DNA from: Halovenus sp.
GTDB taxonomy: Archaea; Halobacteriota; Halobacteria; Halobacteriales; Haloarculaceae
NCBI GenBank assembly: GCA_028275025.1
Contig: JAQCNM010000166.1
Location: forward strand, 1 to 32,282
Direction: 5' to 3'
Length of the DNA stretch: 32,282 nucleotides
Within the stretch, counting starts at the first letter, position 1. The number at the start of each line of letters is the position of its first letter. The notes beneath the pieces are model-generated. The model saw only the letters and a program-made list of their open reading frames with translations, had not been told where the DNA came from and ran no database searches. Below are positions 1 through 32,282 of the stretch, one piece after another. A program made the position numbers and the translations under genes.

Positions 1-1037
1 CCCGCACAGTACTCGACCGCACGGCCGCTCTCGAGGAGGCGACCGACGTCCGGTGTCTTTACCTGCACGAGGTCGGCCGCCCCGGCGTCGACAAACGCCT
101 CGACGTCGGCCCGGCTGTCACACCACTCGTCGGCGACGAGGTCGACCCCGACGCCGGCGTCGGCGAGACCGTCACGGAGTGTGGCCATCGCCGCGATCTG
201 GTCGGCCCGGCCGTCGGCGATTGTCGGCTCCTCGAGTTGGAGCGGGTAGGGGGCCGCCGCCCGCTCGAGTTCGCGGACGTACGCGGTCACGGCCGGGCGG
301 TCGTAGGGTGGTCCGAACAGCCGCTCGAACATCCCGTAGATGTCGACGTGAAACCGCGGCCGGTAGTCGGAGCTCCCGAGTTCGGTCGCGCGGTCGGACA
401 GCCAGGACAGATACTCGACGAGCCGTTCCCCGTCCGGTCCGACCGTCTCGAGACTGTTGAACAGCCCGTGGGGGAGCACCGCGACACGCTTGAGCAGCAT
501 CTTCTCGGCCGTGCGCCGCCGGTCGGCCCCGGACTGCCCGAACACCGGCACCGGGTCTGTCGCGGGCTCTGTCCCGAGCGTGTCTGCGAGCACGTGGGTC
601 TGTGTCGTCCGGCGAGCGGCAGCCGCGGCGGCGACCAGCGCCTGCGAGAGACCGTACTCGACCGCGCTGTGCACGTCTGCCTCTCCGAGAACCGCGCTGT
701 TGCGGGACAACGCCGTCGCCTCGCGCCCGACGAGTGCGTTCCCGAGCCGTGTCTCGACGGCCTCGACGTGGTCGGCGGCCCGAAAGAGCGGGTCCCGGTC
801 GCCCGCGGCGGCGTACTGCACCGCCGCACAGTCACCCCGGACGACGCGGCCATCACTCAGGCTCAACTCGACGAGCAACGACTCACCTGGCTCGCGGATG
901 CGGGCAAACCCCGGCGTCTCCGGGCTGTCGGCGTACGCGAACCCGTCGGACTCCGCCCCGGCGGTGATCGCCGCCTGGTCGTCGGCAAAGAACGCCGACA
1001 CACCCGGGGTCGCGGTGACACGTTCGATCCGGGTCAT
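1..1037 (-). CDS. mal: Methylaspartate ammonia-lyase, 3' end outside window
   Basis: This gene encodes an enolase-superfamily lyase that removes ammonia from (2S,3S)-3-methylaspartate to give mesaconate, a cytoplasmic step of the methylaspartate cycle (and of glutamate fermentation in clostridia). The 345 codons read without a stop from the ATG at 1037 to the window edge; the family is about 413 residues, so roughly 65 C-terminal residues are missing. Visible family signatures are GDCAAVQYAAAGDRDPLF in the N-terminal half, VLPHGLFN (the catalytic-histidine region), HVDIYG, ADEWC and VKTPDVG (the catalytic-lysine region), in the order known for the clostridial enzyme. The start codon shares one base with the glmE stop (TGATG), so it is co-translated with the mutase genes. 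The enzyme acts directly on the mutase product. Identification is strong; the truncation is only a window effect. Confidence 0.95.
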   Translation of the reverse strand, partial: MTRIERVTATPGVSAFFADDQAAITAGAESDGFAYADSPETPGFARIREPGESLLVELSLSDGRVVRGDCAAVQYAAAGDRDPLFRAADHVEAVETRLGNALVGREATALSRNSAVLGEADVHSAVEYGLSQALVAAAAAARRTTQTHVLADTLGTEPATDPVPVFGQSGADRRRTAEKMLLKRVAVLPHGLFNSLETVGPDGERLVEYLSWLSDRATELGSSDYRPRFHVDIYGMFERLFGPPYDRPAVTAYVRELERAAAPYPLQLEEPTIADGRADQIAAMATLRDGLADAGVGVDLVADEWCDSRADVEAFVDAGAADLVQVKTPDVGRLLESGRAVEYCA

Positions 1038-2473
1038 CAGTCGTCCCCCGGACGGCCGACCAGCCGTCCGTCACTGATCGCGGACACGTCGTCGGCGACC
1101 ATCCGGAACGACGGTCGCCGGTTCTCTGTCGTGGCACGTGTCTCGAGTCGGGCGTCGTGTATCTGCTTTACCTCGCTGTCGACCGCGAGGTTGCCGAACT
1201 TCAGTAGCCGGACCCGGCCGTCGTCGTCTCTCGCCGGCAGTACGTCGCCGTCGGCGGCTTCACTGGGTGGAAACGGCACGTCGAGCAGCCCCTGCTCGAA
1301 CGCCTCGACAGTGCCCCGGGCGACGTCACCGTCACCGGCGTCGAACACCGCGTCGAGCAGCGACCGCACGGACCGCTCGATGAGGTCCTGCTCCCGGTCG
1401 ACGCCTTCGAGGTCGACAGACTGCTCCGAGAGCATCTGCAGCACCTGACCGGTCGTCCGGAGGCCGGCGGCGTTCGCCGCCGCCGTCGGCACCCCGCGGG
1501 CCTCCTGTGGCGACTTCGTGATTATCTTGTCCGGTTCGACGACCGCGGCGGTGGCAGCCCCGAGTGCGATCACCCCGTTCGCGCGGGCCTCGTCCCGCGG
1601 GAACCCCCCCATCCACTGGTGGAAGACCGTCGTGACGGTCACCTCCTCGGGGAGGTACTCGGTGCCGAGTTGCTCCATCGCCCGGATCGCGGCCACGTCC
1701 TGCACGAGGTTACCGACCTGTCCGTAGCCGAGTGTGACACTGCGCACGCCCTGGGTGGCCGCCAGCAGCCCCTCGATGATGCAGATCGCGATCGCCACCG
1801 ACGGCGGGACGAGCGTCCCGGTGAGCGGCCCGAACGGCTCGCGGTTGATCGGGACCCCGCGCTCGGTGTAGGCGCCGCTGAGGCGGTCGACGTACTGCCA
1901 GTACTCGATTGTCTCCGCCAGCTCGTACTTGCTCGTGTACGGCAGGTTGTACGTTATCGGGCCGCCCTCGAAGCTCTGGAACCCGCCGGCGAGTGTGACC
2001 GCCGCGAGGAGACGGGCGTCGGGTGTCCCGTGACGGACCTGCACCGGCGCGTCCACCGCCTCGATCAGCCGACGACAGCCGTCGACACCGTGGTTCACCG
2101 CCGGAAAGCCGTTGAGCTCGTTCTCGCCGGTCTCGCGGGACTGTTCGAGGCCTGCCTGTGCCTTCTCGTAGGCGTTGTCGCGGGTGTAGGAGTCGATTGT
2201 CGTCGGTAGCAGGTCCGCGTCCCCCTCGTCGGTGAGTGTCTGGAGCAGGTCGATCTGGTCGTCGAGCCGAGGGACACCCGCCCGTGGCTGGGTCAGAACG
2301 CGGTCGGCCGACTCTAGCACGTCCGCGAACCGCTTGTGTTCCGGGAGACCCTCGTGAAAGGCCACCGCCTCCTCGAAGCTGGCAGACTCCACGGGCGCAG
2401 ACTCCCAGACTGTCTGATCGAGCTGTTCGAGCTCCGCGTCGGTGAGCCGGGTATCCTCGACCATCGGTCTCAC
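1037..2473 (-). CDS. glmE: Glutamate mutase (methylaspartate mutase) subunit E
   Basis: This is the large catalytic subunit of coenzyme B12-dependent glutamate mutase, which rearranges L-glutamate to threo-3-methylaspartate; it is also called mutE or mamB. The protein is 478 residues (clostridial GlmE is about 483). Recognisable blocks are LNGFPAVNHGV, VRHGTPDARLL and EGGPITYNLPY (substrate-binding arginine, glutamate and tyrosine regions), then SGAYTERGVPINREPFGPL and VFHQWMGGFP. The GTG at 2473 forms a GTGA overlap with the glmS stop; an in-frame ATG at 2464 (protein starting MVEDTRLTD) is an equally reasonable start, and neither has a clear Shine-Dalgarno sequence. It lies between glmS and mal, matching the known haloarchaeal cluster order. 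The family assignment is secure and the start is uncertain by three codons. Confidence 0.94.
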   Translation of the reverse strand: MRPMVEDTRLTDAELEQLDQTVWESAPVESASFEEAVAFHEGLPEHKRFADVLESADRVLTQPRAGVPRLDDQIDLLQTLTDEGDADLLPTTIDSYTRDNAYEKAQAGLEQSRETGENELNGFPAVNHGVDGCRRLIEAVDAPVQVRHGTPDARLLAAVTLAGGFQSFEGGPITYNLPYTSKYELAETIEYWQYVDRLSGAYTERGVPINREPFGPLTGTLVPPSVAIAICIIEGLLAATQGVRSVTLGYGQVGNLVQDVAAIRAMEQLGTEYLPEEVTVTTVFHQWMGGFPRDEARANGVIALGAATAAVVEPDKIITKSPQEARGVPTAAANAAGLRTTGQVLQMLSEQSVDLEGVDREQDLIERSVRSLLDAVFDAGDGDVARGTVEAFEQGLLDVPFPPSEAADGDVLPARDDDGRVRLLKFGNLAVDSEVKQIHDARLETRATTENRRPSFRMVADDVSAISDGRLVGRPGDD

Positions 2474-2913
2474 GAGCGGGCCTGTGTGAGCCGGGTGGAA
2501 CGTTCGTCCATCCCGAGTTCGGCACGGAGTGTCGAGACGACCTCCTCGAACTCCACGTCGGCGTCGAACACGCCGTCGAAACCCATCTCTCGGAACTGCC
2601 GCCGGACCGTCTCGAACTCACTCTGTCCGACCGCGAGGTTCCCGCCGATGTAGGTCATCGGGTCGACATCCGCCTCGGCGAGCCCCTCGTGGAGCCCCTC
2701 ACAGTCCTGTTCGGCGTGGCCGTACAGCGAGGACACCAGAACGGCACTCGCGCCGGTCTCGGCCGCCGCCTCGACGAACGCCTCCTTTGGCGTCTGTGCA
2801 CCGAGGTTCCGGACGTCGAACCCGGCCTCCTTCAGCGCGTGTTCGAGCAGGGTGATCCCGACAACGTGTGCGTCCGATCCGATCGTACCGACGACGACGG
2901 AAGGCTCAGACAT
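2470..2913 (-). CDS. glmS: Glutamate mutase subunit S (B12-binding)
   Basis: This is the small cobalamin-binding subunit of glutamate mutase (mutS or mamA; unrelated to DNA mismatch repair MutS or glucosamine synthase). The 147-residue protein shows the B12-binding signature DAHVVG (DxHxxG, whose histidine ligates cobalt) near residue 14, followed by SSLYGH and YIGGNLAVG, which complete the Rossmann-like fold. The ATG at 2913 is chosen because the protein then begins MSEPSVVVGTIGSDAH, like the roughly 137-residue family; an upstream in-frame start at 2973 would add 20 unrelated residues and lies upstream of the likely promoter. It is the first gene of a glmS-glmE-mal operon, with a TATA-like element about 35 bases upstream, so the leader should be only about 10 bases. 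Confidence 0.95.
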   Translation of the reverse strand: MSEPSVVVGTIGSDAHVVGITLLEHALKEAGFDVRNLGAQTPKEAFVEAAAETGASAVLVSSLYGHAEQDCEGLHEGLAEADVDPMTYIGGNLAVGQSEFETVRRQFREMGFDGVFDADVEFEEVVSTLRAELGMDERSTRLTQARS

Positions 2914-2943
2914 CGGTTCAGTTACTCCTCTCTCTCCTGTGGG

Positions 2944-2953
2944 TAATAAAAAT
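2944..2953 (-). promoter_or_regulatory. TATA box of the glmS-glmE-mal operon
   Basis: Read on the minus strand, this is ATTTTTATTA, the most AT-rich stretch in the spacer. It is centred about 35 bases before the glmS ATG. An archaeal start site about 26 bases downstream would fall near 2922, giving a leader of roughly 9 bases. Confidence 0.6.
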
Positions 2954-2967
2954 GTCGAAGCTCGAAT

Positions 2968-3044
2968 CGACATCTGTCGTAATCAGGGGACGAGAGCCGT
3001 TGTCCGTCGACGGGGTTGTGACATCGTGAGACATCGACAGATGT
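2968..3044. promoter_or_regulatory. Paired inverted repeats upstream of glmS promoter
   Basis: The sequence CGACATCTGTCG at 2968-2979 is itself an imperfect dyad and lies about 15 bases upstream of the glmS TATA box. Its 10-base half ACATCTGTCG recurs as the exact inverse CGACAGATGT at 3035-3044, inside a second small dyad ACATC-GACA-GATGT at 3031-3044. The position and symmetry suggest an operator for a dimeric regulator. This is inference, since short dyads arise by chance. Confidence 0.35.
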
Positions 3045-3136
3045 GCGTAGCACAGCATCCTTCATAAATGTTCATGATGTACTCTGGGGTCGGCACTGCC
3101 GTCGCTGACCCGAACTGAGCGGGGAGTCGGCGTCAC

Positions 3137-3523
3137 TCAGGTGTCGTACTCCATCTCCCGCAGGGTAATAACGTCGTTGCCGACCACGAGCGTACCCGAG
3201 AGTCGCTCCTCGAGCAGGAGCGACTGCGTGAGCGGGTCGATCCGCGCCTTTCCGGTCGAGGTCCGCTCGGAGATACCGATACAGACGCAACTGGCCGCAC
3301 GGTCGACGACAAACTCGACGGTCGACGGGATGTCCGGTAGACAACGGGTGGTGAAGTCGACACCGTAGTTCCGGGTCGGACCGACCGCCTCGACGAGCGG
3401 GTCGAGGCTGTCGACAGTGGGGAGTCGGACGAGGTGGACCGTCGCGTGGTCCGGAACGACCGAGCGGAGCGCCTCCCTGACCGACTCCGCTTGTTGTGCC
3501 GACCTGACGACGATTACGCTCAT
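3137..3523 (-). CDS. Small UspA-like protein
   Basis: This 128-residue protein most resembles the universal stress protein family. The N-terminus MSVIVVRSA is a plausible first beta strand. The C-terminal segment GISERTSTGKARIDPLTQSL followed by LLEERLSGTLVVG has the layout of the haloarchaeal UspA nucleotide-binding end (G-x-S/T-x-R-S/T-x-T-G-K...QS-LL). It is shorter than the usual 140-150 residues, and the glycine spacing is not canonical, so nucleotide binding is doubtful. The start codon overlaps the stop of the upstream Bat-type regulator (ATGA), so the two are translationally coupled, which suggests that it may modulate that regulator. The 223-base spacer downstream separates it from glmS. 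Confidence 0.6.
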   Translation of the reverse strand: MSVIVVRSAQQAESVREALRSVVPDHATVHLVRLPTVDSLDPLVEAVGPTRNYGVDFTTRCLPDIPSTVEFVVDRAASCVCIGISERTSTGKARIDPLTQSLLLEERLSGTLVVGNDVITLREMEYDT

Positions 3524-4200
3524 CCGTACGCCCCGAACAGAAGCGTACAGAAGTTGTGCTGGACACGGCGGAGACGCTCGCTCAGGGTCGACCGACTTAT
3601 GCCCAGTTCACCCGCTATCTCCTCCGCGGTCGCCTCCTGTGGCACCTGGAAGAACCCCATCTGGTAGGCCGTCTCCAGCACGGACAGTTGCTGTTCGGAG
3701 AGTTTACCCGAGACGCTCTGTCGGACCTTGTCGGTGCCGAGGGGGAACCCCGGCCGGTCGGTCTGGGTCGTTCCGACGAGTTTCAGTGACCCGTGCACCT
3801 CCTCGACGGCACCGGCGACCTGCTTCAGGTGCTGCCAGTCACGGACCGAGGTCACCACCTCGAGGTGTGCGTTCCGGCCGACGATCCGGTGTGGGACGGC
3901 CCGGTTCTCGGTCAGCAGTGACAGCACAGTGAGACTCGACCGGTCGGCGACGACACTCACGTGGTAGGTGTGGTGGCTCACACCGGTCCGGGAGACGTAC
4001 ACGATATCGGCATCCGGCAGGTCCGCGGAGAGTTGCTCCTCGGAGACACTCGACCCGGAACAGACCGTCAGAAAGAGGAGTTCGTCGCTGTCGGGAACCG
4101 GAAAGGCATTGTCGACTTCGATGCTCTCGATGTTCTCCCCGGTCTCGAGTAACTGCAACGGGATACCCGACAGCCCGATCTGGAACTCGACTCTTAGCAT
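3520..4200 (-). CDS. Bat-type HTH_10 transcriptional regulator
   Basis: This 226-residue cytoplasmic protein has a variable N-terminal sensor-like half and a C-terminal HTH_10 domain (about residues 165-222). The domain begins at LSEQQLSVLETAYQMGFFQV and continues with ATAEEIAGELGISRSTLSERLRR, the hallmark of haloarchaeal Bat-like regulators. No PAS, GAF or membrane segment was recognised. The ATG at 4200 (MLRVEFQIGLSG) is preferred over a longer reading frame that runs back through the tandem repeats, because a good TATA box lies about 35 bases upstream. It sits between the acetone carboxylase genes and the glutamate mutase genes, the expected place for a local regulator of one or both. Its ligand and direction of action are unknown. 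Confidence 0.85.
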   Translation of the reverse strand: MLRVEFQIGLSGIPLQLLETGENIESIEVDNAFPVPDSDELLFLTVCSGSSVSEEQLSADLPDADIVYVSRTGVSHHTYHVSVVADRSSLTVLSLLTENRAVPHRIVGRNAHLEVVTSVRDWQHLKQVAGAVEEVHGSLKLVGTTQTDRPGFPLGTDKVRQSVSGKLSEQQLSVLETAYQMGFFQVPQEATAEEIAGELGISRSTLSERLRRVQHNFCTLLFGAYG

Positions 4201-4231
4201 GTCAGAGTTTGTCACGCGTATGTCGAGGGTG

Positions 4232-4239
4232 AATATACA
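4232..4239 (-). promoter_or_regulatory. TATA box of the HTH_10 regulator gene
   Basis: On the minus strand this reads TGTATATT, centred about 35 bases before the ATG at 4200. It implies a leader of about 9 bases and supports that start. The 31-base tandem repeats begin about 75 bases further upstream. Confidence 0.6.
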
Positions 4240-4314
4240 ACTTTCCCCGGGGTATAGCCCGCCGGGACGGCCCACTACCAGCACCACCGGCAGCCACGGG
4301 AGACAGGTCTGTTC

Positions 4315-4415
4315 GGGTTCGGTCGAGACGACACTCGGTCTCGCCGGGTTCGGTCGGGACGACACTCGGTCTCGCCGGGTTCGGTCGGGACGACACTCGG
4401 TCTCGCCGGGTTCGG
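4315..4415. repeat. Three 31-bp tandem direct repeats plus partial fourth
   Basis: Full copies occupy 4315-4345, 4346-4376 and 4377-4407, each starting GGGTTCGGTCG and ending ACTCGGTCTCGCC. A partial copy, GGGTTCGG, lies at 4408-4415. Copies 2 and 3 are identical and copy 1 differs at one base. The array lies in the noncoding spacer between the acetone carboxylase gamma gene (stop at 4454) and the HTH_10 regulator promoter. The 31-base period is close to three helical turns, so equivalent positions would face the same side of the DNA. An operator array or a simple minisatellite are both possible. Confidence 0.85.
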
Positions 4416-4453
4416 GGCCGACAACCTCCGCCTGCCACCGCCGGGGGAGACGC

Positions 4454-4966
4454 TCAGGCCGACTGCTCCGGCGCCGGAATCGGTTCGTCGATCCACTCGT
4501 TGTAGAACGTCTCGATATCGGGTTCGAACTCGTGGATGAGCGGGTAGCCGGGCATCACGTTCGTCACCTCAAGCAGTGTCTGACAGCCCGGACAGAAAAA
4601 CTCCCGGAGCTCCATGAACTCGGGGTGGGGATGCATGTTCTCCGGGTAGATCTCGAGATACTCCTCCTCGGTGTCACGGACGTTGATCAGCGCGTCGGCC
4701 TTCCAGTTCTGGTCGTGTTCACAGAACTCGTGGCCACACTCGCACTTTATAATCCACTCGTCTTCTGACCTGGCGACAACGTAGAGATGGTCGGCGTAGG
4801 GGATGATTATCGGGTCGTCCCAGTCGACACGCTCCTGCAGGACACTGCGGACCGTCTGGAAGCGGTCTGCGTCCTTGTAGTCGCTCATCATGTCGCGGAG
4901 CTGGTTCCAGTCTAAGTTGTCGTCGACCAGGTCCTCGATGTGTTCACGTGGGTATGATTGTGGCAT
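4454..4966 (-). CDS. acxC: Acetone carboxylase gamma subunit
   Basis: This 170-residue protein matches the small subunit of acetone carboxylase (about 20 kDa), the structural zinc-type subunit of the alpha2-beta2-gamma2 enzyme that converts acetone, bicarbonate and ATP to acetoacetate. It has an acidic N-terminal helical region and then a metal-site pattern: C75-x-C77-x4-C82 (in KCECGHEFC) paired with C125-x2-C128 (in FFCPGCQ). Between and after these are the family-like segments YLEIYPENMHPHPEFMELRE and PGYPLIHEFEPD. The start is well supported by GAGGTGA six bases before the ATG. It follows the large subunit by 16 bases. This subunit is the main reason for calling the operon acetone carboxylase and not a hydantoinase or oxoprolinase, which lack it. 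Confidence 0.88.
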   Translation of the reverse strand: MPQSYPREHIEDLVDDNLDWNQLRDMMSDYKDADRFQTVRSVLQERVDWDDPIIIPYADHLYVVARSEDEWIIKCECGHEFCEHDQNWKADALINVRDTEEEYLEIYPENMHPHPEFMELREFFCPGCQTLLEVTNVMPGYPLIHEFEPDIETFYNEWIDEPIPAPEQSA

Positions 4967-4982
4967 CGGTGTTCACCTCGTG

Positions 4983-7502
4983 TCAGTCGTCGTCTGTTGC
5001 TCGCTTCGGGGTCGCCTCGCCAAACGAGGCGCTCGGGCCCGAGAGGTCGGTTATCGACCGGTCGGCGCTCCAGGTGTAGGGCACCGCGGGCTCGTCGTCG
5101 CGGCCGACGTTCCACCAGGTCTCGTGGCCCTCTGTCGGGTTGTTCCACTTGCGTTTGAGCCCCGTCGCAAAGCGGTTCTCGAGTGACGTCTCGGCCTTCT
5201 CGCTGAGGTCGAACCCGAACTCCGCGGGCAGGTCCCAGAACTCGCGGTAGAACTCGGCGAACTGCCGGCTCATCCGCATACTGCTCTCGTAGGTCTTCTT
5301 GACGTCGTCGATGAGGTCCCGCTCGTTCAGGATGCGGTCGCGCTCGTCTTCCATCCACTCGGTGACGGGCTGGGCGTTCTCGACGCGCTGCTCGCGGCGC
5401 TGCTCGCGGAGCTCCCGGGTTGCCTCCCGGTCGAGTTCCCACTCGCCCTGGACCGCAGAGTTGTGCTTCGGGCCGTCGTCGACCTTCTCGACGACAACGG
5501 CGTACGCCTGCTTCGCGTGACGCGGGAGCACGTAGCCGTCGTGGATGTCCGAGAGCACGTCCTCGGGGGCCCGCTCCATCGGGTCGCCCAGACCGGAGCC
5601 GCCACGGAGGTAGTTCAGGTAGAGGTCGTAGTCGTCGAACTGTTTGGGGGTGCTGATACCCTCCGGTCGACGGGTTATCTCCCCGTCTATCTTCGACTCG
5701 AACTCGCCGCTCTCCGGGTCGAGGTCGTGTTGTGGGTACTCCTCCCCGTTCTCGAACCGCTCCTCGAGGTCGGTGTCCTGGGCGTTGAGGATGTAGCCTG
5801 AGGCCGCCGGGTAGCCGCCGAACAGACCGCCGTCGCTGGTCATGTACCCGTTACCCATCTCGTAGAGCAACCACCTGCTGACGTCTTTGACCGTCCGCAG
5901 CGACTCGAACCCGGCACCACCGGCCCGTCTGCCGGCGCCGCCGGTGTTTGGTTTGACCGCCCGACCGAGAAACGGCAGTGGTTCGGTCATCTCCCAGACC
6001 TCCGCGTCGCCCATGTCACCCTCGGGGTTCCAGATGGCCGCCGCGTGGGGCTCACCGTCGGCGACGTAGCGGGCACCGACACCCTCACACGCCGACTCGA
6101 AGGAGTTGACAGCGTGGAGTTTGCCGAACTGGTCGATGCCGCCGCCCTGTAACCAGTTCGAGGTGTTCGCGTTGCCCGCGTTTATCTCCTCCCAGAACCC
6201 GCGTGCGTAGTAGCCACGCGAGAGGTGCTGCCAGAGCGGTGCCCAGGCCGACACCAGAAAGTGCCAGGCGTAGGCGTGGGCCGTCTCCGTGTTCTGCGTG
6301 TTCGCCCACGACCCCTCGGGCAGGTGGAAGTCACAGCTGTAGTACGCACCGTCGTTGACGTTCGCGTTGGGGATGACCGTCTGGGTGAGCATCACCCAGA
6401 TGCCGCCCTGGATGGCGGCCGGCGTGCAGTTGTAGGGGTGCCAGCCCCACTTGTTCGCACCCTCGAAGGACACCTGGAACGAACCGTCCTCTCGAACGTG
6501 CAGCTCTGAGGGTGCGTGCATGATGTGGTTCTCGTCTGCGTACGTCCGGGTGAGGTTATCCTGGCCCTCGTACAGCGCGTCGACGAACGAGGCCCCGCGG
6601 TAGGTGCCCGGGAGCATCGTCTTCTCGATGCGGTTGCGGAACCCGCGGCGACCGTCCTCGACTGCCTCGCGTGACAGCTGTTTGAACGTCTCGACACCGT
6701 ACTCGTCGATCATCTCGTTGACCGCGTCGCGGATCATCAGACAGCCGGTCATCCGGGTCCGCTCGTCGAGTTTCAGAAAGTCCGGCGTCCGCGTCTTGTC
6801 GGGGTAGTCGTTCTGCCAGGAGTTGAAAAGCTCCAGGTCCTCGCCGATCTTCCGGGCGGTGTAGTACGCCCCGTCACCGAACCGCGAGGACTGGGAGACG
6901 TTCATACTCCCCGGTCCCACGGCACCGGTGTCGATGACGTGGTTGACACCGCCGGCCCACGCGACAATCTCCCCGTCGTTGAAGATTGGTATCAGTGTCA
7001 TGATGTCGCAGGCGTGCACGTCGCCCACGTCCACGTCGTTGTTGACGAAGATGTCCCCGGGCTCGATACCGGGGCTCTCCTCGTAGTCGTGGTTTATCAT
7101 GTACTTTATCGCCTCGCTCATCGTGTGGATGTGGACGATGATACCCGTCGAGACGGCGATAGAGTCACCCTCCGGCGTGAACAGCCCATAACAGAGCTCC
7201 CCCTCTTGTTCGACGATAGGTGTGGCGGCAACCTCCTTTGAGGTTTCGCGCGCGTTCACCAGGTCGCCCCGGAGCTGAGAGAACATCTGCTCGTACTTTA
7301 TCGGTTCCTCTTTCTTTAGTTCGAGTTCCTCCAGACCGGCGTAGTGGTCGGTTCGTTCGGTCTGCTCCTCGAGGGTTTCGAACTGCTCGCGGAGCGTCTG
7401 CCCGTCCCAACCGATGCCGTCACTGCGCTCCTGTTTTCTGTGCACCTTTTGTTTCTCGCGTCGCATTCGAGGAAACTGCTCCTCGGATTCGTGTTTACTC
7501 AT
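4983..7502 (-). CDS. acxB: Acetone carboxylase alpha subunit (HyuB-like)
   Basis: This 839-residue protein belongs to the hydantoinase B / oxoprolinase family and fits the acetone carboxylase alpha subunit (about 776 residues in Xanthobacter), the Mn-containing subunit thought to carboxylate an activated acetone enolate. The sequence shows DIFVNNDVDVGDVHACD, with H163 and D166, and H188 in GGVNHVID; the 3- and 22-residue spacings equal those of the H150/D153/H175 manganese ligands I recall for the bacterial enzyme. Further family blocks are TGAVGPGSMN, RTMLPGTYRG-like text (TMLPGTYRGASF), NCTPAAIQGGIWV and GGAGRRAGGAGFESLR. There is no Shine-Dalgarno sequence at the ATG (7502), and a structured 156-base spacer separates it from acxA. 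A roughly 60-residue charged N-terminus accounts for part of the extra length. Acetophenone or related ketone carboxylation cannot be excluded. Confidence 0.88.
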   Translation of the reverse strand: MSKHESEEQFPRMRREKQKVHRKQERSDGIGWDGQTLREQFETLEEQTERTDHYAGLEELELKKEEPIKYEQMFSQLRGDLVNARETSKEVAATPIVEQEGELCYGLFTPEGDSIAVSTGIIVHIHTMSEAIKYMINHDYEESPGIEPGDIFVNNDVDVGDVHACDIMTLIPIFNDGEIVAWAGGVNHVIDTGAVGPGSMNVSQSSRFGDGAYYTARKIGEDLELFNSWQNDYPDKTRTPDFLKLDERTRMTGCLMIRDAVNEMIDEYGVETFKQLSREAVEDGRRGFRNRIEKTMLPGTYRGASFVDALYEGQDNLTRTYADENHIMHAPSELHVREDGSFQVSFEGANKWGWHPYNCTPAAIQGGIWVMLTQTVIPNANVNDGAYYSCDFHLPEGSWANTQNTETAHAYAWHFLVSAWAPLWQHLSRGYYARGFWEEINAGNANTSNWLQGGGIDQFGKLHAVNSFESACEGVGARYVADGEPHAAAIWNPEGDMGDAEVWEMTEPLPFLGRAVKPNTGGAGRRAGGAGFESLRTVKDVSRWLLYEMGNGYMTSDGGLFGGYPAASGYILNAQDTDLEERFENGEEYPQHDLDPESGEFESKIDGEITRRPEGISTPKQFDDYDLYLNYLRGGSGLGDPMERAPEDVLSDIHDGYVLPRHAKQAYAVVVEKVDDGPKHNSAVQGEWELDREATRELREQRREQRVENAQPVTEWMEDERDRILNERDLIDDVKKTYESSMRMSRQFAEFYREFWDLPAEFGFDLSEKAETSLENRFATGLKRKWNNPTEGHETWWNVGRDDEPAVPYTWSADRSITDLSGPSASFGEATPKRATDDD

Positions 7503-7658
7503 AGCTGTTTAGTTCGTGGGGTGCATCTGCTCTGAGCCAGATGCGGGCTCGTGCAGTGCACACACCTCGACGGCAACTCCGCGGTCATCGTCCCCGAGGT
7601 CGTCGGAGGTGAGTGCATTTCTACACGGTGTGTGTAGGGTGTTCATACGGTCGGTGTG
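7503..7658. other. Intercistronic spacer with three inverted repeats
   Basis: This 156-base gap between acxA and acxB holds no credible gene. It contains GCATCTG/CAGATGC (7523-7529 with 7538-7544, 8-base loop), GTGCA-G-TGCAC (7551-7561) and CTACAC/GTGTAG (7621-7626 with 7632-7637, 5-base loop). In the acx mRNA these could fold into small hairpins. No TATA box is obvious just upstream of acxB, so the spacer is more likely an mRNA processing or stability region than a promoter. That function is inferred only. Confidence 0.5.
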
Positions 7659-9827
7659 TCAGTCTGTCTGTGACAGGTGGTGGACGCGGTGCTCGTCGAG
7701 CCTGGTCTCGTACCCCGGCGGGAGCACGAACGTCGTTGCGGCACCTTCGAGCACGGCCGGCCCGGTGAGTTCGTTGCCCGGTTGGAGCGCGTGCAGGTCG
7801 AGAATATCCGTATCGAGCCACTCCCCGTCCCAGTAGGACTCACGGGGCTGCTTGTAGGCACTCTCCGGCGGGTCGGGGCCGACCGGGGTCTCGGTCGGAA
7901 TCTCCGGTTTGACCACGTCGTGGACACCCCGAACAGACGCCTGCGTGACGGTGTGACCCAGTTCGGGCGACCGGGCCTCCTCGGAGTACTGCCGACGGTA
8001 GGCGTCCTCGAACGTGTCGAGCAGCTCTTCGAGCGTCTCTGGGCTGTCGGCCCGACTGACCGGCGACTCGATGTCGAGTGCGTTGAGCTGTCCTTGATAC
8101 TGGCCGAGGATGTTGTACTGGAACTCGATCTCCTCGCGCCCGACGTTGCTGTTGGTGAACTCGTCTCTCACCTTCTCCTCGAGTCGTGTCCAGATCTCGG
8201 TCAACTGCTCGCCGGCCGTCGACGCCGCCTCCGCTCTGGAGACGTCGGCGTCGATATCGATGTTCGTGGTCTGGTCGTAGCGGTACTCGAAGTCGGCGGC
8301 CCCACAGCCAAACGCGGAAAACGCCGCGGCCCACTCCGGGATGAGCACCTCGTCGAACCCGAGACCGCTCGTGTACCCGGCCGTGTGAACCGGACCACCG
8401 CCGCCGTAGGAGACACACTTGAAGTTCGACGGGGCGTACCCCTCGCCGGTCACGACCGATTCGAGGTCGTTCCGGAGCTTGTTCTCGAGGATGTCGACGA
8501 CGCCCTGTGCCGCCTCGTAGACACCCATCCCGAGCGGCTCGGCGACCTGCTCGCGGATCTCCGCCTCCGCGACGTTTCGGTCGATGGGCATGTCACCGCC
8601 GAGGAAGTTCTCGGGGTCGATCCAGCCCAGCGCGACGTGGCAGTCGGTGACTGTCACCGTCTCGACGTCGGTCTCGACGGCACTGACACCGACCTGGTCG
8701 CCGGCGCTCTCGGGACCGAGCTCTATCTTGTCGAACGTCGGGTTGACCCGGACGTAGCTCCCGGTTCCCGCCCCGACACTCTCCATGTTCACCATCGGCA
8801 ACGACAGCAACAGGCGGGCCATCTCCGGGTTGTAGTTGATGTCCCAGTCGTTGTCGATGATGATACCCATATCGAAGCTGGTCCCGCCGATGTCGGTACA
8901 GACGAGGTTCTCGTAGCCGAGCTCGTTGCCGAAGTAGTTCGCCCCGATCATCCCGCCGATCGGCCCGGAGACCAGTGTTCGTGCGAGCTCGTTCGCGTGG
9001 ATGTCGACCGTGCCACCGTGGCTGGCCATCACCCGCACACCGACGTCACCGCCGTTCTGGTCGACGGCCTCCTGAACGTTCGTCAGCTGCTTGCGCGAGG
9101 GCTCCGCGGCGAACGCCTCGGCAGCCAGCGTGTTCAGCCGGGGGAGCTCCTTCAGGGTCGGGTAGTACTCGCTCGAGAGCATCACCGTCGTGTCGGCGTC
9201 GCGCTCTGCGATGCGCTCCTCGGCGATTGCTCTCGCCCGCTGTTCGTGCTCCGCGTTCTGGTAGGCGTGCAGGAACATCACCGCGATGTGGTCTACACCC
9301 CGGTCGAGGAGCTCGTCGACCGACTCCCGGACGTCCGACTCGTAGATCGGAACCAACTCGTTTCCCTTTACATCGACACGCTCGCGCACGCCTCGAATCT
9401 GGTCGCGTGGGATCAGCGGCTCGGGGTGTCTGTGGGTGTTGACGTGTAGTCGGTCCGAGTACGAGAACCCGGTGTACGACTGGCGGCCCCGACCCATCCG
9501 GAGGGTGTCCTCCATCCCGCCGGTGATGAGGATACCCACGTCGACCTCGCTCTCGCGTTCCACCAACCGATTGAGCATCGCCGTTCCGGAGTACACTGTC
9601 GAGACGAGGTCCGGGAACCCGTCCTCGACGTCGAGCCTCCAGTCCTCCAAGGCGTCCTGTGAGGAGTTGAGAAAGCCACGTGACTCGTCGTCGGGTGTCG
9701 TCTTCGCCTTGCCGACGGTGAACTTTCCGTCTCGGTCGATGAGAAACGTGTCGGTCATCGTGCCGCCGGCGTCGATCGACAGTATCTCTGCGCTGTGGTC
9801 TGTCGGGTCTTGTTCCGAGCTCGCCAT
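7659..9827 (-). CDS. acxA: Acetone carboxylase beta subunit (HyuA-like ATPase)
   Basis: This 722-residue protein belongs to the hydantoinase A / oxoprolinase family, with the ASKHA-type nucleotide fold. It fits the acetone carboxylase beta subunit, which uses ATP to phosphorylate the substrates. The phosphate-1 motif IDAGGTMTD lies at about residues 18-26, followed by SGTAMLNRL and LITGGMEDTLRMGR. The phosphate-2 region is SGPIGGMIGA and VCTDIGGTSFDMG (about 287-321). Later blocks are YGGGGPVHTAGY and PEWAAAFSAFGCGAADF. The ATG at 9827 is preferred to two in-frame GTG codons at 9830 and 9833 because it gives the family-like MASSEQ start; no Shine-Dalgarno sequence is visible and it may be leaderless. 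It is first in the acxA-acxB-acxC order, the same order as in acetone-using bacteria. Confidence 0.88.
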   Translation of the reverse strand: MASSEQDPTDHSAEILSIDAGGTMTDTFLIDRDGKFTVGKAKTTPDDESRGFLNSSQDALEDWRLDVEDGFPDLVSTVYSGTAMLNRLVERESEVDVGILITGGMEDTLRMGRGRQSYTGFSYSDRLHVNTHRHPEPLIPRDQIRGVRERVDVKGNELVPIYESDVRESVDELLDRGVDHIAVMFLHAYQNAEHEQRARAIAEERIAERDADTTVMLSSEYYPTLKELPRLNTLAAEAFAAEPSRKQLTNVQEAVDQNGGDVGVRVMASHGGTVDIHANELARTLVSGPIGGMIGANYFGNELGYENLVCTDIGGTSFDMGIIIDNDWDINYNPEMARLLLSLPMVNMESVGAGTGSYVRVNPTFDKIELGPESAGDQVGVSAVETDVETVTVTDCHVALGWIDPENFLGGDMPIDRNVAEAEIREQVAEPLGMGVYEAAQGVVDILENKLRNDLESVVTGEGYAPSNFKCVSYGGGGPVHTAGYTSGLGFDEVLIPEWAAAFSAFGCGAADFEYRYDQTTNIDIDADVSRAEAASTAGEQLTEIWTRLEEKVRDEFTNSNVGREEIEFQYNILGQYQGQLNALDIESPVSRADSPETLEELLDTFEDAYRRQYSEEARSPELGHTVTQASVRGVHDVVKPEIPTETPVGPDPPESAYKQPRESYWDGEWLDTDILDLHALQPGNELTGPAVLEGAATTFVLPPGYETRLDEHRVHHLSQTD

Positions 9828-9850
9828 CACCACGTTCTTACCGTGGGGTT

Positions 9851-9921
9851 AGTTAGCTATTGTCACGAACTCACCAAACTGACCACGACGGGCCGGAACG
9901 GGCCACGACACACTGTGACAA
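9851..9921. promoter_or_regulatory. Candidate acxA promoter and flanking inverted repeat
   Basis: A weak TATA-like stretch (minus strand ATAGCTAACT, 9851-9860) is centred about 28 bases before the acxA ATG, compatible with a leaderless transcript. A 7-base inverted repeat, TTGTCAC at 9860-9866 and GTGACAA at 9915-9921, flanks the upstream region. Neither element is strong, and transcription could also read through from the kinase-like gene upstream. Confidence 0.3.
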
Positions 9922-9958
9922 ATGGTTCGTAGCTATATCCCGGGGCCGGCCAGCCCGT

Positions 9959-11407
9959 TCACACCGCGTCGTCGAGGTCCAGGCGTGGAATCTCGACCCG
10001 GAAACAGGTCGGCGACGACGTCTCGGTGTCCCCGCTGACCCCACAGGCCAGGTGGAGGATGTCCCCGCCGAGACTCCACAGGCTGAGACACGCCCGCGCG
10101 ATGTCGAGGTCCTGACCGTGTTTGAGTGCCGTCTCCCCGTTGCTCGTGATGAGCTCCGTGTCACCGGGGGAAAGCAGCGGACTCCGGGCGCTCAGGTACA
10201 GTTCGACGTGTCGTTTCCGCAGCCGGACGGTCAGATCGACCTGCGGTGCGGTCACGTGTGCGAGAACGCGCCGGAGTAGCCGCGAGACCGCGTTCTGGGC
10301 CTGCAACGGGACGGTCGCGTCCGTTTCCCCGACCTGAAGCTCGACCGCCGTACCGGTCGCCTCGGCGCCGACATCGGCTATCGCCGTGACCAGCGTCGAA
10401 ACCTCTGTGGGTGTCGTGTTCGGCTGTCTGATGCTCTGTCGCACCTGACTCGCGTGGTCACTCAACTCGGCCAACTCCCCGGCGGCGGCGGTGATACTGT
10501 CGGCAGCCTCCTGCTCGGACGACCCGACCTCTGCTTCCTCCGAGATGAGCGACGCGTACCCCTGGATGACACTGAGATTGTTCCGGAGGTTGTGCCGCAG
10601 GACACGGTGTGTCACGTCGAGATGCCGTCGCCGCCGTTTCCGGTCACTGATGTCGATACCCGACCCGATGAACCCCGTTATCTCACCCTCCTGGTACAGC
10701 GGACGGACGTAGAGTGCAACGTCGATACGCGAGCCGTTTTTCGCACGCTGAACAGTCTCGTAGTCGGTGATCCGTTCCCCGTCCAGTAGCCGCTCGACGA
10801 GCCTGTCGAGTTCGTTGTTGTCGACAAGCAAGGGGTACCGTTCGCCGACAACCTCCTTCGGACTGTAGCCGAACACGTCCTCGGCAGCCTGGTTCCACAG
10901 CTGGACACGGCCGTCCGTGTCGAGCACCGCAACCGGGAGTGGTGTCGAGTCGAGCAGTGTCTCCAACCGCACCGTCGCCTGTTCGAGCTGTTGCTCCTTT
11001 GCCACCCGCTCGCTGACGTCCCGGAAGACACCGAGCACGAACGTCTGGCCGTCGGCCTGGAGCCGCTGTGCGTTTATCTCGACCGGCTTTCGCTCGCCAC
11101 TCATCGTCTCCACGTGGAGACGGCTCCCGTCCGAGAGGTGGCTGACCCGTTCGCTCTCGAGTCCACGGCGAAACGCCTCCCTGTAGCGGTCGGCGTCGTC
11201 CTCCGGGTGCAACTGGAGGTGGTGTAGCCCGATGAGCTCCTGTGGCCGCGCGTCGAACAGACGTTCCGTGGCTTCGTTTGCTGCGACAACCTCACCCGAC
11301 CCGAACTCCGCGACCACGACGGCGTCGGGGATACTCTGCATAATCGTCTCCAGCGAGAGCTCTGGAGACTCCGAAATCGACGTCGAGGATATGATACGTT
11401 GAGACAC
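9959..11407 (-). CDS. PAS-PAS histidine-kinase-like sensor with degenerate ATPase domain
   Basis: This 482-residue soluble protein has two PAS domains (about 20-135 and 145-262), with SIPDAVVVAEFG and DSTPLPVAVLDTDG at their starts and FRDVSERV and GIDISDRKRR at their ends. A haloarchaeal H-box, RVLRHNLRNNLSVIQGYASL, follows with the phospho-acceptor His at about 272. The HATPase region looks eroded: the usual Asn-rich N-box is AVSRLLRRVLAH, the DxGxG G1 box is replaced by SARSPLLS, and no GLGL G2 box is seen. The GTG at 11407 is preferred over a longer GTG at 11551 because GGAGTGAT lies six bases upstream. It lies just upstream of acxA in the same direction, so it may sense signals for that operon, but ATP-dependent autophosphorylation is doubtful. 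Confidence 0.8.
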   Translation of the reverse strand: MSQRIISSTSISESPELSLETIMQSIPDAVVVAEFGSGEVVAANEATERLFDARPQELIGLHHLQLHPEDDADRYREAFRRGLESERVSHLSDGSRLHVETMSGERKPVEINAQRLQADGQTFVLGVFRDVSERVAKEQQLEQATVRLETLLDSTPLPVAVLDTDGRVQLWNQAAEDVFGYSPKEVVGERYPLLVDNNELDRLVERLLDGERITDYETVQRAKNGSRIDVALYVRPLYQEGEITGFIGSGIDISDRKRRRRHLDVTHRVLRHNLRNNLSVIQGYASLISEEAEVGSSEQEAADSITAAAGELAELSDHASQVRQSIRQPNTTPTEVSTLVTAIADVGAEATGTAVELQVGETDATVPLQAQNAVSRLLRRVLAHVTAPQVDLTVRLRKRHVELYLSARSPLLSPGDTELITSNGETALKHGQDLDIARACLSLWSLGGDILHLACGVSGDTETSSPTCFRVEIPRLDLDDAV

Positions 11408-11560
11408 GACTCTATCACTCCGTGCATTCGTTTGTGCCGCGAGACGCCTTAGGTACCGGACTAACAGGTTAGGCACACTCCGACAGCACAGCCACGAGTA
11501 CAGGTAACTGAGACTGATACGATAGGCAGAAACCGGGCCCGTGACAGACACCGACGGTAG

Positions 11561-12043
11561 CTACTCCTGTGTCGACAGTGAGCGGTCCGTGGACGGTTCC
11601 GCCTGTGTCCGGCGGCGGAACGCCTCGACAGTCCGGAGTGCGAACACGTACCCGACAGCCGCGAACAGTGTCGCCAGGAGCAGGTTGCCGAGCCAGAGCC
11701 GGGCGAGCACGTCGACACCCATCGACGCGGAGACACTCGTGAACGAGGCGTCCGGCACCGGACCGAGCAGGAGCTGACCCAGCGAGTAACTGGCCGCGTA
11801 CACGCCCCACTTCACGACGGGGTTGAGCACCAGCACCGACGCGAACATGGCGATCTTGCTCACGCGTGAGAGAACGGCGAGACCGAGAAACACCAACAGT
11901 CCAGTGCCGAGTGTCGGCAGGGCGGTCACGAACACCCCGATACTGAAGCTGACAGCAACCTCACGTGGGGTGTGTGTCTCGACAAACGCCTGCACGAGGC
12001 GTTTGTTGACCCGTTCCCGAACACGTCTTAAACGGTGGCCCAT
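11561..12043 (-). CDS. DUF2062 family membrane protein
   Basis: This 160-residue protein has a basic N-terminus (MGHRLRRVRERVNKRLVQAF) and then hydrophobic stretches, EVAVSFSIGVFVTALPTLG with GLLVFLGLAVLSRVSK, a loop with NPVVKWGVYAASY, and a last segment LWLGNLLLATLFAAVGYVFA, before a polar tail. This pattern, with the Pro-Thr-x-G-x-G-type turn and the conserved N-P, matches the DUF2062 family. Its function is not established. The ATG at 12043 lies 29 bases beyond the phosphoesterase stop, so the two genes are probably co-transcribed. An in-frame TTG at 12076 is a less likely start. Confidence 0.75.
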   Translation of the reverse strand: MGHRLRRVRERVNKRLVQAFVETHTPREVAVSFSIGVFVTALPTLGTGLLVFLGLAVLSRVSKIAMFASVLVLNPVVKWGVYAASYSLGQLLLGPVPDASFTSVSASMGVDVLARLWLGNLLLATLFAAVGYVFALRTVEAFRRRTQAEPSTDRSLSTQE

Positions 12044-12072
12044 CTCCACTGTTAGGTAGGACGCGACAGTAA

Positions 12073-13005
12073 TCAATGCTTTTCTGTGGGCTGTGCGGCC
12101 GGGATCCCATCGTGGTCGGTGTCACTCACGACACGCTCGATTGCCTCTCCTCGGAGTTCGTCCTCGATGGCGAACTCGTAGGCCTCACGGACACCCTCCG
12201 GCCCGGCCAGCGGGACCAGCGAGACGGTGGTGCCCTCGGGGTCGGTCTCGATCAGCAGGTACGACGGGGGAAACGACGCCGTGCTCGGCGCACCGACGAC
12301 GAACAGGCCGCGGTATCTCGTCACGAACGGCCAGTGGAGGTGGCCCGAGACCACGAGTTCGACCCCGGCCGCGGTGAGTGCGTCGGCAACAGCCGCGGGC
12401 TGTCTGATACGGTGGGTCGACCGACCCACGAGCCCGCGAAACGACTCGGGGAGCGGGGCAACCGGGTGGTGGAGAACCGCGACCGTCGGCTGTTCGGCGA
12501 GGCTGTCGGCCTCCGCCCGGAGTGTGTCCGGGTCGACCCGGCCGTGTATCCGGCCGGGCACCGTGCTGTCCAGCCCGAGAACCGACAGGCCGCCGACGGT
12601 TGTCCCCACGGGGTACCCCTCGTGACCGTACCGGCTGGCGACCTCGTCGGGTGCGGGTGGCTCACCCCTGGACGGGCCGACGTCGTGGTTGCCCGGTAAC
12701 ACGACCTGTGGGGACGTGGCGGCACCGAGCAATCGGTCGGCGAGTCTGTACTCGGCGTCGGTGCCGTCGGCCGTGAGGTCACCCGCGACAACGACCCCGT
12801 CGACCCCGAGTCTGCGTGTGTCGCCGACCGCGGTGCGGAGCCGTTGTTTCGTCCGGTGGAGCATCTTCAGTGTCCCGTGGCCGGTCTCGGTCAGGTGGGC
12901 GTCGGAGACGACTGCCAGTCGGCTCACCGGGCCGGTCGGTTCGTCGAACCGTGCCAACTGTCTCGTGGCGACCTGCCCGGGTCGGTTACGCGTCACGGTC
13001 TCCAT
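12073..13005 (-). CDS. Calcineurin-like metallophosphoesterase
   Basis: This 310-residue cytoplasmic protein shows the ordered metal-binding motifs of the calcineurin-like phosphoesterase fold: VVSDAHL (D35, H37), VVAGDLTADG (D76), LPGNHDVG (N106, H107), VLHHPVAP and SGHLHWPF. It should be a dinuclear-metal phosphodiesterase or phosphatase, with an unknown substrate; 3',5'-cyclic nucleotide phosphodiesterase-like and UDP-sugar hydrolase-like members share this architecture. The ATG at 13005 is preferred over the GTG at 13026, because the TATA box at 13041-13047 would start transcription downstream of that GTG. It probably forms a two-gene unit with the DUF2062 gene and is divergent from the ribosomal operon. 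Confidence 0.85.
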   Translation of the reverse strand: METVTRNRPGQVATRQLARFDEPTGPVSRLAVVSDAHLTETGHGTLKMLHRTKQRLRTAVGDTRRLGVDGVVVAGDLTADGTDAEYRLADRLLGAATSPQVVLPGNHDVGPSRGEPPAPDEVASRYGHEGYPVGTTVGGLSVLGLDSTVPGRIHGRVDPDTLRAEADSLAEQPTVAVLHHPVAPLPESFRGLVGRSTHRIRQPAAVADALTAAGVELVVSGHLHWPFVTRYRGLFVVGAPSTASFPPSYLLIETDPEGTTVSLVPLAGPEGVREAYEFAIEDELRGEAIERVVSDTDHDGIPAAQPTEKH

Positions 13006-13040
13006 CGGGTGAAACGTCTGACTCACGACGTATGAAGCTG

Positions 13041-13047
13041 TATATGA
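13041..13047 (-). promoter_or_regulatory. TATA box of the phosphoesterase gene
   Basis: The minus strand reads TCATATA, centred about 39 bases before the ATG at 13005. Transcription would start near 13018. This argues against the upstream GTG at 13026 as the translation start. Confidence 0.5.
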
Positions 13048-13192
13048 GAGGTTCGGACAGTTCCGGTAGAAACCCCAGCCGTCTGTGCTGCTCCGGAGCC
13101 GTACAGAGCCGTACGGACTGTCTCGGTGACCCCCGAGCGAAGCCCGCCTCGTCTGTGTGGGGGTCGGTTACACCGCGAACACGAAACGGGAT

Positions 13193-13200
13193 GTTTTTAG
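13193..13200 (+). promoter_or_regulatory. Promoter of the SPOUT-L3 ribosomal operon
   Basis: GTTTTTAG at this position is preceded by a purine-rich CGAAACGG (BRE-like) at 13182-13189. It is the only strong AT-rich element between the divergent phosphoesterase gene and the SPOUT methyltransferase. Transcription should begin near 13224, leaving a leader of about 34 bases before the ATG at 13258. Confidence 0.6.
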
Positions 13201-13257
13201 GCCTGGCAAGAGGAGTAATCGGCACAGTCTAGTGGCGCGACGTGGAAGCGTTACGGC

Positions 13258-14106
13258 ATGACAGTCAGCGTGCTCGTGCCGTCGTCACTCGTCCGGGAGG
13301 CAGACAAACGCGAGGCAACTCGCAAACTTGGGACCGTGGCCCGCGCGGCCACGGTCTTTCGGGTGGACCGACTGACGGTCTACCCGGACCCCGCGGGCGA
13401 GCGGAAACACGACGACGGGTTCGTCGCAACCGTGCTGCGGTACGCCGCGACGCCACCCGCCCTCCGAAAGGAGGTGTGGGGCGAGCGGGACGAACTGGAG
13501 TACGTCGGTGTGATGCCGCCGCTCCGCGTGCGCTCACAGACCGGCTCCGGACCGAAGCGTTCGGGGTCGTCAAGACAGGGAATCGTGACCGAGGTCGGAG
13601 CTGATGGCCGCGTTCGGGTCAATTGCGGACTGCAACACCCGGTCTCGCTCCCGGTGCCGCCCGGTATGGCGACACCCGAGGAGGGGGAGCGTGTTACCGT
13701 CAGCATCTCTTCGCGAGAGCCGGTCCGGGCGAAGCTCGTCGACGAGCCCACACCGGGCTATGTCGTCGACGTCACGGACCTCGATAGGGCACTCGCCCGC
13801 GAGAACACGGGGCTCACCATCGCCTCCTCGCGGCACGGCGAGCGCCTGCAGTCGGGTGGTCTCGACAGTCTCGCGACGGCGTGTCGAGAGGCTGGAGACG
13901 GTCGGCTGTCGTACACGGTCGCGTTCGGGGCGCCCGAGCGTGGCCTCCCCACAATCCACGGGCTCGACCCGGATGGGGTTCGCGAGGGCCGCCGGACAGG
14001 CGGATTCGACCGCTGGGTAAACACGGTTCCGAACCAAGGCAGCGAGGTGGTGCGAACCGAGGAGGCGATGTTCGCAACCCTCGGCTGTCTAAACCTGATG
14101 AACTGA
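13258..14106 (+). CDS. SPOUT-superfamily RNA methyltransferase (DUF171/SPOUT1-like)
   Basis: This 282-residue protein matches the SPOUT methyltransferase family with an inserted OB-like domain that archaea commonly encode just before L3 (relatives of eukaryotic SPOUT1/C9orf114). The N-terminal alpha/beta segment starts MTVSVLVPSSLVREA. A small beta-barrel insertion spans about 97-165 (GIVTEVGADGRVRVNCGL onward). The C-terminal trefoil-knot region contains YTVAFGAPERGLPTI and DRWVNTVPNQGSEVVRTEEA, which form the S-adenosylmethionine and dimer site in the family. The RNA target is not known from sequence. It is the first gene of the ribosomal operon, four bases before L3, suggesting a role in ribosome biogenesis. 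Confidence 0.85.
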   Translation: MTVSVLVPSSLVREADKREATRKLGTVARAATVFRVDRLTVYPDPAGERKHDDGFVATVLRYAATPPALRKEVWGERDELEYVGVMPPLRVRSQTGSGPKRSGSSRQGIVTEVGADGRVRVNCGLQHPVSLPVPPGMATPEEGERVTVSISSREPVRAKLVDEPTPGYVVDVTDLDRALARENTGLTIASSRHGERLQSGGLDSLATACREAGDGRLSYTVAFGAPERGLPTIHGLDPDGVREGRRTGGFDRWVNTVPNQGSEVVRTEEAMFATLGCLNLMN

Positions 14107-14110
14107 AACA

Positions 14111-15118
14111 ATGCCACAACCAGAACGACCACGCAAAGGCTCGATGGGCTTCAGCCCGCGGAGCCGCGCGTCCGACGAGACGCCACGTTTCGGCAGTTGG
14201 CCAGACGACCAGGGCCAGCCCGCGCCGCAAGGGTTCGCCGGCTACAAGGCCGGTATGACCCACGTGACGATGATAAACGACCAGCCGGAGTCGCCCCGTC
14301 AGGGGATGGAGGAGACCGTGCCGGTTACTGTCGTCGAGACGCCGCCGGTTCGCGTGGTGGCACTTCGAGCCTACGAGGAGACACCGTACGGGATGCGACC
14401 GCTGACCGAGGTCTGGACGGACGAGTTCCACCCGGATCTCGAGCGGGCACTCGACCTGCCCGCGGAGCCGGAGGCGGCCGCTACAGCACAGCTCAGAGAC
14501 GCACTCGACAGCGGAGCGCTCGCGGACGTGCACGCTATCACGCACACCCTGCCGGGCGAACTCGAGGGCGTCCCGAAGAACCGACCGGACGTGATGGAGA
14601 ACCGCATCGGCGGGGGCTCGCTCGGGGACCGTGTCGAGCGCGGTATCGACCTGCTCGACGCGGGGCAGTACAGCATGACCGACGTGTTCCGCGCCGGCGA
14701 GTACTCCGACGTCGCCGGTATCACGACCGGCAAGGGCACCCAGGGGCCGGTGAAACGCTGGGGCGTCCAGAAGCGAAAGGGCAAACACGCCCGCCAGGGC
14801 TGGCGACGCCGCATCGGTAACCTCGGCCCGTGGAACCCCTCGCGGGTTCGGTCGACGGTTCCCCAGCAAGGACAGACCGGCTACCACCAGCGAACAGAGC
14901 TCAACAAGCGCCTCGTCACCATCGAGGACGACGGGTTCGAGGTCGACGGCGGCCTCATCGAGTACGGCAACGTGCCCGGGGCCTACACGCTGGTGAAAGG
15001 GTCGGTGCCCGGCCCGAAACAGCGGCTCGTGCGTCTGCGACCCGCGGTGCGACCAAACGACCAGCCGCGGCTCGACCCCGAGGTGCGGTACGTCTCGACG
15101 GAATCGAGTCAGGGGTAA
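14111..15118 (+). CDS. rpl3: 50S ribosomal protein L3
   Basis: L3 binds 23S rRNA early in assembly and reaches the peptidyl transferase centre through a central loop. The 335-residue protein is close in length to haloarchaeal L3 (about 338). It has the archaeal N-terminal arm (MPQPERPRKGSMGFSPRSRA), then GFAGYKAGMTHV, the GITTGKGTQGPVKRWGV block (about 200-217), ARQGWRRRIGNLGPWNPSRV and QQGQTGYHQRTELNKR. It starts four bases after the SPOUT gene stop and is followed three bases later by L4. Confidence 0.97.
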   Translation: MPQPERPRKGSMGFSPRSRASDETPRFGSWPDDQGQPAPQGFAGYKAGMTHVTMINDQPESPRQGMEETVPVTVVETPPVRVVALRAYEETPYGMRPLTEVWTDEFHPDLERALDLPAEPEAAATAQLRDALDSGALADVHAITHTLPGELEGVPKNRPDVMENRIGGGSLGDRVERGIDLLDAGQYSMTDVFRAGEYSDVAGITTGKGTQGPVKRWGVQKRKGKHARQGWRRRIGNLGPWNPSRVRSTVPQQGQTGYHQRTELNKRLVTIEDDGFEVDGGLIEYGNVPGAYTLVKGSVPGPKQRLVRLRPAVRPNDQPRLDPEVRYVSTESSQG

Positions 15119-15121
15119 ACA

Positions 15122-15865
15122 ATGCAGGCCACAGTACACACACTCGACGGCGAACGCGACGGCGAACTGGAGCTGCCGGACGTGTTCGAGACACCGTTCC
15201 GACCGGACATCATCCGGCGGGCGGTGCAGGCGGCACAGGCGAACAGAAAGCAAGACTACGGCTCCGACGAGTACGCCGGCCTCCGAACGCCGGCGGAGTC
15301 GTTCGGAAGCGGGCGCGGCCAGGCACACGTTCCTCGCGAGGGTGGCCAGGCCCGGCGTGTTCCGCAGACAGTCGGTGGTCGGCCGGCACACCCGCCGAAA
15401 GCCGAAAAGGACCGCTCGCTCGACATAAACGACAAGGAACGAAAAAAGGCGATCCGGTCGGCGATTGCGGCGACCGCCGACCCGGAACTGGTTGCCGAGC
15501 GCGGCCACGCGTTCGACGACGACCTCGAACTGCCACTGGTCGTCACGGACGCGTTCGAGGAGCTGAAAAAGACACAGGCGGTCGTCGACGTGCTGGAGGC
15601 AGTCGGTGTCCAGGCGGACATCGAACGGGCCGACGAGCGGACTGTCCGGGGCGGGCAGGGAACGACCCGGGGCCGGAAGTACCGGCGGCCGACGTCGATC
15701 CTGTTCGTCACCAGCGAGACGCCCTCCAGGGCGGCCCGCAATCTCGCGGGTGTGGACGTGACCACAGCCACCGAGGTCGATGCCGAGGCGCTCGCGCCGG
15801 GCACCCACCCCGGTCGACTGACGGTGTGGACCGAGTCGTCTATCGAGGAGGTACACGACCGATGA
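15122..15865 (+). CDS. rpl4: 50S ribosomal protein L4 (L4e/L1e type)
   Basis: L4 contributes an extended loop to the wall of the nascent-chain exit tunnel. The 247-residue protein matches the archaeal form. The tunnel loop region is RTPAESFGSGRGQAHVPREG (about 55-75), followed by RRVPQTVGGRPAHPPKAEKD and the globular domain DKERKKAIRSAIAATAD. GRKYRRPTSILFV and an acidic C-terminus complete it. The stop overlaps the L23 start (ATGA). Bacterial L4 autoregulates its operon; nothing here shows whether this one does. Confidence 0.97.
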   Translation: MQATVHTLDGERDGELELPDVFETPFRPDIIRRAVQAAQANRKQDYGSDEYAGLRTPAESFGSGRGQAHVPREGGQARRVPQTVGGRPAHPPKAEKDRSLDINDKERKKAIRSAIAATADPELVAERGHAFDDDLELPLVVTDAFEELKKTQAVVDVLEAVGVQADIERADERTVRGGQGTTRGRKYRRPTSILFVTSETPSRAARNLAGVDVTTATEVDAEALAPGTHPGRLTVWTESSIEEVHDR

Positions 15866-16116
15866 CAGAACACATCAAGTACCCGCGTGTCACCGAGAAG
15901 ACGGTCGACAAGATGGACTTCGAGAACAAGCTCGTGTTCATCTGTCACACAGACGCCGGAAAGAGAGACATCGCCGCGGAGATAGAGCGGCGCTACGACG
16001 TTGCCGTGGAAGGTGTCTCGGCGATGGTGACCCCGCGGGGGGAGAAAAAGGCCGAAGTACAGCTCTCGGACGACCACGACGCACAGGAGATAGCCTCCAG
16101 AATCGGGGTGTTCTGA
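15862..16116 (+). CDS. rpl23: 50S ribosomal protein L23
   Basis: L23 sits at the tunnel exit and is a docking point for SRP and the translocon. The 84-residue protein begins MTEHIKYPRVTEKTVDKMD and contains NKLVFICHTDAGKRDIAAEI and the short beta segment YDVAVEGVSAMVTPRGEKKA, all typical of archaeal L23. The ATG overlaps the L4 stop by four bases, and the L2 ATG follows its stop after one base. Confidence 0.97.
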   Translation: MTEHIKYPRVTEKTVDKMDFENKLVFICHTDAGKRDIAAEIERRYDVAVEGVSAMVTPRGEKKAEVQLSDDHDAQEIASRIGVF

Positions 16117-16117
16117 G

Positions 16118-16840
16118 ATGGGACGACGCATTCGCGGACAGCGACGCGGACGTGGTGGGTCGACGTTCCGTGCCCCCTCACACCGATACAAGGCCGAACT
16201 CTCCCACCGGACCGTCGAGGACGGCGACGTGATCCGCGGCACAGTCGTCGATATCGAGCACGACCCCGCGCGGAGTGCGCCGGTCGCGGCGGTCGAGTTC
16301 GAGGACGACGACCAGCGACTCGTGCTCGCGCCGGAGGGTGTCGCCGTCGGCGACGAGATACAGGTCGGTGTCTCGGCGAGTATCGAGGGCGGAAACACGC
16401 TCCCGCTTGCGGAGATCCCCGAGGGGGTCCCGGTCTGCAACGTGGAGGCGAAAGCCGGCGACGGCGGCAAGTTCGCCCGCGCCTCGGGTGTGAGTGCGAC
16501 ACTGCTCGCCCACGAGCGGACGGCGACTGTCGTCGAACTACCGTCCGGCCAGTTGAAGCGGCTCTCGCCGGACTGTCGGGCGACTATCGGGGTCGTCGCC
16601 GGCGGCGGTCGAACCGACAAACCGCTGGTGAAGGCGGGCAACAAACACCACAAGGCAAAGGCACGCGGGATGGTCTGGCCACGGGTGCGGGGTGTCGCGA
16701 TGAACGCCGTCGACCACCCGTTCGGTGGTGGCGGCCGCCAGCACCCCGGCCGACCAAAGAGCATCTCGCGGGACGCCGCCCCGGGCCGCAAGGTCGGGGA
16801 TATCGCCTCGCGCCGCACCGGTAGAGGTGGCGACCAATGA
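16118..16840 (+). CDS. rpl2: 50S ribosomal protein L2
   Basis: L2 bridges 23S rRNA domains near the peptidyl transferase centre and supports subunit joining. The 240-residue protein starts [20 protein letters not shown] and has the beta-barrel RNA-binding domain in the middle. The C-terminal block [20 protein letters not shown] (about 195-214) contains the conserved histidine that corresponds to the functionally important His of bacterial L2. Its stop overlaps the S19 start (ATGA). Confidence 0.97.
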
Positions 16841-17262
16841 GTTCAGACGAGTACCAGATCGGCCACGAGGGCGAGTTCACCTACCGTGGCCACACGCTCG
16901 AAGACCTGCAGTCGATGACGATAGAGGAAGTCGCGGAACTGCTCCCCGCCCGACAGCGGCGAACTATCAGTCGCGGTCTGTCAGTCGAACAGGAGAAACT
17001 GCTGGCCGAAGCCCGCGGTGCCGGCGAGGAAGAGACGGCGAACGACCCGATCCGGACACACCTGCGGGACATGCCGATTGTTCCGGACATGATCGGTGTG
17101 ACGTTCGCGGTCCACAACGGCCAGGCGTTCGAGCGGGTGAAAGTCGAGCCGGAGATGCTCGGCCACTATCTCGGCGAGTTCCAACTGACACGCCAGTCCG
17201 TCGAGCACGGACAGGCCGGTATCGGAGCGACACGCTCCTCGAAGTTCGTACCACTCAAGTAA
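16837..17262 (+). CDS. rps19: 30S ribosomal protein S19
   Basis: S19 lies in the 30S head, near the A-site finger and bridge B1a. The 141-residue protein has the archaeal/eukaryal N-terminal extension ([20 protein letters not shown]) and the conserved core: [48 protein letters not shown]. The basic C-terminal tail ends [11 protein letters not shown]. The stop is two bases before the L22 ATG. Confidence 0.97.
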
Positions 17263-17264
17263 CA

Positions 17265-17732
17265 ATGGGAATCAGCTACTCAGTCGACGCCGACCCGGAC
17301 ACGACCGCACGAGCGATGCTCCGGGACCGGCAGATCAGCCTCAAGCACAGCACGGCCATCGCCCGCGAGATAAAGGGGATGCGCGCCGGTGACGCCGTCG
17401 AGTACCTCGAGGAGGTTCGCGAGGGCACGACGTCGGTGCCGATGCGTCAGCACAACGCCGGTGCAGGCCACCGCAACGATATCGACGGCTGGGACGCCGG
17501 TCGGTACCCCGAGAAAGCCGCCGGTGCCTTTCTCGACCTGCTGCAGAACGCAATCGGCAACGCCGATCATCAAGGGTTCGAGGGCCGAAGTATGAACATC
17601 ATGCACGTGGCCGCCCACAAGGTGGGTGAACAGCCCGGGCGAAAGCCCCGCGCGATGGGGCGGGCCTCGGAGTGGAACACCACAGAGGTCGACGTCGAAC
17701 TCATCATCGAGGAGGAACGAACGGATGGCTGA
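17265..17732 (+). CDS. rpl22: 50S ribosomal protein L22
   Basis: L22 contacts all 23S rRNA domains, and its beta-hairpin lines the exit tunnel opposite L4. The 155-residue protein begins MGISYSVDADPDTTARAMLR and contains SLKHSTAIAREIKGM, the archaeal hairpin region with RQHNAGAGHRNDIDGWDAGR, and the core ALL-type segment GAFLDLLQNAIGNADHQG. It ends in an acidic strand, TEVDVELIIEEERTDG. The last eight bases overlap the S3 start. Confidence 0.97.
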   Translation: MGISYSVDADPDTTARAMLRDRQISLKHSTAIAREIKGMRAGDAVEYLEEVREGTTSVPMRQHNAGAGHRNDIDGWDAGRYPEKAAGAFLDLLQNAIGNADHQGFEGRSMNIMHVAAHKVGEQPGRKPRAMGRASEWNTTEVDVELIIEEERTDG

Positions 17733-18633
17733 CGAACAGCAGTTCATCGAGAACGGCCTCCAACGCACCCAGATCGACGAGTTCTTTCAGGACGAACTCG
17801 GTCGCGCCGGCTACGGCGGGATGGAGATCGCAAAGACCCCGATGGGCACACAGATCGTGCTCGAGGCCGAGAAACCGGGGATGGTCATCGGAAAGGGTGG
17901 CAAGAACATCCGGAAGATAACCACCACCCTGGAGACGGAGTTCGACCTGGAGGACCCACAGATCGACGTCCAGGAGGTCGACGAGCCGGACCTGAACGCC
18001 CGCATCGTCGCGGACCGGTTGGCGAACGCCCTGGAGCGTGGGTGGTACTTCCGGAAGGCCGGCCACACCACCATCGACCGCATCATAGAGTCCGGTGCCC
18101 TCGGTGCCGAGATTGTTCTCTCGGGCAAGGTAACCGGCGCACGCTCGCGGGTCGAGAAGTTCAACCGCGGGTACATAAAACACAACGGCGAGCCAGCCGA
18201 GGAGATTGTCGACAGCGGTGTCGCGACGGCGGTGATGAAGCTCGGCACCATCGGTGTGCGGGTGAAGATCATCCCGCCGGGTGCGGAGCTCCCCGACGAC
18301 TTCGAGATCCGGCGTGACGTCGAGGTCGAGGACTACGTGCCCGACGACGAGGGTGTCGAGGAACTGCTCGCCGGCGAGAACGGCGCGGAACCGGCCGAGG
18401 CCGGGGACGAGCCCGACGACACCCCGGCCGCCGAGGAGGTCGTCGAGCCCGCCGAGGAGGTCGTCGAGCCCGCCGAGGAAGTCGTCGAGCCCGCCGAGGA
18501 GGTTGTCGAACCTGCCGAGGAGGCGGTCGTCGAACCTGTCGAGGGGGCGCCAGTCGAGGAGGACCTCGACGAGGAGACCGCCCAGGAGGCCGAGGAGCTG
18601 CTCGACGAGATGGAGGGGGTGGACGACGAATGA
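17725..18633 (+). CDS. rps3: 30S ribosomal protein S3
   Basis: S3 forms part of the mRNA entry tunnel and its helicase-like site. The 302-residue protein starts at the ATG at 17725 (MADEQQFIENGLQRTQIDEF), supported by GAGGAGG nine bases upstream. A type II KH domain carries the GxxG loop in MVIGKGGKNIRKI (about 53-65). The conserved C-domain contains GWYFRKAGHTTIDRI and VKIIPPGAELPDDFEI. From about residue 205 it becomes an acidic tail made of a repeated seven-residue unit (EEVVEPA). Acidic S3 tails are common in haloarchaea, but the regularity of the repeat here is striking. Confidence 0.96.
   Translation: MADEQQFIENGLQRTQIDEFFQDELGRAGYGGMEIAKTPMGTQIVLEAEKPGMVIGKGGKNIRKITTTLETEFDLEDPQIDVQEVDEPDLNARIVADRLANALERGWYFRKAGHTTIDRIIESGALGAEIVLSGKVTGARSRVEKFNRGYIKHNGEPAEEIVDSGVATAVMKLGTIGVRVKIIPPGAELPDDFEIRRDVEVEDYVPDDEGVEELLAGENGAEPAEAGDEPDDTPAAEEVVEPAEEVVEPAEEVVEPAEEVVEPAEEAVVEPVEGAPVEEDLDEETAQEAEELLDEMEGVDDE
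18430..18513 (+). repeat. Four 21-bp tandem repeats inside rps3
   Basis: The unit GCCGAGGAGGTCGTCGAGCCC occurs at 18430-18450 and 18451-18471. A copy with one change follows at 18472-18492 and one with three changes at 18493-18513, and then a degenerate copy. It encodes the AEEVVEP repeats of the S3 acidic tail in frame, so copy-number changes would not shift the frame. Confidence 0.9.
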
Positions 18634-18866
18634 CGATCCTCCACCCCGAGGAGATCCGCGACATGACGCCGGCGGAGCGCAAGGCGGAGCTCGAACAGCT
18701 CGAGACGGAACTGCTGAACGACGAGTCGGTAAAGGCCGCAGGCGGGATGCCCGAGAACCCGGCACGGATACGGGAGTTGCGACGGACCATCGCCCGGATG
18801 AAGACGATCAGAAACGAGGAGGGCGACCTCGAGTCAGAGGTCGACCAGCAGGATGCGGAGCCATGA
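18630..18866 (+). CDS. rpl29: 50S ribosomal protein L29
   Basis: L29 is a small helical hairpin protein near the tunnel exit, next to L23. The 78-residue protein has the typical opening LHPEEIRDMTPAERKAELEQ and the second helix ENPARIRELRRTIARMKTI. An acidic C-terminus (LESEVDQQDAEP) follows. The start overlaps the S3 stop by four bases and its end overlaps the Rpp29 start. Confidence 0.96.
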   Translation: MTILHPEEIRDMTPAERKAELEQLETELLNDESVKAAGGMPENPARIRELRRTIARMKTIRNEEGDLESEVDQQDAEP

Positions 18867-19150
18867 GCCTGACCGCAGAGACAGTTGCCCGGCACGAACT
18901 CGTCGGGTTGTCTGTGGCGGTCGTGGCGGCGTCGAACCCGGACCTGGTCGGCATCGACGGCGAGGCCGTGATGGAGACGACACAGACAGTCGGTATCGAG
19001 CAGAACGACCGCGTGCTGCAGGTACCAAAGGCGGATGCCACGTTTGTCTGGACCGTGCCGTCGGGCGAACGTGTCAGAACAGAGGGCGAGCGGCTCGTCG
19101 GGCGACCGGCGCGGCGCACGGAACAGCGGAGTGATTCACCATGGCGATAG
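18863..19150 (+). CDS. rnp1: Ribonuclease P protein component 1 (Rpp29)
   Basis: Rpp29 (Pop4 homologue) is a protein subunit of archaeal RNase P, which removes 5' leaders from tRNA precursors; it pairs with Rpp21. The 95-residue protein has an Sm-like barrel pattern: HELVGLSVAVVAASNPDLVG, then GEAVMETTQTVGI and VPKADATFVWTVPSGERV. Its location between L29 and S17 is the standard archaeal position. It overlaps the L29 end by four bases and its last ten bases overlap S17. Confidence 0.93.
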   Translation: MSLTAETVARHELVGLSVAVVAASNPDLVGIDGEAVMETTQTVGIEQNDRVLQVPKADATFVWTVPSGERVRTEGERLVGRPARRTEQRSDSPWR

Positions 19151-19485
19151 GACTAGACGTAACACAGCCTCCGGAGCCAGAGAACCCGGAGGAGTACGAC
19201 TACGAGACGTGCCCGTTCTACGGTGAGCTGTCCGTTCGTGGACAGCTCATCGAGGGCGAGGTCGTCTCGACCGATATGGACCGAACGGCCGTCGTCGAGC
19301 GAGAGTACGACGTGACGGTGCCGAAGTACGACCGATTGATGAAGCGACGGTCGCGGGTTCCGGCGCACGTGCCGGGCGTGCTCGAACCACTCTCGATTGG
19401 TGACACGGTGCGGATTGCAGAGACCCGACCCCTCTCGAAGACGAAGTCACACGTCGTCGTCGAGGTCCAGAGAGGTGACGCCTGA
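19141..19485 (+). CDS. rps17: 30S ribosomal protein S17
   Basis: S17 is a primary 16S rRNA binder with an OB fold. The 114-residue protein has an archaeal N-terminal arm with [20 protein letters not shown] and the core [20 protein letters not shown], followed by [20 protein letters not shown] and [22 protein letters not shown] lies five bases before the ATG at 19141, a good Shine-Dalgarno inside the Rpp29 gene that supports this overlapping start. Confidence 0.97.
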
Positions 19486-19883
19486 TGGAGGCGATGAAAG
19501 CAGACGTCACCCAGGGACTCAAGAAGGGGTCGATACTGACCTGTGCCGACAACACCGGCGCACGCGAACTGAAGGTGCTGAGCACGTCGGGTTACTCCGG
19601 GCGACTCAACCGGCAGCCAAAGGCCGGGTTGGGTGACCGGATCACCGTGTCGGTGACGAAGGGGACCCCCGAGATGCGCCGGCAGGTGCTCAACGCGGTT
19701 ATCGTCAGGCAGCGCAAGCCGATCCGGCGGCCGGACGGCACCCGGCTGTCCTTCGAGGACAACGCCGGCGTCGTCGTCGACGACAACGACGACCCACGGG
19801 GAACCGAAATAAAAGGACCGATCGCACGCGAGGTCGCAGAGCGGTTCGGCGCGATTGCATCCACAGCTACGATGATAGTATGA
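19485..19883 (+). CDS. rpl14: 50S ribosomal protein L14
   Basis: L14 is a beta-barrel protein at the subunit interface (bridges B5 and B8). The 132-residue length equals that of other haloarchaeal L14 proteins. It shows [59 protein letters not shown] and the final [17 protein letters not shown]. The ATG at 19485 ([11 protein letters not shown]) is preferred to one three codons later because the family starts with MEA. It shares one base with the S17 stop. Confidence 0.97.
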
Positions 19884-20239
19884 CACAACAGCCACACAAA
19901 CAGCGGGAGGCACAGCGCGAGGCACCCCTGCACGAGCGACACAAGCAGGTCAGGTCGACGCTCTCGTCGGATCTCCGCGAGGAGTACGGCCAACGTTCGG
20001 TGCGGGTCAACCAGGGCGACACCGTCGAGGTGATGCGCGGTGACTTCGCCGACGAGGAGGGCGAGGTGCTCGAGGTCGACCTGCGTGACGCGAGAATCCA
20101 GGTCGAGGGGATCACGAACGAGACGGTCGACGGTGAGGAGGTGCCACGGCCGCTGGATGCGAGCAACGTCCGTGTCACCGACCTGGACCTGTCGGACGAT
20201 ATCCGGCGGGACCGTCTCGAATCGGAGGCTGAACAGTGA
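19880..20239 (+). CDS. rpl24: 50S ribosomal protein L24
   Basis: L24 initiates 50S assembly and lies near the tunnel exit. The 119-residue protein starts [20 protein letters not shown], a typical basic archaeal arm, and contains a KOW motif in [20 protein letters not shown] (about 50-69). The remainder, [20 protein letters not shown] and [15 protein letters not shown], matches haloarchaeal L24. It overlaps both neighbours by four bases. Confidence 0.96.
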
Positions 20240-21024
20240 CGAACCACCAGAAGCGGCTCTCGGCACCCGACAGTTGGCCGGTCGAGCGAAAGGCCGAGAT
20301 GTTCACGGTCAAGGCGGACGCGGGGCCACACGGCGACGCGGGTGTGCCGTTGCTCATCCTGCTGCGGGACGTCCTCGGCTACGTGGACAGCCGCAAGGAG
20401 GCCCGTTACGCACTCGGCCAGGACACTGTCGTCATCAACGGGACACCGGTCTCCGACGAGGAGCGTCCGGTCGGGATGTTCGACATCATCGCGTTTCGCG
20501 AGCGCGGGGAGTACTACCGGGTGTTCCCCGGCGAGGGCGGGCGACTGTCGCTGACGCCCATCGACGCCGACGCCGCCGGGAGTAAACTCGGCAGGGTCGT
20601 CGGGAAACAACACGTTCCGGGCGGTGACGTGCAGTTGACGCTGCACGACGGACAGACACTGCTCGTCGACGACGCCGGGACCTACGGTGTCGGTGACTCT
20701 ATCGTGATCGCAAACGACGACACGGCTATCGTCGCCCACTTCGAGTACGAGGAGGGCGCGCTGGCGACCGCCGTTGCCGGTCGACACGCCGGTCAGATCG
20801 CCGTTATCGACGAGATACAGGTGACCGCGGGCAGTTCCGACAACAACGTCCTGCTCTCTGCGTACCACAGCGAGGAAACCTTCGAGACCATCGAGGAGTA
20901 CATCGTCGTCATCGACGAGAACTTCATCGACGACGAGGGTCGTGACGAGTCGGCGGAGACAGACGAGTCGGCGGAGACAGACGAGTCAGCGGAGACAGAC
21001 ACAGAGACGGAGGGTGACACATGA
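20236..21024 (+). CDS. rps4e: 30S ribosomal protein S4e
   Basis: S4e is an archaeal/eukaryal-specific 30S protein. The 262-residue product has the N-terminal S4e domain ([20 protein letters not shown]), an S4-type RNA-binding domain ([20 protein letters not shown] to about 105), and a central S4e and KOW-like region with [20 protein letters not shown]. An acidic low-complexity tail, made of three DESAET repeats, follows from about residue 236 and makes it longer than the usual roughly 235-245 residues. The start is GTG, overlapping the L24 stop as GTGA. Confidence 0.95.
20944..20997 (+). repeat. Three 18-bp tandem repeats inside rps4e
   Basis: The unit GACGAGTCGGCGGAGACA occurs at 20944-20961, 20962-20979 and, with one change, 20980-20997. 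It encodes the in-frame hexapeptide DESAET of the S4e C-terminal tail. Confidence 0.9.
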
Positions 21025-21545
21025 GTTCGGAGACAGACGAGTTCCACGAGATGCGGCAGCCACGCATCGAGAAGGCCGTCGTCCACATGGGCGTCGGCCA
21101 GGGTGGCCGCGAACTCGGTCAGGGTGAGGAGATTCTGGCGGCGGTAACCGACCAGCAGCCGGTTCGGACCGTCGCGACGATGACTGAGCCGGAGTTCGGC
21201 ATCCGCGAGGGTGAACCCATCGGTGCGAAGGTGACCCTGCGCGACGACGACGCCGCGGCGTTTCTGGAGACGGCACTCGACCTGGCCGAACTGACGCGGA
21301 GCCAGTTCGACGACACCGGCAACTTCAGCTTCGGTGTCGAGGACCACACCGACTTTCCCGGCCAGGAGTACGACCCGACTATCGGCATCTACGGGCTCGA
21401 CGTGACGGTGAACCTCGTGCGTCCGGGCTACCGGGTCGCAAAGCGGGACCGGGCATCGCGCTCGATACCCTCGGCCCACCGGCTCACGGTCGACGACGCG
21501 GTCGCGTTCGTGGAGTCGACCTTCGACGTGGAGGTGACCGCATGA
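21021..21545 (+). CDS. rpl5: 50S ribosomal protein L5
   Basis: L5 binds 5S rRNA and contacts P-site tRNA in the central protuberance. The 174-residue protein shows [20 protein letters not shown] near the N-terminus, the GAKVTLR strand, and the core [20 protein letters not shown] followed by [20 protein letters not shown]. The starting ATG overlaps the S4e stop by four bases, and the end overlaps S14. Confidence 0.97.
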
Positions 21546-21727
21546 GCGACAACTCCGACGTCGAGGAGGAGGTCACCGGCGAACACGCGAGCACACGGAG
21601 CAAACAGCTAGAACAATGCCAGCGCTGCGGGCGCAAACAGGGCCTGGTCGGCAAGTACGACATCTACCTCTGCCGGCAGTGCTTCCGTGAGGTGTCCCGG
21701 AGCATGGGGTTCAAAAAGTACTCATGA
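21542..21727 (+). CDS. rps14: 30S ribosomal protein S14, zinc-binding type
   Basis: S14 belongs to the 30S head. The 61-residue protein carries a four-cysteine zinc site, C26-x2-C29 in [10 protein letters not shown] and C44-x2-C47 in YLCRQCFRE. It ends with the conserved [10 protein letters not shown]. An acidic 15-residue N-terminal arm is added, as in other haloarchaea. It overlaps L5 and S8 by four bases each. Confidence 0.97.
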
Positions 21728-22116
21728 CAGGTAACGACCCACTCGCCAACGCACTCTCTGCGATCGACAACGCCGAGAGCGTCGGGCATCTCACACAGGA
21801 GGTACAACCCGCCTCGAACGAGATCGGCAGTGTACTCGAGGTTCTCTACGACCGGGGGTACATCGACGGTTTCCAGCGGATAGACGATGGAAAGGCCGGT
21901 CGGTTCGAGGTCGAATTAAAAGGAGCAATCAACGCGTGTGGCCCGGTCAAACCCCGCTACTCGGCGGGTGCCAACGAGTTCGAGCGCTGGGAGAAGCGGT
22001 TTCTCCCGGCTCGTGACTACGGAACACTCGTCGTCACCACCTCACACGGCATCATGAGCCACTACGAGGCACGCCAGGGCGGAATCGGTGGCCAGGTCAT
22101 CGCATACATCTACTGA
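21724..22116 (+). CDS. rps8: 30S ribosomal protein S8
   Basis: S8 binds the central domain of 16S rRNA early in assembly. The 130-residue protein starts [20 protein letters not shown] and has [20 protein letters not shown] and the [20 protein letters not shown] strand region. The C-terminal RNA-binding block [20 protein letters not shown] matches archaeal S8 (S15a type). The L6 ATG follows two bases after the stop. Confidence 0.97.
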
Positions 22117-22118
22117 TA

Positions 22119-22655
22119 ATGCCAGAAACACAACTTCAGATACCGGATGCGGTGAGTGCCGAGGTGGACCACCTCGAACTCACCGTCGAGGGACCAAACG
22201 GCAGCGTCACACGCCGGCTGTGGTACCCGGACGTCTCGGTGACTGTCGAGAGCGGCGAGGTCGTCATCACGAGTGAGAGCGACGACGCGAAGACCGCCTC
22301 GACGGTCGGCACGTTCGAGAGTCACATCGAGAATATGTTCCACGGTGTCACCGAGGGCTGGGAGTACGAGATGGAGGTGTTTTACTCTCACTTCCCGATG
22401 CAGGTGACAATCGAGGACGGCGAGGTCGTTATCTCGAACTTCCTCGGCGAGCGGGCCGACCGGCGCACGGCTATCCACGGCAACACCGACGTCGAGATCG
22501 ACGGCGAGTTGCTCACGCTGCGCGGGCCCGACATCGAGGCTGTTGGACAGACCGCTGCCGACATCGAACAGTTGACACGCGTTACCGACAAGGACATCCG
22601 TGTCTTTCAGGACGGCGCGTACATCACGAACAAGCCGACTCGGGGTGACGCCTGA
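22119..22655 (+). CDS. rpl6: 50S ribosomal protein L6
   Basis: L6 lies near the factor-binding stalk base and the sarcin-ricin loop. The 178-residue protein has two repeated L6 folds: the first around [20 protein letters not shown], and the second around [20 protein letters not shown], followed by [19 protein letters not shown]. It ends with [16 protein letters not shown]. Its last base is the first base of the L32e start codon. Confidence 0.97.
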
Positions 22656-23638
22656 TGAGTGCCGACGAAGACGAGACACTGACCGGACTGGGCGGTGTCG
22701 ACGAGGAGACGGCAGCCAGTCTGCGCGAGGCGGGCTACGAGTCTATCGAGCACGTCGCCGCAGCCGACCAAGACGACCTGGAGGGGGTCGAGGGTGTCAG
22801 CACAGCGCTGGCAGCCCGAATAAAGGCAGAGACCGCCGGCATCGAGGTAAACGACGAGGTCGACGCGGCCGTTGCCGAACTCGGTGACAGCGACGAGGAC
22901 GACACGGAAGCGGAGCCGAGCGAGGAGCAGGTCGCGGCCACCGAGGACACAGACGAGGCGGAGACGATCGGCGACCTGACCGACATTAGCGGCGTCGGTG
23001 AGCAGAAAGCCGAGGCGCTGCGGGAGGCCGGCTACGACACCGTCGACTACATCCGCGGTGCGAGCCAGGACGAACTGGCAGACGTCGAGGGTGTCGGGAT
23101 GGCGCTCGCGGCACGTATAAAAGCCGACGTCGGTGACATCGACCTCGAGGAGGAGGTCGAAGAGGAGGAAGAGTCGGTCGAGGAGACCGAGGCAGTGGAG
23201 ACAGAACTGGTCGCCCGGGGGCTGTCCGAGAAGACCCCCGAACTGGACGACGAGGACGCGCGGCTGCTCGCCCAGCGCCGCCGGATCGGCAAGCCGAAGT
23301 TCAACCGGCAGGACCACCACAAAAAAAAGCGGGTGCCAAAGTCCTACCGGCGACCCCGTGGTCAGCTCTCGAAGCAGCGAAAGGGTGTCAAAGGAAAGGG
23401 CGACACCGTCGACCCCGGTTTCCGGACACCGGAGGCGATCCGAGGACTCCATCCCTCGGGGTTCGAGGAGGTGCGGGTCCACAACACGGACGACTTGGAG
23501 GGTGTCGACGGTGACCAGCAGGCGGTGCGCATCGCCTCGGCCGTCGGTGGCCGTAAACGCGAGCGTATCGAGGAGCAGGCAGAGGACAACGGTATCCGGG
23601 TGCTCAACCCGACCTACGAGGAGGTGGAGGTCGAATGA
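22655..23638 (+). CDS. rpl32e: 50S ribosomal protein L32e with doubled HhH extension
   Basis: L32e is an archaeal/eukaryal large-subunit protein. The core (about 182-327) is clear: [58 protein letters not shown] and [12 protein letters not shown]. Haloarchaeal L32e (for example 241 residues in Haloarcula) normally has one N-terminal helix-hairpin-helix module. This 327-residue version has two related copies, at about 9-64 (ending [15 protein letters not shown]) and 108-163 (ending [15 protein letters not shown]), joined by acidic linkers. The downstream copy is the one that aligns with the normal extension, so the first is extra. HhH modules usually bind nucleic acid, but their role here is unknown. 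Confidence 0.95.
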
Positions 23639-24081
23639 CTGACCTCAGCGCACAGAAACGGCTCGCCGCCGACGAGCTCGGTGTGGGCAAGAGCCGTCTC
23701 TGGTTCGACCCCGACCGGCAGTCGGACCTCGCGGAGGCGATCACCCGGGAGGATATCCGCGAACTGGCCGACGAGGGTGCGATTCAGGTCGACCCGAAGT
23801 CGGGTAACTCCCGTGGTCGCGCCCGCGAGCGACAGGAGAAACGCTCCTACGGACACCAGAAGGGACCGGGCTCGCGAAAGGGAAAATCCGGTGCCCGCGA
23901 GGACGAGACAGAGGACTGGCAGTCGCGTATCCGCGCCCAGCGGAAGCGACTGCGTGAACTCCGTGACGCCGACGAGATCTCCCGCAGCGAGTACCGCACG
24001 CTCTACGACAAGGCCGGCGGCGGGGAGTTCGACAGCGTGGCCGACCTCGAGCGACAGCTCGAGACACGAGGTGATGCATGA
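23635..24081 (+). CDS. rpl19e: 50S ribosomal protein L19e
   Basis: L19e is an archaeal/eukaryal protein with long helices that reach from the 50S surface toward the 30S. The 148-residue protein begins [20 protein letters not shown] and contains [20 protein letters not shown], the basic [20 protein letters not shown] and [11 protein letters not shown] segment, and the helical tail. It overlaps L32e by four bases. Confidence 0.97.
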
Positions 24082-24641
24082 TGGCAACAGGACCACAGTA
24101 CACAGTACCGATGCGGCGACGACGCGAGGCCAGAACAGACTACCATCAGCGGTTGCGCCTGCTGAAATCAGGGAAACCACGGCTCGTCGCACGCACGAGC
24201 AACACCCAAGTCAGGGCGCAGCTGGTCGCAACTGGTCCCCAGGGCGACGAGACGGTCGCGAGCGCGCGCTCGAACGACCTCCGCGAGTACGGCTGGGAGG
24301 CGCCGACCGGGAACATGCCGGCGGCGTACCTGACCGGCCTGCTGGCGGGGCTACGTGCACTCGACGCCGGCAGGGCGCAGGCGGTGCTCGATATCGGCCT
24401 GCACTCCCCGACACCGGGGAACAAGGTGTTTGCAGTACAGGAGGGAGCGATCGACGCGGGGCTAGAAATCCCGCACAACGACTCGGTGCTCGCAGACTGG
24501 TCGCGGACCCGCGGCGAGCACATCGCGGCGTACGCCGAACAGGAGGAGGGGCTCTACAGCGGTGCGTTCGACGCGACAGAGCTCCCGGCGCACTTCGACG
24601 AACTGCGTGAACGACTCCTCGACGAGGAGGTGGAGCTATGA
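24081..24641 (+). CDS. rpl18: 50S ribosomal protein L18
   Basis: L18 binds 5S rRNA in the central protuberance. The 186-residue protein contains [20 protein letters not shown] and [20 protein letters not shown], typical of archaeal L18 (L5e family). Later come [20 protein letters not shown] and ISS-like [20 protein letters not shown]. Two adjacent ATG codons exist at 24078 and 24081. GAGGTGAT at 24068-24075 is only two bases from the first but five from the second, so the second is chosen. Confidence 0.96.
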
Positions 24642-25276
24642 GTGCCGGAGAGGGCTGGGTCCCACAGACCCGGCTCGGCAAGCAGGTCGCCGACGGCGAC
24701 GTAAGCAGTATCGACGACGCGCTCGACTCGGGGCTCCCACTAAAAGAACCCGAGCTGGTCGACCAGCTGGTCACCCTCGAGGACGAGGTGCTCGACATCA
24801 ACATGGTCCAGCGGATGACCGACTCCGGACGGCGTGTGAAGTTCCGGTGTGTGGTCGTTGTCGGCGACCGCGACGGGCTGATCGGGTACGCACAGGGCCG
24901 TGACGACCAGGTTGGCGGGGCGATCGAGAAGGCGATCGACATCGCCAAGCTGAATCTCATCCGGGTCCCTCTGGGTAGCGGGTCCTGGGAGGACCGACCC
25001 GGTGGGAACCACTCGCTTATCCGCAACGCCGAGGGAACGGCCGGGAGCGTGCGCGTGGAGGTCCGGCCGGCGCCAAAGGGGCTCGGGTTGGCGGCCGCTG
25101 AGACGCCCCGGAACGTGCTCGAACTCGCGGGCGTCGAGGACGCCTGGACAAAGAGCCACGGCAACACCCGGACGACAGTCAACCTCGCGAAGGCGACCTA
25201 CAACGCCCTGGAGAACGCCGCACAGGCACGTGTCCCAGAGCGGGTGCGCGAGCGCCAGCGGGAGGTGAACAGATGA
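24638..25276 (+). CDS. rps5: 30S ribosomal protein S5
   Basis: S5 helps control decoding fidelity and shapes the mRNA entry site. The 212-residue protein opens with [20 protein letters not shown]. Its double-stranded RNA-binding-like S5 domain holds [20 protein letters not shown] and [20 protein letters not shown] (about 66-105). The C-terminal domain contains [20 protein letters not shown] and [20 protein letters not shown]. It overlaps L18 and L30 by four bases each. Confidence 0.97.
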
Positions 25277-25737
25277 AGATTATCGTCCAGCTCCGTGGGG
25301 AGGTCAACATGAACCAGGACGTGTCCGACACCCTGGAGATGCTGAATCTCGGACGGGTCAACCACGCAACACTCGTTCCGGAGGAGCCAACCTACGAGGG
25401 GATGGTGACGAAGGTAAACGACTACGTCGCCCACGGGAGACCCAGCCAGGAGACGGTCGAACTGCTCATAGAACGGCGGGCCGAACCGGACACCGGCGAG
25501 GCGGATATCGACGACGAGTGGGTTGTGTCGAACACCGACCACGACTCGGTATCGGCACTCGCCGAGGCGCTGCTGGCCGAGGAGACGACACTCGGGGCCG
25601 CCGGGCTGTCCCCCACACTCCGGCTCCACCCGCCACGCGGCGGCCACAAGGGTATTAAACAACCAGTCGCTACTGGTGGACAGATCGGTGTACACGACAC
25701 CGACACACTCGATCAGCTGTTGGAGGCGATGCGATAA
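25273..25737 (+). CDS. rpl30: 50S ribosomal protein L30
   Basis: This is the archaeal L30 (L7e-related) protein of the 50S subunit. The 154-residue length equals that of the haloarchaeal family. It shows [40 protein letters not shown] and the C-terminal [20 protein letters not shown]. It overlaps S5 by four bases and L15 by one base. Confidence 0.97.
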
Positions 25738-26207
25738 TGACAAACAAAAAGAAACGCCAGCGAGGTTCACGAACACACGGTGGTGGGTCGCACAAGAACC
25801 GCCGCGGCGCGGGGCATCGCGGTGGCCGTGGCGCGGCAGGCCGCGACAAGCACGAACAGCACAATCACCCCCCGCTCGGCGAGGAGGGCTCCGGGTTCAC
25901 CCCGCCGGCGAAGGTCCAAGACGAGATACTGACCGTCGACCTGCAACGGCTCGACGAGGACGCACCGCTCCTGGCCGCCGAGGGTGTCGCAACAGAGACC
26001 GACGCGGGCTATCGCATCGACATCCGGGAGCTCGTCGACGGCGGGCACGACGCCGACGCCGTCAAACTGCTCGGTGACGGCCAGGTGCGCCGCGAGCTCG
26101 AGATTGTCGCCGACGCGTTCTCCGGGTCGGCTCGCGAGAAACTCGCGGCTGCGGGCGGCGAGGCCGTCCGCTCTGAGCGCGCTACAGACACAGACACAGA
26201 CACATAA
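25737..26207 (+). CDS. rpl15: 50S ribosomal protein L15
   Basis: L15 stabilises 23S rRNA during late 50S assembly. The 156-residue protein has the glycine- and basic-rich N-terminal arm (KKKRQRGSRTHGGGSHKNRR and GAGHRGGRGAAG) and the globular C-terminal part with DAVKLLGDGQVRRELEIVAD. It ends in a short TDTDTDT tail encoded by CAGACA repeats (26184-26204). The stop is one base before the secY ATG, the conserved L15-SecY linkage. Confidence 0.97.
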   Translation: MTNKKKRQRGSRTHGGGSHKNRRGAGHRGGRGAAGRDKHEQHNHPPLGEEGSGFTPPAKVQDEILTVDLQRLDEDAPLLAAEGVATETDAGYRIDIRELVDGGHDADAVKLLGDGQVRRELEIVADAFSGSAREKLAAAGGEAVRSERATDTDTDT

Positions 26208-26208
26208 C

Positions 26209-27672
26209 ATGAGCTGGAAGGACACCGCCGAACCGGTTCTCACGCGGCTGCCGGCGATCCGCCGGCCGGAGGGGCACGTGCCGTTCCGGCGCAAGCTCGG
26301 CTGGACCGCGGGTATCTTAGTACTGTACTTTTTCCTCACCAATGTCATGCTGTTCGGTGTGGGGGACTCGACAGAAGTCTTTGGCCGGTTCCGCTCGATT
26401 CTCGCGGGCGCATCCGGCTCGCTGATGCAGGTGGGTATCGGCCCGATCGTGACTGCGAGCATCGTGTTGCAGCTGCTCGGTGGGTCCGACCTGCTCGGGC
26501 TCGACACACAGAACAACCCCCGTGACCAGGTTCTCTACCAGGGGCTCCAGAAGTTCCTCGTGTTCGTCATGACCGCCGCGACGGCGCTACCGATGGTGTA
26601 CGCGGGATTTCTGACGGCCGACCCGAGCGTAGCAAACAGCCTGGGTGTCGGCGTGTCGGGTCTGGAACTGCTCATCTTCGTTCAGGTGTTCGCCGGCGGT
26701 ATCCTCCTTCTCTACATGGACGAGATTGTGAGCAAGTGGGGGATCGGAAGCGGTATCGGGCTGTTCATCATCGCGGGCGTGAGCCAGCGGATGATCGGTG
26801 GACTGGTAGCGACGCCGAACTTCGGCGGCTCTTGGGGTATCTTCCCGACGTGGGTGCGGATGGCACTCGGTGTCGAGGAGCGACCGAACCCCATCGCCCC
26901 CGGCGGGTTCAACGAGTTGCTCACCGGTGACGCACAGGTGCTCGCTATCCTCACTACCATCGCTATCTTCGTCATCGTCGTGTACGCCGAGAGTGTCCGG
27001 GTCGAGATCCCGCTCTCGAACGCCCGGGTAAAGGGTGCACGCGGCCGGTTCCCGGTGAAGCTCATCTACGCGAGTGTCCTACCGATGATTCTCGTTCGGG
27101 CACTCCAGATGAACCTCCAGTTCCTCGGTCAGGGGATAAACAGCGCCGTCGGACTGCCCGACTTTCTCGGTGTCTACGCCGAGGGGCAACCGGTCGACGG
27201 TCTGTTCTACTATCTGGCCCCGGTACAGTCACCACAGGACTGGATGTGGTTCGCCTACACGGTCGACGGGAACCCGGAGATCTGGCAGATCCTGATGCGG
27301 GTCTCCGTGGACCTGACCGTGATGATAATCGGTGGGGCGATCTTCGCCATCTTCTGGGTCCGGACCACCAACATGGGTCCGGAGGCGACCGCCCAGCAGA
27401 TACACGGCTCCGGGATGCAGATCCCCGGGTTCCGGCAGAACGTCCAGAGCATCGAACGGGTGCTCGACCAGTACATCCCGCAGGTGACCGTGATCGGCGG
27501 CGCGCTGGTCGGCGTGCTCGCCGTCGGTGCAAACATGTTCGGCACCATCGGGAACGTCACCGGGACGGGACTGCTGCTGACAGTCTCTATCACGTACAAG
27601 CTCTACGAACAGATCGCCGAAGAACAGTTGATGGAGATGCACCCGATGATGCGCAAGATGTTCGGCTCGTAG
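26209..27672 (+). CDS. secY: Preprotein translocase subunit SecY
   Basis: SecY is the channel-forming subunit of the Sec translocon in the cytoplasmic membrane. The 487-residue protein begins MSWKDTAEPVLTRLPAIRRP, with the cytosolic helix before TM1 (LGWTAGILVLYFFLTNVMLF). Ten transmembrane segments are recognisable. The SecY signature regions include QVGIGPIVTASIVLQLLGG (TM2 end), SKWGIGSGIGLFIIAGVSQR (TM4-5) and NPE-adjacent helices, and the last two helices are TVIGGALVGVLAVGANMFG and GLLLTVSITYKLYEQI. It is the last gene of the operon; a T-rich terminator follows. Confidence 0.97.
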   Translation: MSWKDTAEPVLTRLPAIRRPEGHVPFRRKLGWTAGILVLYFFLTNVMLFGVGDSTEVFGRFRSILAGASGSLMQVGIGPIVTASIVLQLLGGSDLLGLDTQNNPRDQVLYQGLQKFLVFVMTAATALPMVYAGFLTADPSVANSLGVGVSGLELLIFVQVFAGGILLLYMDEIVSKWGIGSGIGLFIIAGVSQRMIGGLVATPNFGGSWGIFPTWVRMALGVEERPNPIAPGGFNELLTGDAQVLAILTTIAIFVIVVYAESVRVEIPLSNARVKGARGRFPVKLIYASVLPMILVRALQMNLQFLGQGINSAVGLPDFLGVYAEGQPVDGLFYYLAPVQSPQDWMWFAYTVDGNPEIWQILMRVSVDLTVMIIGGAIFAIFWVRTTNMGPEATAQQIHGSGMQIPGFRQNVQSIERVLDQYIPQVTVIGGALVGVLAVGANMFGTIGNVTGTGLLLTVSITYKLYEQIAEEQLMEMHPMMRKMFGS

Positions 27673-27682
27673 CGGGGCATCT

Positions 27683-27696
27683 GTTCTTCTCTTTTT
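27683..27696 (+). terminator. T-rich terminator after secY
   Basis: The pyrimidine-rich run GTTCTTCTCTTTTT begins ten bases after the secY stop. Archaeal RNA polymerase terminates at such T tracts without needing a hairpin. The adjacent gene lies on the other strand, so transcription should end here. Confidence 0.6.
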
Positions 27697-27985
27697 GATT
27701 CTCGACTCCCGCCGAGTCACGACTCTCACCGATCGTTCTGTCTCAACAGGCTGTTCGATTCAGACTCGGGTGTACCTACGGTGGTCGTCGGTCGCAGACC
27801 CGTTTCCTATCAGTGATTACACCCTAATCGAGAGAGCGTGGCCAGTCTGTGGAAAACAGAGAGTCGTGTCCGAGACAGTCTATTCCATCACAGTGGTTTC
27901 TATCTCTACCTGCCGACCGTCTACAGACCGCCGTCGCGACGAACTGACGGCGTCTCACGTCGAACTATCCGAGCGTCGCCCCGTT
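27697..27985. other. Noncoding gap, no gene seen
   Basis: This spacer between secY and the converging metallo-beta-lactamase gene looks lower in GC than its surroundings. I found no convincing reading frame, RNA gene, terminal inverted repeats or transposase remnant. A long plus-strand open frame entering the next gene is an antisense artefact. The region may be decayed sequence. Confidence 0.5.
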
Positions 27986-28597
27986 CTACCCGGAGTCGTA
28001 CTTCGGCTCGCGGCGCTCGGCACGCGTCAGTGCCCGCTCGATGACCGTACCCACGTCACCGGTGTACGTGTCACCGTGGCCCGCGTACAGCCGGTCGACA
28101 GAGTCGCGGACCCGGTCGCGCAGTTCGCGGACACTCTCGATGAGCCGTTCGCGGGACTGTCCAGGGTAGTCGGTGCGCCCGAAGCTCCCGTCGTCGAAGG
28201 CACCGTCGTTGTAGACGACAACGTCGCCGGAGAACAGCGCCCGCTCGCCGACCAGCGAGACGTGGTCGTCGGCGTGACCGGGCGTGTAAACGACCTCCAT
28301 CGAGGCCGCACCGATGGTGAGTTCGTCGCCGTCTCGGAGCCGGTGTGTTCGGGCGGGGTGGTCGCCGTAGGCGTACAGGTCGGGGTCGAACGCGGACAGC
28401 ACCGCGTCGAGCTGTTCGACGTGGTCGCCGTGCTGGTGGGTCAACACGACCGCCGAGAGCTCGTCGGTCCGCTCGCGAACGGCGCTAACGACACCCTCCA
28501 TCGCCCCCGCGTCGACGAGTGTCGGCTCCGGGCCGTCTACGAGATACGCGTTGCAGGTGAACACCGTCGCGTCGGCCGTGACGTTCGTGGGCTGCAT
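27986..28597 (-). CDS. Metallo-beta-lactamase-fold hydrolase
   Basis: This 203-residue cytoplasmic protein has the full set of metallo-beta-lactamase (glyoxalase II-like) ligands: H54, H56, D58 and H59 in THQHGDH, H108 in TPGHADDH, D125 in FSGDVV and H174 in GHGD. It is the compact single-domain form found in glyoxalase II-like thioester hydrolases. The substrate cannot be told from sequence. The ATG at 28597 is well supported by GGAGGTG a few bases upstream. It is divergent from grpE, and the two share one AT-rich promoter patch. Confidence 0.85.
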   Translation of the reverse strand: MQPTNVTADATVFTCNAYLVDGPEPTLVDAGAMEGVVSAVRERTDELSAVVLTHQHGDHVEQLDAVLSAFDPDLYAYGDHPARTHRLRDGDELTIGAASMEVVYTPGHADDHVSLVGERALFSGDVVVYNDGAFDDGSFGRTDYPGQSRERLIESVRELRDRVRDSVDRLYAGHGDTYTGDVGTVIERALTRAERREPKYDSG

Positions 28598-28640
28598 GTC
28601 ACACCTCCGGTCGCCACCCGCTTGAACCTGATGTCGGTCG

Positions 28641-28648
28641 ATTTTTAC
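28641..28648. promoter_or_regulatory. Shared AT-rich promoter between MBL gene and grpE
   Basis: ATTTTTAC on the plus strand is centred about 27 bases before the grpE ATG, predicting a leaderless grpE mRNA. The same patch on the minus strand (GTAAAAAT) is about 47 bases before the hydrolase ATG, leaving a leader of some 20 bases that contains its Shine-Dalgarno sequence. Confidence 0.5.
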
Positions 28649-28671
28649 GCGACAGGAGCGTGTATCCGCAT

Positions 28672-29466
28672 ATGAGTGAACACTCCGGCGACAGACAGAC
28701 AGAGTCGCGTGAAGAGGACGTGTCGGACGCTGACGGCGGAGTCTCTGAGGACGCCAGCGCGGAACTGGGCGACGGGCCCGACAGGCTGCTCGCGGCACTG
28801 GAGACCGACATCGATAGTCCGACCGCGGAGCCCGGTGACGAGCTCCGACAGCGCGTCGAGGAGAGCGACACCGAGGCGGTCGCACACACCCTCGCCGCAC
28901 TCGACGAGACGGTCACGGAGCTCGAGACAGAACTCGCGGACGAGCGTGAGCGCACAGATGACCTCGAGTCGCGGCTGCGGCGCAAGCAGGCGGACTTCCA
29001 GAACTACAAGAAACGACAGAAAGAGCGGCTAGAGACCGAGCGCGAGCGGGCGACAGAGGAGCTCGTGGAGCGACTGCTCGACGTACGGGACAATCTGGAG
29101 CGTGCGCTCTCGACCGACGCGGACACCGACATCCGGGGCGGGGTGGAGTCGACGCTGGCACAGTTCGACCGGGAGCTCGACCGCGAGAACGTCGAGCCGA
29201 TCGAGCCGGCGGTCGGTGACACGGTCGACCCCGGCCGTCACGAGGTGCTCGCGACCGTGCCCTCCGCGGAACCGGCCGACACCATCGCCGATGTGCACCG
29301 ACCCGGTTACGAGATGGCCGGCAAGCTGCTCCGGCCGGCACGGGTGACTGTCAGTGACGGCGACACCGACGACAGCGAGGGCACAGAGACCGACGCAGGG
29401 AACGACACGGAAACAGAAGCAGACACCAACACGCGGACGACAACCGACAGCGAGACCGACGCGTGA
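28672..29466 (+). CDS. grpE: GrpE, nucleotide-exchange factor for DnaK
   Basis: GrpE releases ADP from DnaK (Hsp70). The 264-residue protein has an acidic N-terminal region, a long coiled coil (about 75-125), and the GrpE hallmark KQADFQNYKKRQKERLETER followed by EELVERLLDVRDNLERAL. The beta domain contains VGDTVDPGRHEVLATVPSAE and IADVHRPGYEMAGKLLRPAR. After about residue 228 comes an acidic, Thr-rich tail that is not part of the fold. The ATG at 28672 fits a leaderless message; a GTG four codons earlier is unlikely. No dnaK or dnaJ lies within the window, although they are often near grpE. Confidence 0.93.
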   Translation: MSEHSGDRQTESREEDVSDADGGVSEDASAELGDGPDRLLAALETDIDSPTAEPGDELRQRVEESDTEAVAHTLAALDETVTELETELADERERTDDLESRLRRKQADFQNYKKRQKERLETERERATEELVERLLDVRDNLERALSTDADTDIRGGVESTLAQFDRELDRENVEPIEPAVGDTVDPGRHEVLATVPSAEPADTIADVHRPGYEMAGKLLRPARVTVSDGDTDDSEGTETDAGNDTETEADTNTRTTTDSETDA

Positions 29467-29523
29467 CTGTCGGACGCCGACGGCGTCTGACGGCCGCTCG
29501 CTCGACCACCACGCAGTCACAAC

Positions 29524-29531
29524 GGTTAATC
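29524..29531 (+). promoter_or_regulatory. TATA box of the exonuclease gene
   Basis: GGTTAATC is centred about 27 bases before the GTG at 29555, so transcription would begin at or next to the start codon. This supports a leaderless message and the GTG start. Confidence 0.5.
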
Positions 29532-29554
29532 TCGTAGACCTCTCGACTCTGGCT

Positions 29555-30313
29555 GTGCGCATCGAGAACACCTTTCTCGGGGCAGAACAGGTCGGGGAAC
29601 AAACCGAACAGCGCCTGTGGGAACAGGGTGTGTCCCGCTGGGAGGCGTTCCACCGCGACTGCCGGGGGATCGGGCCGACCCGCGCCGAACGGATCGAACA
29701 GTTCATCGACCGTGGTCGACGGGCGAGAGCCGACGGTGACACGGGCTTTTTCGGTGAGCGGCTCCCCTCCCGGGAGCGGTGGCGGCTCTACGAGTCCTTT
29801 CGTGAGAGTGCGTGCTTTTTCGACATCGAGACCACCGGACTCGACGCCGCCACGAGCGTGGTCACGACAGTTACACTCCACCAGAACGGCGAGACACAGA
29901 CGCTGGTCAGGGGTGACGACCTCACCCGAGAGCGGCTCGCGGCGGCGTTCGAACCCGCCGCCCTGCTGGTGACGTTCAACGGCGCGCGGTTCGACATCCC
30001 GTTTCTCGAATCCTCGTTCGGCATCGACCTCGACCACCCGCACATCGACCTGGTTCCGACCTGTCGCCGGGCGGGCATCCGCGGTGGTCAAGACACCGTC
30101 GAGAGCCGACTGGGCATCGACCGGGCGCTCCCCGAGGTCGACGGCCGCGAGGCAATCCGGCTGTGGCGCAGACACGAGCGCGGCGTCGACGGCGCGCTGG
30201 AGCGACTCATCGCGTACAACCGCGAGGACACGGAGAACATGGTCCCCATTCTCGAGCAGACAGTCGAGCGTCTCGACCGGGAGCTCCTGCCGGAGAGTCA
30301 TCCCCGGCGGTGA
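29555..30313 (+). CDS. RNase H-like DEDD exonuclease (YprB type)
   Basis: This 252-residue protein has an N-terminal helical region (about 1-75; GIGPTRAERIEQFIDRG resembles a helix-hairpin-helix) and then a ribonuclease H-like 3'-5' exonuclease domain. The DEDDy residues are visible: D90 and E92 in FFDIETTGLD, D147 in FNGARFDIPFL, and Y221 and D225 in YNREDTENM. The central HIDLVPTCRRAGIRGG fits the YprB/RNase_H_2 subfamily, which includes predicted DNA or RNA exonucleases. The GTG at 29555 is chosen from the TATA spacing; a longer frame through the grpE end encodes low-quality sequence. The substrate is unknown. Confidence 0.82.
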   Translation: MRIENTFLGAEQVGEQTEQRLWEQGVSRWEAFHRDCRGIGPTRAERIEQFIDRGRRARADGDTGFFGERLPSRERWRLYESFRESACFFDIETTGLDAATSVVTTVTLHQNGETQTLVRGDDLTRERLAAAFEPAALLVTFNGARFDIPFLESSFGIDLDHPHIDLVPTCRRAGIRGGQDTVESRLGIDRALPEVDGREAIRLWRRHERGVDGALERLIAYNREDTENMVPILEQTVERLDRELLPESHPRR

Positions 30314-30398
30314 GCCGACCACACGTTAGTGAAGGAGTCACCCCCGGCCGGTGTGTGACCGGCACAGGTGTGACCGGCACAGAACAAACCGAGCGGGG

Positions 30399-31433
30399 TT
30401 ACCGGATGCTGATGTGGTTCGACTCCTCGTCGAGTGCGAGGTTCGTCGCGATCTCGGCGTTTCGAACGGCGTACTGTGCAGTCTGGTCGAGACTGACTAG
30501 GACCTCCCGCACGTCGAGCAACTGGGCGTTGCTCAGTTCGGGGAGGTCGGCGAGTATCTCCTGTTCGCGGGTGTCCATCTCGGCGAACTGCTCGCGAACC
30601 GCCGTCGCGGTGTCGTAGTCGCGCTCGACGGCAGCCTCGACGGCTCGGTCGGTGAGTTGGCCCACCTGGTCGCTGAACTCGCGAACCTGTCGCATCGTCG
30701 CCTGGTCGATGTTGAGCGCGTGCCCCTCGGCCTCGAGCACCGTCTCGGCGATGTCCTCGGCGTTGTCGGCGATCAGTTCCAGGTTCTTCGCGATGGACCG
30801 GTAGCCGATGAGCGGAAAGCTGTCCGACAGTCCGACCGACCGCGCGAGCGTCGGGTTCTTGTAGGCCGTGAAGATGAGACGGAGAAGCAACACGAAGATC
30901 TTGTTTGCCTGTCGCTCCCGGTTGAGCGCCCGCTGTGCGAGATCGGGGTTCTGGTGGGCGAGTGAGCTTATCGCCTCGGTGCGCATCGTCGACCCGGTGG
31001 ACTCGAGACGCTCGAGTAGGTTGTCGAGCGAGAAGTCCTCGACGTCGACCGAACACCGGATGGCGATGCTGTCCGGGGTCTCCTCGATGACACCCAGCCC
31101 CATCAACTGCGTCTCTGCGTTGTAGACCGCGTTGATGTGGGTCCCCGGGAGTGTCTCCTCCTCGCCGGCTTCGACGTGGATGACCCGTCGACCGAGCACG
31201 TACTGGGCGACGATCGCCCGCTCGATGGCGTCGGCGCTCAACCCGCTCGTACTGATGACCGCCTCGCTGTCCTCCGACTGAATCGACTCCGGCAGCACCG
31301 TCAGCGGTCCCTTTCCGTCCAGCCGCAGCGACACCTCGTCACCTTTCTCGACCCCGTAATCCCGGGTCCACTCGGCCGGCAACGTCATCGCCAACGTCGA
31401 CGGGCCCAGCCGTTGTACCTTTCTCGTTTCCAT
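30399..31433 (-). CDS. AbrB-PhoU domain regulator
   Basis: This 344-residue protein joins an N-terminal SpoVT/AbrB-like DNA-binding domain (about 1-48, METRKVQRLGPSTLAMTLPA followed by DYGVEKGDEVSL) to PhoU-type helical bundles (about 130-335). The helices include IAKNLELIADNAEDIAETVL and DQTAQYAVRNAEIATNLA, with the E/D-rich metal-contact pattern of PhoU. Such fusions are common in haloarchaea as predicted phosphate-linked regulators. No pst or phosphate transporter genes are in the window, so its regulon is unclear. The ATG at 31433 fits a leaderless start after a TATA box 27 bases upstream. Confidence 0.85.
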   Translation of the reverse strand: METRKVQRLGPSTLAMTLPAEWTRDYGVEKGDEVSLRLDGKGPLTVLPESIQSEDSEAVISTSGLSADAIERAIVAQYVLGRRVIHVEAGEEETLPGTHINAVYNAETQLMGLGVIEETPDSIAIRCSVDVEDFSLDNLLERLESTGSTMRTEAISSLAHQNPDLAQRALNRERQANKIFVLLLRLIFTAYKNPTLARSVGLSDSFPLIGYRSIAKNLELIADNAEDIAETVLEAEGHALNIDQATMRQVREFSDQVGQLTDRAVEAAVERDYDTATAVREQFAEMDTREQEILADLPELSNAQLLDVREVLVSLDQTAQYAVRNAEIATNLALDEESNHISIR

Positions 31434-31457
31434 ATGCCTAGTAGGGTAGCCGAGCGT

Positions 31458-31463
31458 CTTAAA
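31458..31463 (-). promoter_or_regulatory. TATA box of the AbrB-PhoU gene
   Basis: The minus strand reads CGTTTAAGACG with TTTAAG at this position, centred about 27 bases before the ATG at 31433. It predicts a leaderless transcript. Confidence 0.55.
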
Positions 31464-31604
31464 CGTATCATTACTTCCTAAATGTTACTCCTACGTTCCT
31501 GACGCGGCCGCTCTACCCGGTGAGGGAGAGTGACTCTCCTTACCCTGCTCGCTCGCGGTGTTCGCCGCTCGCTCCTCGAGGGTGGGGGGTTAGTGTGTTC
31601 AGGG

Positions 31605-31610
31605 AAAAAA
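31605..31610 (-). terminator. T-run downstream of the TRAM gene
   Basis: Six consecutive T residues on the minus strand lie about 35 bases past the TRAM gene stop, in an otherwise GC-rich stretch. They are suitable as an archaeal T-tract terminator. The rest of the 31434-31645 spacer shows no gene. Confidence 0.4.
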
Positions 31611-31645
31611 CGGTTTAGCGGCTCAGGTGTGCCGCGATGGGCCGG

Positions 31646-32089
31646 TTATCCGCCCCAGAAGTTGTCGCGACTACCCAGACGCGGGTCGTTGTCGGTGCTG
31701 TCGTCGTCGGTGCCCTCCTCGTTTCCGTCTCCGTCGTCCAGTTCGTCACCCTCGGACTCGGAGAGACGCTCGATTTCCCTCCCGCGGGCGTGGTTCGAGT
31801 GGACCTTCGTAATCTCGACACGGGCCCGGACCGGCGGCAGGAGGCCGTCGACCATGATGATGAACCCGTCCTCGGTGCGTCCGACGCCCGCCCCGCTCTC
31901 GTGGATGTCCTCCACGTCGATAACAACCTCCTCACCCGGCTTGACCGGCTGTGATTTGAGATCCTCGATGGGCTGGTTGTAGTGGTTACACCACTCCGCA
32001 CCCCCTCTGTCACCGTAGTGCTGACAGCCCATCCCCGTGATGCGTTCGGAGAAACTGGGACACTCCTCCGCCAGTGGACAGTCGGCCAT
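31646..32089 (-). CDS. TRAM-domain protein with N-terminal cysteine cluster
   Basis: This 147-residue protein has four N-terminal cysteines (C4, C10, C22, C34 in MADCPLAEECPSFSER, MGCQHYGD and EWCNHY). A TRAM domain (about 48-108, PGEEVVIDVEDIHESGAGVG followed by TEDGFIIMVDGLLPP) comes next, then an acidic tail ending SRDNFWGG. TRAM is an OB-like RNA-binding fold, and small archaeal TRAM proteins have been proposed as cold-shock-like RNA chaperones. The cysteines could bind zinc or an iron-sulfur cluster; this is inference. The ATG at 32089 matches a TATA box about 26 bases upstream; a start 13 codons earlier would lie upstream of the predicted transcript. Confidence 0.82.
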   Translation of the reverse strand: MADCPLAEECPSFSERITGMGCQHYGDRGGAEWCNHYNQPIEDLKSQPVKPGEEVVIDVEDIHESGAGVGRTEDGFIIMVDGLLPPVRARVEITKVHSNHARGREIERLSESEGDELDDGDGNEEGTDDDSTDNDPRLGSRDNFWGG

Positions 32090-32110
32090 AAACCGGTTAC
32101 TTCGGGCGAG

Positions 32111-32118
32111 AATTAAAC
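32111..32118 (-). promoter_or_regulatory. TATA box of the TRAM gene
   Basis: The minus strand reads GTTTAATT, centred about 26 bases before the ATG at 32089. It predicts a leaderless message. Confidence 0.55.
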
Positions 32119-32207
32119 GCTTACGCACGCCCGATTACTGTTGATACTTGACCGGTCCGGCGGTCTTTCGTAATCCTTTTTCGGGTGCTGACCGAGTTTA
32201 GGGGTGG

Positions 32208-32281
32208 GCCGCCTTAGCTCAGACTGGGAGAGCACTCGACTGAAGATCGAGCTGTCCCCCGTTCAAATCGGGGAGGCGGCA
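32208..32281 (+). tRNA. tRNA-Phe (GAA)
   Basis: The 74-base sequence folds as a complete cloverleaf. The acceptor stem is GCCGCCT (32208-32214) with AGGCGGC (32274-32280), and A is the discriminator. The D-stem is GCTC/GAGC. The anticodon stem CTCGA/TCGAG encloses loop CTGAAGA with anticodon GAA at 32242-32244. The T-arm is CCCCG-TTCAAAT-CGGGG. No intron is present and the CCA end is not encoded, as is usual in haloarchaea. A TTTTT run at 32177-32181, about 28 bases upstream, may mark its promoter. Confidence 0.96.
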
Positions 32282-32282
32282 T

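Follow-up and report, generated by a model that had tools for sequence, protein, structure and literature searches.

A predicted acetone carboxylase operon beside a minor-type glutamate mutase cluster in a haloarchaeal genome

The characterized acetone carboxylases are bacterial, as far as found, and none is tied to haloarchaea in the open-license PMC papers searched. No assay of a haloarchaeal enzyme and no report of acetone carboxylase or growth on acetone in haloarchaea was found in these papers, with reports beyond them possible, and the haloarchaeal acx genes seem to be undescribed there. The Mn(II) ligands of the Xanthobacter enzyme are H150, D153, and H175, with E89 as the switch residue (PMC12250083). 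The methylaspartate-cycle clusters examined here show the gene order mct, glmS, glmE, mal, mch, and mcl, in which Mct is succinyl-CoA:mesaconate CoA-transferase, Mch mesaconyl-CoA hydratase, and Mcl beta-methylmalyl-CoA lyase. The Mct and Mch enzymes of Haloarcula hispanica are encoded by hah_1336 and hah_1340, respectively (PMC5592240).

The window, the whole stretch of 32,282 nucleotides that was analyzed, is the entire contig C99 of a Halovenus MAG (G000; 2.03 Mb, 190 contigs, 78.6% complete). Its open frames give the minus-strand order acxA, acxB, acxC, Bat-type regulator, small protein, glmS, glmE, and mal, which bears out the sequence-only reading that the acx genes lie on the same strand as, and upstream of, glmS-glmE-mal. 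The features, with their predicted products and the evidence for each, are as follows.

7659..9827, minus strand: acxA, acetone carboxylase beta subunit with the nucleotide site, HyuA-like, 722 aa (phmmer against PDB, tree)
4983..7502, minus strand: acxB (B1 clade), acetone carboxylase alpha subunit with the Mn site, 839 aa (5m45_A match, ligand alignment, trees)
4454..4966, minus strand: acxC, acetone carboxylase gamma subunit, 170 aa (PF08882, 147 bits; 5svb_C match)
4314..4415, strand not applicable: 31-bp repeat, 3.3 copies, 98% matching, in the acxC-Bat intergenic region (TRF score 197)
3520..4200, minus strand: Bat-type HTH_10 regulator, 226 aa (PF04967; conserved beside acx in other haloarchaea)
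3137..3523, minus strand: small conserved protein, 128 aa, overlapping the Bat gene (cluster of 13 members in acx loci)
2470..2913, minus strand: glmS, glutamate mutase (methylaspartate mutase) S subunit (NF002612, 184 bits, cut-off 110)
1037..2464, minus strand: glmE, glutamate mutase E subunit of a minor haloarchaeal clade (TIGR01503, 718 bits, cut-off 390; tree)
3..1037, minus strand: mal, methylaspartate ammonia-lyase of the minor clade, 345 aa, incomplete, its open frame running into the contig end (tree)

Past acxA, profile searches find a PAS sensor protein, a DUF2062 protein, and a metallophosphatase, and the far side carries an S10/spc ribosomal-protein operon from 13258 on the plus strand, as read from translations. 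A chimeric join in the contig is possible; the order acxC-Bat-small protein is inherited. Taken as a whole, the locus is quite probably a haloarchaeal acetone carboxylase and an unrelated glm cluster of a minor type that have become neighbors by chance.

All three subunits, including the gamma subunit, are present in the window. In phmmer searches of PDB, AcxA scores 757 bits against the acetone carboxylase beta subunit of X. autotrophicus (5svb_B) and 361 bits against the gamma subunit of acetophenone carboxylase. AcxB reaches 826 bits against the X. autotrophicus alpha subunit (5m45_A) and 128 bits against the acetophenone carboxylase delta subunit, and AcxC reaches 172 bits against 5svb_C and 31 bits against the acetophenone carboxylase beta subunit (PDB structures). 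For each subunit the acetone carboxylase match exceeds those to acetophenone carboxylase and the hydantoinases by more than 100 bits. In the trees of the A and B subunits, the haloarchaeal proteins form one clade beside the acetone carboxylases of Bacillota and Pseudomonadota. The residues E102, H163, D166, and H188 of the window AcxB align to E89, H150, D153, and H175 of the Xanthobacter enzyme, so that all four are kept, and the Mn ligand positions are almost invariant among 126 aligned sequences. As judged from this sequence evidence, AcxA, AcxB, and AcxC of the window are true acetone carboxylase orthologues. The complete acxABC set that had been read from the letters is thus confirmed by scores, trees, and Mn ligands, and the grouping with hydantoinase or oxoprolinase that would have spoken against it appears neither in the scores nor in the trees. 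Among the other identities tried, that of an acetophenone carboxylase was rejected, with the Apc NCBIfam models giving 390, 155, and 33 bits, far under their cut-offs of 1500, 1500, and 250 bits; the hydantoinase and oxoprolinase identities were ruled out on scores.

Drawn from its relatives, the window enzyme would convert acetone to acetoacetate. Its complex is most likely alpha2-beta2-gamma2. By analogy with the mechanism of the Xanthobacter enzyme, AcxA would phosphorylate bicarbonate and the ketone (acetone, perhaps butanone) at the expense of ATP, and the Mn(II) site of AcxB would join the phosphorylated ketone and bicarbonate to acetoacetate. An unlinked ligase or CoA-transferase would then activate acetoacetate, and a thiolase would split the activated form to acetyl-CoA, which would enter the glyoxylate cycle, whose genes are present in this genome. 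The Bat-type regulator and its small partner protein, which are inherited with the operon, probably control acx.

The sequence-only reading had placed a Bat-type regulator and a Usp-like gene between the two gene sets. The regulator stands, with an HTH_10 score of 60 bits, over the cut-off, and a BAT domain slightly under the cut-off; its start Met was set by comparison with relatives. The name Usp-like for the second gene is unsupported, since no Pfam match was found for the 128-aa protein. Both genes accompany acx in other haloarchaea; they therefore belong with acx and form no bridge to glm.

A survey of 392 Halobacteria genomes shows PF08882 in 38, 15 of which carry the type found in the window (type I, PF08882 score of at least 146 bits). 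Carriers of acx occur among Halovenus, Natrinema, Natronorubrum, Halococcus, Halorientalis, Salinibaculum, and Haloquadratum relatives, and the nearest named acx relative is a Halovenus MAG, at 96% for AcxB. The commonest type-I layout is acxA-acxB-acxC-CoA ligase-methylmalonyl-CoA-epimerase-like protein-Bat-small protein-AcxB2. By hand count, Bat and the small protein occur in at least 12 of the 15 type-I loci, AcxB2 in 11, and the ligase and the epimerase-like gene in 9; these counts leave out the neighbors in the low-GC Haloquadratum loci, which are poorly called by the codon-based gene finder. The epimerase-like protein scores 94 bits with the methylmalonyl-CoA epimerase model, for which the cut-off is 115. 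Several of the haloarchaeal acx copies lie on plasmids, some adjoining transposases. The second alpha subunit is located as follows.

L032:13791-16298, with equivalents in L033-L035, L037-L042, L044, L092, L093, L105, L110, and L117: AcxB2, full-length, closing most of the acx operons in haloarchaea

AcxB2 forms a single clade (support 100/99.9) with all Mn ligands intact, and its match to the bacterial alpha subunit (849 bits) is as good as that of AcxB1. Most haloarchaeal acx operons carry two alpha subunits, AcxB1 and AcxB2, per one beta and one gamma subunit. In Halorientalis regularis, AcxB2 (L040:13278-16096, also L106) is read as two overlapping frames, a frameshift or a sequencing error. 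In the MAG J07HX64 (L120:4464-11524), acxA is broken into two frames with about 1 kb between them and acxB is read as two overlapping frames, and this copy looks decayed or misassembled because both genes are split. A zinc-type alcohol dehydrogenase gene lies directly before acxA on a Halococcus dombrowskii plasmid (L093:5193-6245), which would suit a conversion of isopropanol to acetone. A second, remoter AcxABC type of the haloarchaea (L036, L047, L048, L049, and L050) shows 42 to 48% identity for A and B; its usual neighbors are CoA ligases and another Bat-type regulator.

Of the commonest type-I layout, acxABC, Bat, and the small protein are present in the window, and the CoA ligase, the epimerase-like gene, and AcxB2 are missing. 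In the remainder of the 78.6%-complete MAG, AcxB2 was not found, the only match being a 26%-identical hydantoinase B on contig C186; the search for the CoA ligase linked to acx likewise gave no orthologue elsewhere in the genome, with the best match at 31 to 34% identity. These contents bear on the main substrate, which could be a ketone other than acetone, such as butanone or a larger aliphatic ketone. Sequence does not fix the substrate, and haloarchaeal operons often add the second alpha subunit and the epimerase-like gene, the latter suiting propionyl-CoA from butanone; the window, however, lacks both genes, and its proteins are acetone carboxylase orthologues, far removed from acetophenone carboxylase, so that such a substrate is improbable here.

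The glmS-glmE-mal genes fall to a different type of cluster from the one first supposed. The glmS score lies above both curated cut-offs in the profile search. Among 146 genomes with GlmE, Mch is present in 142 and lacking in G000, G018, G260, and G174. The last three carry a second cluster type, which also occurs as a second copy in G052 and G373; here, glmS-glmE-mal are followed by a RipB/Ich-like hydratase and a class I CoA-transferase. The hydratase is nearest to RipB/Ich and the CoA-transferase to succinate/acetate CoA-transferases. The clusters of this type are located as follows.

L078:8844-14143: second glm cluster type
L079:5825-11069: second glm cluster type
L081:5907-11122: second glm cluster type
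L089:9042-14422: second glm cluster type
L090:207-5388: second glm cluster type

In the tree, the window GlmE groups with those of G018, G260, G174, and the second copy of G052 (support 100/99), and forcing it into the methylaspartate-cycle clade is rejected by the AU test (p-AU 3.7e-58). The window Mal lies in the minor clade too (100/99), and the window glmS shows 65 to 72% identity to the minor-type clusters versus 56 to 64% to the methylaspartate-cycle clusters. Gene content and tree mismatch in part, because the second copy of G373 sits nearer the methylaspartate-cycle clade in both the GlmE and the Mal trees. Contig C99 stops within mal, so that the genes after mal are out of view, and a search of the rest of the 78.6%-complete MAG gave no class I CoA-transferase of the kind in the second cluster type. 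The adjacent glmS-glmE-mal set is not the METHYLASPARTATE cycle set, i.e., that of the methylaspartate cycle. From the enzymes that the profiles name, the second cluster type may degrade glutamate via mesaconyl-CoA, and glutamate catabolism through this intermediate is its probable role. The genes glmS-glmE-mal alone should thus not be read as a methylaspartate cycle; Mct and Mch are needed to distinguish the cluster types.

The remaining genome points in the same direction. Mct, Mch, and Mcl were not found in this 78.6%-complete MAG; the NF041315 search, which detects Mcl at 170 to 191 bits in other genomes, gave AceB only. The malate synthase AceB scores 811.5 bits (cut-off 780). An isocitrate-lyase-family gene contains a KRCGH motif and shares 79% identity with the gene that immediately precedes aceB in a genus mate; it is assigned as isocitrate lyase by this context and scores under the curated model cut-offs. 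Both glyoxylate-cycle genes, isocitrate lyase (by context) and malate synthase, are thus found. With the MAG at 78.6% completeness and mal truncated where the contig ends, each absence call in this genome is weak when taken singly. Acetyl-CoA more likely passes through the glyoxylate cycle, because Mct, Mch, and Mcl were not found and the malate synthase and isocitrate-lyase genes are present.

It is unlikely, at much the same level as the other-ketone substrate, that the minor-clade cluster is itself a variant of the methylaspartate cycle with a replaced CoA-transferase and hydratase. The companion hydratase and CoA-transferase would provide steps analogous to those of Mct and Mch. Against this, searches of the genome G018, which belongs to this clade, gave a match for neither Mcl nor AceB, G000 and G174 have AceB, and Halobacterium salinarum, which is reported to have glm and mal but to lack mct and mch, is unable to grow on acetate (PMC5592240).

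The neighborhood of acx and glm was compared with that in other genomes. In the six other type-I acx genomes with GlmE, the two gene sets lie on different contigs or at least 208 kb apart (208 kb in G029 and 404 kb in G102), and GlmE is absent from eight type-I carriers. GlmE occurs in 7 of 15 acx genomes versus 139 of 377 others of the class Halobacteria, so that the two are not associated (p = 0.43; 0.78 without G000). Other flanks surround acx in J07HX64 and Halovenus LUM.78, its two nearest relatives, and the stretch examined there holds no glm gene; the LUM.78 stretch ends within acxB, which makes only its upstream side informative. Between the small protein and glmS in the window lie 223 bp, and inspection by eye shows a TATA-like TTTTTATTA in them, some 35 bp ahead of glmS. 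This element suggests an own promoter, and separate transcription of glm is therefore plausible. The closeness of acx and glm looks accidental, a coincidence of genome rearrangement.

A dedicated acetone island, in which acetone carboxylase feeds acetyl-CoA to a methylaspartate cycle next door, is accordingly very improbable: the two parts are adjacent on one strand, 223 bp apart, and can be linked via acetyl-CoA on paper (PMC5592240), but GlmE and Mal belong to the other clade, Mct, Mch, and Mcl were not found in a genome that has the glyoxylate genes, the TATA-like element points to an own promoter of glmS, and the neighborhood occurs in no other genome examined. The earlier view of the neighbors as methylaspartate-cycle genes, and with it that of a single acetone-assimilation island, is not supported by these results.

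Beyond the reading of two chance neighbors, a broader picture can be put forward tentatively, as one that may well not hold in all its parts. Haloarchaea would have their own acetone carboxylase lineage with an archaeal (Bat) control unit and mostly two alternative alpha subunits for different ketones, of which the window represents a reduced single-alpha form, and, separately, an undescribed pathway from glutamate to mesaconyl-CoA. With acx found in several haloarchaeal genera, ketone assimilation with CO2 fixation becomes a testable trait of hypersaline archaea.

Compared to known systems, the window operon resembles the acetone carboxylase of Xanthobacter autotrophicus (acxABC; PDB 5m45, 5svb, and 5svc) in its three subunits, the bacterial gene order, and the four Mn ligands. 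The gamma subunit has its cysteine motifs, and A and B show about 46 to 57% identity with bacterial members of the acetone carboxylase clade. In contrast to the Xanthobacter enzyme, the haloarchaeal acx proteins form a clade of their own with a longer AcxB C terminus, and the operons carry a Bat-type regulator, whereas the bacterial plasmid acx loci examined have a sigma-54-dependent regulator. The acetophenone carboxylase of Aromatoleum (PDB 5l9w) belongs to the same superfamily and has related subunits, with scores of 128, 361, and 31 bits for AcxB, AcxA, and AcxC compared to 826, 757, and 172 bits for acetone carboxylase. The Haloarcula methylaspartate cluster contains homologues of the window glmS, glmE, and mal, but the window genes fall outside its clade, and mct does not lie beside glmS. 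Compared to the glm-mal genes of Halobacterium salinarum, which occur without mct and mch (PMC5592240), the window has acx upstream, and its contig ends in mal.
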